From: an uncultured bacterium
GTDB taxonomy: Bacteria; Cyanobacteriota; Vampirovibrionia; Gastranaerophilales; Gastranaerophilaceae
Assembly (NCBI GenBank): GCA_949282195.1
Contig: CASDOW010000002.1
Span: 1-64,000, forward strand
Direction: 5' to 3'
DNA length: 64,000 nucleotides
How positions within the stretch are numbered: the first letter of the stretch is position 1; every line of letters starts with the position of its first letter. Positions 1-64,000 of this stretch are shown piece after piece. The position numbers and the translations under genes are program-made. The notes under the pieces were generated by a model. The model was given only the letters and a program-made list of their open reading frames with translations, did no database searches and was not told the origin of the DNA.

Positions 1-818
1 AGTTCATCAGCTCAATGCAGCAATATTAACAGTTGTATTGGAGCACAGGGAGATTGTTTAGCGCATAAGGTATGGAGCAGTGAATTTTACAGTAATTCTG
101 TTTCATATAATTATTATTTAACTAATGGAAGCTGGACAAGAGAATACAGTGATAATACAAGCGCTTATTCTGTTCGTTGTGTTACTGAAACAGATAACAG
201 CTGTGAAGATAAAAATACTAAAGGGTGTTTAATTTGTGACGGGGAGAATTGTCTTTCTTGTGACAGCGGATTTAATTTAAAAAACGGAAAATGTGAAATA
301 GATTGTATATCAAGATATGGTGAAAATTGTACAGGGTGTGATTTAAATCAATGTACAAGTTGTGCAAGTGGATATACCTTATCGGAGGGCAGCTGCAAAC
401 CGATATGCAATGTAAAATATGGTGAAAATTGTAAAGCAATGTAAAATATGGTGAAAATTGTAAAACATGTAATGAAACAAGTTGTACCGCCTGTGTTAGC
501 GGATATTATCCAAATGGGGCTACTTGTAAAACTTGTACATCAAAATATGGAGCAAATTGTAAAACATGTAATGCAAATAAATGTAGCAAATGTAAAAGCG
601 GATATACTGTCTATGATGGGGAGTGTGCTAATAGTCAATGCAGTAGTATAGAAAGGTGCTTGGAGTGTGCGACAGGAGAGGCAGGATCATCAGCAGGAAC
701 ATTCAAACGAACATTCATAATGTGTACAACTTGTGCAAAAGGATATACAACTTCTAATAATCACAACACGGCTTGTTTTATTCTTGGAGGACAATGCAAT
801 TCCTGCATAAAAAACTAA
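1..818 (+). pseudogene. Cys-rich repeat surface protein, 3' part, frameshifted
   Basis: The 5' end lies outside the window. Frame 1 is open from base 1 to a TAA at 442-444, then coding continues in frame 3 from about 438 to a TAA at 816-818. The two halves together form one Cys-rich chain: a first part ending in YSVRCVTE, which resembles the C-terminal end of pilin-like proteins, followed by about five units of the type YGxNCKTCN...CxxCxSGY. The break is explained by a perfect 29-bp tandem duplication (407-435 and 436-464). Deleting one copy restores a single frame through the repeats. Repeats of this type suggest a secreted or surface protein held together by disulphides, but the function is unknown. 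Phase variation, a fresh mutation or an assembly error would all give this picture. Confidence 0.75.
407..464 (+). repeat. 29-bp perfect tandem duplication
   Basis: Two adjacent identical 29-bp copies, 407-435 and 436-464, each starting GCAATGTAAAATATGG. Because 29 is not a multiple of three, the second copy shifts the reading frame of the Cys-rich gene and creates the stop at 442-444. Confidence 0.95.
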
Positions 819-855
819 AACCCTATTTATGTTATTTTTTGTGTTTTGATATCTT

Positions 856-881
856 AAGGGAGCAATAGCTCCCTTTTTTTT
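856..881 (+). terminator. Rho-independent terminator
   Basis: Stem AAGGGAGC (856-863), loop AATA, GCTCCCTT (868-875), then a T run. It lies 38 bases after the Cys-rich gene stop, which supports 816-818 as the true end of that gene. Confidence 0.9.
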
Positions 882-939
882 AAGTTTTTTGTTATTTTCT
901 AGTCAGTTCGAGGTGACAAAGAAAATGCCCTCCCAAAGC

Positions 940-1058
940 GTCATGCTGAACTCGTTTCAATATCTTATCAACATGCAAGATTTACTTTTAATCTTGAAAA
1001 CAATGGGCTAATTATTTTATACATGGTTATTTAGACCCTGAAACCAGTTCAGGGTAAC
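940..1058. repeat. Pair of inverted REP-like elements
   Basis: The segment 940-967 (core CTGAACTCGTTTCA) and the reverse complement of 1031-1058 (core CTGAACTGGTTTCA) match at about 20 of 28 positions. The 1031-1058 copy is itself partly self-complementary (ACCCTGAAACCAGTTCAGGGT). This is the look of a dispersed palindromic intergenic repeat, not a gene. Confidence 0.6.
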
Positions 1059-1107
1059 AAGAAAATACACTAGTTTATTTCAAACATCTTTTGCTCTATG
1101 TAATTGT

Positions 1108-1586
1108 TCACTTTTCTTCTTTTTTCTCTCAAACGGCGAAATGAAAAAGAAGAAAAGTGAACCGAAAAGAAGAAAACTTCCGCCTGCCTCATAATTATTG
1201 GGCTTACGCCCAAATTATGTATGTTTTGCTATAGCAAAACATACTATTGTTTAAGCTAACGTTCTTTTGCTCCTGTCAAATTCGCCTTACGGCAAGAATT
1301 TGAAACGTACCCCAAGGGTATTTCCAATCCCTAAAGCTCACAAGTTCGCTAAGGGATTGTGGGCATCGCTTTAGTCCAGTGTCGGGCTGTCTGTCAAAAA
1401 CTCAACGTTTTGACATCACGCCCTCACATCCTATCGGGTCATTTCTAAAACCTAGCGCAGTCGCGCTACGGTTTTATTTCATTCCCTAGTCCAGTGTCAC
1501 AATAGCCCACCAAGCTCAACGCTTGCTATGCTATTGCTTACATCCTTGTGCCTTTTCATTCTCGTCTAAGTCCGTCGGACTAAGAC
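1108..1586. repeat. Multi-hairpin structured intergenic element
   Basis: No convincing reading frame exists in this stretch, whose local GC is visibly higher than its surroundings. It holds consecutive inverted repeats: 1108-1124 with 1144-1160 (17 bp perfect); 1198-1213; 1219-1244 (26-nt perfect palindrome); 1277-1302; 1325-1332 with 1352-1359; 1384-1423 (GGGC/GCCC outside TGTCAAAA/TTTTGACA); 1447-1475 (AAAACC-TAGCGC / GCGCTA-GGTTTT); 1500-1536; 1564-1586. A 12-bp direct repeat TAGTCCAGTGTC occurs at 1372-1383 and 1487-1498. It could be a dispersed repeat, a structured RNA or the relic of a mobile element. Strand and function are unknown. Confidence 0.65.
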
Positions 1587-1719
1587 TCGAATTTCAAAGG
1601 CTCTCCACATTTTTACTTTTTTAAAAAACTTTACAAAAAAAATTCAAATTTTGGTCATAATAATAACAAAATTAATTTTTTTTATGTTTTATAATAATAA
1701 CAATATTCAAGGAGAAAAT

Positions 1720-2415
1720 ATGCTTTCAGCAGTAACCTTTGGCAGTACATATAAAATCAGCTCAAAAGACAACAGCTATAATAAACTATGGCAAGTTCAG
1801 AATTTTGCGCTTGAAAACAATGTCAAAAATGCACAAATAAAAACCTCCAGTGGCAAAGCAAAGACAACATCTTGCACAGTTATTGCAGATGACAACTTAG
1901 ATAAAGCAATTGAATTATTCTGTGCAACCAACGGAATAAACTACAAAAAAATTCCTTCAGAAACATTATCAAACTTAAATTCAATAATGGGCAGAATTGA
2001 GCCCGCTCCAAAGGGCATGACATTAGTAATGTTAGATTTTGAAAAATTAAAAAGTCTGTCACAACAACAAAAAAGCAACTTGGCACAATGTGAACACGAT
2101 TATCAAAAATATTACAGAGATAAAATTGACACTATAATGCTGAAAAGCGGTGATATGATACCTGCAACCACAGTAAAAATTATAAACAATTTAGGCAGTA
2201 CAAAAGAACTTGTTGAACAACTACAAAAAAATTCTATATCAAATTTAAGACCAAACCAAATTACAATAGACGTTAAACCTCAAACAGATCATCCTGACCA
2301 TTGTATATGTTTTGCGCTTTACAACAAAGGAATGAAAAATGTACCTGTATATGTTAATAAGTCCACATATGATATAGGTCAGGCGCTAGGGCTATTTAAA
2401 ACGTCATATCAATAG
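1720..2415 (+). CDS. Hypothetical protein, 231 aa, lineage-specific
   Basis: I do not recognise the family. The frame is open from 1651, but ATG 1720 is chosen because AAGGAG sits 5-10 bases before it, while the earlier ATG-like starts lie in low-complexity AT sequence. The protein begins MLSAVTFGSTYKI, has no transmembrane segment and looks soluble, with alternating charged helices and some Cys residues (for example HPDHCICFAL near the C-terminus). It precedes another unknown gene in the same direction 37 bases downstream, so the two are probably co-transcribed. The TFGS-type start resembles N-terminal segments of other unknown proteins in this window; the meaning is not known. Confidence 0.7.
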   Translation: MLSAVTFGSTYKISSKDNSYNKLWQVQNFALENNVKNAQIKTSSGKAKTTSCTVIADDNLDKAIELFCATNGINYKKIPSETLSNLNSIMGRIEPAPKGMTLVMLDFEKLKSLSQQQKSNLAQCEHDYQKYYRDKIDTIMLKSGDMIPATTVKIINNLGSTKELVEQLQKNSISNLRPNQITIDVKPQTDHPDHCICFALYNKGMKNVPVYVNKSTYDIGQALGLFKTSYQ

Positions 2416-2452
2416 GCAATTAAGAAGAAAAAGATACAAGAAAGGAAGCATA

Positions 2453-3310
2453 ATGATAAATAAAATCAATCTTTTTTCTGCAAACAAATTAACTCAAAGA
2501 AAATTTGCAATACAACCTGTTTTTAAGCAACACATCGGCAGGGAAGATACTTTTGAAATAAGCGGCGAAAATAAATTGAAAACCGCACAAAATATAGCCA
2601 GAGAAAGAGCAATTGCAAAAATGCAAGAAAAAAATGCCACATGCGGAGTGGTTATGGACTCTAAAGGCAAAATAACAGATGAATTTGTAATCATGGGAAA
2701 TGGCTATCCTTTCAGAAACAATGAATTACCAAAAGATTCAACAATTATAATCGCAAGCACTGAACATGCTCCGCTAAACGCAAAAAGCGTTGTCCGCCTT
2801 TTAACATCAGACGCAAAAAGCATAGAGGTTGTAACGAAAGACGGACAATTCTCGCGATTAACAAAAAATGATAAAAACATAAGACTTAAAGACAGAAGAA
2901 ATCTTGCAAACGAACTTACACACCAGTTGTATAGCAGAGCAGCTAAAAAAGCAGGCATAAATTTAAAACCAACACAAGATGATTATATAGAACTTGCAAG
3001 AGATTATTTACAAAATACAACAGGAAAAGATTGCAGTAATTATTCGCTTGAAGAAATTAATGAAAAATTAGCACAACAAAAAATTAAAACAAGCGGAGAT
3101 GTTGTCATGGATTACAGACAATTAAGCAGAAAATGCAAAGGCTATACTTTCTATGTTGTGACAACAAAATATAAAAGAATACTTCACAAAGAAAATGAAA
3201 TTAATGCATTTTTAGCAACCAAAGAAGGTTTTGAAGTAAAACAAGATTTCTTGAAAAAAACTGCCGAAAAATACGATTTAACATATGAAAGCAATATGAC
3301 AGCGCAATAA
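2453..3310 (+). CDS. Hypothetical protein, 285 aa
   Basis: No family recognised. ATG 2453 follows an AGAAAGGAAG ribosome binding site. The protein is basic, soluble and rich in Lys/Asn, with no signal peptide or membrane helix. It starts with a hydrophobic MINKINLFSANKL segment. It follows the 231-aa gene closely and ends before a strong terminator at 3332-3369, which marks the end of this two-gene unit. Pairing of two unknown lineage-specific proteins suggests a shared role, but nothing in the sequence shows what that is. Confidence 0.7.
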   Translation: MINKINLFSANKLTQRKFAIQPVFKQHIGREDTFEISGENKLKTAQNIARERAIAKMQEKNATCGVVMDSKGKITDEFVIMGNGYPFRNNELPKDSTIIIASTEHAPLNAKSVVRLLTSDAKSIEVVTKDGQFSRLTKNDKNIRLKDRRNLANELTHQLYSRAAKKAGINLKPTQDDYIELARDYLQNTTGKDCSNYSLEEINEKLAQQKIKTSGDVVMDYRQLSRKCKGYTFYVVTTKYKRILHKENEINAFLATKEGFEVKQDFLKKTAEKYDLTYESNMTAQ

Positions 3311-3331
3311 CATAGCTTATATCATACAGAT

Positions 3332-3369
3332 AAAGACTGATTTATTATTTTATAAATCAGTCTTTTTGT
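3332..3369 (+). terminator. Rho-independent terminator between convergent genes
   Basis: AAAGACTGATTTAT (3332-3345) pairs perfectly with ATAAATCAGTCTTT (3352-3365) and is followed by T residues on the + strand. It ends the 1720-3310 unit. Confidence 0.9.
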
Positions 3370-3377
3370 AAATATAA

Positions 3378-3572
3378 TTACCAAAGTTTATTAATATGCG
3401 CCAAAAAAATATCATCAAAAAGATAATGCTTTTTCATTAATTTTATAATCTCATCATCATCCTGAGTTTTAATTTCCCTTTTAGATAAAATTTCTAAAAC
3501 ATGCTTAACTTTTGCTTTTTCAATGTTGTAATGCTTATTTTCATGTACGACAAGTATAAATTCTTTTGTCAT
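3378..3572 (-). CDS. Small hypothetical protein, 64 aa
   Basis: A short frame with a convincing AGAGAGG ribosome binding site 5-11 bases before ATG 3572, so probably real. The product starts MTKEFILVVHENKHYN, is rich in Lys/Asp/Glu and is predicted mostly helical. It resembles no family that I can name. It is transcribed alone on the minus strand, converging on the 285-aa gene. Confidence 0.55.
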   Translation of the reverse strand: MTKEFILVVHENKHYNIEKAKVKHVLEILSKREIKTQDDDEIIKLMKKHYLFDDIFLAHINKLW

Positions 3573-3672
3573 TAATGCCTCTCTTGTAAATTTGCAATTC
3601 TACTTTAGCATAAAATTTGAATTAGCAATCTTACCTAACCGGATAGTTTTTTTGAACTTTTTTCAAAAAATA

Positions 3673-3696
3673 AATACTACCCAAGTGGGTAGTATT
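3673..3696 (-). terminator. Rho-independent terminator
   Basis: AATACTACCC (3673-3682), loop AAGT, GGGTAGTATT (3687-3696): a perfect 10-bp stem followed by T-rich sequence on the minus strand, 23 bases past the end of the 566-aa gene. Confidence 0.8.
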
Positions 3697-3718
3697 TTAA
3701 AATCTTATAATTATAAAC

Positions 3719-5419
3719 TTATTTTCTTGCGGTAATATTTTGTTTTTCTTCTTTTTGCTTTTGTCTTTCAACAATTTTTTTCTTTAATGTACCGCTGACA
3801 GGAACCATTAAAACAGGAACCAAGAAGCGAACAACAAAAGTAAATATTGTTAACGACTTAAATTTGCTTAATTGTCGCTTATATGTAGAAGATAGAGAAT
3901 TAATTGCTTGAGTAATTGAATCTTTATTTGCTAAATCGACATTTGATAAAGATTTAACAATTTTTTCAGAATTCAATAACGTACTTGTTTTTTCTTTCAA
4001 GAAATTAATTAACTCTTCTTTATTTGCTGATTGCTTAATATTTTCAGGGATTGTTTGAGCAATCTCTTCTATTATATTGCCATATTTTTTAGCAGTTCTG
4101 TCGATTAAACCGTCAAGCAAGGTGTCAATAATAAATGCGCATGTGCTTGATACAATCGTAACTGTTGCAGAATGTACATTTAAGCCTAATTTTTGACTTG
4201 GTTCAATTTTCTTTGATTTATTTGTATTGTTAATCCAATACAAAGTAACCAAGATTGACTCCAAATCTGCCATTCTGGCAGATGGCTTATTTAAAATTTT
4301 AGGCAAACTTGCTAATGAATTAACACATGCCTGTCCAAATTTTGACATTGAAAGTTTTTCAACATTTAAAGCAATATTATTTATTGCAGTATCTTGTAAA
4401 GAACCCTTAAAAGAAATATTGGAATTTTTAGGATTTTGTTTGAACTTCACATTTTTATCATCTTGTTTTGCTTCATTTTGTTTATTTTTAGATTTATCGA
4501 TTGCACGTTTTGCGAACAAAAATCCAACTACAATTGGAAGAAGCAAGCTTGAAATTTTAGCTTTTCCTATTGCAACAGGTGAACCTGTAATATTTTTCCA
4601 GAATGAATTATATGCTTCTTTTTTGTTTCCGTCATTTAACAATGTTTTTGTAAAGTTCATATTGCTTTCAAAAACTTGTTTATGAATTCCATTGAATGCA
4701 TTTGCAACAGATATCTTTCTTTCAAGAATTTCTTCTGCCGAAGGAGTATAAGTCGGAGCTTTTAAAAAGTTTTTAACCAAATTGCCAAATTTATTTAAAC
4801 CTTGAGCACCGTTGAATGCTTCTGCTGCATTTTTAAATCTTGCCTTTAGACCTGTATTATCTTTTTGAACAAGTTTTTTAGCAATTTCTTCAAGTTTTTC
4901 ATTATTAATATCAACATCTTTAATCTTGTTTAATGTTTTATCTATTTCAACAAGACTCAAATTGTTGTTAATAATATCAACAGATTTTTTAACGATACCA
5001 CCTGTGATTGTTATACCAAAGAAACTGCCTAAGAATGCTTGTAAGAAATTCTTTGTTGCAACGAGCTGTTTATCTTTTTCTTCAGAACCCGGCATGTTTA
5101 AAACAACAAAAGGTTTCAGCATGCCTGCGATAAATAAAGAAAATATTGCATTATACGCAGCTTCGTTATCATAAACAAAACCAATAACTTTATTTAAAAA
5201 TTTATTTTTAATAAACTTTTCAGACATTGAAACTGCAGACCCGCCAAAGCTAATCGCCTGTGCGGGTCTGTTTGTATTATGTTTGTAGTTATTTTCTTTT
5301 TTACACGCGTCTAATGTGACGCTTCCAAAATTTCTTTGCTTGTGAATATAAGCATCGTTGTTATGCGCTTTAGCATGTAGTATTTGTGAATTTAATGTAT
5401 TTAGTTTCATAGTACCCAT
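3719..5419 (-). CDS. Membrane protein of unknown function, 566 aa
   Basis: Begins MGTMKLN; ATG 5419 follows AAGAG, with a second possible ATG at 5410. After a polar N-terminal region with AISFGG (about residues 55-60) come several hydrophobic stretches (for example AIFSLFIAGMLKPFVVL, LLLPIVVGFLFA, and one near the C-terminus ending in basic residues), separated by Lys/Asn-rich helical segments. An internal NISFKGSL segment starts what looks like a second copy of the layout. I infer an integral membrane protein restricted to this lineage, related in style to the 336-aa protein at 45146. No enzymatic motif is visible. Confidence 0.75.
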   Translation of the reverse strand: MGTMKLNTLNSQILHAKAHNNDAYIHKQRNFGSVTLDACKKENNYKHNTNRPAQAISFGGSAVSMSEKFIKNKFLNKVIGFVYDNEAAYNAIFSLFIAGMLKPFVVLNMPGSEEKDKQLVATKNFLQAFLGSFFGITITGGIVKKSVDIINNNLSLVEIDKTLNKIKDVDINNEKLEEIAKKLVQKDNTGLKARFKNAAEAFNGAQGLNKFGNLVKNFLKAPTYTPSAEEILERKISVANAFNGIHKQVFESNMNFTKTLLNDGNKKEAYNSFWKNITGSPVAIGKAKISSLLLPIVVGFLFAKRAIDKSKNKQNEAKQDDKNVKFKQNPKNSNISFKGSLQDTAINNIALNVEKLSMSKFGQACVNSLASLPKILNKPSARMADLESILVTLYWINNTNKSKKIEPSQKLGLNVHSATVTIVSSTCAFIIDTLLDGLIDRTAKKYGNIIEEIAQTIPENIKQSANKEELINFLKEKTSTLLNSEKIVKSLSNVDLANKDSITQAINSLSSTYKRQLSKFKSLTIFTFVVRFLVPVLMVPVSGTLKKKIVERQKQKEEKQNITARK

Positions 5420-5474
5420 ACAACTCTTGTAAATTTTTTAATTTGCTATTTTATTTTAAAAATATTAATTTTTT

Positions 5475-6455
5475 TTAAACAAACTCCAAAAGCCCTTTCA
5501 TTCTTTGGTTTATATACTGTTCTATTTTATCAACAATGATTTTTTCAAATTCAATGTTAAAAATATTATTTATTTCGTTAATAAAAAAGCACGGGCTTGT
5601 TATGTTGATTTCAATTATTTTACCGTCAATTACATCCAAGCCTGCAAGATAAACTCCGTCTTTTTCAAACTTATCTTTTACTTTTTGTTCAATTAATCTT
5701 TCTTCTTTTGTTAATTGCGCAAATTTTAATGTGTCTTTATTGTGTTCATTAAATTTAAAATCATTATTTGTGGCAACTTTACTAACGCAATAATCATATA
5801 TTTTGCCGCAAACATAGATTAACCTTTTATCTCCGTTTACAATTTGAGGAAGATATTCTTGAACCATGACTTGAGTTTTGTAGTTATTTGTGGCAGTAGT
5901 CAAAATTGAATTAATATTTTTGTCATTACTGTTCAAATAAAATACCCCTGAGCCAAAGCACCTGTTAAGCGGTTTTATTATTATTTCTTTTTTTTCAAAT
6001 AAAAATTCTTTTATTATTTTTTCATTGGCTGAAACAATATTTTCAGGAATTAAACCTTGAAATTCGTTTATATATAATTTTTCATTTTTAGTTATTATCG
6101 ATTTTGGGTCGTTTAATATGAATGTTTTTGATTTATCAACATAAGATAAAATATAAGCAGCGTTAATATAATCAGTATCAACAGGAGGATCAGGTCTAAA
6201 AAATATTTCATCAAAATCATTAAGTTTAATTTTTTGAGTTATGTTGATGAATTTAATATCATTATTTTCTTGATAAACTTTGTTAGACATGCAAAAAGCA
6301 ACATTTTGTTTTAAATATAACCTGTTTTTTAAAGTTATATATACATTATTATTTCTGTTTAAATACTCCCATATTAACCAAAAATTTGTAACAAGCTTAT
6401 TAAACTCAAAATATTTGTATTCAATATCATCTATAACAAACAATATATTTTTCAT
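5475..6455 (-). CDS. gshB: Glutathione synthase (ATP-grasp)
   Basis: Joins gamma-glutamylcysteine and glycine with ATP. The frame is open further upstream, but the conserved protein starts at MKNILFVIDD (ATG 6455), giving 326 aa, near the usual 310-320. Family hallmarks: RPDPPVDTDY (from residue 87), LNDPKSI (about 115), IKPLNRCFGSGVF in place of the usual KPLDGxGGxGIF loop, VQEYLPQIVNGDKRLI, and GLDVIDGKIIEINITSP. There is no Shine-Dalgarno sequence. TATAAT at 6467-6462 would place transcription exactly at the ATG, so the mRNA may be leaderless. No gshA is in the window, so the source of gamma-glutamylcysteine is unknown. Its partner across the divergent promoter is a small Cys-rich protein. 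Confidence 0.85.
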   Translation of the reverse strand: MKNILFVIDDIEYKYFEFNKLVTNFWLIWEYLNRNNNVYITLKNRLYLKQNVAFCMSNKVYQENNDIKFINITQKIKLNDFDEIFFRPDPPVDTDYINAAYILSYVDKSKTFILNDPKSIITKNEKLYINEFQGLIPENIVSANEKIIKEFLFEKKEIIIKPLNRCFGSGVFYLNSNDKNINSILTTATNNYKTQVMVQEYLPQIVNGDKRLIYVCGKIYDYCVSKVATNNDFKFNEHNKDTLKFAQLTKEERLIEQKVKDKFEKDGVYLAGLDVIDGKIIEINITSPCFFINEINNIFNIEFEKIIVDKIEQYINQRMKGLLEFV

Positions 6456-6461
6456 ATTTAG

Positions 6462-6492
6462 ATTATAACAAATAATAATTTTAGTGTATAAT
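6462..6492. promoter_or_regulatory. Divergent overlapping promoters with leaderless starts
   Basis: Minus-strand TATAAT occupies 6467-6462 and plus-strand TATAAT 6487-6492. The last base of each hexamer lies exactly 7 bases before the ATG of gshB (6455) and of the Cys-rich gene (6499). Each promoter's -35 position falls in or next to the other's -10. Neither gene has a Shine-Dalgarno sequence. Confidence 0.65.
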
Positions 6493-6498
6493 ATTCTT

Positions 6499-6702
6499 AT
6501 GAAAAATTGTCCTTTTAAAAATACAACGTGCAATTCGGAGTGTGCACTTTTTATTAAAACGAACGAATTAAATGAAATGGTTGCTAACCGCTTAAAATCA
6601 ATAGGGGTTATTGATTGTGAATGTGACGGAATTTGTTCACTTAAAAACATGGCGCTGGCACAAAGCAGATTTATATTTGAAAATACAAAAGTATTTAATT
6701 AA
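6499..6702 (+). CDS. Small Cys-rich protein, 67 aa
   Basis: ATG 6499 is preferred over the upstream in-frame GTG 6484, because that GTG overlaps the -10 box TATAAT (6487-6492). The product MKNCPFKNTTCNSECALFI... has two Cys clusters, C-x6-C-x3-C near the N-terminus and CECDGIC in the middle, suggesting binding of zinc or an iron-sulphur cluster. The rest is a short amphipathic helix. The family is not recognised. It lies 15 bases before the TPR gene, which has its own ribosome binding site, so it may be the first gene of the long operon. Confidence 0.65.
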   Translation: MKNCPFKNTTCNSECALFIKTNELNEMVANRLKSIGVIDCECDGICSLKNMALAQSRFIFENTKVFN

Positions 6703-6717
6703 TTTTGGAGAGTAAAA

Positions 6718-7770
6718 TTGTTTAGAGAAAATATTGTTTCGGAATTAAAACAGAAAATAAGCGCCAACCCTAATGAAATTGAAAATTACATCAATCTTGC
6801 AAATTATTATATAGGAAGCGACGATTTAAACAATGCCGCATTTTTATATAAACAATTGCTTGAAATACAGCCAAACAATTTTCAAGCATTGATTAATCTT
6901 GGCAGCATATATTTTTATAAGAAATCTTATCTTGACGCAATTAACTGTTACAAAAAATCAATCAATGTCGAACCTAATAACTATGCAATCTATTTTAATC
7001 TGGGTAATGTTTATGCTGAAATTGAAAATTTTGAACTTGCACTTTCAAATTATCAAAAAGCATTAGAATTGAACCCGACCAAACCGGATATTTATGCTGC
7101 ATTAGGTTATTTATTTCAAGATGTTGATAACTTAGAAGAAGCAAAAAAATATTATCAAAAAGCAATAGAACTTGACACTAAAAACGGAGAAAATTACATC
7201 AATATTGCAAATATTGAACAAAAAATGGGTAATACTACAGAAGCACTTTCGTATTACGAAAAAGCATACGAATTAAACAACAAAGATATTAAGGCAGTTA
7301 TTTGTCTTGCTAATACTTTTGCAACATTAAAAAACTTCAAAAGCGCACAAGAATATTTTCAAAAAACAATTGATATAGATGAAAACTATTATCCCGCTTG
7401 GGTTTGCAGAGCAATTGCATATTGCGATGATAATAACTACATTGAAGCAATAAATTCACTTAAACAAGCGATTGAAATCGACCCCAATAAACCAAACGCA
7501 TATATTTTACTTGCAAACATTCTTGTTGATGAAAAAAGATATGAAGAAGCATTAATAATATACAAAACAGTCCAAAAATTAATGCCTGACAATCCGAAAA
7601 TTTCAGCTTTCATAGCTAACACATATATAATGCTTGATAATTATACACAAGCTATTAAATACTACAAAAGAGCAATAAAACAAGCGCCAAAGGACAATGA
7701 AATCAAGCTTATTTACATAGAAATGGCAGATCAATATATTAAAAATAAAATGAAAGGCATTTATGAATAA
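6718..7770 (+). CDS. TPR repeat protein, 350 aa
   Basis: TTG start at 6718 with GGAG just upstream. Almost the whole protein is tetratricopeptide repeats of 34 aa with the typical pattern (for example LGSIYFYKKSYLDAINCYKKSINVEP broken into helix A and helix B), about nine units from residue 20 to the end. No signal peptide or membrane helix, so it is likely a cytoplasmic scaffold for protein-protein contacts. Its 3' end overlaps the next start by 8 bases, so it heads a co-translated operon. The partner is unknown. Confidence 0.85.
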   Translation: MFRENIVSELKQKISANPNEIENYINLANYYIGSDDLNNAAFLYKQLLEIQPNNFQALINLGSIYFYKKSYLDAINCYKKSINVEPNNYAIYFNLGNVYAEIENFELALSNYQKALELNPTKPDIYAALGYLFQDVDNLEEAKKYYQKAIELDTKNGENYINIANIEQKMGNTTEALSYYEKAYELNNKDIKAVICLANTFATLKNFKSAQEYFQKTIDIDENYYPAWVCRAIAYCDDNNYIEAINSLKQAIEIDPNKPNAYILLANILVDEKRYEEALIIYKTVQKLMPDNPKISAFIANTYIMLDNYTQAIKYYKRAIKQAPKDNEIKLIYIEMADQYIKNKMKGIYE

Positions 7771-8164
7771 TACTCTTGTTGATAGAATTGTTTCAATTTT
7801 ATCTTATTACACATTCGGCATTTTTAGCATCATCTGGATAATTTTTGCCAATGTTACAAAAAAAAGAATAAGCCCCTTTTTATCATTCAATCTTTATCAG
7901 GCAATATTTGTATCCGTATGTCTTGCGGTCATTTCTTTAATATACAGCATTGCAATTAATTTTATAAGTGTAATTCCTTTTATTGGAAATTTAGCCAAAG
8001 CGTTTGATTTATTTTTTAATCAAACTCCTTTGTATTTTACTTTTAGCGTTTCAGGTCTATTGGTAACAATTTTAACAACATACTTAGCTATAATGTCATT
8101 ACTTGGCAAAAAACCATATTTACCGGTTGTTTCGGACATAATAACATCTAACTTTGGAGGTTAA
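7763..8164 (+). CDS. Tic20/DUF4870-like membrane protein
   Basis: 133 aa with about four hydrophobic segments. The layout matches the cyanobacterial Tic20/Ycf60 and DUF4870 group: RIVSILSYYTFGIFSIIW at the start, then SPFLSFNLYQAIF, and a C-terminal LPVVSDIITSN. Chloroplast Tic20 is a protein translocation component; the role of bacterial homologues is not settled. It overlaps the TPR gene by 8 bases and its stop TAA shares a base boundary with the next ATG, implying translational coupling. The assignment is from motif order only, so a looser label of small four-helix membrane protein is safer. Confidence 0.6.
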   Translation: MNNTLVDRIVSILSYYTFGIFSIIWIIFANVTKKRISPFLSFNLYQAIFVSVCLAVISLIYSIAINFISVIPFIGNLAKAFDLFFNQTPLYFTFSVSGLLVTILTTYLAIMSLLGKKPYLPVVSDIITSNFGG

Positions 8165-8569
8165 ATGTTTAAATTTATATTAATTACTCTAAATCTTATA
8201 GCTTGTGCTTCATTTGCAGCTTCAGAGCTTTATAATCAAAATGAAGAAATCAAAGAGGCGCTAAACAATAATATGTATGAACCGAATTATTTCAGCTTAT
8301 TTTTCGGATTATTTGTTGTAATTTTTTTGGTTTATTTAACAAGCTACGTATATCAAAAATTAATAAAAGTAAAATTAACCCCTGAAGAAAAAGATATCTA
8401 TGATATTGAAATTTTATCCACAACATCACTAGGACAAAACAAATCTCTACATGTTATTAAAACAAACGGAAAATGCTGCTTAATCGGAGCAACTCAAAAT
8501 AACATTACTTTTATCAAAGATATAGAAGAAAACACAGGAACATTTGATGAGCAAAACTGTCAGAATTAA
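8165..8569 (+). CDS. FliO-like membrane protein
   Basis: 134 aa: a signal-peptide-like start (MFKFILITLNLIACASFA), a membrane helix at about residues 42-62, and a cytoplasmic domain EILSTTSLGQNKSLHVIK...LIGATQNNITFIKDI. That domain is the FliO pattern (flagellar export accessory: LGxxKSLhhVxxxGk.hLlGxT). GGAGG lies 4 bases before ATG 8165. No other flagellar gene occurs in the window, so either the flagellar set lies elsewhere or this FliO-like protein serves another membrane process. Its 3' end overlaps neuB by 23 bases. Confidence 0.7.
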   Translation: MFKFILITLNLIACASFAASELYNQNEEIKEALNNNMYEPNYFSLFFGLFVVIFLVYLTSYVYQKLIKVKLTPEEKDIYDIEILSTTSLGQNKSLHVIKTNGKCCLIGATQNNITFIKDIEENTGTFDEQNCQN

Positions 8570-9413
8570 AAATATCACAGTAGGGGAAAATAACCCTTGC
8601 TTTATTGTAGCAGAAATCGGAATTAATCATAACGGCGATATTGATATTGCAAAAAAATTAATTAATGTCGCGCATTTTTGCGGATGTAATGCCGTAAAAT
8701 TTCAAAAAAGAACAGTAGATAAAGTCTATACAAAAGAAGAACTCGAAATGCCAAGGCAAAGTGTTTTTGGTTCAACAAACGGTGATTTAAAAAGAGGGTT
8801 GGAATTTGGTTTTGGGGAATACCAAACAATTGATGAATACTGTAAAAGACTTGGAATGTTATGGTTTGCATCTTGCTGGGATACAGAAAGTATTGATTTT
8901 ATGGAACAATTTGATGTTTGCGCCCATAAAATTTCTTCAGCCTGCTTAACCGATGTTGAACTTTTGAAAAAAGCAAAAAGCACAAATAAACCGATATTAC
9001 TTTCAACAGGCATGTCAACCTTGGAAGAAATAGATAAAGCAGTGGAAACTATAGGCAATGATAATTTAATTATTTATCATTGTACATCTACATATCCCAC
9101 CGAAAATAAAGAAATTAATTTAAATGTAATCCCTAAACTCAAAGAAAGATACAATTGCCCAATTGGATTTTCAGGGCATGAAAGAGGAATTTTTCCCTCA
9201 AGTGCGGCTGTTGTATTGGGTGCATGCTCAGTTGAAAGACACATCACACTTGACAGAACAATGTGGGGGTCAGATCAGGCTGCAAGCCTTGAACCTGAAG
9301 GCTTAAGAAAAATGGTTAGGGATATAAGAAATATTCCCGATATATTAGGGAACGGTGTTAAAATTGTATATGAAAGCGAACTTCCCATAAGAAAAAAACT
9401 AAGGAGAAAGTAA
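8547..9413 (+). CDS. neuB: NeuB-type sialic acid synthase, short form
   Basis: Condenses phosphoenolpyruvate with a mannosamine-type sugar to give a nonulosonic acid. ATG 8547 is chosen (AGGA 7 bases upstream). Hallmarks: FIVAEIGINHNGD near the N-terminus, AVKFQKRT, HKISSACLTD, LLSTGMSTLEEI, YHCTSTYPT, GFSGHERG, ACSVERHITLDR. The product is 288 aa, whereas NeuB is usually 330-350 aa; the missing part is the C-terminal SAF (antifreeze-like) domain that helps bind the sugar. The frame ends in basic residues, RKKLRRK, and overlaps the phosphatase start as TAATG. No sugar epimerase or CMP-transferase is present here. Confidence 0.85.
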   Translation: MSKTVRIKNITVGENNPCFIVAEIGINHNGDIDIAKKLINVAHFCGCNAVKFQKRTVDKVYTKEELEMPRQSVFGSTNGDLKRGLEFGFGEYQTIDEYCKRLGMLWFASCWDTESIDFMEQFDVCAHKISSACLTDVELLKKAKSTNKPILLSTGMSTLEEIDKAVETIGNDNLIIYHCTSTYPTENKEINLNVIPKLKERYNCPIGFSGHERGIFPSSAAVVLGACSVERHITLDRTMWGSDQAASLEPEGLRKMVRDIRNIPDILGNGVKIVYESELPIRKKLRRK

Positions 9414-9895
9414 TGCTGAAGCTGTCTAAAGATATAAAAATGGTAATTAGCGACTTTGACGGAGTATTTACAGACGGATCTGTATATATTTCAGAAAAAA
9501 GCGAAGTTCAAAAAAAATTAAATTTTAAAGATATAATGGGAGTATCCATACTTTTAAAATCCGGAATTAATTTTGGAATAATATCAGGAGAAGAAAGTAA
9601 TATTTTATATTATTTCAAAGAGAAATTTAATATAAACGAAATCCATGGCGGCATAAGGCAAAAAGGAATTGTATTAAACGAAATAATGCAAAAATACAAT
9701 CTTAAATCTTCCGAAGTGCTATACATCGGAGATGATATAAACGACATACCTGCAATGGAGCTTGTTGATTACAGAATAGCGCCAAAAAACCTAAATCCCA
9801 TATTGACCGTTAAAGTCAGCAATCTGCAAATTACTGAAAACTACGGCGGAAATGGGGCTATAAGAGAAATTGCAGACATCTTGACTGGATTATAA
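9413..9895 (+). CDS. KdsC-like HAD phosphatase
   Basis: 160 aa, the size of KdsC (3-deoxy-manno-octulosonate-8-phosphate phosphatase) and of nonulosonate-9-phosphate phosphatases. HAD motif I is SDFDGVFTDG (about residues 13-22) with both aspartates; motif II is in the IISGEES region; motif IV is YIGDDINDIPAM. It sits directly behind neuB with TAATG coupling, so I infer that it dephosphorylates the NeuB product (9-phosphate route) and not Kdo-8-phosphate. No kdsA or kdsB is nearby. The next TPR gene is again joined by TAATG. Confidence 0.8.
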   Translation: MLKLSKDIKMVISDFDGVFTDGSVYISEKSEVQKKLNFKDIMGVSILLKSGINFGIISGEESNILYYFKEKFNINEIHGGIRQKGIVLNEIMQKYNLKSSEVLYIGDDINDIPAMELVDYRIAPKNLNPILTVKVSNLQITENYGGNGAIREIADILTGL

Positions 9896-11613
9896 TGAAT
9901 ATATTTTTTAATATCATAAAATACATAAATAACTTAATTAACTCGGTTGAAACATTTAATAAACATATAAATCAATATAAACTAATAACAAAAGAACCGG
10001 CACTGCCTTCTTATGCCTATATAAACTGGGGATTACATCTGATTAACATCGGCAAAAAAGATAGGGGCATAGAAAAGCTTAAACAAAGCGCTATTATGAA
10101 CAATACAAACCCTGAAGCCTATATCAATCTCGGAATTGCCTATGCCCAAGATGAAAAATTTGCACTGGCATTAAAAAATTTTAAAAAAGCAATAAAATTA
10201 GATCCGACAAATGGACGTGCATGGGGCTATTTAGCTGGTGCATACAGCGAATTAAACGAAAATACACTTGCCAAAACAGCTTTTGAAAAATCGCTTGATT
10301 TAGACAGAACAAACCCGGCGACTTATTTAAATTATGGAATTTTTTGTATTAAAAACAATCAAAAAGAAAATGCTAAATTGCTATTGCAAAAAGCATATTT
10401 ATTAGACCCTACATCAACACAACCCATAATGATGTGGAGCATGATTTTAATTGAACAAAAAGAATACAAAGGCGCGCTTTTAAAATTGAAAAAAGTTTTA
10501 TTAAATGAACCCTTTAACACTGACGCACTTCATCTTTGCGGATTATGTTCACTAAAGATAGGACTATTTCAAGATTGTATTGAATATTGCAAAAAAAGCT
10601 CGTCAATTAAACCCGAAAAAAAAGAAAACTATATTTTAATCTGTGAAAGCTATTTAAATTTAAATGACGAAATCAACTGCCTAAAATCTTTTGAAAAATA
10701 TGAACAATACAGCTCAAATGATTGGAAATATTATAATTCATGGGGTATAGCATTATCTCATTTTAATAAATTTGAAGAATCAATTCCAAAATTCTATAAA
10801 TCAATTGAACTAAAACAAGACGAATACATTGTTCATAACGCTCTTTCATACTCGCTAATTAAATTAAACAGGTATGATGAAGCGAAAAAAGAGATAGAAG
10901 AAGTGATGATATTAAAACCTGAATTTGCTTATGCGCACTTCAATCTTGCTCAAATATTCATGAAAACTGAACAATATCAAAGTGCAATCGATTGCTACAA
11001 AAAAGCTTTATCATTGGACGCAAATTTAAAAAAATCATATTTTAATATAGCAGGTGCATATCATAAACTTAACGACAATAAAAACGCAATAAAATACTGG
11101 GAAAAAACCCTTGATTACGACAAAAATAATCTGGATGCGTATTTAAATCTTGCTACGACTTATTTTGACGAAGAAAATAACCCCAAAAAATCCATAAGAT
11201 TTATCAGAAGCGCATATGAGTTAGATAAAAAAAATCCCGATGTTGTGTTTAAATATGGTCTTATATTAATGAAAACAAATGACCTTTATAGGGCTGAAGA
11301 AAAACTGCAAGACGCACTAAAGCTGGATGAAAACCTTTTATCGGCAAAAATCACTTTAGCTGAGTGCAATTTAAAGCTCAATCGTCCTCAAAAAGCGCTT
11401 GAAATTTTAAACTCATGCGAAGACCAGAAAAACGAAGATGAAGATTTTTTAATTATAAAAGCTATGACACTTCTTGAGATATATAAAAACGACAAACAAA
11501 ACGAAGAATTAAAAAACACAATTTTACAAATTTGTGATAAAATACAAACAAACTTTAATCAAGATAATCTTGTTGAAGAAATTAAAAACTACATGATAAA
11601 CAACAATCATTAA
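9895..11613 (+). CDS. Large TPR repeat protein, 572 aa
   Basis: Starts at ATG 9895 overlapping the previous stop (TAATG). From about residue 40 it consists of roughly 14 tetratricopeptide repeats in 34-residue steps, e.g. AYINLGIAYAQDEKFALAL and KSYFNIAGAYHKLNDNKNAI. No membrane segment is visible. Its place between the NeuB/phosphatase pair and lysC suggests a link to surface glycan assembly or glycosylation, since TPR proteins often accompany glycosyltransferases, but none is seen here. Specific function unknown. Confidence 0.85.
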   Translation: MNIFFNIIKYINNLINSVETFNKHINQYKLITKEPALPSYAYINWGLHLINIGKKDRGIEKLKQSAIMNNTNPEAYINLGIAYAQDEKFALALKNFKKAIKLDPTNGRAWGYLAGAYSELNENTLAKTAFEKSLDLDRTNPATYLNYGIFCIKNNQKENAKLLLQKAYLLDPTSTQPIMMWSMILIEQKEYKGALLKLKKVLLNEPFNTDALHLCGLCSLKIGLFQDCIEYCKKSSSIKPEKKENYILICESYLNLNDEINCLKSFEKYEQYSSNDWKYYNSWGIALSHFNKFEESIPKFYKSIELKQDEYIVHNALSYSLIKLNRYDEAKKEIEEVMILKPEFAYAHFNLAQIFMKTEQYQSAIDCYKKALSLDANLKKSYFNIAGAYHKLNDNKNAIKYWEKTLDYDKNNLDAYLNLATTYFDEENNPKKSIRFIRSAYELDKKNPDVVFKYGLILMKTNDLYRAEEKLQDALKLDENLLSAKITLAECNLKLNRPQKALEILNSCEDQKNEDEDFLIIKAMTLLEIYKNDKQNEELKNTILQICDKIQTNFNQDNLVEEIKNYMINNNH

Positions 11614-11627
11614 GAGGTAAATGCTTT

Positions 11628-12890
11628 ATGGGGCTAATTGTACAGAAATTTGGCGGAACATCTGTTGCAGACAGCGAAAAAATAAAAAATGTAGCTAGGG
11701 CAGTAATTAAAGAAAAGCTTAGCGGAAACGATGTAGTTACAGTAGTTTCAGCAATGGGACACACAACAGACGGACTTGTAAAATTAGCAAGTGAAATTAC
11801 ATCTAAACCTTCTCCAAGAGAAATGGATATGCTTTTATCCACGGGAGAACAAATTTCAATGTCACTATTAGCAATGGCAATCAACGAATTGGGATATAAA
11901 GCAATAAGCCTTACAGGCTTGCAAGCAGGAATTAAAACAGAAAATTGCCATATGTGTGCAAGAATATTAGATATAAATACACAAAAAATTCAAAAATGTC
12001 TTAAGGATGATTATATAGTTATTGTTGCCGGCTTTCAAGGAGTTTGTGCCGATAATGAAATCACAACTTTAGGCAGAGGCGGTTCTGACACAACAGCAGT
12101 TGCCTTGGCATGTGCTCTTAAAGCCGACAGATGTGATATTTATTCTGACGTCGAAGGGGTGTACACCGCAGACCCCAGAGTTGTTAAAACAGCAAAAAAA
12201 TTAAAAGAAATTTCATATGAAGAAATGCTTGAATTGGCAAGAGTTGGCGCAAACGTTCTACATCCAAGATCAGTTGAAACTGCGAAGCTAAATAAAATGC
12301 CGATGAGAGTCAGAAGCTCATTTAAACTTGATGATTTAGGAACTTTAATAATAGGAGTTGATGAAATGGAATTAAATAAACCTGTTACAGGGCTTGCATG
12401 CGATACCTCACAAGTTAGAATTGTAATTTGTGATATTGTTGATGAACCGGGAAACGCTGCCAAACTTTTTAATCTGTTAGCAAACGAAAATTTAAGCGTT
12501 GATATGATTATTCAATCATATGCAAGACATCAAAAAAATACCAACGATATTGCTTTTACAATTGCAAAAAGCGATATAGATAAATTCAACAAAATTAAAG
12601 ATAAAATTAATGATATTTTATCTGCTTCAAATATTTTTATCGATGAAGATATTGTTAAAGTTTCAATTGTCGGCGCAGGAATGATAGATAGACCCGGCAT
12701 AGCCGCAACAATGTTTGATACACTGGCTAAAGAAAACATAAATATTAAAATGATTTCAACAAGCGAAATCAAAATAAGTTGTCTGGTTGAAAAGAAATAT
12801 TCAAACCAAGCAGCACTTGCATTATGCAAAGTATTCGAATTAGACGGAGCCAATGTTGCCGATGTAAAAGGCGATTTACCGGTTCTATAA
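11628..12890 (+). CDS. lysC: Aspartate kinase
   Basis: Phosphorylates aspartate in the lysine/threonine/methionine pathway. 420 aa with the kinase start IVQKFGGTSVAD (residues 4-15), LSTGEQISMSLLA, and GRGGSDTTAVALA. The C-terminal 150 residues hold two ACT domains (around VRIVICDIVDEPGNAAKLF and VKIVGAGMIDRPGIAATMF-like segments), expected to bind the feedback inhibitor. This is the monofunctional cyanobacterial/Bacillus-type layout with no homoserine dehydrogenase fused. A GAGG ribosome binding site precedes ATG 11628. It lies in the long + strand operon and is followed after one base by tilS. Confidence 0.95.
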   Translation: MGLIVQKFGGTSVADSEKIKNVARAVIKEKLSGNDVVTVVSAMGHTTDGLVKLASEITSKPSPREMDMLLSTGEQISMSLLAMAINELGYKAISLTGLQAGIKTENCHMCARILDINTQKIQKCLKDDYIVIVAGFQGVCADNEITTLGRGGSDTTAVALACALKADRCDIYSDVEGVYTADPRVVKTAKKLKEISYEEMLELARVGANVLHPRSVETAKLNKMPMRVRSSFKLDDLGTLIIGVDEMELNKPVTGLACDTSQVRIVICDIVDEPGNAAKLFNLLANENLSVDMIIQSYARHQKNTNDIAFTIAKSDIDKFNKIKDKINDILSASNIFIDEDIVKVSIVGAGMIDRPGIAATMFDTLAKENINIKMISTSEIKISCLVEKKYSNQAALALCKVFELDGANVADVKGDLPVL

Positions 12891-12891
12891 A

Positions 12892-14202
12892 ATGATTGAA
12901 ACAGTAAAAACTTTTTTAAAAAAATACAATATTAAAAATAAAAGCGTAGTTATTGGTTTCTCATCAGGGCCTGATAGCTGCGCTTTAGCGCTATTGATAT
13001 CAAAATTAAAAGAAGAGTTTAACCTTGATATAATATTAGCTTATTTTAATCACAATTGGAGAAAAGAAGCAAAAGAAGAAGAGCTTTTTACAATTGAATT
13101 TGCTAATAAACTCAAAGCAAAATACTATATCGAACAAGCACCCGACACAGTCAAAAAAACTGAAGAAACAGCAAGAGAACTAAGATATGAATTTTTTGAA
13201 AGATGTGCCAAAAAGTTTAAAAGCAATATTGTTTTATTGGGTCATAATAAAAATGATAACATTGAAACCCTTATATACAGACTAATTAAAGGAACATCAA
13301 CAAAAGGGCTTACTTCAATTCCTGAAAATAGAGATATCTATTATAGGCCACTGTTAAAAATTGAAAAAAAAGATATTCTTGAATATCTAAAAACAAATAA
13401 AATAAAATACAAAATTGATATTTCAAATGAAGATATAAAATATAAAAGAAATTTAATCAGAAAAAATATCATGCCGCAAATGGCGCTGATAAACCAAAAT
13501 TATCTAAATTCAATTGAGAATTTAATAAATAACGCAATAAACACCAGAAATATTTTAAACGATGTAATTTCAGCCATACAAAACAAAATAATTCAAAATA
13601 ATGCGATAAAACTTGATAAATTTATTGAACTCAATCAGTCAATCAGGCTTGAAATTTTAAACAATTTTCTTGGTGGTTATTTAAAATACAGAAATTCAAA
13701 AAATTTATTCAAATTTGATGATTTTATCTTAAATGCAACACAAAATAAAATCTCAATTAATAAAGATTGTTTTCTTATAAAAAAGAACAACAAAATCTAC
13801 ATTGAAAAAAAATCAATCAAGAATAACACAATAATACAAATTAATTCAATTGGCGAATATGAATTTGAAAACGGAAAATTAATAATAGAGGAAGTTAAAA
13901 AAGAAGATAAAATCTATCCAAATTCAAAAGAAAATGTTTGTTACTTGAACTTTGATTTTCCTCTTGAATTAAGACACAGAAAAAACGGAGACAAATTTTG
14001 CCCATACGGATTAAAAAGTGATAAAATGAAGTTAAAAGATTTCTTCATAAATGAAAAAATAGAACAAAATAAAAAAGATGAAATAATCTTGCTTGCAAAA
14101 GAAAAAGAAATCTGCTGGGTTATAGGCTTTAAAATAAGCGAAAAATATAAACAAAATAATACACATTGTTATAAATTAATCTGGAGAGAAATTAATGGAT
14201 AA
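12892..14202 (+). CDS. tilS: tRNA(Ile)-lysidine synthetase
   Basis: Converts C34 of tRNA-Ile(CAU) to lysidine so that AUA is read. 436 aa with the N-type ATP pyrophosphatase domain: P-loop SSGPDS at residues 24-29 (consensus SGGxDS, so the second position is Ser instead of Gly), GHNKNDNIETLIYRL, and TSTKGLTSIPE. The C-terminal substrate domain is visible as RHRKNGDKFCPYGLKSDKMK followed by LKDFFINEKI. The TilS-Hpt order that follows is the well-known arrangement also found in Bacillus. It overlaps hpt by 8 bases. Confidence 0.92.
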   Translation: MIETVKTFLKKYNIKNKSVVIGFSSGPDSCALALLISKLKEEFNLDIILAYFNHNWRKEAKEEELFTIEFANKLKAKYYIEQAPDTVKKTEETARELRYEFFERCAKKFKSNIVLLGHNKNDNIETLIYRLIKGTSTKGLTSIPENRDIYYRPLLKIEKKDILEYLKTNKIKYKIDISNEDIKYKRNLIRKNIMPQMALINQNYLNSIENLINNAINTRNILNDVISAIQNKIIQNNAIKLDKFIELNQSIRLEILNNFLGGYLKYRNSKNLFKFDDFILNATQNKISINKDCFLIKKNNKIYIEKKSIKNNTIIQINSIGEYEFENGKLIIEEVKKEDKIYPNSKENVCYLNFDFPLELRHRKNGDKFCPYGLKSDKMKLKDFFINEKIEQNKKDEIILLAKEKEICWVIGFKISEKYKQNNTHCYKLIWREING

Positions 14203-14728
14203 AAATATAAAAGATTTAAAAATCCTGATTGACTCAAACTCACTCAATAAAAGAATTAAAGAATTGGCTGATGAAATAAATTCAAAATATAGTACAAATG
14301 AACATCTGACAATAATTTGCGTTCTAAGAGGAGCTGTAATGTTTTTTGCGGAGCTTGTTAAACATCTTAAAATGCCGATTAAAATGGAATTTGTTTCCCT
14401 ATCAAGCTATGGTGACAGTTTTAAATCATCAGGCAAAGTTAAATCTTTTAATTTATCCTTACCGCCCTTAAAAGATGAAAACGTATTAATTGTTGAAGAT
14501 ATTGTCGACACAGGTTTAACACTTGATTTTTTAATGAAATTTATAAAAATAAATTGCAAAGCAAAAGATGTAAAATTGGCAGTTTTATTTGATAAAAAAT
14601 GTGCAAGAAAATTTGATATAGAGCCTGATTTTGCAGCTTATGAAATAGATGACAAATTTATTGTTGGTTTTGGACTTGACTATTGCGGACTATATAGAAA
14701 TCTTGACTACATTGGCTACTTTGAATAA
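14195..14728 (+). CDS. hpt: Hypoxanthine phosphoribosyltransferase
   Basis: Purine salvage: transfers phosphoribose from PRPP to hypoxanthine or guanine. 177 aa, normal size. Visible motifs are VLRGAVMFFAELVKHL, the flexible-loop region EFVSLSSYGDS, the PRPP-binding loop VLIVEDIVDTGLTL (about residues 97-110) and VGFGLDYCGLYRNL near the C-terminus. Coupled to tilS by an 8-base overlap. Its TAA is only one base from the stop of the convergent spmB-like gene, and no terminator hairpin lies between them. Confidence 0.93.
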   Translation: MDKNIKDLKILIDSNSLNKRIKELADEINSKYSTNEHLTIICVLRGAVMFFAELVKHLKMPIKMEFVSLSSYGDSFKSSGKVKSFNLSLPPLKDENVLIVEDIVDTGLTLDFLMKFIKINCKAKDVKLAVLFDKKCARKFDIEPDFAAYEIDDKFIVGFGLDYCGLYRNLDYIGYFE

Positions 14729-14729
14729 A

Positions 14730-15263
14730 TCACAAAAAGAAAATTGAACAAATCCAAACGGCAGCAATTAACCCGACAATATCAGCCAAAATTCCCGCCA
14801 AAAGTGCATGTCTGAATTTTTTAATGCCGACAGCTCCGAAATATACACTAGCAACATAAAAAGTAGTTTCACTGCTTCCTGTTATAACAGCAGCCAATTT
14901 TGTTGCATAAGAATTTACTCCTGTTTGATTAATAATATCAGCCAAAACCCCTAATGTAGCTGAGCCGGACAAAGAACGAGTCAACATGATTATAGTTGTT
15001 TCTATGGGTATTTTAAAATAATCCAAAACAGGCTTTAAAAAGTTTTCTATTATTTCTATTGCACCGCTTGCTCTAAACAGGGCAGTACACACCATAATTG
15101 CAATTAAATATGGAATTATTTTTACGGCAATTTTAAAACCCTCATTTGCCCCTTCAACAAAAACCTCATAAGCAGGTGTCTTTTTATAAAGCGCAAAAAC
15201 TAAAATAAACACAATTATTAAAGGCAAAATCCATATTGAAAGAGTGTTTAAAAAATTAATCAT
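14730..15263 (-). CDS. spmB: SpmB-like nucleoside-recognition (Gate) membrane protein
   Basis: 177 aa, several membrane helices (LSIWILPLIIVFILVFALY at the start; LIAAVWICSIFFL at the end) and the conserved centre MLTRSLSGSATLGVLAD...ITGSSETTFYVASVYFGAVG. This is spore maturation protein B of the Gate-domain family. In Bacillus SpmA/SpmB are needed for spore core dehydration, but homologues occur widely in bacteria that do not sporulate, where they are probably transporters. Its ATG overlaps the spmA stop (ATGA). Confidence 0.88.
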   Translation of the reverse strand: MINFLNTLSIWILPLIIVFILVFALYKKTPAYEVFVEGANEGFKIAVKIIPYLIAIMVCTALFRASGAIEIIENFLKPVLDYFKIPIETTIIMLTRSLSGSATLGVLADIINQTGVNSYATKLAAVITGSSETTFYVASVYFGAVGIKKFRHALLAGILADIVGLIAAVWICSIFFL

Positions 15264-15835
15264 TTGTAAAACCTCTCCAATATTTTTGCAAAAAACAAGG
15301 CAGATACAAAAGCAAGACTTGTAACAATTAGGGTCGGAAGAATTATTTGAGTCGGATTATCCATGTTATTTGCGCTTAATATAGCCAAAACAACAGCAGG
15401 AACAATCTGAAAACCTGCAGTATTAATTGCTAAAAAAGTACACATTGAATTTGTTGCCACTTTTTTATTTTCATTTTGACTTTGCAAATCCTCCATTGCT
15501 TTAATCCCAAAAGGCGTTGCAGCATTAGACAACCCAAGTGCATTTGCACTAATATTAAGTGCAATATTGCTTTGTGCTTCTTTGTTATCTTTAATATCGG
15601 GAAAAATTAACAACAACGGTTTTTGTATAAATTTTGATATTATATCCATTAAACCAGATTTTTCGGCAATTTTAACTATTCCAAGCCAAAAACCCATTAT
15701 TCCGATAAGACCAAAAGCAATTTCAACAGCCTTTTGACTTGCTTTTAACATTTCATCAATAGCAATATCAAGCCTATGGTTGAATATGGCACATAAAAAA
15801 GAAATAATTATTAAAAATATAAATATATAATTCAT
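15260..15835 (-). CDS. spmA: SpmA-like nucleoside-recognition (Gate) membrane protein
   Basis: 191 aa with several membrane helices and the family centre NALGLSNAATPFGIKAMEDL, followed by MCTFLAINTAGFQIVPAVVLA. It forms a translationally coupled pair with spmB, as in Bacillus. ATG 15835 lies directly after the TAG of the acidic 526-aa gene (TAGATG), so all are one transcript. With no other sporulation gene in the window I infer a non-sporulation role, possibly transport across the inner membrane. Confidence 0.88.
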   Translation of the reverse strand: MNYIFIFLIIISFLCAIFNHRLDIAIDEMLKASQKAVEIAFGLIGIMGFWLGIVKIAEKSGLMDIISKFIQKPLLLIFPDIKDNKEAQSNIALNISANALGLSNAATPFGIKAMEDLQSQNENKKVATNSMCTFLAINTAGFQIVPAVVLAILSANNMDNPTQIILPTLIVTSLAFVSALFFAKILERFYK

Positions 15836-17416
15836 CTAATTTTTAAATCTTGAAGCAAAATATGCTTCGCCGTCTTGTGTTATAGTATATTTCTTCATAT
15901 CTTCAACATAAACTGTTTTTATATAGCCCAATTCAATTAATTCATTAACAACAGACATATCGGCAATCATGCCTGTTGCTTTATATAAATTTGAATTTAT
16001 GGATTTCATTGAAAAACAATTTTCATTCAAGATGTTTTTTATATAATAAGAGCAAATTAAAAATTCGTCAATTAATTCTGAACATTTAAAACTTGCCAAA
16101 TACATTTTAAAATCAGGCGGTTGTTTGTTTTCAAAATTAGGTATATCATTTTCTTTATTAACTTGATTATGATAATTATCCAGTTTCTTATTCAATTGTT
16201 CAAGATATTCTTCATACGAAGGAATAGGGTTTGCATTAATTTCTTCCAATAAATTTGTTATCAAATCTTTTTTTGGCTCTTGTCCCTTGTTTATATCTTG
16301 AGAAAAAATATCATTCAACTTTTCTTGATTAATATTTTCAATTTCTTCTTTTTTAATTTTATCTTCTTCCGATAATTCAATAGGCTGATTTTCATCATCG
16401 GCTAAGTATTCATCTCTATTAACAACCTTGACTTCTTCAGGTTGAATTTGAAATTCTTCAAGGGGTTTCGATTCTTTTATATCACTCTCTGATACAATAG
16501 TATCTATATTTTCTTCTGTTTTTTGACTATTTACAAAATCACCTGTTTCATCAACAGAAGGTTTTGTTTCAATTTCATCTTTTTTAATAAAAGATTCACT
16601 AACAACATTTTCATTTGATAATTGTTCGATTTCATCTTTTCTAACAGGTTCAACTTCTATTTTGTTATTTTCATCAAATACAAGTTCTTCCTCAACAAAA
16701 AAGTCGTTCTTTTTGTTTTCTTTTACATTTTCGGATAAAACACTGTCATAATTAGTACTATCTAATATATCAACCGCTTTAATTTCTTTTTCAACAGCAG
16801 AAATCAAATTCTCTATATCATCATCAACTTGTTCAATTTTTTCCTGTGTTTCATCAGCACCTAATTCATCATTTACTTCATCTAAAATAATTTTTTCAAA
16901 AGGTTCTTGTGATGAAACTTCAGAACAACCAGACACAACAGAATCACTACAAATTAAAGGCGTATCAATATTTTCCTGTTTTTGTGAAGGAGTGTTAATT
17001 AAAATCTCTTCATTTTCTTCAACCACAGAACTCGGCAAAGCAATATCAACAGAACAAACCGGTGTTTCAACAACCGCCTCAACCAAAGGAGCGCAAGCAA
17101 ATTTTTCATCAGTTTCATCGCTCAAATTTTCATATACGCAACAAGGCTCAGGTTGTTCAGCATTATCAACAGAATTATCTGTATCAAAATCAGTATTTTT
17201 CGAAGGCACATTATCGATATCAAGTCTTTGAAATTCTTCAATTGATTTTACATCATCATTTATTATTTCAATATTTTTGATATTGGCTTTAAATTTTTCA
17301 CTTGCACCAAACATTGTGGCGAAATATTTATCCATTTCGCTTTCAATAATTAATCTGTTGCCTGAATCTAAACTAAATTCGCAGCCGTCACATTTGATTT
17401 TGATATTATAATACAC
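15836..17416 (-). CDS. Acidic protein with wHTH-like C-terminal domain, 526 aa
   Basis: GTG start at 17416 with AGGA about 8 bases upstream, inside the end of the 44-aa gene. Layout: an N-terminal module of about 55 residues (MYYNIKIKCDGCEFSLDSGN...), a long, low-complexity Glu/Asp/Val-rich linker (about 60-420), and a C-terminal domain of about 85 residues (from SELIDEFLICSYYIKNIL) that ends like a winged helix, ELGYIKTVYVEDMKKYTITQ. No membrane segment. The C-terminus resembles DUF-type wHTH modules in which a short helix bundle reads predicted DNA or proteins. Function unknown. It is encoded directly upstream of spmA. Confidence 0.7.
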   Translation of the reverse strand: MYYNIKIKCDGCEFSLDSGNRLIIESEMDKYFATMFGASEKFKANIKNIEIINDDVKSIEEFQRLDIDNVPSKNTDFDTDNSVDNAEQPEPCCVYENLSDETDEKFACAPLVEAVVETPVCSVDIALPSSVVEENEEILINTPSQKQENIDTPLICSDSVVSGCSEVSSQEPFEKIILDEVNDELGADETQEKIEQVDDDIENLISAVEKEIKAVDILDSTNYDSVLSENVKENKKNDFFVEEELVFDENNKIEVEPVRKDEIEQLSNENVVSESFIKKDEIETKPSVDETGDFVNSQKTEENIDTIVSESDIKESKPLEEFQIQPEEVKVVNRDEYLADDENQPIELSEEDKIKKEEIENINQEKLNDIFSQDINKGQEPKKDLITNLLEEINANPIPSYEEYLEQLNKKLDNYHNQVNKENDIPNFENKQPPDFKMYLASFKCSELIDEFLICSYYIKNILNENCFSMKSINSNLYKATGMIADMSVVNELIELGYIKTVYVEDMKKYTITQDGEAYFASRFKN

Positions 17417-17425
17417 CGACTAATC

Positions 17426-17560
17426 CTAATCCTGCTGTACGTGTTTTTTAAGAATTTCTTCTCTCCACTTTTCTAATTGTTGTTCAACAAATTCTGCATC
17501 ATCTGAGGAAAATTCAATTTCTAATTCACCTTTTTTCATTTTAAAAACATATTGAGGCAT
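17426..17560 (-). CDS. 44-aa protein resembling the N-terminal module of the next gene
   Basis: A short gene starting at ATG 17560 after an AGGAG ribosome binding site. The product begins MPQYVFKMKKGELEIEFSSD and ends EEILKKHVQQD. Pattern and length (strand, then F-S-S/D-S, then a charged helix with ExxLxKW) resemble the first 35 residues of the 526-aa protein encoded 9 bases downstream (YNIKIKCDGCEFSLDS...EMDKYF). I infer a stand-alone copy of that module. Coding potential, spacing and ribosome binding site make it more likely than not to be real. Confidence 0.6.
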   Translation of the reverse strand: MPQYVFKMKKGELEIEFSSDDAEFVEQQLEKWREEILKKHVQQD

Positions 17561-17608
17561 ATATAACTCCTAGTAATCTAATAGTATTATAATCTAAAAG
17601 TATTATTT

Positions 17609-17657
17609 CCATGCCTGTTTTTTAAGTATTGTTAACAAAATCTCAACAAAGGCATGG
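17609..17657. repeat. Inverted repeat between divergent genes
   Basis: CCATGCCT (17609-17616) and AGGCATGG (17650-17657) form an 8-bp dyad, with the palindrome TTGTTAACAA (17629-17638) inside it. It lies between the 44-aa gene and the divergent TPR gene, where an operator would be expected. Confidence 0.5.
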
Positions 17658-17783
17658 GAAAATTTGATTTTATCAATAAAATTGTTAAATTGTTGGTATA
17701 AGAGGATTATTTTTAATCCATTTGTATGACTAAATAAGAAATCATTTTTTCTATAATATTTTTGGGAACATCAGGGGTTTATT

Positions 17784-19304
17784 TTGTATAATTCAATTTA
17801 TCCTATAAACATAAATTACAGAAAACAAAACATTTCTCGCACCAATCAAGACGCGCAATCCAATGGTGCGGATACTTTGGTTTCCAATAATGATAATCAA
17901 AACAAAAATCAAAACACATTCCCTAACGGTACTAAAGTTGCAATTGATTATACAAAAGGTCAAATAAATATAAGTCAAGTATTAACCGATTTTAGAAGCA
18001 CAATTCTTGCAATTAATGCGCCTCAGGATGTAAGCGAAGAAGTTAATACATATTTAAATCTTGTTGATAAAGAATCAAAAAAAGAAAATCCCTCAAGAGA
18101 AATTATTCTTGCAAACCTAAAAAATGCCTCAAGAATTTCAGATAACTACATAGCAAAAAGCTTAAATAAACCCTCTAATGTCGTAGAAGGCTGGATTGAT
18201 GCGCTATTCTTGCAAAAAATAAACATTAAAGCTAATCCTGATGAAATAAATCCCGATTTCCTTCTTGAATTTCCCAAAAAAGCGCAAGCAAAAATTGACG
18301 CCGCAAAAAACGAACAACTGCAAGCACAAGAAACATCTCAACAAAATGAAACACCAATACTTACAGAACAAACGCAAATCCCTGTTGATGAAAAACCTGA
18401 CAGTTTAGCTCAAACTGCAAACGCTTTTGAGAGTAATTCTCTATCAGAAAAAATAGAAGTAGAAAATGAGCTAGAAATTTCAACGACAGAAGAAACACCT
18501 GATGAAATAAAAATTATAGAAACACCCAAAACCCCTTTTAGCCCTATAAATGAACTTGACAGCAAGGCTAAATCGCTATTTTCTCAGGCAAAAAAACAAC
18601 CCGACAACAATCAAGGCGACACTGAGGCAATTAATTTATTAAATGAAGCATTGGGAATACTTTCGCAAGGCGAAGATTTTAATGAAAATATAAAAGCTGC
18701 AATTCATTTTGAAAGAGGAAGAATTTTTGATAATTATGATTACGTTGATTACGCGCTTAGAGATTATTGGGAAGCAACAAAAGCCGATGATTTAAACCTA
18801 AAAGCAAAGGCATTCTTTAAATCAGGTCAAATTTATGATGAATTTAAAGAATATTCACCCGCACTTGATAACTATCTTTCAAGCGTTGCTTACAGTGGAG
18901 AAGCAGATAATTCAAGCGCACAAGCGTGTGTGTTATCTAAGATTGCTTCTCTTTTCACAAAACAATATGACATAGATAACACTCAAAGCTACTCTGATTT
19001 AGCAATTGAAACAGCGCTTGATTCAAACAGCGATAGAGTAATCGCGCAAACTTACTCATCTACAGCTCAAAATTATCAATACCTAGGAGAAAATGACAAA
19101 GCTATTGATAGCTACAAAAATGCCCTTGCAGTTTTTTCAAGAACAGATGAAAGCCCTGAAGAAATAGCCCATAACTACGAACAAGCTGCAATAGTTATGG
19201 AAAGATTAGGAAATCATGCTAAGGCAGCGAAGCTTCAATTGAAGGCAAATCGATATTATCAAATAGCCCAACAACAGCAGGAGCCGTTGGAACAAGCAAG
19301 TTAA
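17784..19304 (+). CDS. TPR-containing protein, 506 aa
   Basis: TTG start at 17784 with AGGGG 6 bases upstream; no earlier start fits as well. The N-terminal 130 residues are soluble and helical with a coiled region, residues about 170-260 are a Gln/Glu-rich low-complexity linker, and the C-terminal half (from about 270) holds five or six TPR units, e.g. AAIHFERGRIFDNYDYVDYA and AQTYSSTAQNYQYLGENDKA. No signal peptide. Its last 28 codons are antisense to the 3' end of aroB (86-bp overlap), and both reading frames still look conserved there. Function unknown. Confidence 0.8.
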   Translation: MYNSIYPININYRKQNISRTNQDAQSNGADTLVSNNDNQNKNQNTFPNGTKVAIDYTKGQINISQVLTDFRSTILAINAPQDVSEEVNTYLNLVDKESKKENPSREIILANLKNASRISDNYIAKSLNKPSNVVEGWIDALFLQKINIKANPDEINPDFLLEFPKKAQAKIDAAKNEQLQAQETSQQNETPILTEQTQIPVDEKPDSLAQTANAFESNSLSEKIEVENELEISTTEETPDEIKIIETPKTPFSPINELDSKAKSLFSQAKKQPDNNQGDTEAINLLNEALGILSQGEDFNENIKAAIHFERGRIFDNYDYVDYALRDYWEATKADDLNLKAKAFFKSGQIYDEFKEYSPALDNYLSSVAYSGEADNSSAQACVLSKIASLFTKQYDIDNTQSYSDLAIETALDSNSDRVIAQTYSSTAQNYQYLGENDKAIDSYKNALAVFSRTDESPEEIAHNYEQAAIVMERLGNHAKAAKLQLKANRYYQIAQQQQEPLEQAS

Positions 19305-20280
19305 TCTTTTGATTTTCAACCTTTTTGTCTTGTTTCATCAATTCAACAATATCTTCTTTTTTGAATTTGATTTCTTTGTTGATTAATTGAAATTTATTTA
19401 AAAGGTAATCAATTCGATTATAATAATCATTGTCTATAATTCCAAGATTATAAGACAATCTGCTTGCACACTTAATACCCCAAGCAACTGCTTCGCCGTG
19501 GGAAAACTTTTTATAATTTGACAATGTTTCAATTGCATGTGCGTATGTGTGTCCGAAGTTTAGTATTTTTCTTAAATTTCCTTCAAGTCTGTCTAATTCT
19601 ACAACTCTGGCTTTTAGATGAGCACAGGCTTTTATTATATAATCCATTTCATTTTTAATATCCAAGCTTTGATATTTAGATAATAAATCTAATAAATTAT
19701 AACCAATATCATTCTTAGAGGATTTTTCGATTAACGCATACTTTACAATTTCACCAAGTCCGCATTTATATTCATATTCGTTTAAAGTATTTAAAAAACA
19801 AGAATCAATTAATACTTTGGACGCAAGATAAAATGAACCAATTAAATTTTTACCGTATTGAGAATTAAAACCTGTTTTTCCGCCGATAGAAGAATCACAC
19901 ATTGCAAGCAAAGTTGTCGGCATTTGAATTAATTTTACACCTCTTAAAACGCTGCTTGCACAAAATCCTGCCAAATCTCCCACAACACCGCCGCCAAAAG
20001 CAACAATGCAATCTTTTCTTTCAATTTTTTCTTTTAAGAGCTTATTGATTATTTGAGTATAAGTTTTAAAATTTTTATATTTTTCACCGTCTTTTATTAT
20101 AATCACTCTATTTTTATCAAACTTTTTAACCACATTAGGATAAAGTTTTTCAAGAGTCGTATTTGTTATTAAAAAATATTTTCTATCATCAAAAAAATCT
20201 TCAATCGAGTCAGAAAGCCCTTTTTTGATAATTATTTCACTTTTTATATTATCACTGGATGAAATTATTATTTTTTCCAT
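19219..20280 (-). CDS. aroB: 3-dehydroquinate synthase
   Basis: Second step of the shikimate pathway: converts DAHP to 3-dehydroquinate with NAD and a divalent metal. 353 aa, normal size. Motifs: FGGGVVGDLAGFCASS (NAD-binding), IQMPTTLLAMCDSSIGGKTG, GLGEIVKYALI and FGHTYAHAIET with metal-binding histidine. The C-terminal INLLVPTAPAVVGLFDNI matches the family end. It overlaps aroK by 13 bases. The 3' 86 bases overlap, in antisense, the end of the TPR gene at 17784-19304. Confidence 0.95.
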   Translation of the reverse strand: MEKIIISSSDNIKSEIIIKKGLSDSIEDFFDDRKYFLITNTTLEKLYPNVVKKFDKNRVIIIKDGEKYKNFKTYTQIINKLLKEKIERKDCIVAFGGGVVGDLAGFCASSVLRGVKLIQMPTTLLAMCDSSIGGKTGFNSQYGKNLIGSFYLASKVLIDSCFLNTLNEYEYKCGLGEIVKYALIEKSSKNDIGYNLLDLLSKYQSLDIKNEMDYIIKACAHLKARVVELDRLEGNLRKILNFGHTYAHAIETLSNYKKFSHGEAVAWGIKCASRLSYNLGIIDNDYYNRIDYLLNKFQLINKEIKFKKEDIVELMKQDKKVENQKINLLVPTAPAVVGLFDNIDLPSIEASLP

Positions 20281-20783
20281 ATTGCTTTTAATATTTCCAT
20301 TTTAATATCTTCAATACTCTTATTATCCGTACTTATTTTTAGATTTGCAAGATTGTAATATTTATCTCTTGAAGATAAAATTTGTTCAATTTCTTTTTTA
20401 GGATTTTCGACAAGAAGCAAAGGGCGGGAAGAATTGTTTTTTATTCTCTCATATATTGTATCAACTCCCGCTTCAAGATAAATTGTAAAAATATCCCGAT
20501 TAAACAATATACTCCTGTTTTCTTCCGATAAAATAACTCCGCCGCCGCAGGAAAGGATAAATTTATCTGTTTTTGATATATTTTTTAAGATTTCCGTTTC
20601 GATTTTTCTAAATTTTTCCTCTCCAAACTCTTTAAAAAAATCTTTTATAGAAATTTTTTGCTCAAGCTCAAAAACTTCATCCGCTTCATAAAGAGGATGC
20701 AAAATTTCATTTGCCAAAACCTTGGCAATTGTGCTTTTACCACAACCCATCATGCCGATTAAAGCAATTTTATTATAGTTCAT
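20268..20783 (-). CDS. aroK: Shikimate kinase
   Basis: Phosphorylates shikimate at the 3-position. 171 aa. Walker A is GMMGCGKSTIAKVLA (residues about 10-24), then the shikimate-binding ADEVFELEQ, FRKIETEIL, and SCGGGVIL. This is the usual AroK size and layout. It overlaps aroB at its 3' end and aroC at its 5' end (11 bases), so the three are translationally coupled. Confidence 0.94.
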   Translation of the reverse strand: MNYNKIALIGMMGCGKSTIAKVLANEILHPLYEADEVFELEQKISIKDFFKEFGEEKFRKIETEILKNISKTDKFILSCGGGVILSEENRSILFNRDIFTIYLEAGVDTIYERIKNNSSRPLLLVENPKKEIEQILSSRDKYYNLANLKISTDNKSIEDIKMEILKAIWKK

Positions 20784-21894
20784 TAATCCTCTTTTTATAG
20801 CTATTATATGAATTGTCTATATCAATTTTACAATCTGAGCCAAACTTATCTAAAAAAGCATCCAAGATAATTATTGCACTCATATTTTTAGCAACAACTC
20901 CGCAAGCATACACAGCGCAATTATCAGCCCTTTCAAAGTGTGCCAATGATGTTTTATGGGTTTTTATTTCAACACTATTTAAGGCTTTTTTCATAGTAGG
21001 AATAGGCTTCATTGCAACAGTCAAAACAATATCTTCGCCATTTGACATTCCGCCTTCAATTCCGCCTGAGTTATTGGTTTTATGATAATATTTATCATCG
21101 TAAAATATTTCATCATGAGAGTTATAGCCTGAAATTTCAGAATATTTCTTACCCAATCCAACTTCAACGGATTTTATGGCAGGAATTGACATGAGAGCTT
21201 GCGCCAATTTGCCGTCAAGCCTTTTATCCCAATGAACAAAGCTACCCAAGCCAATCGGAACATTTTTTATAACAAGTCTGATAACTCCACCTAGGCTATC
21301 ACCCTCTTTTTGATACTCTTTAATATAGTCATCAAACTCATCTTTATTCTTACATTCGCCAACAGATAAAATTTCAAAAGAAAAATCAATATTATAATTT
21401 TTTAAAATATTTTGACATATTGCGCCCAGTGCAACCCTTGTCGCCGTTTCTCTTGCGCTTGAACGCTCCAAAACATACCTTATATCATCAAACCCATATT
21501 TCAAAGCTCCGGCTAAATCAGCATGAGCAGGGCGAAAGCGAGTTATTTTCTTTTCTTCAATTTTTTCTTTAATTTCAGAAATTAAATTTTTATCCAAAGA
21601 AGAAAAATCAATTTTTTCAACGCTCATCGGATAAATCCAATTCTCCCAATCCTTGTTTTCAATTTCCAACAAAATCGGGCTTGCAGTTGTGATTGAATTT
21701 CTGACACCGGATTTTATTTTAATTTTATCTTTTTCGATTTTCATTCTTCCACCCCTGCCCACGCCTTCTTGACGAGAGGCAAGTTCTGAATTTATAAAAT
21801 CAAAATCCAATTCGTAACCATAAGGAATACCCTCGATTATAGCGTTCAATGATTGCCCATGGGATTCACCCGATGTTAAAAAACGTATTGTCAT
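20773..21894 (-). CDS. aroC: Chorismate synthase
   Basis: Last step to chorismate, using reduced FMN. Start ATG 21894 (an upstream TTG at 21909 is in frame, but MTIRFLTSGESHGQ is the conserved start and TAATG links it to the preceding gene). 373 aa. Motifs: TSGESHGQSLNAIIEGIPYG, RxQEGVGRGGRMKIE, RPAHADLAGALKYG, and RSSARETATRVALG; the C-terminal DNCAVYACGVVAKNM replaces the usual stretch. One of three consecutive shikimate enzymes. Confidence 0.95.
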   Translation of the reverse strand: MTIRFLTSGESHGQSLNAIIEGIPYGYELDFDFINSELASRQEGVGRGGRMKIEKDKIKIKSGVRNSITTASPILLEIENKDWENWIYPMSVEKIDFSSLDKNLISEIKEKIEEKKITRFRPAHADLAGALKYGFDDIRYVLERSSARETATRVALGAICQNILKNYNIDFSFEILSVGECKNKDEFDDYIKEYQKEGDSLGGVIRLVIKNVPIGLGSFVHWDKRLDGKLAQALMSIPAIKSVEVGLGKKYSEISGYNSHDEIFYDDKYYHKTNNSGGIEGGMSNGEDIVLTVAMKPIPTMKKALNSVEIKTHKTSLAHFERADNCAVYACGVVAKNMSAIIILDAFLDKFGSDCKIDIDNSYNSYKKRINEL

Positions 21895-22631
21895 TAAATC
21901 ATCACCCAAGGTTTTTCTTCTTTTGCTATAATAACTTCCACTTTGGTTTTAGCAATTAGTCCCTGAATTAAAGGCAAAACAGGAAGCTCAGATTCAAAAT
22001 GTCCGACGTCAATCACAGCAAAACCGTCAACTTCAAGAGCTTTATGGAATTTTATATCGCCTGTTATATACACATCAACATCATAATCTTTTATTTTATC
22101 AACAAAACTACCGCCGCCGCCTGCGCATACTGCAACATTTTTAACTATTGTCACATTGTTTGGATTAATTAATTTTACACTTTCCAAGTTAAGCGCTTGT
22201 TTAACATTTTCAATTAACTGTTCTAAAGCTAATTCGTCTTTTAAGTGTGCAATTTTAATATAATCTTCAACGGTAACAAGATTTTGTAAACCCAAAACAC
22301 CGCACAAGGCGTCTGTTGTAGAACCGTATGTTTTATCTAAATTAGTATGAGCGCTATATACACATATATTATTTCTTATTGCTTCTGCAATAAGAGCATT
22401 ATCTATTTTTTTAATTGAATTAAAAATCAAAGGGTGATGTGTGATAATCAAATCGCAATCATTTGTTATGGCTTGCTCTAATACATCTTTAGTTAAAGAT
22501 AATGCAACCAAAACTTTATTTGTATAATCATGCCCTAAATTAATCTGCCAGCCTGAATTATCCCAAGGTTCAGCAAGCTCCAATGAAGCGTATTTTTCTA
22601 TTTTAGAAATAATATAATCAGTTTTAATCAC
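21894..22631 (-). CDS. Nif3-like dinuclear metal protein
   Basis: The chosen start is GTG 22631, with GGAGG 6-7 bases upstream inside the coaBC 3' end; a longer in-frame version exists but adds unconserved residues. 245 aa. Hallmarks of the NIF3/YbgI family are AEPWDNSGWQINLG, DLIITHHPLIF, YSAHTNLDKTYGSTTDALC, GGGGSFVDK and DVGHFESELPVLPLI, which include the His/Asp/Glu metal ligands. Family members are often annotated as GTP cyclohydrolase 1 type 2, but the true substrate is unsettled. Coupled to coaBC (8-base overlap) and aroC (TAATG). Confidence 0.9.
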   Translation of the reverse strand: MIKTDYIISKIEKYASLELAEPWDNSGWQINLGHDYTNKVLVALSLTKDVLEQAITNDCDLIITHHPLIFNSIKKIDNALIAEAIRNNICVYSAHTNLDKTYGSTTDALCGVLGLQNLVTVEDYIKIAHLKDELALEQLIENVKQALNLESVKLINPNNVTIVKNVAVCAGGGGSFVDKIKDYDVDVYITGDIKFHKALEVDGFAVIDVGHFESELPVLPLIQGLIAKTKVEVIIAKEEKPWVMI

Positions 22632-23793
22632 AGACAACCTCCAGAATTTTTTTTGCAATGTTATCTTTGAAATCTAAATCTATATTTATAATTTTACCAC
22701 TTTTTTCAATTATTGTAACCTCACTACAATCAGTATTAAGCGCAGTTTTTACATCGTTTGCTACGATATAATCGAGCCCTTTATTTATTAATTTATTTTT
22801 TGCACAATTAATTAAATCCTTATCAGTTAAGCAAAAACCGATAATCTTTTGATATTCTTTTTTATTTTTAGCAATCTCTTTTACAACATCAGGGTTTTTA
22901 ACCAATTTGAGCTCAAAAACATCTTTAATATCTTCTTTTGAAATTTTGTTTTCGGATATATTTTCAACCCTGAAATCACCAACAGCAGCAACCATAATCA
23001 AATAATCAAAATCTGTTTTTTTTAATTCTTCAAGCATATCAAGAGCAGAACTTGCTTTTTTAATCGGATAATTTCTGCTAAATTCCACGCTTGAAATCGC
23101 AATAATGTCGTAACCAAGATTATATGCCCAATCTGCGATTGAAATCCCCATTTTACCTGAAGAAAAATTTGAAATATATCTTACTGAATCAATTTTTTCT
23201 TTTGTGCCGCCAATAGTAACAACAACTTTTTTATTGTTATTTGTTTTATCTTGATATAAGAGTCTTTTTGTTTTTTGAAAAATTAAATTAACATCAGCTA
23301 ATCTGCCCTTACCTTGTGTATTACAGGCAAGAAAACCGCTTTCACAATCACAAAAAAAACATCCGAATAATTTCAGCTTCTCAATATTTTCTTGAATAAC
23401 AGGATTATTCAACATATCCTTATTCATTGCAGGAGCTAATAATATCGGCTTTTTTGAACCCAAAAAAGCACAAAAAATACTTGTTAAAAGATTATCTGCA
23501 AAACCTTTAGCACATTTTGAAATTGTATTAGCGCTAACAGGTGCAATAACAAAAACATCTGCCCATTCAACAAGCGAAATATGTTCAACATTAACTCTTG
23601 GGTCAAATTGCTTATAATATACTTTTTCATTTGTTAAAGTTTCTAATACCAAAGGTGATACAAAATTAAGAGCATTTTCCGTTAAGACAACTTTAACATT
23701 ATAGTTATTCTTCTTATAAAGCCTGATTAACTCATAAATTTTATATGCCGCGATAGACGAGGTTATTCCAAGAAGAATATTTTTATTATCCAT
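22624..23793 (-). CDS. coaBC: Bifunctional phosphopantothenoylcysteine synthetase/decarboxylase
   Basis: Coenzyme A biosynthesis. The start MDNKNILLGITSS (ATG 23793, AAGGA upstream) is preferred over the longer frame; 389 aa. The N-terminal CoaC flavoprotein half shows ITSSIAAYKIYELIR, LAPAMNKDMLNNP and a Cys-rich FFCDCESGFLACNTQGKG in place of the usual flap. The CoaB half begins KVVVTIGGTKEKIDSVRYISN and ends with DFKDNIAKKILEVV. Overlaps gmk by 8 bases and the Nif3-like gene by 8. Confidence 0.95.
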   Translation of the reverse strand: MDNKNILLGITSSIAAYKIYELIRLYKKNNYNVKVVLTENALNFVSPLVLETLTNEKVYYKQFDPRVNVEHISLVEWADVFVIAPVSANTISKCAKGFADNLLTSIFCAFLGSKKPILLAPAMNKDMLNNPVIQENIEKLKLFGCFFCDCESGFLACNTQGKGRLADVNLIFQKTKRLLYQDKTNNNKKVVVTIGGTKEKIDSVRYISNFSSGKMGISIADWAYNLGYDIIAISSVEFSRNYPIKKASSALDMLEELKKTDFDYLIMVAAVGDFRVENISENKISKEDIKDVFELKLVKNPDVVKEIAKNKKEYQKIIGFCLTDKDLINCAKNKLINKGLDYIVANDVKTALNTDCSEVTIIEKSGKIINIDLDFKDNIAKKILEVVCD

Positions 23794-24361
23794 TATTTGT
23801 TTCCTTATTGTAAATAGCAATTAATTCATCAACCGCCTTATCTACAATATCATTTTCAATTACATAATGAAACTTATCAGCATTTTTTAATTCTTCTTTT
23901 GCTGTTTGAAGTCTTTTTGAGATACTGGTTTCATCTTCACTATGTCGGCCCCTAAGGCGTTTTTCCAACTCTTCAAATGTCGGTGGTTTAATAAAAATAG
24001 TAACCGCGTCAGGACATTTTTTCATAACTTGAAGCGCACCTTGAAGTTCAATCTCAAGCAAAACGCTTTTACCTTCGTTTATCTTTTGCTCAACAAAATT
24101 TTTATTTGTACCGTAATAATTTCCGCTGTAACATGCGTATTCTAAAAACATATTTTCCTTAATCATTTTTTCAAATTCACCGGTTGAGATGAAAAAATAA
24201 TGCATGCCGTTTATCTCGCCGTCACGAGGCTGTCTTGTAGTATTTGAAATAGAATAAACTATATTATTATCAACTTTTTTAAAAAAATCAGCTAATATAG
24301 TGCCTTTCCCAACACCGGAAGGACCGGTGAAAATAATTAATTTTGCTTGTTTTTTATTCAT
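23786..24361 (-). CDS. gmk: Guanylate kinase
   Basis: GMP to GDP. 191 aa, normal size. P-loop FTGPSGVGKGTIL (residues 11-23), then SISNTTRQPRDGEINGMHYFF and LLEIELQGALQV, matching the GMP-binding and lid regions. First gene of the minus-strand run gmk-coaBC-nif3-aroC-aroK-aroB. A promoter is visible upstream: TAGACA at 24416-24411 and TATAAT at 24394-24389 with a 16-base spacer. The gmk-coaBC order is common in other bacteria, often with rpoZ between them, which is absent here. Confidence 0.95.
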   Translation of the reverse strand: MNKKQAKLIIFTGPSGVGKGTILADFFKKVDNNIVYSISNTTRQPRDGEINGMHYFFISTGEFEKMIKENMFLEYACYSGNYYGTNKNFVEQKINEGKSVLLEIELQGALQVMKKCPDAVTIFIKPPTFEELEKRLRGRHSEDETSISKRLQTAKEELKNADKFHYVIENDIVDKAVDELIAIYNKETNNG

Positions 24362-24388
24362 TATCTACCTAAATTGTTTAGTTATTTA

Positions 24389-24416
24389 ATTATATAATAA
24401 ATTTATAAATTGTCTA
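24389..24416 (-). promoter_or_regulatory. Promoter of the gmk-aro operon
   Basis: Minus-strand -35 TAGACA (24416-24411), 16-base spacer, -10 TATAAT (24394-24389). Transcription would start near 24382, giving a leader of about 20 bases before gmk. Confidence 0.6.
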
Positions 24417-24419
24417 TTA

Positions 24420-24447
24420 AAAACCCCCAAGCTTTCTTGAGGGTTTT
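24420..24447 (-). terminator. Terminator of dnaG-rpoD
   Basis: On the minus strand ACCCTCAAG pairs with CTTGGGGGT (one T-G wobble) over a four-base loop, then TTTT. It lies 5 bases beyond the rpoD stop and just upstream of the gmk promoter. Confidence 0.85.
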
Positions 24448-24451
24448 TATT

Positions 24452-25525
24452 TTAAACTTCAACATATTCTTTTAATCGTTTAGAACGATTAGGATGACGC
24501 AATTTTCTTAAAGCTTTTGCTTCGATTTGACGAATGCGCTCACGAGTAACGCCGAACAATTGTCCAACTTCTTCAAGAGTTCTTTGTCTTCCGTCATCCA
24601 TGCCGAAACGCAATCTTAAAACATCACGCTCACGAGCAGATAACGACCCTAAAACTTCAGCTAAATCTTCTCTTAATAATTCATGGGCAACAGTTTTAAC
24701 AGGAGCATCTGCGTCTTTATCTTCAATAAAATCACCAAGACGAGAATCCTCTTCTTTTCCGATTGGAGTTTCTAAAGATAAAGGCTCTTGTGCAACTTTA
24801 ATAATTTCTCTTAATTTATTAATTGAAATGCCCATTTCTGCTGATAGTTCTTCTTCAGAAGGTTTTCTTGCAAGTTCTTGAGCCAATTTTCTTGTAACTT
24901 TTTTAAGTTTATTAATAGTTTCAACCATATGAACAGGAATTCTTATTGTTCTTGCTTGGTCTGCAATAGCCCTTGTGATTGCTTGTCTAATCCACCAAGT
25001 TGCATAAGTTGAAAATTTATAACCTCTTTCATGGTCAAATTTTTCAGCAGCTCTGATTAAACCAAGATTTCCTTCTTGGATTAAATCTAAGAACAGCATG
25101 CCTCTGCCAACATATTTTTTAGCAATTGAAACAACTAAACGCAAATTTGCTTGCACTAATTTTCTTTTTGCAACAGCACCTGAATTGCCGCCTGCAACGA
25201 TTTTTCTAGCTAAATCAATTTCTTCGTCGGCAGTTAATAATTTAATTCTTCCGATTTCTCTTAAATACATCCTTACAGGGTCATCAACAGAAATTCCGCG
25301 AGGCATGGAAATATCATTTTCGCCTTGATCTTCTTCGTCATCGTGTTGATCAAAGAAATGTGACACTGAAGATGTTTCAACAGTGCTTACACCTTGAGTT
25401 CTCATAATGTTAGAGATATTATCAGTCTCAAGTTCAGCACCTTCAAAAAATTCATCATCTTCCATAGCTTCTGATTTATCAATAACGCTTATTACAGAAC
25501 TTTCGGGATTTCTTTTTCTGCTCAT
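24452..25525 (-). CDS. rpoD: Primary RNA polymerase sigma factor
   Basis: 357 aa. A short acidic N-terminus (about 75 residues) replaces a full region 1.1. Region 1.2 is [16 protein letters not shown], region 2 has [20 protein letters not shown] and [15 protein letters not shown], region 3 follows and region 4.2 is [21 protein letters not shown]. The size and sequence match the cyanobacterial SigA type more than the longer proteobacterial RpoD. GGAG is placed 7-10 bases before the ATG. It follows dnaG after 24 bases, the classic dnaG-rpoD order. Confidence 0.96.
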
Positions 25526-25549
25526 TTAGTTTATTCTCCAATCTGTTTA

Positions 25550-27421
25550 TTATTGTTGTAATTCTTGAAAGAATTGCTGAGAAAGTTTAAGTTTTTCTTC
25601 TTGAGATATAGTTTCATCTTTAAGTAGTTTTCTTAACTTTTCCTTTTTATCTTGTTCTTTCAATTTTGTTAGTCGGATAAAAATTTCATCTACCGCCCTT
25701 TTGTAGTCCTCAAGAGATAGGTTGTTAAACTCATGCGAAGAGAAAATATTATCTGAAATTTTCTTTTGAATATGCTGTTCATTATAAAACTCAAGAAAAA
25801 GTTTTTTTGCTAGTTCATCAACATTATTTACCTGTGTTAAGTTTTTGTCAATTGCGTTGAGTATTTTAGCGTTTTCGTCATTTTCACAAGTATAGGTGCT
25901 TGTTTTTTCTTTAAAATAAGCTTGTTCTTCAGTTTTTAAAGCAGCAAATGCAAGTTTTATTAAATTTTCTTCCATTAATTCATACTGACTTTTTGAGTCA
26001 TTTTTTAACATTTTTTTTGAATTAACAGCATTATCATTTTCAATTTTTAAAATTCCAAATTCATCCGTTTGTTTATTTAGAATTTGCGTTTTTAAAATCG
26101 TTTGTGAAACATCTAGTTTAAAAGATGCTACTTTTATATAATCGTCTAAAATTACAGGATTTTTAATTTGAGCTAAAATATCAGCTATTTGTATGACATA
26201 AGAACTTTTTTCTTGTGGTGAAATCTTACCTTTAATGGAAGCATAAATTTGATTAAGCTGATAATCCAATAACAATGGTGCTTGTTCAACTTTTTTAAGA
26301 TATTCTTCTCCTCCAAACTCCCTTATAAATTCATCAGGGTCTTTACCTTGAATTTCTTGAACAACCCTAATTTCACAAACATTATCACTTGTGTTTTGAA
26401 AGTTTGAGTCATATTGTTTTATATCACCTAATGCACTAAAAATATTTTTAATTACTTCAGCACCATGTTCAATTGCTTTTTTACCTGCTGAATCAGTATC
26501 AAACGCAAGAAATATTCTTCTTGAAGGACAAAAACGGCTTATTAATTTGATATGCTGAGGGGTGAGCGCAGTACCGCAAGTTGCAACAGCATTTTCAACT
26601 CCGCCAAGATGTGCCGAAATTACATCAAAATATCCTTCCATAAATATCACGCTGTCATTTTTGGATATAGAATCTTTTGCTCTGTTTAATCCGAATAATA
26701 CCGCGCTTTTATTATAAATAACGCTTTCAGGCGAGTTGATATATTTTGGCATTTGACCTTCCAGTATAGCCCTTGCTCCAAAAGCAATAGTGTTTGAATT
26801 TACATCTTTAATAGGGATAATTATTCTATTTTTAAATCTGTCATAAAATACACCGTCTTTTTCATAGACAAGACCTGCTTTATTTAATTCATCAATTGTA
26901 AAACCAAGATTTGTTAAATAATTTTTCAACTCAAAATTTCCCTTTGGTGCTAAACCTAGAGAAAACTTCGAAATTGCAACTTCATTTATTCCTCTTTTTT
27001 CAAGATATTCAAGAGCTTTTTGATTTGATTCAAGATTTTTGGAAAAATATTTTTGAGCTTGCTCCATAGCGTCATAAAGCCTGTCTTTTTCTGCTTTATA
27101 TAAAAGATTGTTTTTATTTCCAAATTTCGGAAGTTCAATTCCAAGATTTGCAGCTTGCTCTTCAATCACTTCGGCAAAAGTTTGATTATTTATCTTCATT
27201 AAAAAAGTAAATACATCACCGCCTTCACCGCATCCAAAACACTTAAAAATTTGCTTATCTGGAGTTACAACAAAAGAAGGAGTTTTTTCATTATGAAAAG
27301 GACAAAGTCCTTGAAAATTTCTGCCGGTTTTTTTCAACACAACATATCTGGATATAACATCTACTATATCCAATTGATTTTTAATTTGCTCGACCGCTTG
27401 CTGATATGTAACTTCCGACAT
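25550..27421 (-). CDS. dnaG: DNA primase
   Basis: Makes RNA primers for replication. 623 aa. The N-terminal zinc ribbon has ligands C40, H43, C61 and C64 (LCPFHNEKTPSF, FKCFGCGEGGDV). The TOPRIM catalytic core shows IFMEGYFDVISAH and LAFDTDSAGKKA. The C-terminal 200 residues are Lys/Glu-rich and helical, expected to bind the replicative helicase. No Shine-Dalgarno is seen; TATAAA at 27434-27429 would start transcription one base before the ATG. Followed by rpoD. Confidence 0.95.
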   Translation of the reverse strand: MSEVTYQQAVEQIKNQLDIVDVISRYVVLKKTGRNFQGLCPFHNEKTPSFVVTPDKQIFKCFGCGEGGDVFTFLMKINNQTFAEVIEEQAANLGIELPKFGNKNNLLYKAEKDRLYDAMEQAQKYFSKNLESNQKALEYLEKRGINEVAISKFSLGLAPKGNFELKNYLTNLGFTIDELNKAGLVYEKDGVFYDRFKNRIIIPIKDVNSNTIAFGARAILEGQMPKYINSPESVIYNKSAVLFGLNRAKDSISKNDSVIFMEGYFDVISAHLGGVENAVATCGTALTPQHIKLISRFCPSRRIFLAFDTDSAGKKAIEHGAEVIKNIFSALGDIKQYDSNFQNTSDNVCEIRVVQEIQGKDPDEFIREFGGEEYLKKVEQAPLLLDYQLNQIYASIKGKISPQEKSSYVIQIADILAQIKNPVILDDYIKVASFKLDVSQTILKTQILNKQTDEFGILKIENDNAVNSKKMLKNDSKSQYELMEENLIKLAFAALKTEEQAYFKEKTSTYTCENDENAKILNAIDKNLTQVNNVDELAKKLFLEFYNEQHIQKKISDNIFSSHEFNNLSLEDYKRAVDEIFIRLTKLKEQDKKEKLRKLLKDETISQEEKLKLSQQFFQELQQ

Positions 27422-27565
27422 TCTTAATTTTATAAACTCATCTTAGTTCTGTTTTGTTTTAACACCAAAACAAGAAGTTTTAAAGGGTATTTTTGAAAAT
27501 AGTTTAAAAAAGTTTACAAGCATGACTCTTTATGATTAAATTTTAGTTGTTAGAGTGGTTTTAGT

Positions 27566-28486
27566 ATGGGCGAAAAAAATATCGAAAATATAATCTCATA
27601 CCTTAATAACAAACTTGAACATAAAACCGATTATGTTGCACTCATTAAAGATCTGAAAAATGAATGTAATTTTAAAGAATTAGAGTTGATTTACAAATAT
27701 TTATTGGAAAGTTCTTCAAACAATATTCTTTTAAACCACTTAATCAGAGATATTAATACATCGAAAAATAAAAATTGCCTGCCTTTTTTAATAGTTTTTA
27801 TTTTAAGACAAAATAACGACAATGATTTTTTAAATCTGAAAGTATTGGCAATTAAAACAATTTCCAATTTTAAAGATACAAGCTCCGTTACAGCCCTAAT
27901 GTATTGTTTAAACAATAAAAACTCAAACTACAAAATAAGACTGGCTGCAGCCGAAGCACTGGGCAAAATTGGCGATAAAAACGCTTTTGATACACTGGGA
28001 AGTATAGCCTGCGACGAAAAAGAAAAATCCACCTACGTAAAAGAATCGGCAGTAATTGCGCTTGGCATGCTGGGAGATAAAAGAGCTCTTAAAGTTTTTA
28101 ATTCAATAATAAACACAAAACAAATGTTTCTTTCAAAATTTTCATACCTTAAAGAACGAATTGTAGAGGCAATGTCAAAACTGGATATAGAAAAAGATGA
28201 TTTAGCACTCGACATACTAAAAAAATCACTTTTAGACCCTTCTGAGCGTGTTAGAATAGGCACCATAGAAACATTAATGAATTCTAACATAAATCAAAGC
28301 TATGAATTAATATATGAAAGATTAAAATTTGACGACAGTCTGGAGGTTAAAAAAAATGCCCTTGTTGCACTTTATAATATTTCAGACAGAAGGATTTTAG
28401 ATGAAGTCATAAACAGCGATTTTTGCAACGAATTAAAAAACTATGCAAAAGAAATTATAACTGAATACGAGGAAAATAATGAATAA
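27566..28486 (+). CDS. HEAT-repeat protein, 306 aa
   Basis: A helical repeat protein. From about residue 100 it has HEAT/PBS-lyase-type repeats with the pattern DxxAVxxLxxAL, for example IRLAAAEALGKIGDKNAFDT and KESAVIALGMLGDKRALKVF and KNALVALYNISDRRILDEV. The first 100 residues are a more divergent helical region. PBS-lyase-like HEAT repeats are common in cyanobacteria but occur widely. No catalytic residue is visible. Its 3' end overlaps the queC start by 8 bases, so the two are co-translated. The partner may be a modifying enzyme, but this is speculative. Confidence 0.8.
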   Translation: MGEKNIENIISYLNNKLEHKTDYVALIKDLKNECNFKELELIYKYLLESSSNNILLNHLIRDINTSKNKNCLPFLIVFILRQNNDNDFLNLKVLAIKTISNFKDTSSVTALMYCLNNKNSNYKIRLAAAEALGKIGDKNAFDTLGSIACDEKEKSTYVKESAVIALGMLGDKRALKVFNSIINTKQMFLSKFSYLKERIVEAMSKLDIEKDDLALDILKKSLLDPSERVRIGTIETLMNSNINQSYELIYERLKFDDSLEVKKNALVALYNISDRRILDEVINSDFCNELKNYAKEIITEYEENNE

Positions 28487-29135
28487 AACAGGAGTAATAT
28501 TATTATCAGGCGGATTGGACAGCTTAGTGTCGCTAGATATTGCAAGGAAAAAATGTTCAATAACACGAGCTCTGACTTTTGACTACGGGCAAAAAGCTTT
28601 TGAAGAAGAAAAGCTTGCAGCAATTGAAATATGCAAATTCTATCAAATTCAAAATGAAATCATAGAACTTCCTTTTTTAAAAAAAATGTTAAATAACGCT
28701 CTAACAAATCCCGATATTAATAATCTTAACGATTTTAATTCCGTTTGGATACCAAACAGAAACGGGTTGTTTTTAAATATAGCAGGAGTATATTGCGATA
28801 ATTATAAAATTGATTATATAGTTTTTGGCGCAAACAAAGAAGAAGCAAGAGATTTTAGCGATAATAGCAAAGAATACATAGAAATTTCAAACAAATTTTT
28901 TAAATATTCAACACTTAAAAAACCGATTGTATGGGCGCCTTGTCTTGAAATGAATAAAATTGACATCATAAATTATGCAATTGAAAACAATGCGCCTTTG
29001 AAATTTATGAAAAGCTGCTATGATTCAAGAGAAAATACAAACAAAAAACATTGCGGAAAATGCATGTCTTGTAAGCTCTTATATAATGCAATTTTAAACA
29101 GTGGAAAACCGGATTTAATTAAGGAGTTATTTTAA
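28479..29135 (+). CDS. queC: 7-cyano-7-deazaguanine synthase
   Basis: Queuosine/archaeosine precursor pathway: makes preQ0 from 7-carboxy-7-deazaguanine. 218 aa. The PP-loop is LLSGGLDSLVSLD (residues 6-18). FDYGQKAFEEEKLA, VWIPNRNGLFLNIAG and the C-terminal zinc site HCGKCMSCKLLY are visible. Other que genes (queD, queE, queF) are not in the window, although the next gene (DUF366) belongs to a family that often accompanies queuosine genes. It overlaps the HEAT gene by 8 bases. Confidence 0.92.
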   Translation: MNKTGVILLSGGLDSLVSLDIARKKCSITRALTFDYGQKAFEEEKLAAIEICKFYQIQNEIIELPFLKKMLNNALTNPDINNLNDFNSVWIPNRNGLFLNIAGVYCDNYKIDYIVFGANKEEARDFSDNSKEYIEISNKFFKYSTLKKPIVWAPCLEMNKIDIINYAIENNAPLKFMKSCYDSRENTNKKHCGKCMSCKLLYNAILNSGKPDLIKELF

Positions 29136-29138
29136 AAC

Positions 29139-29696
29139 ATGAACACTTTTTTTATAGATAAAGAAATAAAATACATAGGTTCACAACTTGCACCTCATTG
29201 GATATATAAAAATTTTCATCTCCAAGGGGACTCTATTGTAGCTTTTATTGGTGAAGTAGATGTTAAAATTGAGGAAATGGTTGACATTGAAGATGTGATA
29301 AACAATGAACCGATATACTCAAAAAAAATGTTGAGTTTTATTATAGAACAATTTGATATCTCGCTAACCGCTATGGTATACGCTCAAAGACTCTTTATGT
29401 CAATTATAAAAGAAGTTTTAGAGGAATATAACATTTTTGTTACAAGAAAAGGCGACGACCTGTTTTATAAAAACAGGAAATTATCGGTGTCGATTGCAAC
29501 AAAATCCATAACATCTTGCCTTATCCACAGTGCATTGAATATAATAAAAGAAGGTGCACCAATCAAAGCTTCCGATTTAAGTGAAATGGGTATAAAAGAT
29601 GTTAAAGAATTTGCACTAAAAGTAATGGACAGATATTCTAAAGAAACCGAAGATATTAAAATGGCTACATACAAAGTAAGAGGCGTAATTGAATAA
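29139..29696 (+). CDS. DUF366 family protein
   Basis: 185 aa. The start and centre match the DUF366 pattern: IGSQLAPHWIYKNFHLQGDSIVAFIGE and later KLSVSIATKSITSCLIHSAL. DUF366 proteins are uncharacterised and several lie near queuosine genes, which fits the placement 3 bases after queC. I infer a role in tRNA modification or preQ0 handling, but no catalytic residue can be named. The downstream gene starts at the TAATG overlap. Confidence 0.7.
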   Translation: MNTFFIDKEIKYIGSQLAPHWIYKNFHLQGDSIVAFIGEVDVKIEEMVDIEDVINNEPIYSKKMLSFIIEQFDISLTAMVYAQRLFMSIIKEVLEEYNIFVTRKGDDLFYKNRKLSVSIATKSITSCLIHSALNIIKEGAPIKASDLSEMGIKDVKEFALKVMDRYSKETEDIKMATYKVRGVIE

Positions 29697-30463
29697 TGGA
29701 TTTTAATTCATCAGATTATTTTGCATACAAAAAGAATAAAATTCAAGGACAAGCAATCAGACAAGAGAAGAAAATTTCAAAGCTTAATTTCTTATTTCAA
29801 ATATTTATAACAACATTTATTATAATGTTTATTATCATTGTTGTTGTAATTATGAAATATTCCACAAAAGTCGATATTGAATATTCAAAAAACTCTCCCT
29901 TGAACAATTCTTCAATCCTAAATAATTCTCAAACAGAAGAAGAAATATATGAAGAACAACAAGGAAAAATCGACAAAAGATTAATGCTTATTCAACAAGA
30001 AGAAAACGCCCCTTATGAAGCGAAAATAATAGAAAAACAAAACCCTGAAGAAGTTATTGATCCAATTCATTTAGAAAAAAATAAAAAAATTGAAAACAAT
30101 GAAAAACTTGAACAAACAAAAGACCTTCAAAAAGAAAACAATAAAGACATTCTAAAACCAAAAATCACAAATCCTATTGAGGAATTAACAAATAATTCAA
30201 CCAAAAAAGTTCAAGAAAATACAATGAATAAAAATATAACCATAATGTCAAAAGTTTTAATAGGAAGATATTCAACACTTGAAGAAGCACAAAAAGCCCA
30301 AGCCGAGATAAAATCGCTTAACTTAAGTGTAACTCCTTTTGTTAAAAAAGTTGGAGATGTATTCAGCGTGCAAATGGGCTCTTATCAAGATTTTACCGTT
30401 GCAAAAAACCATGCACAAAACCTTAAAGCAAAAGGGTATGATGTTTGGATATATCAACAATAA
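29696..30463 (+). CDS. SPOR-domain envelope protein
   Basis: 255 aa. A short cytoplasmic start, one membrane helix (about residues 31-54), a long Gln/Glu/Lys/Asn-rich linker (about 60-180), and a C-terminal SPOR domain from YSTLEEAQKAQAEIKSLN to GSYQDFTVAKNHAQNLKAKG (about 190-255). SPOR domains bind denuded peptidoglycan at division sites, so this is probably a division-linked envelope protein. Joined to the preceding gene by TAATG and ended by the terminator at 30481. Confidence 0.85.
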   Translation: MDFNSSDYFAYKKNKIQGQAIRQEKKISKLNFLFQIFITTFIIMFIIIVVVIMKYSTKVDIEYSKNSPLNNSSILNNSQTEEEIYEEQQGKIDKRLMLIQQEENAPYEAKIIEKQNPEEVIDPIHLEKNKKIENNEKLEQTKDLQKENNKDILKPKITNPIEELTNNSTKKVQENTMNKNITIMSKVLIGRYSTLEEAQKAQAEIKSLNLSVTPFVKKVGDVFSVQMGSYQDFTVAKNHAQNLKAKGYDVWIYQQ

Positions 30464-30480
30464 ATAATTTTATTACATAA

Positions 30481-30519
30481 GAAAACCGTTAATCAAAACT
30501 GATTAACGGTTTTCTTTTA
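30481..30519. terminator. Bidirectional terminator
   Basis: GAAAACCGTTAATC (30481-30494), loop AAAACT, GATTAACGGTTTTC (30501-30514), perfect 14-bp stem with T-rich flanks on both strands. It serves the SPOR gene (+) and tpsA (-). Confidence 0.9.
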
Positions 30520-30532
30520 TAACTCTAATGAA

Positions 30533-33500
30533 TTATTTGTCTTTATCTTCATCTTTTTTAGTGTTATTTGCAGTATTGTTTGTTTCTTGATTTATATCAA
30601 CCTTTGCTGCTGCTGACATGATATTTGAAGTTTGATCAACTGTATTATCAGAAACTTTTGATGATTTAGAGATTTCAACTTGTTCTCTCGGTAGTTTGAT
30701 TTGATTAATCAATGAATCAACATTATCATCAATAGAGTCATCACCTTGTTCTACATCAGGTAGAGGCGGACATTCTTGTTCTTCAACAGTTGTTTTATCA
30801 TATACTAAGATAAAGTCATCAGAATCACCTTGTTTATCAAACTCGATTGTATGTTTGTGATCGGTTGTGGTTGTAATTGTTGAACCATCTTCACCCGGTT
30901 TTTGAGTTGAAGTTGAATCATAGTTGCCAACATAATCAAAACCATCAGGAGCAGGATCATATCCTTCGTTAGGATCAAGATTTAAACCGCCTTTATCTCT
31001 AACTTCAATATAACCTTTTGAAGGAGTACCTTCAGGAAGACCTTTTAATTGTTCTGCTGTAAGTTGTACATCTGAAGCAATCATTGTATCGTCTGAATCT
31101 AAGAATAGTTTATCTGTAATAATCTTAGATACTGCAAGCTCATCGTCAACAGCGTTGATATGTACTTCGGGACCTTGATTTGCTTCAATTTGTTCATCCC
31201 ATTTTTCATTTTCAGCAGTTAACTCAATACCTGCATCTTTGTTGTTAGCATTTTTAACATCAAGAATTATGCTTCCATTTGTATTATTTTCAGGTTTGGT
31301 AATTTGAGTTTTTGTATTAACAACAAGCTTAGTTTGGTTAATATCAAGAACTTGTCCGTCTTTAGCAGTTCCGTTTTCATCAACTTCTACGCTTTGAGGG
31401 AATGTATGAACAGATTCTGCTTCATGTTTAGCAACTGTATTTGTAACATCTTTTGTTGTTACATTACCTTTTGCGTTAATTGTAGTTTTTGTATCTTTAG
31501 CATCAGCGGTTGCTTTCTTGATTGTTAAGTTATTCAAGATAACATCTCCGCCTTCTTGAGTTGTTGTAATGTTATTACTCTTTGATTCAAGAGAAGAATT
31601 AACAAACTGAATATCACCTTTTGTTGTGAAGTTATTTGCTTTTCCGGCAATATAATCAACATTAACAGATTTTAAAGAATCTTCGCTCGTAAAGTTATTG
31701 CTGCCTGCAGCGTTGAATGTCAATCTGTCACCATAAGTTAAGCTTGGCATTGTTGTCTTTTCTGCGTTAATGTCACCTGCTGTTGAAGTTATATACATAT
31801 CTTCGCCAGATGAAATTTTAACAGAATTGTCAATATTAATACCTTCAGCACCTTGAGGACCAAATGTAATTGTTTCATAAGCAATTAGATTTACATCTTT
31901 ACCGCCTTGAATTACTGAATTATCCTTAACATTCATGCTGCCTTTTGTAGCTTCAGCTTTGAAGTTATTGTCAGCTTTGAATGTTGAATCATTTATATTA
32001 ACATTGCCTTCTTTGGCTAATAAATTAATGTCGTTAGTTGCGTGAGCATTTGTTTTATTTATTGAATTTACATCACCTTTAGTAGAAGTAATGTTAATGT
32101 TTTGAGCATCAGCAGTAGCTAATGTTGTTTTAAAGTTGATACCGTTAACTGTACCGTCATCAACCAAAGTACCGTCATCATTTCTATCAAACTTAATACT
32201 GTATGCTCCTCTTTGAAGAGTTGCGTTATCAAGTGTAAAGTTACCGTTTGTTTCAAGAGTGATGTCGCCGCTAATAGTTCTGTTACCTTCGCTATTTAAC
32301 TCAGTGTCGGCAAATGTAGAATTATTTGCAACTGTAACATTATTTATACCTGTTGTACCGTCTTCATAGAATTTGATAGTATCATATACTAAAGAAGCGT
32401 TGTCAATTGTAGTGTTTTTACCTTGAATTGATAATTTACCTTCTGTATTAATTATTGATTGATTTTTGCCTGCGCTATCCAAATCACTTGAAATAATAAT
32501 ATCGCCTGCTAATTCGCCATTTGAATAAATAGCTTGTACATCAATATTTCCTGAAGCGTCGGCAATTACATTATGCATTTTTACGCCGTTTGCCGCAGAA
32601 ATTTTAATATTTTTATCTTGGTCAGGCGCATCTGTGTTTTTAGCTTGAACTAATGAATCATTAATTTCAACCTTGTCTGAAGACATTATTTTTGCATCAC
32701 CTTTAGCGATAACTTTTGAATTATCAACTTTTGCAGTACCGCCATAAGAATACAATCTTACCGCTCCGGCATTTTCTGCGTTAGGAGTACCTTCTTGTGC
32801 GCCTGCTGAAATAATTAACGAATCTTCAACCGTTAAGTCTTTACCCGCAGAAACAAATATTTCACCACCATTTTGTTTATGAGTAGAATTTACAACTCCA
32901 TTTTTTTCAACAGAGGTATTAACTGATTCTAAACGAGAGTTGCTTACCAATACATCGTTTGAACCAACAATCATGATATCGCCGTTTTCTTTGTTAACAA
33001 GTTTTGTGCCCTTGATAACAGAATTGGTGATTTTTACATTTGAACCTTCAGCATTTGATTTATTAACAATATGAATATCGCCTGATTTAATTGCAGGTTC
33101 ATTTGCAGCTAAGCCGGAATTATCCATTTCAATATTTCTAACTGCATCAGTTTTAGTATCTTGCGCAACTTCATAATTGTCAGCGTAACCATTTGCTAAA
33201 TACCCGAATGTAACACCGTCAGCAGTAACCAATCTTACATTTGAGAATGATTTATCTGCATTTGCAGTTATGTAATTATAGTTGTCACCTGTTCTAATAA
33301 GCGAATCTTTATATTGAATATTATCAGAAACAATCGCAACAGAACGGTTTGGATTAAAATCAGCAAAATTTCCGTCTTGATCAAAATGACCAAACTTAGT
33401 GCCTTCTAATCTTATTAATGTTTGACCTTCTTTTACGTCAATACCTGCTTGTTCAAATGCTTCTGTATAATTTGAGTCAAAAGTAATATCACCATAGCTT

Positions 33501-34060
33501 CTGTTTTCACCATTTACAGCTGCAACGGGTGAGAATTTATTTAAAACTCCGGTTTGATATTGTTCTAATTCAGCTTCAGACATACCTTTTAGGTTTTTAG
33601 CGCCTTTAATATCAAAAGTTGACGCTGTAAAAGAATTCAAATCAACAGTTGAGCCCGGCCCGAATAAAATACCGGCAGGGTTAATCAAAATAACTTTACT
33701 TGTAGCAGCAAAAGTATCGCAATTTCCGCCAGCGATACAAGAATTTGTTAATTTACCTAAAATTTGTGATTCGTTACCGCCTAAAACACGGTTAATTATC
33801 GTTTGTGACAGGCCTGAAAAACCAAAATTGACTTGTTGATTTCCCGGAACCGAAAAATCTTTCCAGTCTACTTGTCCAACAGCACCGGCTTGACCTGAAT
33901 TAATGTCTACGTTTAATTTAATGTCGTTTCCTGTGATGCTGGTATTTCCCGTATGATTAATAACATCATCCACGCCGACAGCAAAAGTTGCCGCGCTGGA
34001 CAATGACAAGAAAGCCAACATAGCAGTAAATGCGGTGAATTTTTTCTTAAATTGACTCAT
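30533..34060 (-). CDS. Filamentous haemagglutinin-type secreted protein (TpsA)
   Basis: 1175 aa. Start ATG 34060 follows AAAGGGA; the frame is open 24 bases further but that extension holds the ribosome binding site. Signal peptide MSQFKKKFTAFTAMLAFLSL with cleavage after an Ala-rich stretch at about residue 27. Then a TPS secretion domain (about residues 30-250) with VDWKDFSVPGNQQVNF and INPAGILFGPGSTVDLNSF. The remaining 900 residues are Asn/Asp/Thr-rich beta-helix repeats with many nIdnS/vkDnT units. The C-terminal 120 residues are acidic and have one Cys-Pro-Pro segment. It is the partner of the divergent TpsB transporter. Surface adhesion is likely but not shown. Confidence 0.9.
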   Translation of the reverse strand: MSQFKKKFTAFTAMLAFLSLSSAATFAVGVDDVINHTGNTSITGNDIKLNVDINSGQAGAVGQVDWKDFSVPGNQQVNFGFSGLSQTIINRVLGGNESQILGKLTNSCIAGGNCDTFAATSKVILINPAGILFGPGSTVDLNSFTASTFDIKGAKNLKGMSEAELEQYQTGVLNKFSPVAAVNGENRSYGDITFDSNYTEAFEQAGIDVKEGQTLIRLEGTKFGHFDQDGNFADFNPNRSVAIVSDNIQYKDSLIRTGDNYNYITANADKSFSNVRLVTADGVTFGYLANGYADNYEVAQDTKTDAVRNIEMDNSGLAANEPAIKSGDIHIVNKSNAEGSNVKITNSVIKGTKLVNKENGDIMIVGSNDVLVSNSRLESVNTSVEKNGVVNSTHKQNGGEIFVSAGKDLTVEDSLIISAGAQEGTPNAENAGAVRLYSYGGTAKVDNSKVIAKGDAKIMSSDKVEINDSLVQAKNTDAPDQDKNIKISAANGVKMHNVIADASGNIDVQAIYSNGELAGDIIISSDLDSAGKNQSIINTEGKLSIQGKNTTIDNASLVYDTIKFYEDGTTGINNVTVANNSTFADTELNSEGNRTISGDITLETNGNFTLDNATLQRGAYSIKFDRNDDGTLVDDGTVNGINFKTTLATADAQNINITSTKGDVNSINKTNAHATNDINLLAKEGNVNINDSTFKADNNFKAEATKGSMNVKDNSVIQGGKDVNLIAYETITFGPQGAEGINIDNSVKISSGEDMYITSTAGDINAEKTTMPSLTYGDRLTFNAAGSNNFTSEDSLKSVNVDYIAGKANNFTTKGDIQFVNSSLESKSNNITTTQEGGDVILNNLTIKKATADAKDTKTTINAKGNVTTKDVTNTVAKHEAESVHTFPQSVEVDENGTAKDGQVLDINQTKLVVNTKTQITKPENNTNGSIILDVKNANNKDAGIELTAENEKWDEQIEANQGPEVHINAVDDELAVSKIITDKLFLDSDDTMIASDVQLTAEQLKGLPEGTPSKGYIEVRDKGGLNLDPNEGYDPAPDGFDYVGNYDSTSTQKPGEDGSTITTTTDHKHTIEFDKQGDSDDFILVYDKTTVEEQECPPLPDVEQGDDSIDDNVDSLINQIKLPREQVEISKSSKVSDNTVDQTSNIMSAAAKVDINQETNNTANNTKKDEDKDK

Positions 34061-34418
34061 TACTTTGTTCCCTTTCATAAACATTTTTCCATATGCTTAT
34101 ACATGTATTAAAAACCACAATATGGTAAAAAATTCTCAAATACAAAACTCAAATTTACAAAAATTTACAATACTCAATACCGTTTGAGTATCATAACAAA
34201 TTTTTTTTCAAAAATCAAGAAAAACAATATTTTATAATTTTATACAGAAATTAACATTTATTTACAAACTAGCAAAATAAAGAATTTTTAATTCTTTTTG
34301 TAGTATGATAAAAATCATCAATTTAATTTATTGTTTAATATTTACATATGAATTATGATTGTATTGCGCGTACAGTATATGTGCTCTTTGTAGTTAATTA
34401 TTAAAGGAATTAAAGAAA
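34061..34418. promoter_or_regulatory. Divergent promoter region of tpsA and tpsB
   Basis: 358 bases without a gene, very AT-rich. It holds a perfect dyad, ATACTCAA (34170-34177), loop TACCGT, TTGAGTAT (34184-34191), plus an AAAGAATT/AATTCTTT hairpin further right. The dyad could be an operator. -10 and -35 hexamers are weak and I do not assign them. Confidence 0.45.
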
Positions 34419-36197
34419 GTGCGTATCAAAAAGTTTAATAATATTAAATTTAATTCTATCGCTTTGGCAATATGTTTGGTAACAAGTATTTCTTGTGCTT
34501 TCGCCGGTCCCGAACCAGGTTCAAATTATATTCCAAACGGCGTAGGTAACTTTGACCCCGGTGTTGTCGACCAAACAAACTTCAGACAAATCAAAGACTA
34601 TGAACAAAAAATAAGAAATGATAGAGAAGAAGAGCACCAAGAACAAAAAATTGAAATGAACAAAGAAATGAAAGATCGAATGAAAGATCTTCCAAACAAA
34701 GAGGTGAGCTTCAAATTAAATTCTATACATATAACAGGTAATACAGAATACACAGAAGAACAGTTAATGAATTTAATTTGCCAAAGAGTCGGCGATGAAG
34801 TTACAATCAACGACCTTATCGGTATGGCAAATACAATTACTGAATATTACCAAAGAAACGGTTACATTTCTACAACAGCATATTTGCCGCCGCAAAAAGT
34901 TGAAGACGGAAATGTTGAAATTGTTGTTTTAGAAGGTAAATACGGCAATATTAAGATTGAAGGAAATAAATGGGCAAGAAATAAATATTTAAATGCTACA
35001 TTTTTAAAAGATAAAAATATTCAAGAAGACAAGGTCTTAAATGTTGCAGATATTCAAGAATCACTTAGAGAATTAAACGCAACAGACTATATCAAAGGTG
35101 CTGTTGCTCTTCAAGATAACGAAGATTCTGAACAATACACAGATTTAACATTAAATGTAAAAGACAGATTTCCAATTGACTTTGACTTCCGCTTTGACAA
35201 CCAAGGTCGTTCATCAGTTGGTTTAAACAGATTTGTTATTTTTGCCGGTATGTCAAACTTAACAGGTTTTGGTGATCAATTGTTATCTACAACTTCTTTA
35301 GCAAGAAGCTCATTCAGCCAAGGTGTTTTTTACTCTGTTCCAATCGGACGCCATGAAACAAAATTAAACGTTGGTTATTCTTATTCAGGTACAGAGCTTG
35401 ATAAAGGCGAATTAAAAGATTTTGACGTAAAAGGTAAATCACACAGCTTCTATATCGACTTATCAAGAAGATTAATTAAAACAGAAAACTATAAACTATA
35501 TGGTGACATCGCATTTGATATGAGAAACACCGAAACAACATTAAGAGGTTTTGATTTATACGGATACAGAACTCGTTCTATTAAATTAAACTTAACCAAT
35601 GTTAAAGATGACATATATGGCAAATGGTTTGCTAATATTGGCGTAGCAAAAGGTATAGATATATTTGGAGCCACAAATGATTCAGACGGGGTATATTCAA
35701 GACACACTCCTACAAACAGAATGTTTAAAGTCCAAGCTTCAATAGCACGTCTACAAGTATTACCTTGGAGAATGATGGGTATCTTTACAGCAAACGGTCA
35801 ATGGGTAAACAGAAATGTTTGGTACTCAGATAAACTTCAAATTGGTGGTATTTCATCAGTTAGAGGTTTTGAAGAAGGTTATTTCCTAAGAGACTATGGT
35901 GTAACAGCTTCAGCTGAACTTAGAGCTCCAGTACCATTTTTAAATCATTTACCTGACAAATTAAGATTTATTGATGATTCAATTAGACTTGCAGCGTTTT
36001 GTGATTTAGGTTGGTTTGGTGACTACGGCTACGGAATGCCTCGTTCAAACTTTGTAATGAGTGTCGGCGGCGGTATTGTTCTTAAAATGACAAGATACTT
36101 ATCAGGTAACGTATATTTTGGTGTTCCGATTGTAGGAAAACCTGATGACGCTTCAAGCTTCAGAGTTCACTTTATGATAACATCAAATATCTTATAA
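34419..36197 (+). CDS. TpsB-family outer-membrane transporter (ShlB/FhaC type)
   Basis: 592 aa with a GTG start at 34419; AAAGGA lies about 10 bases upstream. Signal peptide ends in SISCAFA (about residue 31). A POTRA domain appears at about 95-185 (VSFKLNSIHITGNTEYTEEQ..NGYISTTAYLPPQKVEDGN), and the C-terminal 400 residues form a 16-strand beta-barrel with the typical VRGF-type motif (SSVRGFEEGYFLRDYG, about 480). It secretes the TpsA protein encoded divergently. Length and order match this family. Confidence 0.93.
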   Translation: MRIKKFNNIKFNSIALAICLVTSISCAFAGPEPGSNYIPNGVGNFDPGVVDQTNFRQIKDYEQKIRNDREEEHQEQKIEMNKEMKDRMKDLPNKEVSFKLNSIHITGNTEYTEEQLMNLICQRVGDEVTINDLIGMANTITEYYQRNGYISTTAYLPPQKVEDGNVEIVVLEGKYGNIKIEGNKWARNKYLNATFLKDKNIQEDKVLNVADIQESLRELNATDYIKGAVALQDNEDSEQYTDLTLNVKDRFPIDFDFRFDNQGRSSVGLNRFVIFAGMSNLTGFGDQLLSTTSLARSSFSQGVFYSVPIGRHETKLNVGYSYSGTELDKGELKDFDVKGKSHSFYIDLSRRLIKTENYKLYGDIAFDMRNTETTLRGFDLYGYRTRSIKLNLTNVKDDIYGKWFANIGVAKGIDIFGATNDSDGVYSRHTPTNRMFKVQASIARLQVLPWRMMGIFTANGQWVNRNVWYSDKLQIGGISSVRGFEEGYFLRDYGVTASAELRAPVPFLNHLPDKLRFIDDSIRLAAFCDLGWFGDYGYGMPRSNFVMSVGGGIVLKMTRYLSGNVYFGVPIVGKPDDASSFRVHFMITSNIL

Positions 36198-36218
36198 CAT
36201 ATAAAACAATAGATACAC

Positions 36219-36250
36219 AAAGAGCGCTGATAATTTCAACGCTCTTTTAT
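36219..36250 (+). terminator. Terminator of tpsB
   Basis: AAAGAGCG (36219-36226) pairs with CGCTCTTTT (36240-36248) followed by T residues, 22 bases after the tpsB stop. Confidence 0.8.
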
Positions 36251-36378
36251 TTATAAACAAATTAAAATAAAAAATTATTTAGGATTAATCAATTGTAGGA
36301 TTATGCAATTTAATACCGATAAGAATTAAAACTATTTAAGTAAAGAGTTTTCAATCAATACAAAAGTAAATATGCGCA

Positions 36379-36418
36379 ATTAAAATCGCCTTTAAAAATC
36401 AATAAAGACGATTTTAAT
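36379..36418 (-). terminator. Possible terminator of the pilus operon
   Basis: ATTAAAATCG (36379-36388) pairs with CGATTTTAAT (36409-36418), extended inside by CTTTA/TAAAG. It lies 28 bases beyond the GspF stop. The T tract on the minus strand is poor, so this is tentative. Confidence 0.45.
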
Positions 36419-36445
36419 GAAAATATTTTTTCTGTAATCTATAAT

Positions 36446-37654
36446 CTATTGTTGATAAGCTTGGAATAAAGGAAGATATAAAGCCAAACCTAAAATACCA
36501 ACGATAACACCAATAAAAACCATTAATAAAGGTTCAATTAATTTTGTGAAACCGTCAATTACAGAATCGAGTTTTTTATCAATAAAATTAACACAATGAA
36601 ACAAAGAATCGCCTAAACGACCTGATTGTTCGCCTGTTGCAATCATAAATGTCATCATAGTCGGCACTTCTTCAACATTTTTTAATGCTACAGATAAATG
36701 TGTACCTTGTTGAACTTTTGCAGCAGCCTGCATTATTGCATTCTTTAAAATAAAATTATCTATTGTTAAATTTGCTAAAAATAAGCAATCTACAATCGGT
36801 ATACCTGCTTCATAAGAAACCTGTAAAACTGCAATAAAGTTAGAAAAATTTGAATATTTCAACATATCAGATAACATTGGAATATGTAAAACAAATTTAT
36901 CACAAAGTTTTCTTACTCTTGGCATTTGATAAGCTTGATTAGCGCTTACAATAAGGACTACTACCGCAACAATACAAAGAAGCCAATAATTCTTTATAAA
37001 TAAACCTAAATCCATGCACGCTCTTGTAATCCAAGGTAAAGGCTTGCCTAAGTTATTAAACATTTCATCAAAAGCCGGAAATACAAAAACCAACATGACA
37101 GTTACTGCAACAATTGCCAAAAGAACAACGATTGTCGGATATATCAATGCGCCAATTACCTTGCCTTTTACGGATTCTTGTTTTTTCAACAAATCCAACA
37201 TACGAACAAGAGTTTTGTCCAATTCTCCCGAATCTTCTCCGGCTTTAATCAAACCAATGTATACTCTGCCAAAAATATTACGATACTTTTCAAGGGTTTC
37301 ACCCAGAGTAGAGCCACCAATAATTTGCTGTCTGAATTCATGGGCTATTTTTCTAATTCTTTGAGAATCAGAATTTTGCTCAATAAATAACAAAGCTTCA
37401 ATAATAGGAATACCGGTTGAAGTTAAAATTTCAAGAGTGGAAGTAAAATCGATTTTCTCTCTCAAACTAAGCGCTTGGATAACCGTTTTTTCTTTTTTTC
37501 CTTTTTTTCCTTTTGTAGAAATATCTTGAAATGAAGTAGGAATCAGACCCATTTCACGGACTTTTCTTCTTGCTTCACTCGTATCGGCAGCCTTAACCCT
37601 GCCCGTTACGACTGTTTTATTGTTTTTTAAAGCTGTATATAAAAAATCTGCCAT
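36446..37654 (-). CDS. Type IV pilus/type II secretion inner-membrane protein (PilC/GspF)
   Basis: 402 aa with two GspF domains (about 60-190 and 265-390) and three membrane helices (IGALIYPTIVVLLAIVAVTV, LLCIVAVVVLIVSANQ, and near the C-terminus MVFIGVIVGILGLALYLPLF). N-terminal FLYTALKNNKTVVTGRVKAA and MRETEMG-like LREKIDFT match the family. It anchors the ATPase to the inner membrane. Last gene of the operon, with the gspE stop overlapping its start (ATG at 37654). Confidence 0.93.
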   Translation of the reverse strand: MADFLYTALKNNKTVVTGRVKAADTSEARRKVREMGLIPTSFQDISTKGKKGKKEKTVIQALSLREKIDFTSTLEILTSTGIPIIEALLFIEQNSDSQRIRKIAHEFRQQIIGGSTLGETLEKYRNIFGRVYIGLIKAGEDSGELDKTLVRMLDLLKKQESVKGKVIGALIYPTIVVLLAIVAVTVMLVFVFPAFDEMFNNLGKPLPWITRACMDLGLFIKNYWLLCIVAVVVLIVSANQAYQMPRVRKLCDKFVLHIPMLSDMLKYSNFSNFIAVLQVSYEAGIPIVDCLFLANLTIDNFILKNAIMQAAAKVQQGTHLSVALKNVEEVPTMMTFMIATGEQSGRLGDSLFHCVNFIDKKLDSVIDGFTKLIEPLLMVFIGVIVGILGLALYLPLFQAYQQ

Positions 37655-39966
37655 TATAGTTCGCCTGCTAAACCTAGTATTCTAACTTGCTCTTCAATAG
37701 AGGTTTCACCCTCAAGAATATGCCTCAAACAAGCCATTTTAAGAGTTTTCATACCTTGTTTAACCGCATAATCTTCTAATTCAACGTCATGGGCACGCTG
37801 TGCAATCATTTTCCTGATTTCATTATTTATAACCAAAATCTCCAACACAGCAAGACGACCAAGATAACCTGTATTTTTACAATTTGGACAACCGTGCGGT
37901 TTATATAATTTTGTTTGAGTAAGTTTTTGTATCTCAATCGGATCTGTTAAAATTTTTCTTGCTTCTTCGTAAGTTGGAAAATATTCTTCCTTGCAATTCG
38001 GACACAATCTTTTTACAAGACGTTGCGCAATAATTCCTGAAATAGTAGAAGAAATTAAATAATCTTTTGCACCCATCTCAATTAAACGAGTAATAGTAGC
38101 TGCAGCAGAATTTGTATGCACAGTGGATAGTACAAGGTGACCAGTTAAAGAAGCCGAAATCGCAACCTCTAAAGTTTCATAGTCACGAATTTCACCTATC
38201 AATATTGTATCAGGGTCTTGTCTTAATATAGCACGCAATGAATTAGCAAATGTAATTCCCGCTTTTGTATTAATTGAAGATTGATTTATACCTTCAAGAC
38301 GAATTTCAACCGGATCTTCAATTGTTGTAATATTAACAGAATCCGAATTCAAATATCTCAATATAGCATATAAAGTGGTTGTTTTACCTGAACCTGTAGG
38401 ACCTGCGGTTAAAACAATGCCATTTGGAGATGAAGCCAAATAACGGATTTTTTTAATATCTTCATCGGTTGCTCCGACAATTTCAATTTTATCGGCTTTT
38501 GCCTCTTTTGAATCCATTTGCGGTGCAAGAACACGGATTACCATTTTTTCTCTACCGGCAACAGGAAGAGTATTTACACGGAAATCTTGTGCTTTATTTC
38601 TGTATTTCAAGGTAAATGAACCATCCTGAGCACGTCTGTGTTCAGCAATATTCATTCTTGATAATACTTTAAATCTTGATATAACAGCACTGTCAACTTT
38701 TGCCGGAATTTTCAAAACCTCTTGCAAAGATCCGTCAATTCTCAAACGAACCCTATAACCAACACTCAAAGGCTCAATATGAATATCAGAAGCACGCCTG
38801 TCAATTGCCATTGTAATTATTTTATTTGCAAGTTGAGAAACTGCACCGTCCGAATTTTGAACTTCCTGTTCAACTTGCTCCCATAATTCAGCCGAATTTG
38901 ATTCAATTTTTTCATCATCGTTAATTTGCTGCAATAACTCATCTGTATCAGTTTTATCTGCATTGTAATAAGTGTTGATGAAATTCTCAAATTCAACATG
39001 TGTAACAAGCATAATTGTCGGTTTTAAACCTGTTTGATACACAATTTCATTAATAACTTTTGTATCGTTAGGATTAACCATACCAACGACAAGAGATTTA
39101 TCAGTCATACTCAAAGGTATAACTTTATTTAATTTAACAAAATCCTCGGGCAAAATTGAAACAGCAGTCGGAAGCGCTTTTAATTGTTCGGCGGTTGCAT
39201 ACTTTAACCCCATTTGCGCACCAAGAGCTTCTTTTAAATCTTTTATTGTAACAAAGCCCATTTTGACCAATATTGAACCCAATGGAATTTTTTGAACCTT
39301 GCTTTCTGCTAAAGCAATTTCCAATTGTTTTTCTGTAATTAAGCCTTCTTCAATTAAAATTTCGCCAAGTTTTTTTGTTTGAGGAGACTTAACCTTTTTG
39401 ATGTCACCTGCAGATTTTTCTTTCACATCAGACTTTGTTGATCCTTTAATATCTTTATCATCAGGCTCATCTATATCATCATAATCATCATCTTCTTCAA
39501 TAATTTCTGCCTTAATCTTATTATTAGAAACAGAATTTAAACCATCGATATCTGAATCATCTTTATCTGAATCATCGTCAACCAATTCAATTTCTTCATC
39601 TGAATCGATATCTAAAGAATAATCGTCATCAGAAGATAAATCAATTTGATCACCATCAGCTTTAGTCGGACCATTTTCTTCAAAAACTATCCCAAGCCTT
39701 TTAGATGCTTCTTTTAAATATGAAATGAACAATAAATCAAAATTATCTTTTGTTAGATATATAAACTCCAATTTATTTTCAATTTTATTTGCAAGATATT
39801 TTGAAATCTCATCTTTATTAGATTTTGTACTTATTGCAACAAAGAATACATTATTCTGAACATTCACAGGAACAAAAGATAATTCCTTAACAGTATCCAA
39901 ATCTAAATTGCTTGATAAATCAAAATTTATTTTATTTATTAATTTTGTAATTATTGCATTATTCAT
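37654..39966 (-). CDS. Type IV pilus/type II secretion ATPase (PilB/GspE)
   Basis: 770 aa, longer than the usual 500-570. The N-terminal 90 residues are divergent, then an acidic Asp/Glu-rich insertion of about 90 residues (about 105-195), then an MshEN-type domain (LGEILIEEGLITEKQLE) and the catalytic domain: Walker A GPTGSGKTTTLYA, the Asp box, Walker B TILIGEIRDYETLEVAISAS, His box STVHTN. A zinc-binding CPNC...CPNC tetracysteine is near the C-terminus. The MshEN domain suggests that it may bind cyclic-di-GMP. It powers pilus extension or secretion. Confidence 0.93.
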   Translation of the reverse strand: MNNAIITKLINKINFDLSSNLDLDTVKELSFVPVNVQNNVFFVAISTKSNKDEISKYLANKIENKLEFIYLTKDNFDLLFISYLKEASKRLGIVFEENGPTKADGDQIDLSSDDDYSLDIDSDEEIELVDDDSDKDDSDIDGLNSVSNNKIKAEIIEEDDDYDDIDEPDDKDIKGSTKSDVKEKSAGDIKKVKSPQTKKLGEILIEEGLITEKQLEIALAESKVQKIPLGSILVKMGFVTIKDLKEALGAQMGLKYATAEQLKALPTAVSILPEDFVKLNKVIPLSMTDKSLVVGMVNPNDTKVINEIVYQTGLKPTIMLVTHVEFENFINTYYNADKTDTDELLQQINDDEKIESNSAELWEQVEQEVQNSDGAVSQLANKIITMAIDRRASDIHIEPLSVGYRVRLRIDGSLQEVLKIPAKVDSAVISRFKVLSRMNIAEHRRAQDGSFTLKYRNKAQDFRVNTLPVAGREKMVIRVLAPQMDSKEAKADKIEIVGATDEDIKKIRYLASSPNGIVLTAGPTGSGKTTTLYAILRYLNSDSVNITTIEDPVEIRLEGINQSSINTKAGITFANSLRAILRQDPDTILIGEIRDYETLEVAISASLTGHLVLSTVHTNSAAATITRLIEMGAKDYLISSTISGIIAQRLVKRLCPNCKEEYFPTYEEARKILTDPIEIQKLTQTKLYKPHGCPNCKNTGYLGRLAVLEILVINNEIRKMIAQRAHDVELEDYAVKQGMKTLKMACLRHILEGETSIEEQVRILGLAGEL

Positions 39967-39978
39967 ATTTATTTATTT

Positions 39979-41895
39979 CTATAAATCGTATATTTGATTG
40001 TCTGTTGGTTCTTCACCATCTTTAATAATATGAGGAGTAACAACAATAACAAGTTCTTCTCTTGTTTTTGAAGTTGTATTATTTCTAAAGAATGCACCTA
40101 TGAAAGGCAGATCTGAAATAAGAGGCATTTTTTGAATAGTTTGAGTTTCGTTTTCTTTAATCAAGCCTGCAAGAACTAAAGTTTCGCCGTCTTTAATTCT
40201 GATATTTCTTAATTCTAAATCTCTTCTTTGTAATAATGTTGCTGCAATTTCACGTGCACCTGAATCGCCTGTTGTGTAAACCCTTTCTTTGATTGTGGCA
40301 AATTCAGGAGTTATGTTCATTGACACATAACCGTCAGGAGATATAAAAGGTACAATTTCAATCATCAAACCTTCATCAGAACCGATATCATAAGTTCTTT
40401 GGGTTGCACTTGTTACAGTAGAAGAACCTTGAAGAACTTGGCTTGTAACAGATTTTACGTAATCTGATGTCATATCAATTGTGGCTTTTTTGCCGTTTGT
40501 AACCATAATCTTCGGATTTGTAAGAACTCTACCGTTTCCGTTTTCAACTAAATATTTCAATTGATATACCAATGCTCTGTTATTAGATTTTGTAATCACT
40601 TCAGTTGTAGTACCGGTTGTTGTTGAATCTCCGTTTACAGTTGTACTTGTAACCGTTGTCGGATATTGATTACCCCAAATGAAGAATGGGGAAGTTGTTG
40701 TCAAACCTTCATCCGGTCTAAACCCAAGCGAAATGAAAGGAGTCCATAAATTCCATTCATTTGAAAATTCCTTAGACCCTGTTTCATTCAATTCTATTAC
40801 AGAAAGCTCAACATAAGCCATAAGCTGTTTTTTATCGTGTTCTTTTATGAAATCTTTAATAATTTCAACTTGTTCAACAGAACCACCATATACTCCGATT
40901 TTACCTAATTCAGAAAAATATGTAATTGTTAACGGTGTTGTTTTGAATGAAGACAACACTGTACCAAAAGTACCACTGCTTGAGCTTGAAGATGAAGAAC
41001 TTGATGAATCTGATAATTCATCTCTACAAGCAACAATACCTCCGCCTAATACAACTTCTTCATCTTCTATATCAGTTTCGCTACTAGATGTGCCTGATGA
41101 AGAACTTGATGAATCTGAATTATAAAACAAAGAATCACAAATTAAGGTAGCCATTTCTTTTGGAGTTGTATGATTTACCTTAAAATTATTCACCATCGGC
41201 TTTGTATCCAAAACCGGTAAAACTCTTTTTACTGCAGCTACATCTGCATTTGAGCCAAAAACAACAATCTGGTTTGTTCTTGGATTTGATGTAACAATAG
41301 GTTGACTTGAAAGACCGAAAATATTGGACTTAAATAAATTATCATTCAAGAATTCGGCTACACTTTCAGAATTAACATATTTAACAGGCAATACTGTCAT
41401 ATTTTGTCTTGTATAAGCTGTATCTTTTGCTTTTTCTAAAGTTAAAACAGTTAATGTATTTCCATCCATAAAATATGTCAATTGGCAAGATTTAAATACA
41501 ACCATAAAAGCATCATTAACTTTTATATTTTTTAAATCAAGCGTAACTCTGCCTGTTACAGATTCATCAAAAGCAATATTTACACCTGCTTTATCTGCTA
41601 ACATTCTTAAGGTTTGTCTAATATCAGAATCCCTTAAAGATATATTTACCTTTGCATTAGAATTTGTAATAACCGGACTGGAATCAAGCTTTAGAGTAGT
41701 TTCAATTCCTCTTGCATCAAGAGAATTAAGGTTTAATAAACTCTTTCCGTCAGCCGGCTGACTTTGCATATAAGAAGTTGACACACTATCCAAATATGAA
41801 ACTCTGTTCTCATAACCCAAAACCGATTGAGTTAATAAAGTCAAACTCAATAATGTTAAGCAAATGTTTATCCTGCCCGGTTTAAAATTTTGCAT
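39979..41895 (-). CDS. Secretin (PilQ/GspD family)
   Basis: 638 aa with a signal peptide (MQNFKPGRINICLTLLSLTL... ending SVLG-Y). It has an STN-like domain (about 80-130, ISLRDSDIRQTLRMLADKAG), secretin N-domains, and the C-terminal secretin pore with the PLISDLPFIGAFFRN motif near residue 600. Two polyserine tracts (each about 10 Ser) lie at about 265-305, between N-domains. It would form the outer-membrane channel for the pilus or secreted substrates. The order PilP-like, secretin, ATPase, GspF matches a pil operon without pilM/N/O. Confidence 0.93.
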   Translation of the reverse strand: MQNFKPGRINICLTLLSLTLLTQSVLGYENRVSYLDSVSTSYMQSQPADGKSLLNLNSLDARGIETTLKLDSSPVITNSNAKVNISLRDSDIRQTLRMLADKAGVNIAFDESVTGRVTLDLKNIKVNDAFMVVFKSCQLTYFMDGNTLTVLTLEKAKDTAYTRQNMTVLPVKYVNSESVAEFLNDNLFKSNIFGLSSQPIVTSNPRTNQIVVFGSNADVAAVKRVLPVLDTKPMVNNFKVNHTTPKEMATLICDSLFYNSDSSSSSSGTSSSETDIEDEEVVLGGGIVACRDELSDSSSSSSSSSSSGTFGTVLSSFKTTPLTITYFSELGKIGVYGGSVEQVEIIKDFIKEHDKKQLMAYVELSVIELNETGSKEFSNEWNLWTPFISLGFRPDEGLTTTSPFFIWGNQYPTTVTSTTVNGDSTTTGTTTEVITKSNNRALVYQLKYLVENGNGRVLTNPKIMVTNGKKATIDMTSDYVKSVTSQVLQGSSTVTSATQRTYDIGSDEGLMIEIVPFISPDGYVSMNITPEFATIKERVYTTGDSGAREIAATLLQRRDLELRNIRIKDGETLVLAGLIKENETQTIQKMPLISDLPFIGAFFRNNTTSKTREELVIVVTPHIIKDGEEPTDNQIYDL

Positions 41896-41950
41896 TTTTT
41901 ATATTTCTCCTAGTTTAATTAATTTTCTTTTACGTTTATCTTTCTTAAAT

Positions 41951-43156
41951 TTAACGACGTTTTGTGCTGCCTGAACTTCTTGTACTTACATCAACTTCTG
42001 ACTCTGAAACATAACCTGTATCAACCATTTGATATCTTCTGTTTCCTGAAGATGTGTATTCAGCTACACCATAAAAACTTGAACCGATTTTAAATTCTTC
42101 TCCGATTGTCGCAGTGTATATGTTTTTACCAAGTGCAATAGAAACAGTTGACCTTTGTATATCAGAAACTCGATATTTATCAAGCATGTCCCCTATTTGC
42201 ACAAAATAATCATTATCTTCGTATGTGATAATAGCAGAAGGCTTTTTATCGTCATACATAATGCCTGAAACTGAAATATTCATTAATTCACTTGCTTCAT
42301 CATCTTGTACTCCATACTCATTTGGAGGAGCAGGAATTCCTGATTTATCATATTGAATTACTTTTTGCGGCACTTCAACTGCAATATATTTCTGTATAGG
42401 CATGAAGGGATTATTTCTGCCGGTTTGAACTATATTTATAACTTCTTTCTTTTCTTTTTCTTCGGGCTTAATTTCGTCAACCTGTTCCTCATTAACAACA
42501 GGAATGTTTTCTTGTTGCCTATTTATAATATCTTCTTGTGTTAAATTATTCATTTCATCTTGCTTGTTTGGAATAACAAGCTCATCTTGACTTAAATTTT
42601 TATTTTTCGTGAAATCAATAGCATAATACACTCCGCCGGCAACTAAAATTGCAAAAAGTAATGCGGCCAATAAACCTGTAGAATTAGTTGCCTTCTTTAC
42701 TTGTTGTTTTCTTGGAATATTTACTTCATGATTTTTCGTTGAAGTTTCTTCTTTTACTTCCGCATCGTCATCAAAATCGTTATCTATAAGTCCGGCGTTT
42801 TGAAGTTGCTCGTCTATATCATATGCTTCTTCTTGAGAATAAGTATCAGACTGACCAAAAGCATCAAAAGCTTTTTGCTTAGGACTTTGTTCTTGTGGCT
42901 CATCCTCGTTTAAAATTCTTGCAAGCTCATCGTCAGACACATCGTCATCATCTTGTATAAGCTCTAAATCATCACCAAGACCAATATCACCCATGTTTTG
43001 AACACCTGATGAATTTTCAGCATCTTGAAGATTCTTGATATCTACAAGGTCATCTTGCGATTCTTGAAGAACATCATCCCAACTTACAACTCCGTCGTCA
43101 GATACATGTACATCTGATTCATTTCCTATAATATCTTTTTCTTCCTCAAAAAACAT
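41951..43156 (-). CDS. PilP/GspC-like pilus assembly protein
   Basis: 401 aa: an acidic, low-complexity cytoplasmic N-terminus (about 1-155), one membrane helix (about 160-182, LLAALLFAILVAGGVYYAI), a linker, then a periplasmic domain starting TGRNNPFMPIQ (the NPF motif of PilP) and continuing ISVSGIMYDDKKPSAIITYE..YFVQIGDMLDKYRVSDI, which fits the HR domain of PilP/GspC. It would link the inner-membrane complex to the secretin encoded next, 55 bases downstream. Start of the pilus operon. PilN/PilO are not seen in this operon. Confidence 0.7.
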   Translation of the reverse strand: MFFEEEKDIIGNESDVHVSDDGVVSWDDVLQESQDDLVDIKNLQDAENSSGVQNMGDIGLGDDLELIQDDDDVSDDELARILNEDEPQEQSPKQKAFDAFGQSDTYSQEEAYDIDEQLQNAGLIDNDFDDDAEVKEETSTKNHEVNIPRKQQVKKATNSTGLLAALLFAILVAGGVYYAIDFTKNKNLSQDELVIPNKQDEMNNLTQEDIINRQQENIPVVNEEQVDEIKPEEKEKKEVINIVQTGRNNPFMPIQKYIAVEVPQKVIQYDKSGIPAPPNEYGVQDDEASELMNISVSGIMYDDKKPSAIITYEDNDYFVQIGDMLDKYRVSDIQRSTVSIALGKNIYTATIGEEFKIGSSFYGVAEYTSSGNRRYQMVDTGYVSESEVDVSTRSSGSTKRR

Positions 43157-43254
43157 CTCTTAATTCTTATCTCTAATCACTCTATTAATACATAATTTAT
43201 ATAAATATACTCTTTAGTTTACTATGACTTTTGTTTTTGTCAAAATGTAACTTT

Positions 43255-44544
43255 TTAGTAATATTCTTCATCGTAACTTAATTCAATTCCGGCAACTATA
43301 ATGGTATCGCCGTTTTTTACCCCGCATTCTCTAAGCGCCTCGTACACCCCCATAGAATCCAGTATATTGGTAAATCTCTTAATTTGCTGCGTGTTTCTGA
43401 TGTCTGTAACAGAAGCAAGTCTTTTAAGTTTTCCTCCTAAAACTTCATATGTATTTTTATTAAGTTTTGTTATTTCAAATTCAGAATCATCATTATCAAT
43501 TGAAGCTAAATCTTCTTCAATATCAAGTTCAATTTTAACATCTTCTGTTTCATCCAATTTAACATACAAATAATTTAATAATTCTTGAATGCCTTGTTTT
43601 GTAACGGTTGAAATAATAAATACTTCGTCTTTTATATTAAATTTATTTATAAATTCTTCTTTAATTTCATTGGCATGCTCAAAATCTACAATATCAACTT
43701 TGTTTAAAACAAGAATTTGTTTTCTTTTTGATAATTGTTTGTCAAATTTTTCAAGTTCACTGTTTATTTTTTGATAATTTTCAATGCTGTCATCTTTGGA
43801 AATATCTATCACATGCAACAATAATTTACATCTTTGAACATGACGCAAAAATTCATGCCCTAAACCAAGCCCCTCTGAAGCACCTTCAATTAACCCCGGG
43901 ATATCAGCAATAACAAAACCGTCGCCTTGAGGCTTTTTAACTACTCCAAGATTAGGAACTAAAGTAGTAAAAGGATAATCGGCAATCTTTGGTTTTGCAG
44001 CGCTTATAACGCTTATTAGACTTGATTTGCCTGCATTTGGCATGCCAACTAAACCAACATCTGCGATTAATTTTAATTCTAATTCTAATTCTCTTTCAAT
44101 AGAAGGTTCTCCTGGTTCACAAAACTGAGGAGCTCTCTTTTGAGCAGTTGCAAAACGGGCGTTACCCCTGCCGCCTCTGCCGCCTTTCGCAACTAAAACT
44201 ATCTTTTTATCATGATCTAAATCTGCAATGAGTTTATTAGTTTTTAAATCCTTTACAACAACCCCAACGGGCATTTTTATATATAAATCCTCGCCATCTT
44301 TACCATGGCAATTCTTATTTCTGCCATTTTCTCCGCGTTGAGCTTTGAATACGGATTTATGAGTAAAATCTAAAAGAGTTGACATATCATCTGTTGCAAC
44401 TAAATAAACATCTCCGCCATTTCCGCCGTCGCCGCCTGCAGGGCCTCCTTTATCAACATATTTTTCTCTGCGCCAAGCCAAGGCACCATTGCCACCGGCA
44501 CCTGATACAACTTTTATTTTAACTTTGTCAATAAACGCAGCCAT
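43255..44544 (-). CDS. obg: Obg GTPase
   Basis: 429 aa. Gly-rich Obg N-terminal domain (residues 1-157, VSGAGGNGALAWRREKYVDKG...), the GTPase domain with G1 GMPNAGKSSL, G3 DIPGLIEGA and G4 NKVD, and a C-terminal OCT domain. It acts in ribosome assembly and the stringent response. The ATG directly follows the stop of the 180-aa gene (TAA-ATG), placing it last in the DtxR-to-obg operon. Normal length and intact motifs. Confidence 0.95.
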   Translation of the reverse strand: MAAFIDKVKIKVVSGAGGNGALAWRREKYVDKGGPAGGDGGNGGDVYLVATDDMSTLLDFTHKSVFKAQRGENGRNKNCHGKDGEDLYIKMPVGVVVKDLKTNKLIADLDHDKKIVLVAKGGRGGRGNARFATAQKRAPQFCEPGEPSIERELELELKLIADVGLVGMPNAGKSSLISVISAAKPKIADYPFTTLVPNLGVVKKPQGDGFVIADIPGLIEGASEGLGLGHEFLRHVQRCKLLLHVIDISKDDSIENYQKINSELEKFDKQLSKRKQILVLNKVDIVDFEHANEIKEEFINKFNIKDEVFIISTVTKQGIQELLNYLYVKLDETEDVKIELDIEEDLASIDNDDSEFEITKLNKNTYEVLGGKLKRLASVTDIRNTQQIKRFTNILDSMGVYEALRECGVKNGDTIIVAGIELSYDEEYY

Positions 44545-45087
44545 TTATCCCACAAGCCTTTCGAAATTTATTTTTTGATTTAATATATCATCAAAATTAA
44601 TTTCAATTTTTGGATTTTCAAATCTTTTTAAAACTATATCCACTATGAATTGTAACATTCGAGAAAAATATTTTCCATCAATCTTTTGATTTATAAAATT
44701 ATCAATAAGCTTCATCAAACAAGGATATAAATCCAGCGCAAAACATGAATTAATTGTATTAATCGGCTTTTCAAGCTCTTCAATTTCAGGCTCTTCAAAA
44801 ACCAGCCATAAATAATATTTAGAATACCGTAATAACAAGCTGATTATATCGTTATCGTTGTAATGCTTTCTTGCGCTTTCAAAATAGAGCACAAAATCAT
44901 TGTAAATATTATCATCATCTGAAACTTTATTATTTACGATAAATAGATAATCTTTAATAAAGCAACCAAATAAATTTAAGTCGTTATTAAATTCATGCTT
45001 TAAATTATATATTTCCCTAACCAATTCAAATTCAAGATTGAAATCAAGAAATTTAAACAGTTTTTCCATTTGCTCAATGTAGTCCAT
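44545..45087 (-). CDS. Hypothetical protein, 180 aa
   Basis: I do not recognise the family. Acidic, all-helical, no membrane segment (MDYIEQMEKLFKFLDFNLEF...). Residues about 70-160 repeat aromatic and acidic pairs, e.g. LLRYSKYYLWLVFEEPEIEE. No catalytic motif. It lies between the membrane protein gene and obg; its stop is directly followed by the obg ATG, so it is probably translated with obg. It may be a small cytoplasmic adaptor, but that is a guess. Confidence 0.6.
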   Translation of the reverse strand: MDYIEQMEKLFKFLDFNLEFELVREIYNLKHEFNNDLNLFGCFIKDYLFIVNNKVSDDDNIYNDFVLYFESARKHYNDNDIISLLLRYSKYYLWLVFEEPEIEELEKPINTINSCFALDLYPCLMKLIDNFINQKIDGKYFSRMLQFIVDIVLKRFENPKIEINFDDILNQKINFERLVG

Positions 45088-45145
45088 ATTATATATTCTA
45101 CATTTGTTTTTTTTAAATTCAAAAAAGTAATAAAACTTTATTTAA

Positions 45146-46156
45146 TTAATTTCTATATCCCATACCTGCTCTATATCCAGATATTGTATACAGCATAGGC
45201 AAAGAGGGCTCAATCCATTTTAGACCTGATAGCAAGGAAACTGTTGCAATATCATCAGTATGCAAACCTAAATCTAAAAGCTCCGGCTTTCTTTCTTTTA
45301 TGTCTTCTTTTTTGATTTTAGGGTTAATCAGTGGACCAACAAAATTTTTCGTAATAAAATTTGCAATTTTTGACCCACCCAAAACACCGGTCAAAATAAT
45401 CCCTGATGTCATTCCCAAAGCTCTTGCGGTTTTTGAAGTAATATTTAATTTTTCCAATATCCCTAAAGCACATCCTGCGCCAATATTACACATAAAAATA
45501 TTTGCCAAATATTGATATAAACCTTCATTTATTTTATCGGGAACTTTTTCTTTTAAATTCTCTTTATTATAAACATCAACACCGACTCCGCCTAAAATAC
45601 CGCCTATTACCGGCACTGCGCCATAAATCGACAAATATCCGATTTCTTGAAAGATATCTTTTGCTTTAATATTTTCAGGATCTGGTATCAATTTTTTTAA
45701 AAACTCTTTTCCTTTGGCGGTTTTTAAAGAAGAGAATAAATATTTAACTTCGCTTAGACTCAAAACATTCGTTTTTGCTTTTTTTAAAATTTCGACATTC
45801 TTTAAATCCAAAGATGAGGAATTTAAAAAATCAGAAATAAGTTTTTCATTTTTTTCTTTAATTTTTTCTAAAGCCTCTAAAGGAAGCCTTTTTGTAAGTT
45901 TTGAAGCGATTTTAGGAGCCAATAATGCACTTGATATAGCGCTTATTAAGACAATTGTTTTTTTTAAAAATTCTTTTTTTAAATTATTTTTTTCATCTTG
46001 ATTTGATTTTTTTGCTTTCTCAAATAAATCATATGAATTTTTTGCCAAATATAGCCCGCCTAAAGAAAATAAAATTTTAGGCATGGACTTGTTTAATTTT
46101 GCAATCAGCAAAGGCTGATCAAGAAACTTTCCAAAAGAAGAAATATTATTTATCAT
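45146..46156 (-). CDS. Membrane protein of unknown function, 336 aa
   Basis: Start ATG 46156 shares the base pairs with the DtxR-type stop, so the two are coupled. N-terminus MINNISSFGKFLDQPLLI, then several hydrophobic segments (KILFSLGGLYLAKNSYDLF, TIVLISAISSALLAPKIAS, YGAVPVIGGILGGVGVDVY, GMTSGIILTGVLGG). The overall layout (Lys-rich helical parts alternating with glycine-rich membrane parts) resembles the 566-aa protein at 3719. No known domain. Position beside a DtxR-type regulator hints at metal or envelope stress, but no transport motif is visible. Confidence 0.7.
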   Translation of the reverse strand: MINNISSFGKFLDQPLLIAKLNKSMPKILFSLGGLYLAKNSYDLFEKAKKSNQDEKNNLKKEFLKKTIVLISAISSALLAPKIASKLTKRLPLEALEKIKEKNEKLISDFLNSSSLDLKNVEILKKAKTNVLSLSEVKYLFSSLKTAKGKEFLKKLIPDPENIKAKDIFQEIGYLSIYGAVPVIGGILGGVGVDVYNKENLKEKVPDKINEGLYQYLANIFMCNIGAGCALGILEKLNITSKTARALGMTSGIILTGVLGGSKIANFITKNFVGPLINPKIKKEDIKERKPELLDLGLHTDDIATVSLLSGLKWIEPSLPMLYTISGYRAGMGYRN

Positions 46157-46551
46157 CAGATTAACTCCTTATTAATAGCTTTTTTAAGACAAAATTCACT
46201 AAATAATTGGATTTTATTTAAAACTTCATCATCAATAACATGTTCAATTTTGCAGGCATTTTTGTTTGCAATTTGATAATCAATATTTAATACTTCGCTA
46301 AAAAATTTTAGCAGGATATTATGTCTGTTTATTATTTTTTTAGCTTCAACAACACCTTGTTGAGTAATTTTTATGCCTTTTCTGCCCTCATAAATAATTA
46401 AATCCAAATCTGCCAATCTAATCAGAGCTTCAGAAACAGACGAACGGGAAATTTTAAATTCATTTGCTATATCAACAGCTTTGATATTCTTATTTTTTAA
46501 TATTGCTTGATAAATTAATTCAAGATAATCTTCTAATCCTTTTGTCAGCAT
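46156..46551 (-). CDS. DtxR/MntR-family metal-dependent regulator
   Basis: 131 aa. An N-terminal wHTH (about 1-65, LTKGLEDYLELIYQAILKNK...VKAVDIANEFKISRSSVSEAL) followed by the metal-binding and dimerisation region (about 70-131) containing HNILLKFFSEVL, CKIEHVIDDEVL and a C-terminal FCLKK. The H-x-L-L and C-x2-E-H-x2 motifs are the DtxR/MntR metal ligands. It likely senses Fe(II) or Mn(II). Promoter: TTGACA (46610-46605), 17 bases, TACAAT (46587-46582). No fur-like or feo gene in the window. Confidence 0.9.
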   Translation of the reverse strand: MLTKGLEDYLELIYQAILKNKNIKAVDIANEFKISRSSVSEALIRLADLDLIIYEGRKGIKITQQGVVEAKKIINRHNILLKFFSEVLNIDYQIANKNACKIEHVIDDEVLNKIQLFSEFCLKKAINKELI

Positions 46552-46581
46552 TGTCAGGTGTCCCTTACTAAATTTTTATTT

Positions 46582-46610
46582 ATTGTAATGTAAACCTAAC
46601 TAATTGTCAA
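46582..46610 (-). promoter_or_regulatory. Promoter of the DtxR-obg operon
   Basis: Minus-strand -35 TTGACA (46610-46605), 17-base spacer, -10 TACAAT (46587-46582). The spacer contains TTAGTTAGGTTTACATTA, which could hold a DtxR-type operator for autoregulation but is not a clean palindrome. Confidence 0.7.
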
Positions 46611-46645
46611 ATACTATTTCATATTGCTTAATAAATTATTTTGAA

Positions 46646-46767
46646 TTGTTTGCAAGAAATATGTGTTTATAATATTATTGAATTGTTATTAGATTACCTT
46701 TTCGGCTATTATTTCCAAATGGCATTTTAGCCAGCCTATTCCATAGAGGTCAGGATTAAACCGAAAA
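46646..46767 (+). promoter_or_regulatory. rpsB promoter and structured leader
   Basis: Promoter: TTGTTT (46646-46651), 16-base spacer, TATAAT (46668-46673), so transcription starts near 46680 and the leader is about 105 bases. In the leader TTTTCGG (46699-46705) can close with CCGAAAA (46761-46767), and inside GGCTA (46704-46708) pairs with TAGCC (46728-46732). The AAAGGA ribosome binding site follows. A compact structure here fits autoregulation by ribosomal protein S2, but this is inference. Confidence 0.5.
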
Positions 46768-46785
46768 AAGAAAGGACAAGAAACT

Positions 46786-47547
46786 ATGGCAGTAGCTACT
46801 TTAGTAGAATTATTAGACGCAGGTGTACATTTTGGTCACCAAACTCAAAAATGGAACCCAAAAATGAAACAATACATTTTTGGTGCTAAAAACGGTATTT
46901 ACATTATCGACTTAAGAAAAACTTCAGATTTATTGGATAAAGCTTATGAAGTTGTTAGAAAATTTGCTTCTCAAGGCAAAAATGTTTTATTTGTCGGCAC
47001 AAAAAAACAAGCCGTTGATGTAATTGCTCAAGAAGCAACTCGTTGCGGAGGATATTATATCAACCGTCGTTGGTTAGGCGGTATGATGACTAACTTTGAA
47101 ACAATCAGAGGCAGAGTTAATAAACTAAGAGAACTTGAATCATTCCTTGAATCAGGTGCTGCAAATAAACTTCCTAAAAAAGAAATTGCGCAATTAAATA
47201 GACAAGTTGCAAAATTGTCTAAAACTTTAGGCGGTATCAAAGAAATGAAAGGTATGCCTGACATTTTAGTTGTAATCGACCAAAAGAAAGAATTAATTGC
47301 AATTAAAGAAGCAAATAAACTTGGTATTCCGGTTGTATGTTTAGCAGATACAAATGCTGATACAGACGGTATTGACTACATTATCCCCGGTAATGATGAC
47401 GCTTTGCGTTCAATTAAATTAATTGCTTCAAAAATGGCTGATGCAGTTCTTGAAGGAAAAGAACTAAGAGCTAACAATGCTAAAACAAACGGCAAAATTG
47501 AAAAAATTGAAGCAAAAGATGCAAACGCTCAAACTACTGAAGCATAA
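46786..47547 (+). CDS. rpsB: 30S ribosomal protein S2
   Basis: 253 aa. Typical S2 features: [20 protein letters not shown] at the start, [33 protein letters not shown], and [19 protein letters not shown] with [20 protein letters not shown]-terminal Asn/Ala/Lys tail. AAAGGA lies upstream of ATG 46786. Followed by tsf after 27 bases, the usual rpsB-tsf operon. Confidence 0.97.
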
Positions 47548-47574
47548 GTAAGATTAGAATTAGGAGATTAAACT

Positions 47575-48450
47575 ATGGAAATTAAAGCATCTATGGTAAA
47601 AGAATTAAGAGACAAAACCGGCGCCGGTATGATGGACGCCAAAAAAGCTCTTGTCGAAACCGATGGTGATATGGATAAAGCAGTTGAACTATTAAGACAA
47701 AAAGGTATGGCTTCAGCTGATAAGAAAATGGGCAGAATTGCAGCAGAAGGCACAATTGCTTCTGTTATAGACGGCAAAGTAGGCGCTATGATTGAAGTTA
47801 ACTGTGAAACAGACTTTGTTGCAAAAAATGAAGAATTTAAAGAATTTGCTCAAGATATGGCAAAAGCTGTAATTGCAATGAATCCGTCTTCAGTTGAAGA
47901 ATTTTTAGGAATGACTTGTCCAAAATGCGGTAAAAAAATTGAAGACATCGTTAAAGAAAAAATTGCAAAAATCGGCGAAAAAATCACAATCAGAAGATTT
48001 GTTAAATATGATGCAAATTGCTGCGTTAATACATACATTCACAACGGCAAAATCGGTGTATTATTAGAAGCAAAATGCACAAATTGCGATGAATCTTTAA
48101 CAAAAGATATTTGCTTACACATTGCTTCAAATGCTCCTGAGTTTATTTCAAGAGATCAAATTCCCGCTTCAGTTATTGAAGAAGAAAGAAGAATTGAAAT
48201 GGGTAAAGAAGATTTAGCTAAAAAACCTGAAAATATCAGAGAAAAGATTGTTGAAGGCAGAGTTAACAAATTAATGGCTGAAAGATGTCTTTTAGAACAA
48301 CCGTTTGTTAAAAATCCTGATTTAACAATTGCTCAGTTAATCGAAGGCAAATGCGAAATCGTTAGATTTGAAAGATATGTATTAGGCGAAGGTCTTGAAA
48401 AAAGACAAGATGACTTTGCAGCAGAAGTTATGAACCAAATTAAAGGATAA
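47575..48450 (+). CDS. tsf: Elongation factor Ts with extra cysteine pairs
   Basis: Recycles EF-Tu-GDP. 291 aa. The N-terminal UBA-like domain KELRDKTGAGMMDAKKAL and the TDFVAKNEEF motif (residues 80-89) are normal. The core domain has C115-P-K-C118 in MTCPKCGKK, C149/C150, and C168-T-N-C171 in AKCTNCDES, so two CxxC pairs about 50 residues apart. Typical EF-Ts proteins lack these, so a zinc-binding insertion is possible. AGGAG lies before ATG 47575. Ends at the terminator 48465-48498. Confidence 0.95.
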   Translation: MEIKASMVKELRDKTGAGMMDAKKALVETDGDMDKAVELLRQKGMASADKKMGRIAAEGTIASVIDGKVGAMIEVNCETDFVAKNEEFKEFAQDMAKAVIAMNPSSVEEFLGMTCPKCGKKIEDIVKEKIAKIGEKITIRRFVKYDANCCVNTYIHNGKIGVLLEAKCTNCDESLTKDICLHIASNAPEFISRDQIPASVIEEERRIEMGKEDLAKKPENIREKIVEGRVNKLMAERCLLEQPFVKNPDLTIAQLIEGKCEIVRFERYVLGEGLEKRQDDFAAEVMNQIKG

Positions 48451-48464
48451 TAATTTCAAACGCA

Positions 48465-48498
48465 TAAAAATAAGCCCGAATTTCGGGCTTATTTTTTT
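48465..48498 (+). terminator. Terminator of rpsB-tsf
   Basis: AATAAGCCCG (48469-48478), short loop, CGGGCTTATT (48484-48493) and a long T run. The maf -10 box begins only a few bases beyond the T run. Confidence 0.92.
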
Positions 48499-48502
48499 AT
48501 AT

Positions 48503-48508
48503 TATAAT
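48503..48508 (+). promoter_or_regulatory. -10 box of maf, apparently leaderless
   Basis: TATAAT (48503-48508); the last base lies exactly 7 bases before ATG 48515. No Shine-Dalgarno sequence is present, and the -35 position falls inside the upstream terminator. Confidence 0.55.
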
Positions 48509-48514
48509 TTACTT

Positions 48515-49072
48515 ATGGAAATGATTTTAGCAAGTGCTTCTCCAAGAAGAAAAGAAATACTTTTAAAAGCAGGGTATGATTTTAAGGTTATCCCTTCAAA
48601 ATATGATGAAAAAATATCAAATAAAAAATACTCATCTTCATTGGTGGAAAATTGTGCATTTAACAAAGCAAAAGAAATATACAATAATCACAATAATTCT
48701 CTAATAATAGCCTCAGATACAGTTGTTGTAGTTGACGATATAATTTTAGGCAAACCAAAAAACAGGTGTGAAGCTATTAACATGCTGTTAAATTTATCCG
48801 ATAAAGAACACTTTGTTGCCACTTCAATTTGTATAATATATAAAAACAAAATTCTATGCGATACACAAAAAACCTATGTTACATTTAGAAAACTCGATTT
48901 AGAAGATATAGAAAAATATATCGACACTAAAAAACCCTATGATAAAGCAGGCAGCTACGGCATTCAAGATGACGGCTTTGATTTTGCAATTAAAATTAAG
49001 GGCGATTTAGATAATGTTATCGGATTTCCTATAAAACTTTTTGAAAAAATGCTAAACGAAATTACAAACTAG
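48515..49072 (+). CDS. maf: Maf nucleotide pyrophosphatase
   Basis: 185 aa. Start MEMILASASPRRKEILLKAG contains the Maf signature S-x-S-P-R-R. Further motifs: SKYDEKIS, LIIASDTVVVVDD, and GSYGIQDDGFDFAIKI near residue 150. Maf proteins hydrolyse modified or ordinary nucleoside triphosphates (dTTP/UTP/m5UTP for the YhdE type), removing non-canonical nucleotides and affecting septum formation. Its last 11 bases overlap the convergent ABC ATPase gene. No ribosome binding site; the -10 box points to a leaderless mRNA. Confidence 0.92.
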   Translation: MEMILASASPRRKEILLKAGYDFKVIPSKYDEKISNKKYSSSLVENCAFNKAKEIYNNHNNSLIIASDTVVVVDDIILGKPKNRCEAINMLLNLSDKEHFVATSICIIYKNKILCDTQKTYVTFRKLDLEDIEKYIDTKKPYDKAGSYGIQDDGFDFAIKIKGDLDNVIGFPIKLFEKMLNEITN

Positions 49073-50027
49073 TTTTTTGATACAACCAACAAGAAACCTT
49101 ATGACAATCATAATTACATAAAAACGGTTTCTTCATTTTACAAACATCTGATGCCATATTACAGCGAGGATGAAATTTACAGCCCGATATAATATCTGTT
49201 ATGGGTGATATCTGACCTTTAATATTTTCTAATCTTTCACCTCTTTTAGTCGGCAAAGCTTTTAATAGTGCATTAGTATAAGGGTGCATTGGATTTTTAA
49301 AAAGTTTTGAACTATCAGCACTTTCAACAATATCACCCAAATACATAATTGTTGTTGTATCACAATAATTTGAGACAATGGAAAGATCGTGTGTAATTAA
49401 AATTATGGTTTTTCCTTTTTCTTTTAAATCCAAAAGCAAATTTAATATAGAATTAGATACAGAAACATCAAGGGCAGTTGTGGGTTCGTCTGCTAAAATC
49501 AATTGCGAATTTTGAACTAAGCTCATTGCAATAATAACCCTTTGTTTCATGCCACCTGAAAGTTCATGGGGGTATGATTTTAAAACGTTATCTATATTTT
49601 TTATCTTTACCTCATTTAATGCCCATTTGATTTTTTCAATATTTTCCGCTGAATTACCCTCTAATACTTCAAGCATTTGATTTTCTATTGTATAGAGCGG
49701 ATTTAAGGACATAAAAGGGTCTTGGGGAATTAAGGAAATTTGGTTTCCCCTGATTTTTCTAAATTCCCTGTTTTTTAGCTTCAAAATATCTTGATTATTA
49801 AAAATAATCTCACCTGATTTAATTAAAGAATTCTTAGGTAATAATTTTAAAATTGTATTAATTAAAACAGATTTTCCGCAACCGGATTCGCCTGCCAACG
49901 CATGGATTTTATTTTTCTCAAAGGAAAGATTAATTGAATTTAGCGCATAAAAAAATTTTTCAACATTGTTTATCTCAATATTGAAACCGACACTCAAGTC
50001 TTTAATTTCTAAAATATTATCTTTCAC
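49062..50027 (-). CDS. Oligo/dipeptide ABC transporter ATPase (DppD/OppD-like)
   Basis: 321 aa with GTG 50027 as the start. Walker A GESGCGKSVLINTILKLL (about residues 47-64), Q-loop PQDPFMSLNPLYTIENQ, signature LSGGMKQR, Walker B LILADEPTTALDVS, and the C-terminal oligopeptide/dipeptide extension with the Cys cluster CKFHPRCNMASDVCKMKKPF. That extension and the length fit the DppD/OppD group. The usual permeases, binding protein and DppF partner are not nearby, so it must act with components elsewhere. Its ribosome binding site AGGGA lies inside the arm of the terminator of the upstream gene. Confidence 0.9.
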   Translation of the reverse strand: MKDNILEIKDLSVGFNIEINNVEKFFYALNSINLSFEKNKIHALAGESGCGKSVLINTILKLLPKNSLIKSGEIIFNNQDILKLKNREFRKIRGNQISLIPQDPFMSLNPLYTIENQMLEVLEGNSAENIEKIKWALNEVKIKNIDNVLKSYPHELSGGMKQRVIIAMSLVQNSQLILADEPTTALDVSVSNSILNLLLDLKEKGKTIILITHDLSIVSNYCDTTTIMYLGDIVESADSSKLFKNPMHPYTNALLKALPTKRGERLENIKGQISPITDIISGCKFHPRCNMASDVCKMKKPFLCNYDCHKVSCWLYQKTSL

Positions 50028-50028
50028 T

Positions 50029-50058
50029 AAAAAATCCCTATATTAATATATAGGGATT
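50029..50058 (-). terminator. Terminator of the dehydratase-activase-like gene
   Basis: AATCCCTATAT (50033-50043) with ATATAGGGATT (50048-50058), perfect 11-bp stem, T run on the minus strand. Its left arm also contains the ribosome binding site of the downstream ABC ATPase gene. Confidence 0.85.
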
Positions 50059-50083
50059 ATAACATTATAATAAAAATTTAACA

Positions 50084-51235
50084 TTAGACTTTAGTTTTTT
50101 CTTTTTGAGCCTTATTTTCTTCAATTTTTGCTTTCATCTTCTTTCTTCTCATTAAATCCACAAAAGCTTCAAGACGAGTTATATAGCCGGCTCTGCCTGT
50201 TTGTTCATCCATAATTAAAGACAGGATAGGAAGATTGGTGTCTTCTCTCATCTTTGGGAATATATTTTGACTCATGATTTCAGGCATGCAAGTAAAAGGT
50301 GAAACATGGATTAAACCGTCAACATTTCTTTCTTTTGCATACAAAACATCAGATACACATTCTAGTGCATCTCCGCCAATGTCGCGCATTAAGTATGGTT
50401 TAGCGAGCCTATAGGCTCGCTCTAGGTGAGTTTCTCCTTTTTTAAACATTTTTGGAATAATCGCATCTTTCAAAAACGAAGAAATTGTTAAAGAGCGTCT
50501 TACCTGAACACCCATTGCGCCCAATTCTCGCTCCATGTTTTGATTTGAAAATTCATCATTAACAATATAAATTTCACCCGTCAAATCAACATGAAGCACA
50601 TCTTTATTTTTATCAATTTTAACACTTGATAATTCTTTTAAACCTTGCTTATGAGCCTTAACTAGTTCACGATAACCATTTGCATTTCTAATCATTTTAA
50701 TGGCATGATTAAATGCTTTTTCGCTATCACCCTTATTTATTTCTCTTGCTCTGTAATACGAAAGGAAGCTCTGCAACTCATCAACCATAAAAACAGTTCT
50801 TGTGGCAAGAAATATTGCTTTAAAAATTTTGAAATAATTTTTTGAACCGCTAAGGCGAACCAAATAATCTATCATGCCCTTAAAGCCATCATAAAGACTA
50901 AGTTCAATATAATTAGTCTTATAACCCAAATCACACAAAACTTGTTCAATGTTTCTTCCGTATTCACCAAGTCTGCAAATCCCAGGGGAAGTAATCATTG
51001 AAACATAATCAACACCGCCTTCTATAGCCTCAATAAAATTACCCAAAATTAATTTATAAGGTAAACATATTGCTTCAGGGGAATTTTTTGTTCCGTAAGA
51101 AAGTGTTTTTTTGCTTGTATAAGGGGGGATATAAGGCTCAACACCCATGGTTTTAAGAGCCATTTCCCATGCTACATAAATATTTCCCATGTGGGGAAAT
51201 GATACCTTGATTTTCTTTTTTTCTGAATTTTTCAT
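50084..51235 (-). CDS. 2-hydroxyacyl-CoA dehydratase/activase-family protein
   Basis: 383 aa from ATG 51235 (MKNSEKKKIKVSFPHMG); the longer in-frame version to 51277 runs back through the upstream terminator and is rejected. Motifs match the DUF2229/2-hydroxyglutaryl-CoA dehydratase-related family: TKNSPEAICLPYKLILGNFI, MITSPGICRLGEYGRNIEQV, VSPFTCMPEIMSQ and LPILSLIMDEQTGRAGY. Conserved Cys in these stretches suggest a 4Fe-4S cluster. In fermenters these proteins drive a low-potential electron step, but partner subunits are not seen here. The mRNA may be leaderless, with TATAAT (51248-51243) just after the rplL terminator. Confidence 0.85.
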   Translation of the reverse strand: MKNSEKKKIKVSFPHMGNIYVAWEMALKTMGVEPYIPPYTSKKTLSYGTKNSPEAICLPYKLILGNFIEAIEGGVDYVSMITSPGICRLGEYGRNIEQVLCDLGYKTNYIELSLYDGFKGMIDYLVRLSGSKNYFKIFKAIFLATRTVFMVDELQSFLSYYRAREINKGDSEKAFNHAIKMIRNANGYRELVKAHKQGLKELSSVKIDKNKDVLHVDLTGEIYIVNDEFSNQNMERELGAMGVQVRRSLTISSFLKDAIIPKMFKKGETHLERAYRLAKPYLMRDIGGDALECVSDVLYAKERNVDGLIHVSPFTCMPEIMSQNIFPKMREDTNLPILSLIMDEQTGRAGYITRLEAFVDLMRRKKMKAKIEENKAQKEKTKV

Positions 51236-51242
51236 AATATTA

Positions 51243-51248
51243 ATTATA
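51243..51248 (-). promoter_or_regulatory. -10 box next to the rplL terminator, apparently leaderless
   Basis: Minus-strand TATAAT (51248-51243). Transcription would begin at about 51236, one base from the ATG at 51235. The U-tract of the rplL terminator ends 4-5 bases upstream. Confidence 0.5.
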
Positions 51249-51252
51249 TAAC

Positions 51253-51287
51253 AAAAAAACCGTATGCAAGAAAACATACGGTTTTTT
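51253..51287 (-). terminator. Terminator of rplJ-rplL
   Basis: AAAAACCGTATG (51255-51266) pairs with CATACGGTTTTT (51275-51286). Minus-strand T run after the stem. 17 bases beyond the rplL stop. Confidence 0.9.
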
Positions 51288-51304
51288 AATATTTATAAAA
51301 TCAA

Positions 51305-51679
51305 CTATTTGATTTCTACAGTAGCGCCTGCTTCTTCTAATTTAGCTTTGATTTCTTTAGCTTCTTCAGGTTTTACGCCTTCTTTAATAGCTTTTGGAGC
51401 GCCATCAACTAAATCTTTAGCTTCTTTTAAGCCTAAACCGGTGATTTCACGAACTAGTTTTAAAACCGGGATTTTGTTAGCACCAGCTGAAGCTAAAATA
51501 ACATTAACTTCAGAAGGAGCATCAGCAGCAGCTTCAGCAGCGGCAGCAGGAGCAGCAGCAACTGCAACAGGAGCAGCAGCTGAAACGCCGAATTTTTCTT
51601 CCATAGCTTTTACTAATTCAGCAGCTTCTAATAATGTTAATTTTTCAATTGATTCTAAAATAGTTTCTACGTTACTCAT
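51305..51679 (-). CDS. rplL: 50S ribosomal protein L7/L12
   Basis: 124 aa. N-terminal dimerisation domain [27 protein letters not shown], an Ala-rich hinge (about 33-52) and the C-terminal domain with [40 protein letters not shown] and the final [20 protein letters not shown]. This forms the ribosomal stalk with L10, encoded just upstream. Normal length and normal high-expression codon use. Confidence 0.97.
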
Positions 51680-51718
51680 TTTTATTACCTTTCATAGTTA
51701 AATATATCTACATTAAAA

Positions 51719-52240
51719 TTAAGCGGATTTTTGATCTTTAACAGCATTAATTGCTCTAACAAGAGCAGACATAACGCCATTTACAGAGTATACTATGCCG
51801 CTGATTGGAGAATTGATAGAACCAAGCATTTTTGCGTATAGTTCTTCTTTTGAAGGCATAGAAGCAAGTTTTTCAGCTTCTTGTTTAGATAAAACTTTTC
51901 CATCTAAAACTGCGCCAAGAATTTCTCCTTTTTTATTTTCTTTAATAAATTTAGCTAAAACCTTTGCAGCTGCAACTTCATCTCCAAAACCAAAAGCAAT
52001 TGCGGTTGGTCCTTGCATTAATTCTGAAACACATTCAAAATTAGTATCTTTTGCAGCAACTTTGCACAAAGTATTTTTTGTAACCGTTAAATCAGAGTCT
52101 TGAGCTTGTAAACCACGTCTTAATTCTGTGATTTCTTCAACTGAAAGACCGCGATAATCAGCTACAACAGCAACTTTAGCTTTTTCAAATTGTTTTTTGT
52201 AATGTTCAATTTTTTGATTTTTAAATTCTTTTGTTGCCAT
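51719..52240 (-). CDS. rplJ: 50S ribosomal protein L10
   Basis: 173 aa from ATG 52240 (MATKEFKNQKIEHYKKQFEK); the open frame continues 108 bases upstream but that part is the AT-rich leader. Motifs: KVAVVADYRGLSVEEITELR, VTKNTLCKVAAKDT and MQGPTAIAFGFGDEVAAAKV. Ribosomal stalk base, binds L7/L12 and 23S rRNA. An AAGGAG lies 14-19 bases upstream, which is a long spacing. In many bacteria rplKA precedes it; here it is separate. A structured leader lies upstream. Confidence 0.96.
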   Translation of the reverse strand: MATKEFKNQKIEHYKKQFEKAKVAVVADYRGLSVEEITELRRGLQAQDSDLTVTKNTLCKVAAKDTNFECVSELMQGPTAIAFGFGDEVAAAKVLAKFIKENKKGEILGAVLDGKVLSKQEAEKLASMPSKEELYAKMLGSINSPISGIVYSVNGVMSALVRAINAVKDQKSA

Positions 52241-52447
52241 AATGAAGCTTGTTTCTCCTTTCTTTAAGACTTCGCTAAAAAATTCTTTTAAAAACAAGAA
52301 AGTTTTGCGAGTATAGTACGCAAAACAGCTCAAATAAAGTAAAAACAAGTATTTAACTTTTAATTGAACCTAGATTGGAAATTAAGGACAAGCCGCCAAC
52401 CGTCTTTGGTACTATATAAATTCTATATTATCAATGATTTATGTCAA
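52241..52447 (-). promoter_or_regulatory. rplJ promoter and candidate L10 leader
   Basis: TTGACA (52447-52442), 16-base spacer, TAGAAT (52425-52420), start near 52413, leader about 170 bases. It contains CCAAAGACGGTTGG (about 52409-52396) near the 5' end and a TTTTGCG/CGCAAAA hairpin (52303-52325). Length and layout fit an autoregulated L10(L12)4-binding leader, but the detailed L10 consensus is not clear. Confidence 0.5.
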
Positions 52448-52616
52448 GAAATTCTTAACAAATTTTAATATTTTTAAGATTACATGGCAATTTTGTTTTT
52501 CAGATAACTTTTTTAGTGCATAAAAAATTATTAATGTACACAAAAATTAATAATTATACGTTTACGCTTTAATTTTTAAAAAAAGCATGATAATATATCT
52601 ACTCCGGTGAAGGTTT
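52448..52616. promoter_or_regulatory. Upstream region of the 206-aa sigma gene
   Basis: 169 AT-rich bases between the rplJ promoter and the sigma gene. A possible -10 GATAAT or TGATAATAT lies near 52588-52595, and GAAGG before ATG 52617 is the ribosome binding site. Nothing else stands out. Confidence 0.3.
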
Positions 52617-53237
52617 ATGCAAAGTATCAAAGAAAAAGTAGAAAAAGACATAAATTTAAGACAGTATTCGGACCTTATTAATAAAATTGCCAAGGTTGAG
52701 TATAGATCAATGGGGAACCAGCACTTAATAGAGTTTGATGAATTGATAAATATCGGTTTGCAAACAATCAATATTTTATGCTCTCAAAAAGACTTTAATT
52801 CATACAATGAATCATACCTTTCAACCGCCATAAAATGGGCAATCAGAAACGAACTAAGAAACAGATATAGATGGTATGGCGTCCGCCAAAACAAACACTT
52901 AACAGAATCAGAAGCAAACGAATTAAAAGACGCAATATATAAATCAATCCTATCAACCGATGAAATGTTTGATTCTGAAAGAGCTTTTGAAATTAAAGAC
53001 GCAAGAAAAACCCCTGAAGAAAATTGCGAATTTGCAATGCTTTATAATTCGGTTAAATCAGCAGTTATGACCCTGCCTAAAAGAGAAAGAGAATTAATTG
53101 AATCTAAATTCTTTAAAGAAAAGAAACTCCATGAATTATCTGATGAATTCTCAATTTCTCCAAGCAGAATTTCAAGAATAATTAAATCAGGACTGGATAA
53201 AGTAAAAGATGAATTAATTAAAAGCGAAGTAATTTAA
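52617..53237 (+). CDS. Alternative sigma-70-family factor, 206 aa
   Basis: ATG 52617 follows GAAGG. Region 2 is visible as IEFDELINIGLQTINI and TAIKWAIRNELRNRYRWYG, and region 4 as LPKRERELIESKFFKEKKLH and LSDEFSISPSRISRIIKSG. Size and layout fit a group 3/4-type sigma factor. A cognate anti-sigma gene is not adjacent. The stop TAA (53235-53237) lies within the loop of its own terminator (53221-53248). What promoters it reads is unknown. Confidence 0.8.
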   Translation: MQSIKEKVEKDINLRQYSDLINKIAKVEYRSMGNQHLIEFDELINIGLQTINILCSQKDFNSYNESYLSTAIKWAIRNELRNRYRWYGVRQNKHLTESEANELKDAIYKSILSTDEMFDSERAFEIKDARKTPEENCEFAMLYNSVKSAVMTLPKRERELIESKFFKEKKLHELSDEFSISPSRISRIIKSGLDKVKDELIKSEVI

Positions 53238-53252
53238 TACTTCGCTTTTAAG
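53221..53252 (+). terminator. Terminator overlapping the 3' end of the sigma gene
   Basis: AAAGCGAAGTA (53221-53231), loop ATTTAA containing the stop codon, TACTTCGCTTT (53238-53248), then T-rich sequence. The last codons form the left arm. Confidence 0.88.
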
Positions 53253-53439
53253 TTTTAAATATATGAAAAATTACTTTTCCACATAAATTTTTACATAGCT
53301 TAGTTTCTTTGTTTCAAACAAGCTAAATAATCCTTCCAATAATAATGATAAAAATTTAACCAAAACTATACCCTTATACATTCTTACAATATAATAAAGT
53401 ATTTTTTTATATATAAATTGCCCATTTTTGAATAATTAT

Positions 53440-54135
53440 TTAATATTTTTTGATTATTTCATCAATCGATTTTTTAGCTATATCATAAATCTCATCAAGC
53501 TGTTTTTTCTCATAAGGCAATCCTTCTGCAGTTGTTTGGAACTCGATAATTTTACCTGATGAAGTTAAAACAATATTTGAATCAACTTGGGCATTTGAAT
53601 CTTCTTGATAACACAAATCCACCATAACTTCGCCATCCACAATTCCTGCTGAAATTGCCCCAATAGGCTCAGTTATCGGATTTTCATTAATAATATTCTC
53701 TTTTAATAATTTTTCAACCATATCTTTAAGAGCAACATAAGCTCCACAAATTGAAGCCGTTCTTGTTCCGCCGTCGGCTTGAATTACATCAGCATCAATA
53801 ATAAAAGTTTTACCTTTAATTTTTTTCAAATCAAGACAAGCACGAAGCGATCTGCCTATCAACCTTTGTATTTCTTGAGTTCTGCCTGAAATTTTAGTTC
53901 TTTCTCTTTGACACCTTGTCTGTGTGCTTGAAGGCAAAAGAGAATATTCAGCACTCAACCAGCCCAGTTCAGACTCTTTATCCATCCATTTTGGAATAGT
54001 ATCTTCATAATTAGCGCAAACAATCACTTTTGTATCACCAAACTCAACCAAAACCGAGCCTTTTGCGTTTTTTGTGTAATTTTTAGTAAATTTTATATTC
54101 CTTAATTCATCATTTTTTCTGCCGTCTAATCTCAC
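53440..54135 (-). CDS. rph: Ribonuclease PH
   Basis: 231 aa with GTG 54135 as start (AAGGGGTG upstream). Phosphorolytic 3' trimming of tRNA. Motifs: MRLDGRKNDELRNIKFTKN, GSVLVEFGDTKVIVCANYED, IGRSLRACLDLKKI, ADGGTRTASICGAYVALKD and AISAGIVDGEVMVDLCYQED. Slightly short but complete. Promoter TTGTAT (54093 equivalent at 54193-54188), 17 bases, TGC-TAAAAT (54170-54165). It converges on the 206-aa sigma gene; no partner such as rdgB is attached here. Confidence 0.93.
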   Translation of the reverse strand: MRLDGRKNDELRNIKFTKNYTKNAKGSVLVEFGDTKVIVCANYEDTIPKWMDKESELGWLSAEYSLLPSSTQTRCQRERTKISGRTQEIQRLIGRSLRACLDLKKIKGKTFIIDADVIQADGGTRTASICGAYVALKDMVEKLLKENIINENPITEPIGAISAGIVDGEVMVDLCYQEDSNAQVDSNIVLTSSGKIIEFQTTAEGLPYEKKQLDEIYDIAKKSIDEIIKKY

Positions 54136-54164
54136 TTTTCACCCCTTTATATAAATTTTTAGAT

Positions 54165-54193
54165 ATTTTAGCATAGTAATTTTGATTATACAA
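54165..54193 (-). promoter_or_regulatory. rph promoter
   Basis: Minus-strand -35 TTGTAT (54193-54188), 17-base spacer, -10 TAAAAT (54170-54165) preceded by TGC, an extended -10. Transcription would start near 54158, 23 bases before the rph start. Confidence 0.6.
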
Positions 54194-54245
54194 AATTAAA
54201 CCTAAATCTAATTAATTTTAACCTAAAACAAAGTATATTAACAGA

Positions 54246-54299
54246 ATAAATCCTCAACTCTTCTGATTGCTGTGTCCCTGCTTTTAGCAGGGTTTTTTT
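54246..54299 (+). ncRNA. Candidate small RNA 1 (CU-rich with terminator)
   Basis: A strong terminator, CCCTGC (54276-54281), loop TTTTA, GCAGGG (54287-54292), T run, has no coding gene upstream on this strand; rph runs the other way. A possible -10 TATATT lies at 54234-54239. The stretch between holds TCCTCAACTC, a CU-rich unpaired segment able to pair with GAGGA-type ribosome binding sites. It may be a short sRNA or the leader of an attenuator. Confidence 0.35.
54276..54299 (+). terminator. Terminator with no gene upstream (1)
   Basis: CCCTGC/GCAGGG with loop TTTTA and a run of seven Ts. It ends either a short RNA or aborted ilvC leader transcripts. Confidence 0.88.
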
Positions 54300-54351
54300 A
54301 TATATTTAACAAAAATTAACATTGTATATATATTTGTTATATACTTTTTAT

Positions 54352-54452
54352 ATACGGGTACTAACTAAATACAAGTTGTTCTCTTTTCCACTCCTTCCTC
54401 CATATGCAGATTTTTATAGCATTAATCCGAAGCTTTGCTTTGGATTTTTTTT
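54352..54452 (+). ncRNA. Candidate small RNA 2 (CU-rich with terminator)
   Basis: Possible promoter TTAACA (54316-54321), 18 bases, TATACT (54340-54345). The RNA would contain CTCCTTCCTCC (from about 54391), strongly complementary to Shine-Dalgarno sequences, and end in the hairpin 54427-54443 with a T run. Again no gene lies in between; the short frame from 54404 has no ribosome binding site. Compare cyanobacterial Yfr1, which has an unpaired ACTCCTCACAC core; no clear homology is claimed. Confidence 0.35.
54427..54452 (+). terminator. Terminator with no gene upstream (2)
   Basis: CCGAAGC (54427-54433), loop TTT, GCTTTGG (54437-54443, one G-T wobble), A, then eight Ts. It lies just ahead of the ilvC promoter. 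Confidence 0.8.
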
Positions 54453-54469
54453 GTTCTTATATTTATTTA

Positions 54470-54513
54470 TTGACGTATTTATCTGATGAGATTAAACTTA
54501 TATTTATCAGATA
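54470..54513 (+). promoter_or_regulatory. ilvC promoter with dyad around the -10 box
   Basis: TTGACG (54470-54475), 17-base spacer, TAAACT (54493-54498). Around it TATCTGAT (54480-54487) and ATCAGATA (54506-54513) form an 8-bp inverted repeat with an 18-base centre that covers the -10 box and the start. An AAAGGAG ribosome binding site follows before ATG 54533. Confidence 0.6.
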
Positions 54514-54529
54514 GATTTCAAAGGAGTAA

Positions 54530-55528
<999 letters not shown>

Positions 55529-55533
55529 TTATT

Positions 55534-56328
55534 ATGGCAGAAGAAAATTCACTACCACTGGAAGAAGTCAACGATTGGCTTGACGAATATCGAACAACCA
55601 CAGATGAAAAAACAAAAAAACGTCTTAAAGAGCTTGTGGTTCTAGCTTGCATGCCCATAGTTAAAAAAGTAGCACGCTCACTTGCAAGACGTTCAACTGA
55701 CCCTGTGGAAGATATAACACAAGTTGGTTCTTTGGGATTAATCAAAGCAATTGATTTATATAATCCTAATATTTCAAGAAACTTTAAATCTTATGCGACC
55801 TACTTAATCACAGGCGAAATAAGACATTACTTGAGAGATAGGACAACCATTATAAGAGCGCCAAGAGAAATAAAAGAACTTTCTTTCAGGGTTCATAAGT
55901 TGACATTAGAATTAACTGAAAAATTAGGAAGGACTCCGACAGATAAAGACATAGCCGAAGCCCTTCAGTTACCTCAAGAAAAAGTTGAAGAATGCAACAA
56001 TCTGGACAGAAGAACAACCACAATATCAATCGACCAGATTTTAGGCAGTGATGACAATTCAATTTCTCTTGTGGAAAAAATTGAAGACGAAAGCCAAAAA
56101 GAAGCCTTTAACAGCTATGAAAACAGGATAATTCTTGATGATGCAATAAGAAAATTAGACCCGATTGAACAACAATTAATTATCTTAAATTATTATGAGG
56201 GATTAAATCAAAGGGAAATCTCCGAAAAGCTAAATATTTCTCAAATGCAAGTATCAAGAAAATTAAAAAAAGCAATTCAAAAGCTGTTTGAAATAATTTC
56301 AAAAAAAGGCTTAAAGCAATATGAATAG
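55534..56328 (+). CDS. SigB/SigF-type sigma factor (group 3)
   Basis: 264 aa with regions 2, 3 and 4: ITQVGSLGLIKAIDLYNP (2.2), FKSYATYLITGEIRHYLRDRT (2.4), IRAPREIKELSFRVHKL (3), and LNQREISEKLNISQMQVSRKLKKA (4.2). This is the SigB/SigF/SigG layout. In cyanobacteria SigF controls pilus genes. Here the gene overlaps a prepilin peptidase gene by 8 bases, which supports a pilus link. No Shine-Dalgarno is clear before ATG 55534; it follows ilvC by 5 bases. Confidence 0.9.
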   Translation: MAEENSLPLEEVNDWLDEYRTTTDEKTKKRLKELVVLACMPIVKKVARSLARRSTDPVEDITQVGSLGLIKAIDLYNPNISRNFKSYATYLITGEIRHYLRDRTTIIRAPREIKELSFRVHKLTLELTEKLGRTPTDKDIAEALQLPQEKVEECNNLDRRTTTISIDQILGSDDNSISLVEKIEDESQKEAFNSYENRIILDDAIRKLDPIEQQLIILNYYEGLNQREISEKLNISQMQVSRKLKKAIQKLFEIISKKGLKQYE

Positions 56329-57325
56329 TATAAGTATACTGCCGCAATGGTTCAAAATATTCTATGTAATTCTAATCGGACTATGTTGCGGCAGTTTTTT
56401 GAATGTTGTAATTTTAAGAGGATTAAAGGGCGAAAGTTTTATATTTTCTCGCTCTAAATGCCCAAAATGTAACAATCAACTCGCTTGGTATATGAATATA
56501 CCATTATTGTCTTATATTTTTTTAAAAGGCAAATGCGCATATTGCAAAGAACACATTTCAATTCAATATCCTTTAATTGAAGCTTTGTGTGCAATTTTAT
56601 TTTGTATAACCTTTTTGGTTTTTGGTTTAACTTTTAAAACCCTTTTTTTATGGATATTTTTGGCATTATTTATAGTTCTTGCAGCAACAGATATTTTAGA
56701 AACCGTCATCATAGACACATATGCCTATATTTTGGCTGCTTTAGGGGTTGTTTATAATTTTTTTGATTTTGGATATATCAACATTCTAAGTAGTATAATT
56801 GGGGCAATAGTAGGCTTTTTAACCATGGAAATACTGTCACATATAGGGACTTTATTTTTAAAACACAGAGCCTTCGGCGAAGGCGATAGCCTTATTGCGC
56901 TTGGCTTAGGAGCAATTTTTGGCTATAAAAACCTATTAATTATAATACCCTTAAGCATATTAATTCAAGCGCTGATAAGTTTACCAATTTTATCTTACGA
57001 TGAATTTAAAAACAAAAATATTAAATTATGTTTGGCTTATATTTTTGTTTTTATATCGCTATTTGTAGTCGGGTTGTTAAATATTAAATTAGAAATTGAT
57101 AATACAAAGAATTATCTTCTCACAATAATTCCAATATGTATTTTATTATTATGGTCATTAAAAGTTATATTGGATGACATAAAAAATAAAGCACAAAATT
57201 TAAATAATACGGAAAAATCAACATTTAAACTATTGCCTTTTGGTCCCGCAATGATTTTAAGCGCAACAATATCACTTTTTTATTTAGATAATATAAAAGA
57301 ATTAGTCCTAAATTTCATATATTAA
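56321..57325 (+). CDS. pilD: Prepilin peptidase (A24A, PilD-like)
   Basis: 334 aa, integral membrane aspartate protease cleaving type IV prepilins and pseudopilins. N-terminal cytoplasmic part with two CxxC pairs (SKCPKCNNQL and CAYCKEH) and QYPLIEALCA, then AATDILETVIID with one catalytic Asp and FGEGDSLIALGLGAIFGYKN with the GEGD catalytic motif. The C-terminal part has several more helices. Its last 4 bases overlap the convergent metY-type gene (TTAA shared by both stops). It would process the substrates of the 36446-43156 operon. Confidence 0.94.
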   Translation: MNSISILPQWFKIFYVILIGLCCGSFLNVVILRGLKGESFIFSRSKCPKCNNQLAWYMNIPLLSYIFLKGKCAYCKEHISIQYPLIEALCAILFCITFLVFGLTFKTLFLWIFLALFIVLAATDILETVIIDTYAYILAALGVVYNFFDFGYINILSSIIGAIVGFLTMEILSHIGTLFLKHRAFGEGDSLIALGLGAIFGYKNLLIIIPLSILIQALISLPILSYDEFKNKNIKLCLAYIFVFISLFVVGLLNIKLEIDNTKNYLLTIIPICILLLWSLKVILDDIKNKAQNLNNTEKSTFKLLPFGPAMILSATISLFYLDNIKELVLNFIY

Positions 57326-58581
57326 TTCAACGCTTGTCTAAAATCTTCAATAATATCGTCAATATTTTCTAAACCGGCACTCACTCTTACCATAGCAGGG
57401 TTAATTCCGCAATTCACAAGCTGTTCATCTGTTAATTGTCTATGAGTAGCGCTTGCCGGATGCAAAACACAAGTTCTAATATCAGCAACATGAACTTCTT
57501 TAGAAGCAAGCTTTAATTTATCCATAAATTCAATTGCTTTCTGTCTTCCGCCTTTAAGGGTTATGCTCATTACACCTGATGTACCTTTTGGAAGATATTT
57601 TTTCGCTAATGAATAATATTTATTACTTTTTAAGTTTGGATAGCTGACATATTCAATTTTGTCTGAACTTTCAAAAAATTGTGCCAATTTTAGCCCGTTT
57701 TGACAATATCTTTCCATTCTAAGAGCAAGTGTTTCAATGCCGATATTCAACAAAAACCCGCTCATGCCTGACGGATAACAACCAATATCTCTCATCAATT
57801 GCATTCTTGCTTTTATAATATAAGGGCAATTTGAATAATCTTTTGTATATATAACCCCATGGTAAGACTCATCAGGAGTGCAGAAATCTTTAAATTTTTC
57901 ACTGTTATAGTTGAATTTACCAGAATCAACAATAACTCCGCCCACCTGCAGAGCATGGCCATCTAGGTATTTAGTTGTTGAATGAATAACCACATCAGCA
58001 CCAAAATCAATTGGTTTACACAAAATCGGAGTTGCAAAAGTATTATCAGCAATTAAAGGAATACCGTTTTTATGTGCAATATCGGCGAATTTTTCAATAT
58101 CTAAAACTTGCAAAGACGGATTTGACAATGTTTCACCAAAAATTGCTTTTGTGTTCGGTTTAATCATACTCTGAATGTCATTTTCAGCTGCATCCGGATC
58201 AACAAAATCAACTTCAATTCCAAATTTTTTAAGAGTTACCGCAAAAAGATTAACCGTTCCGCCATAAATTGCACTTGTTGATAAAATTCTATCCCCACTG
58301 TTTGCAAGATTTAACACAGACAACAAACTTGCAGCCTGTCCTGATGTTGTGCACATTGCAGCAGCTCCATGTTCAAGGTCGGCAATCTTTTTTTCAACGC
58401 AATCAACAGTCGGATTAGTAAAACGAGAATAAATATGAGCCTTTGTAGGGTCATCAAAAACAGCAGCTATTTCATCTGTTGAATTAAAACGAAAGGTTGT
58501 GCTTTGATATATAGGCATAACCCCTGGTCCGCCATTTTCGGGTGTATAGCCTGAATGTAAGCATTTTGTTTCGTCTCTCAT
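57322..58581 (-). CDS. Cys/Met-metabolism PLP enzyme (MetY-type O-acetylhomoserine sulfhydrylase)
   Basis: 419 aa, typical of MetY (425-430) and somewhat long for MetB/MetC. GAGG ribosome binding site before ATG 58581. Motifs: TKCLHSGYTPENGGPGVMPI at the start, YSRFTNPTVDCVEKKIADLE, the PLP-lysine VVIHSTTKYLDGHA (about residues 200-213) and ASATHRQLTDEQLVNCGINP followed by VRVSAGLENIDDII. The enzyme makes homocysteine or methionine precursors directly from sulfide. No metX or metA gene is nearby. Other possibilities are methionine gamma-lyase or cystathionine gamma-synthase. Confidence 0.85.
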   Translation of the reverse strand: MRDETKCLHSGYTPENGGPGVMPIYQSTTFRFNSTDEIAAVFDDPTKAHIYSRFTNPTVDCVEKKIADLEHGAAAMCTTSGQAASLLSVLNLANSGDRILSTSAIYGGTVNLFAVTLKKFGIEVDFVDPDAAENDIQSMIKPNTKAIFGETLSNPSLQVLDIEKFADIAHKNGIPLIADNTFATPILCKPIDFGADVVIHSTTKYLDGHALQVGGVIVDSGKFNYNSEKFKDFCTPDESYHGVIYTKDYSNCPYIIKARMQLMRDIGCYPSGMSGFLLNIGIETLALRMERYCQNGLKLAQFFESSDKIEYVSYPNLKSNKYYSLAKKYLPKGTSGVMSITLKGGRQKAIEFMDKLKLASKEVHVADIRTCVLHPASATHRQLTDEQLVNCGINPAMVRVSAGLENIDDIIEDFRQALN

Positions 58582-58633
58582 AATTTTATCCTCATTAACG
58601 TCTTTTTAATATATTTAATTTTTATAACATTTT

Positions 58634-61390
58634 TTATGAGGTTTTTGCAAGACTATTAAAATAATTTATATTATTAGCTATAGTTTCCTTATCAGCATCA
58701 ATTGCATAATCAGGCGGCGTTGAAAATATATATTTAGCAGCCTGCTGAATGTCTTTTGAAGTGATTTGGTCTAAAATTTTATCATAAAATCCAAGTGCAC
58801 AAATACCCGGTGAAATATTATCAAGTTCAGACAATTCACTATACATAGTTTCAGGATTATCAAAAAGGGTAAGCATTTTTATTTTTAAACTGCTTTTTGC
58901 GGCTTCAAGCTCTTCATTTGAAGGTGGTTTAGATACTAAATCAAAAACATGCTTATTAAATGCATCATATATTTTTTTAATACTTTTTTCATCGCATTGG
59001 CCGGATGAAATTGACAATGTCAATTCTCCTTCATTATGCCAGTTTTCTATATTACTTTGCACAACATAACCCAGCCCCTGTTTTTCTCTTAAATCATTAA
59101 ACAATCTTTTTGATAAAATACTGTTTAAAAGCTCAAACTTTACGCTATCAGATGGATTGCCCGATATTTTGTGGTTATATATCTTTCTAAACTCAGGTTG
59201 TTTATTATCATTTATCCTTGTATATGCTTTTGAAGAAGATTTTGGCCTGTGTATGTCCCTATGTATATTATTCTTAAACATAAACCCCGGGGTATTAATA
59301 CAAGATGCAATTTTATTTATAAGTTCGGGGTGTTCGACAAATGGAGCTAAAACATATACCGTTGAAGAAGAATTAAGCATAACTTTATTGTAATACCTTT
59401 TAACATCTTCTATTGTCAAGGCTTCAATCATTTTTTCTATATCATGGGAATTTAAATTATACAATTCACCTAAATGCTCGCGTCTTTGGGCATCCGAAGA
59501 AGATTCAACAAGACCTCTTACCTCATTTAGTGCATCTTTTTTAGCTTCCTCAAATTCTTTTGAAAGAAATTTTCTATCCATGTTATTTTTTATAGCCTTA
59601 ATTGCTTCTTCTATATTTTCATACGGAACAGAAGCCGTAAAATGAAATTTATTTGGAAATACTTCTTTATCTACTTGCAAATTTAATTGTTGCTGCTTAT
59701 AAAGATGATATATATCCAAATCTGCAATCATATTTTTTAGCACATAGCTTATAGCCACATCTTTGCTATCTTCAATAGGGCATTTCAAATCCCAATTAAT
59801 ATGACACTTATCGGTTTTTCCGTTAATCATATTAAGCTGTGCATTATTCGGCAAAGTTACCGTTTGAATTGAAAAATCACTAATCGGTTTAACATTAATC
59901 GGAATAAGACTTTTGCTGACGTCAATCAAAGAAACCGTTTTAGGAATTTTAAAAGGTTTTGTATAAATTTTTGATTTTTGATATTTTTCATCAATTTCCT
60001 CTTTCTTTGTTCCTTTTGGATGAAGAACAAACAAGGTGGAATTATGAGAATTGAAATATTTAAAAGCGTCAAATATGTCCTTAGCTGTCAATGTTTTAAT
60101 AAATTTTTTTATTTCAACAGGATTTATTGAATTATCTTGCAATAATGAAATGGCATTACTTGCTTTCTGTAATGTTTGAGCATAATTATCATCAATTTCA
60201 TCTAATAATTTATTTTTCACACATTCCAATTCAAAATCATTAGGAGGGTTTTTGCTTAAATCCTCTAATGTTTCACTAAACAATCTAAATGTTTCATTTT
60301 CATCTTGATTATTTGCTATTGATAAGAAAAATACCACATAATCTTTATCGTGTAATTTATCTGTAACTGAAACCAAAGACATTCTGCTTTCTAAAACATA
60401 TAACATTGCTTTTACTTTAGTTAATTCAATATCATTAGCTACATTAATAATTGGTAATGCAATTCCATTAATACCAAAAGTATTCTGCGTTGAAATCAAA
60501 TCGACTCTTTTAGCCCCCATTGGTAAACTGAGAGGTTTGTCTGGTTTCTTTGTGTTATTTTTGCCTCTTGAGGCATTTTGCATAGTTTCTGATATAAAGC
60601 CAATTAATTCGTCCGGTTCATATTCGCTGATTACTACCGTTGAAGTATTTTGCGGAGTATAATACTTATCATGAAATTCAAATATATCTTTTAAGGTTAA
60701 ATTCCTTATTGTTTCTTGATTTCCGCCAATAACATCGGGTGCATTCAAATCAAAGCCAAAAATTTTCTTCAGTACAACAGAAAGCAGTTTGCCCAGTTCT
60801 TCCATGTTATTTTTTTGTAATTCAGAAATTACAATTTCTTTTTCGTTTTCAAAATTAGAAAATTTAGGATTAAAAATCATATCTGCCATTATTTCAATAG
60901 CTTTTTTTATTTTATCTAAATTATTATCATCAAGACTTATATAATATTGGGTTGACGTCTTATCGGTATCAGCATTTGAGGTTCCGCCTATCGAATTAAT
61001 TAAATTATAAATGTCATTATATTTTTTACTGCTATGATAACTGGAGTGTTCAATTAAATGACTTATTCCTCTTTTTTTCTCATCTTCGTCCAAACTTCCC
61101 ACGTCAACTCTGGTTTGTACAACAGGACATCCGCTGCCTTTTATAATTCCAATTTTTTGACCGTTAGAAAGACGATATTTATGAAGTTTTTCGCCCGTTG
61201 GAAGTATTTCAATTCCTGTTTTTTCATAACCCTTACCAATTCCATAAGGCACAGTAAAATAAACAGGGTAAGCCATATTTCTACCTGTTATTTTTTTAGA
61301 CTCTTGACTTTCAGCTTGTGAAAATTTTCTTTTAACCGGCAGACAAACAGGTCTTTTAGTATTTAATTGAGCAATATTAAAGTATTCCAT
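58634..61390 (-). CDS. Double-domain M16 zinc peptidase
   Basis: 918 aa from ATG 61390 (MEYFNIAQL; GAG upstream). An N-terminal 40 residues are polar and lack a signal peptide. The first M16 half has the zinc motif HLIEH (inverted HxxEH, about residue 114) with a downstream ligand in ENEKEIVISELQKN; the second half (from about residue 480) lacks HxxEH and is non-catalytic, as in other two-domain M16 chains. It could degrade peptides or process secreted proteins. It stands alone, divergent from the NifU-like gene. Confidence 0.88.
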   Translation of the reverse strand: MEYFNIAQLNTKRPVCLPVKRKFSQAESQESKKITGRNMAYPVYFTVPYGIGKGYEKTGIEILPTGEKLHKYRLSNGQKIGIIKGSGCPVVQTRVDVGSLDEDEKKRGISHLIEHSSYHSSKKYNDIYNLINSIGGTSNADTDKTSTQYYISLDDNNLDKIKKAIEIMADMIFNPKFSNFENEKEIVISELQKNNMEELGKLLSVVLKKIFGFDLNAPDVIGGNQETIRNLTLKDIFEFHDKYYTPQNTSTVVISEYEPDELIGFISETMQNASRGKNNTKKPDKPLSLPMGAKRVDLISTQNTFGINGIALPIINVANDIELTKVKAMLYVLESRMSLVSVTDKLHDKDYVVFFLSIANNQDENETFRLFSETLEDLSKNPPNDFELECVKNKLLDEIDDNYAQTLQKASNAISLLQDNSINPVEIKKFIKTLTAKDIFDAFKYFNSHNSTLFVLHPKGTKKEEIDEKYQKSKIYTKPFKIPKTVSLIDVSKSLIPINVKPISDFSIQTVTLPNNAQLNMINGKTDKCHINWDLKCPIEDSKDVAISYVLKNMIADLDIYHLYKQQQLNLQVDKEVFPNKFHFTASVPYENIEEAIKAIKNNMDRKFLSKEFEEAKKDALNEVRGLVESSSDAQRREHLGELYNLNSHDIEKMIEALTIEDVKRYYNKVMLNSSSTVYVLAPFVEHPELINKIASCINTPGFMFKNNIHRDIHRPKSSSKAYTRINDNKQPEFRKIYNHKISGNPSDSVKFELLNSILSKRLFNDLREKQGLGYVVQSNIENWHNEGELTLSISSGQCDEKSIKKIYDAFNKHVFDLVSKPPSNEELEAAKSSLKIKMLTLFDNPETMYSELSELDNISPGICALGFYDKILDQITSKDIQQAAKYIFSTPPDYAIDADKETIANNINYFNSLAKTS

Positions 61391-61436
61391 TTTCTTTCTC
61401 AAATAATTACATATACTAACCTTGTAAAGAAATAAT

Positions 61437-61456
61437 TTTGCTAATTTTTTAGCAAA
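61437..61456. repeat. Dyad between M16 and NifU-like genes
   Basis: TTTGCTAA (61437-61444), loop TTTT, TTAGCAAA (61449-61456). It sits just upstream of the NifU-like promoter and may be an operator or weak terminator. Confidence 0.45.
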
Positions 61457-61462
61457 TAAATT

Positions 61463-61491
61463 TTGTTTATATTAAAATATAGTCATAATAT
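61463..61491 (+). promoter_or_regulatory. Promoter of the NifU-like/GGGtGRT pair
   Basis: TTGTTT (61463-61468), 17-base spacer, TAATAT (61486-61491). Leader of about 30 bases with AAAGGAGGT before ATG 61530, an unusually strong ribosome binding site. Confidence 0.6.
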
Positions 61492-61529
61492 TAAAAACAA
61501 TAGTTTTGTTTAGTATAAAAGGAGGTCAA

Positions 61530-62231
61530 ATGGATCGTATTCAAGTAACTTCAGAAATTGAAGAAAAATGTTGCGTGGCTCGCGGAGTTAAAGGTTCTCC
61601 TGCTCCAATTCCACAAGAAGGCTTATGGACAAAATGCAAAGAAATCAGTGACATTTCAGGTTTAACCCATGGTTGCGGATGTTGTGCACCTCAACAAGGT
61701 ACTTGTAAATTAACTTTAAATGTTAAAAATGGCGTTATTCAAGAAGCGTTGGTTGAAACAATCGGCTGCTCAGGCATGACTCACTCAGCTGCTATGGCAG
61801 GCGAAATTCTTCCCGGTAAAACAATTCTTGAAGCACTAAATACAGACCTTGTATGTGATGCTATCAATGTTGCTATGAGAGAATTGTTCTTACAAATTGT
61901 TTACGGTAGAACACAAACTGCTTTTTCTGAAAATGGTCTACCTGTTGGTGCAGGTCTTGAAGATTTAGGAAAAGGACTTTGCTCAATGGTTGGTACAATC
62001 CACTCTACTAAACAAAAAGGCGTAAGATATCTTTCATTAACAGAAGGTTATATTTTAGAACTTGGTTTAGACAAAAACGACGAAGTTATAGGATATAAAT
62101 TTGTTAATCTTGGAAAAGTTATGGACGCCATTAAAGCAGGCGTTGACGCTAAAGAAGCTTATGAAAAAAATATCGGTACTTACGGCAGATTTAATGACGC
62201 TGTTAAGAAAATCGACCCGAGAAAACAATAG
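61530..62231 (+). CDS. NifU-like Fe-S scaffold partner of GGGtGRT
   Basis: 233 aa from ATG 61530 (MDRIQVTSEIEEKC), chosen for its AAGGAGGT site. Cys groups EEKCCVARG, GLTHGCGCCAPQQGTCKLTL and ETIGCSGMTHSAAMAG recall NifU/IscU-type scaffolds and SufU (GCxCC and a C-S-G motif). It is always found beside GGGtGRT proteins, as here. Function: presumably Fe-S cluster binding or transfer, but uncharacterised. Conserved intergenic 39 bases and strong ribosome binding site suggest high expression. Confidence 0.85.
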   Translation: MDRIQVTSEIEEKCCVARGVKGSPAPIPQEGLWTKCKEISDISGLTHGCGCCAPQQGTCKLTLNVKNGVIQEALVETIGCSGMTHSAAMAGEILPGKTILEALNTDLVCDAINVAMRELFLQIVYGRTQTAFSENGLPVGAGLEDLGKGLCSMVGTIHSTKQKGVRYLSLTEGYILELGLDKNDEVIGYKFVNLGKVMDAIKAGVDAKEAYEKNIGTYGRFNDAVKKIDPRKQ

Positions 62232-62270
62232 TTTTAGTTTAGTAGAATTTAAATATAAGGAAAATATAAT

Positions 62271-63272
62271 ATGGCAAAATTTGAAGGACAAGATAGACGT
62301 AAAGAAACGCTTGATAAAGTTCTTAAGGAATATGGTTTTTCCAGCTTAGATGAAGCTAATGAACTTTGTCTGTCAAAAGGAATAAACGTAGACGAAATCG
62401 TTAAAGGTATTCAACCAATCGCATTTGATAATGCTTCTTGGGCTTACACTCTTGGCTGCGCAATTGCAATTAAAAAAGGCATAACAAATGCTGCTGACGC
62501 TGCTGAAGCTATCGGTATCGGCTTACAAGCATTTGCAGTTCCGGGGTCAGTTGGTGACACAAGAAAAGTTGGCTTGGGCCACGGTAACTTAGGCGCTATG
62601 CTTTTAAGAGAAGAAACAAAATGCTTCTGCTTCTTAGCAGGTCACGAATCATTTGCAGCTGCTGAAGGTGCAATCGGTATTGCAAGAAATGCTAACAAAG
62701 TTAGAAAAGAACCTTTAAGAGTAATCTTGAACGGTCTTGGAAAAGATGCAGCTTATATCATCTCAAGAATTAACGGCTTTACACACGTTGAAACAGATTT
62801 TGATTACAAAACAGGCGAATTAAAAGTTGTTAAAGAAACACCATTTTCTGAAGGAGAAAGAGCAAAAGTTAAATGCTACGGCGCAGATGATGTATCTGAA
62901 GGCGTTGCAATTATGATAAAAGAAGGTGTTGATGTTTCTATTACAGGTAACTCAACTAACCCGACAAGATTTCAACACCCTGTTGCAGGTACTTATAAAA
63001 AATGGTGCTGGGAAAACGGTAAAAAATATTTCTCAGTTGCTTCAGGCGGCGGCACAGGTAGAACACTTCACCCTGACAACGTTGCAGCAGGCCCTGCTTC
63101 ATACGGCATGACAGATACTATGGGTAGAATGCATGGTGACGCTCAATTTGCAGGTTCATCTTCAGTTCCTGCTCACGTAGAAATGATGGGCGTAATCGGT
63201 ATGGGTAATAACCCGATGGTTGGTGCAACCGTTGCTGTTGCAGTTGCCGTTCAAAATGCAATGACAAAATAG
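62271..63272 (+). CDS. GGGtGRT protein
   Basis: 333 aa. The family is named for SGGGTGRTLHPDNVAAGPAS (about residues 263-282), and the rest is conserved (IGLQAFAVPGSVGDTRKVG, MTDTMGRMHGDAQFAGSSSV). Rich in Gly/Ala, with few Cys. No known activity. The gene pairs with a NifU-like scaffold across many anaerobes, so a role with iron-sulphur chemistry is inferred from context. AAGGAAA lies before ATG 62271, and the transcript ends at 63289-63318. Confidence 0.9.
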   Translation: MAKFEGQDRRKETLDKVLKEYGFSSLDEANELCLSKGINVDEIVKGIQPIAFDNASWAYTLGCAIAIKKGITNAADAAEAIGIGLQAFAVPGSVGDTRKVGLGHGNLGAMLLREETKCFCFLAGHESFAAAEGAIGIARNANKVRKEPLRVILNGLGKDAAYIISRINGFTHVETDFDYKTGELKVVKETPFSEGERAKVKCYGADDVSEGVAIMIKEGVDVSITGNSTNPTRFQHPVAGTYKKWCWENGKKYFSVASGGGTGRTLHPDNVAAGPASYGMTDTMGRMHGDAQFAGSSSVPAHVEMMGVIGMGNNPMVGATVAVAVAVQNAMTK

Positions 63273-63288
63273 ATTAATAAAGCATATT

Positions 63289-63320
63289 AAAAGAGGTAAT
63301 CAATTGATTACCTCTTTTTT
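63289..63320. terminator. Bidirectional terminator
   Basis: Perfect 30-nt palindrome: AAAAGAGGTAATCAA (63289-63303) and TTGATTACCTCTTTT (63304-63318), then T residues. Between the GGGtGRT gene and the convergent SPFH gene. Confidence 0.92.
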
Positions 63321-63336
63321 TAATAAAAACCCTTAA

Positions 63337-64000
63337 TTAATTCTTAGTTAACATTTCTTTTATGCCGTCAATAGAAGATAAAATACCTGTTGCTTCATAA
63401 GGCATATACACAATTTTATTATTTTGACCTTTAGTAATATCTTGTAATGACTCAAGATATTTCATTGCAATTAAATATTTATCGGGATGACCTTGATTAT
63501 TAAATGCTTCTGTTATTCTTTTAATTGCTTCTTTTTCTGCATCTGCTTCAATTAAGCGTGCTTGAGCATAACCTTCCGCTTTTAAAATTTCAGCTTGCTT
63601 TGTACCTTCAGCCTGATTAATTGCAGCTTCTTTTTCACCTTCAGCCTTTAAAATTGCAGATTTTTTAAGTCCTTCAGCTTCTAATATTGCAGCACGTCTG
63701 TCGCGTTCTGCTTTCATTTGTTTTTCCATTGCTGATTGAATATCAACAGGAGGAATTATATCCTGTAATTCTACTCTGTTAACTTTTACACCCCATTTAT
63801 TTGTTGCTTCATCTAAAATTGCTCTTAATTCATTGTTTATTTTATCTCTTGAAACAAGAGTTTCATCTAAATCAAGTTGTCCGACAAGATTTCTTAATGT
63901 AGTTTGGGTTAATTTTTCAATTGCTTCAGGAAGATTTTGAATTTCATAAACTGCGCTTTTGGCATCAACTATTTGAAAATACAAAAGAGCATTAATGCTA
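63337..64000 (-). CDS. SPFH/Band 7 protein (stomatin-like), 5' end cut off
   Basis: The reading frame continues past the window edge; the visible 221 codons are the C-terminal two-thirds. Features: YFQIVDAKSAVYEIQNLPEA and LRNLVGQLDLDETLVSRD, typical of the SPFH domain; then a long coiled-coil with repeated ILKAEGEKEAAINQAEG units; the end is YMPYEATGILSSIDGIKEML. This matches paraslipin/QmcA-type proteins, which form membrane-bound ring assemblies and influence proteases. An NfeD-type partner is normally upstream, outside the window. Confidence 0.9.
   Translation of the reverse strand, partial: SINALLYFQIVDAKSAVYEIQNLPEAIEKLTQTTLRNLVGQLDLDETLVSRDKINNELRAILDEATNKWGVKVNRVELQDIIPPVDIQSAMEKQMKAERDRRAAILEAEGLKKSAILKAEGEKEAAINQAEGTKQAEILKAEGYAQARLIEADAEKEAIKRITEAFNNQGHPDKYLIAMKYLESLQDITKGQNNKIVYMPYEATGILSSIDGIKEMLTKN

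Follow-up and report, generated by a model that had tools for sequence, protein, structure and literature searches.

Hairpin modules in an uncultured Ca. Gastranaerophilales genome form a mosaic of a gene-less element family found at tRNA and tmRNA 3′ ends

The window, a stretch of 64,000 nucleotides that is part of contig C2 of a 2.1-Mb MAG of Ca. Gastranaerophilales, holds near its start a cysteine-rich ORF (1..818), a dispersed repeat, a run of hairpins, and a gene at 1720; no tRNA gene was found in it. Just upstream of the repeats, at 407–472, a 29-bp unit (GCAATGTAAAATATGGTGAAAATTGTAAA, 2.3 copies) shifts the frame of the cysteine-rich ORF, which has no Pfam match and is possibly a pseudogene or subject to slipped-strand phase variation.

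The hairpin run was first noted in a sequence-only reading as about nine inverted repeats at 1108–1586, GC-richer than their surroundings and frameless. Local folding resolves about ten consecutive hairpins in this interval, its GC content is 43% compared to 31% across the window, and it neither contains a long ORF nor is crossed by a frame. The 26-nt perfect palindrome described there is present at 1219–1244, and the sequence described as repeated is TAGTCCAGTGTC, which occurs at 1372–1383 and again at 1487–1498; the arm pair given as 17 bp exists, and its length is in fact 19 bp, perfectly paired (1106–1124/1144–1162). The true extent of the feature is wider, about 1106–1609, and an unrelated dispersed repeat adjoins it (Table 1). 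RNA folding of 1108–1586 yields −157.0 kcal/mol vs. −100.2 ± 5.9 for dinucleotide shuffles (z −9.7), with z −8.8 for the minus strand and z −10.6 under DNA parameters; 0 shuffles matched the real sequence. A strict count of hairpins (perfect arms ≥7, loop 3–12) finds only 3, against a maximum of 2 in shuffles and of 4 in other 479-nt windows, and is low because many of the stems are bulged or loopless.

Table 1. Modules of the hairpin stretch and the adjoining repeat (window positions).
Feature	Position	Strand	Composition and remarks
Module A, 160-bp dispersed repeat	902..1061		Outside the hairpin unit; tandem at C21 and C16 of own genome
Module B	1106..1177		19-bp perfect stem GTTCACTTTTCTTCTTTTT/AAAAAGAAGAAAAGTGAAC, then third copy CGAAAAGAAGAAAAC; edges shared; separate hairpin family
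Hairpin CATAATTATTGGGCTTACGCCCAAATTATG	1191..1217		Co-occurs with module B in relatives (L033, L053, L054)
26-nt perfect palindrome GTATGTTTTGCTATAGCAAAACATAC	1219..1244		
hp1 module	1268..1310		Box TGCTCCTG 1268–1275, hairpin 1276–1304, box ACGTAC 1305–1310 (canonical ACGTCGC)
Module D	1306..1369		ACCCCAAGGGT plus hairpin CAATCCCT..AGGGATTG; sits within the unit's ACG^TCGC box
hp2 double hairpin, copy E	1363..1437	+	Loop CTCAACG 1401–1407; boxes AGTCCAGTGTC, TCACATCC; R1 73.9 bits
Box TAGTCCAGTGTC, first copy	1372..1383	+	Left flank of hp2 copy E
Module F	1433..1486		GGGTCATT, hairpin TAAAACC..GGTTTTA, TTCATTCCC; alternative third stem
hp2 double hairpin, copy G	1478..1551	+	Loop CTCAACG 1515–1521; left box TAGTCCAGTGTC 1487–1498, right box TTACATCC; R1 58.7 bits
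hp3 module	1537..1609		Outer stem GCCTTT/AAAGGC, inner hairpin TCTAAGTCCGTCGGACTAAGA

Alignment ends pile up at 902, 1061, 1106, 1177, 1267, 1306, 1369, 1432, 1486, and 1609, and these shared ends indicate that the stretch is built of modules, which occur elsewhere in different arrangements and with different partners. In the orientation of the covariance model R1 (the + strand for hp2 in Table 1, opposite to the tRNA sense of intact units), the array runs hp1-D-hp2-F-hp2-hp3, preceded by module B and two further hairpins; hp3 is the tRNA-touching end of intact units (TACTTTTGAAGTTTGAGCC in tRNA sense), and module F occupies the place of hp3 in the window array. The edges of module D are sharp across many copies, the hairpin of module F is swapped for another in the C21 copy, and copies of module B in relatives have stem variants paired with a matching partner strand. 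The third stem-strand copy behind the module B hairpin appears to track the stem changes (L041, L043, L047, L058, L146, and L150), and at C27 (L077) module B has tRNA-Arg on one side and a repeated tRNA 3′ end on the other. Module A, for its part, contains palindromes resembling TCATGCTGAAC..GTTCAGCA. The stretch is a mosaic of copies of a gene-less hairpin DNA element family of Ca. Gastranaerophilales. We read the window array as a rearranged secondary array, located away from tDNA and derived from recombination between units and from insertion of module into module. In other species, the array does not accompany homologues of the downstream gene, and on this ground a role as cis-regulatory leader of the gene at 1720 was ruled out.

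The region is neither a single-copy structured RNA nor a pseudogene; a single copy and a pseudogene match were among the findings that the sequence-only reading had named as telling against itself. The dispersed repeat family that it had offered as one explanation is borne out by many copies in the own genome and in relatives: dozens of places in the own genome match the region, as do 22 of 39 relatives, of which almost all are congeneric. R1, built from 15 hp2 copies, finds 40 hp2 matches in 22 places of the own genome and places the family in 71 of the order's 286 genomes and in 24 of its 50 genera; in a sample of 386 genomes of the phylum, all 36 positives come from one family. Pattern matches in GTDB point to Ca. 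Gastranaerophilales; the many single ones outside Gastranaerophilales look like chance, as eight were re-scored with the model and none matched. Searches of phage, plasmid, and IMG/VR collections for a carrier gave no match, or single pattern matches at chance level, and no description of these repeats was found in the limited library of literature searched. Many contigs of the own genome (G000) end in or beside these repeats (C4, C6, C11, C13, C16, C17, C20, C21, C24, C27, and C30), so true copy numbers are probably higher; MAG assemblies break in arrays, which makes copy numbers and some array structures uncertain.

The commonest module, hp2, is a double hairpin with an invariant loop (CTCAACG) and fixed flanking boxes, which in own and related genomes read GTCCAGTGTC or GTACGGTTTC, and TCACATCC or CACACACC; its stems are almost wholly different between copies yet complementary, while loop and boxes stay constant. 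In the R1 seed alignment, both partners vary in 11 of the 13 pairs, with a covariation score of 0.517 vs. 0.162 in the control. Across 112 distinct hp2 matches, whose alignment was model-fitted and thus biased towards R1, double changes occur in 13/13 pairs and covariation is 0.621 vs. 0.160 in shuffled and ≤0.164 in slid controls, so that the check for compensatory change proposed with the initial reading returns a strong signal in the hp2 stems. In the loci examined, the hp1 position holds more than 35 different hairpins of 13–29 nt between TGCTCCTG and ACGTC, with hardly any sequence in common.

In hp2, G-U accounts for only 12 (1.0%) of about 1219 paired cells, and in 25 hp1 variants for 0 of 190, compared to 28 of 449 pairs (6.2%) in tRNAs of the own genome; the scarcity relative to tRNA is significant by Fisher's test (p = 1e-8, counting cells, which are not independent events). 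Because selection at the RNA level should tolerate G-U pairs and DNA complementarity should not, this scarcity favors the DNA level over RNA function, that is, a DNA hairpin or cruciform, or the perfection of palindromes by template switching. With moderate confidence, we consider that the element acts as folded DNA. Rfam contains no family for the region, where microRNA-like matches lie far below gathering scores and are caused by the long perfect stem, and on the element loci only tmRNA and tRNA were matched.

Intact units of the family have a core of about 150 bp (177 bp at tmRNA), carry no gene, and consist of three hairpins between fixed boxes, which in tRNA sense follow the order TACTTTTGAAGTTTGAGCC, hp3, GCATACGGATGTGAG, hp2 (loop CGTTGAG), GACACTGGACGATGGCGACGTA, hp1, CACAGGAGCA. 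With regard to the features of a MITE, the two ends of the unit (TACTTTTGAAG/CAGGAGCA) do not form inverted repeats, and a direct repeat of 7 bp occurs at tmRNA. Units sit exactly behind the discriminator base of tmRNA and of several tRNA genes, singly or head to tail, and those head to tail behind tRNA-Lys are joined as CAGGAGCAG^AACTTTTGAA. At the filled tmRNA site of G120 (L250), the gene ends ..CGCCATCTCCA and is followed by a 177-bp insert ending ATTATCTCCA and then by CCATTAAAATTCAGAGGC, which places 177 bp between ...TCTCCA and CCATTAAAATTCAGAGG, flanked by ATCTCCA repeats; empty sites in other genera (L294 in G077, L290 in G085, and L299 in G198) join ...TCTCCA directly to CCATTAAAAT. 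Comparison of filled and empty sites puts the insertion point between the discriminator base and the encoded CCA, and the arrangement, TCTCCA^[177 bp ..ATCTCCA]^CCA, is the 3′-end insertion with duplicated gene end of a tDNA-integrated element. Among the 30 best loci, taken one per genome and near many of which ARAGORN found a tmRNA or tRNA, hp2 lies 50–52 bp from the gene 3′ end in 8, at tRNA-Leu, tRNA-Lys, and tmRNA alike. In the own genome, 6 of 22 places are beside tRNA or tmRNA genes (tmRNA, Phe, Arg, Ala, Gly, and one not named). Each of the six is on the 3′ side, and about 0.5 would be expected (p = 9e-6); the other 16 are not at tRNA genes.

Two further arrangements were observed at such genes. 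G117, which belongs to another genus, carries units on the 5′ side of two different tRNA genes, separated from each by the same distance of about 108 bp (C13:45425–45619 and C14:932–1008). At least three further families of hairpin inserts, 105–230 bp long, are found behind tmRNA (L303, L302, L245, L307, L280, L295, L073, L252, and L256); the 3′ end of tmRNA is copied at the end of each, and several start with an inverted copy of the T-arm.

Units at the tmRNA site in genus g1 are 94–99% identical to those of genera g27, g29, g35, and g36, where the tmRNAs themselves are only 49–58% identical (over aligned columns, gaps counted), which indicates horizontal movement between genera; binning error was ruled out because the unit lies within contigs, with the tmRNA of the respective genome on one side and that genome's flank on the other. 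We conclude with high confidence that this is a mobile hairpin family aimed at tDNA ends. The suggestion that the stretch is the fossil of a mobile element was therefore right as to mobility and wrong as to a decayed gene-bearing ancestor, since the 177-bp copies are intact, gene-less, and nearly identical between genera.

The strong hp2 covariation, the fixed place right after tRNA and tmRNA 3′ ends, and the tandem copies behind tRNA-Lys would also suit a structured RNA, either the trailer of a tRNA or tmRNA precursor or a regulatory RNA, whose hairpins are kept for their RNA fold. The near absence of G-U pairs, the equal folding of both strands, and the lack of an Rfam match argue against RNA as the level of constraint for the structured RNA that the sequence-only reading had offered as one possibility, and so do a patchy presence, a cross-genus unit identity far above that of tmRNA, and the location of most own-genome places away from tRNAs; we regard this explanation as improbable. 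Attachment-site scars, i.e., remnants left at tDNAs by lost prophages or islands and later copied round the genome, would account for inserts flanked by tmRNA 3′ end fragments, for several insert families at one site, and for a locus (L296 in G247) that by eye appears to have an integrase gene right behind tmRNA. Such scars would not be so nearly identical over the full 150–177 bp at one site in five genera, nor would they keep compensated stems, and the phage, plasmid, and IMG/VR collections searched hold no match; this origin, too, seems unlikely.

Purely selfish hairpins would need no recognition: inverted repeats perfected by template switching would spread by unequal recombination, and covariation would arise as a side effect of quasi-palindrome correction. 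Stems of perfect Watson-Crick pairs with almost no G-U, many unrelated hairpins within identical boxes, chimeric units (e.g., L023 and L010), and array expansion speak for such a process; it leaves unexplained the exact insertion behind the discriminator base together with the empty sites, the cross-genus identity, and the invariant loops and boxes, and we give it little credence. The preferred reading of a tDNA-targeted element raises the matter of its machinery. The element encodes no integrase of its own, the 177-bp insert being too short and the window array lacking an ORF. The own genome, which is 99.9% complete, lacks a Y1 transposase (PF01797), as do 27 of 28 genomes in the genus, no integron integrase scored above cut-off in 15 genomes, and reverse transcriptase is absent from G000, G003, G004, G020, G021, and others, several of them rich carriers; on the strength of these absences in carrier genomes, all three were rejected as general machinery. 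In their conserved flanking boxes and their mosaic intergenic arrangement, the hairpins resemble REP/BIME-like palindromes mobilized by a Y1 transposase (RAYT or IS200/IS605), a reading that the PF01797 result contradicts and that is very improbable.

Neither a circle nor excision nor a helper was seen, and no enzyme is linked to the element. Tyrosine recombinases are present in 16/16 genomes tested. In G021, at least 17 hp2 copies coexist with just two PF00589 genes, which are both of chromosomal size class, and hence no dedicated integrase was seen there; for a tyrosine integrase, a flanking repeat of 7 bp is short, given 20 bp in the ssrA islands of Dehalococcoides (PMC3146451). At L296, the gene read by eye behind tmRNA seemingly encodes a tyrosine integrase on the opposite strand. 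The insertion site suggests that a trans-acting site-specific recombinase may move the element, with low confidence for any particular enzyme.

Several known systems share part of this combination. Tandem repeats lie behind the E. coli tRNA gene tyrT and carry its 3′ end, a function through the RNA fold has been proposed for the rtT RNA found there, and these repeats are not known beyond one locus. They are like the present units in length, tandem arrangement, and possession of the tRNA 3′ end; the hairpin family differs in occupying many loci at several tRNAs and tmRNA, in having free intergenic copies and horizontal spread, and in matching no Rfam family. The attC sites of integrons act as folded single-strand DNA in which structure is conserved and sequence variable, as would also hold for the hairpin family, in which no paired RYYYAAC/GTTRRRY ends at attC spacing (R″/R′ 57–141 nt apart) were found.

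The hallmark of genomic islands is integration at the 3′ end of a tDNA with duplication of the gene end (Islander, PMC4383910), and the ssrA islands of Dehalococcoides comprise tandem inserts with 20-bp repeats and a serine recombinase (PMC3146451). The units share with these islands the tRNA/tmRNA 3′-end insertion, the duplicated gene end, tandem inserts, and a preference for tmRNA (PMC4383910, PMC3146451); however, islands are multigene (with size peaks near 14 and 40 kb) and usually have an integrase, whereas the unit is 177 bp of gene-less hairpins, has a 7-bp repeat, and inserts behind the discriminator base, not in the T-loop. Pneumococcal BOX elements, Neisseria NIMEs, and E. coli BIMEs are modular intergenic mosaics, likewise of many copies, composed of short stem-loop modules and mostly gene-less (PMC3049150). 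In contrast to these, no terminal inverted repeats were seen in the hairpin family, its stems vary almost completely while loops and boxes are kept, and its intact copies lie at tDNA 3′ ends and are spread across genera. The family can be viewed as small mosaic repeats crossed with tDNA-specific integration, and the combination of a gene-less hairpin element below 200 bp, tDNA 3′ ends, and free stem turnover was not found in the limited library of literature searched.

The reading that we prefer, with a probability of about 0.6, is that of a hairpin element that is non-autonomous and targeted to tDNA; a site-specific recombinase possibly moves it in trans, and its window copy is a rearranged secondary array. 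The element, lacking machinery of its own, would be recognized through a folded single DNA strand or a cruciform, together with its loops and boxes, and the agent moving it in trans would most likely be a site-specific recombinase that uses tDNA 3′ ends; from tDNA the element would reach further intergenic sites, and there arrays would be built by unequal recombination and by insertion into boxes. A broader and distinctly more tentative proposal is a new class of minimal mobile element, in which a gene-less, 150–180-bp string of interchangeable hairpins would move as folded single-stranded DNA into tRNA and tmRNA 3′ ends by means of a host recombinase (perhaps Xer) and multiply into mosaic arrays across a family of bacteria.

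If this is true, tDNA 3′ ends receive, besides genomic islands, much smaller gene-less elements, and recognition would fall on a folded DNA strand instead of on terminal repeats. As a natural experiment the family is unusually clean, with fixed loops and boxes, freely exchanged stems, near-identical copies beside divergent tmRNAs, and exact empty sites, and its repeats account for the breaks that assemblies of these uncultured gut bacteria show at one kind of sequence.
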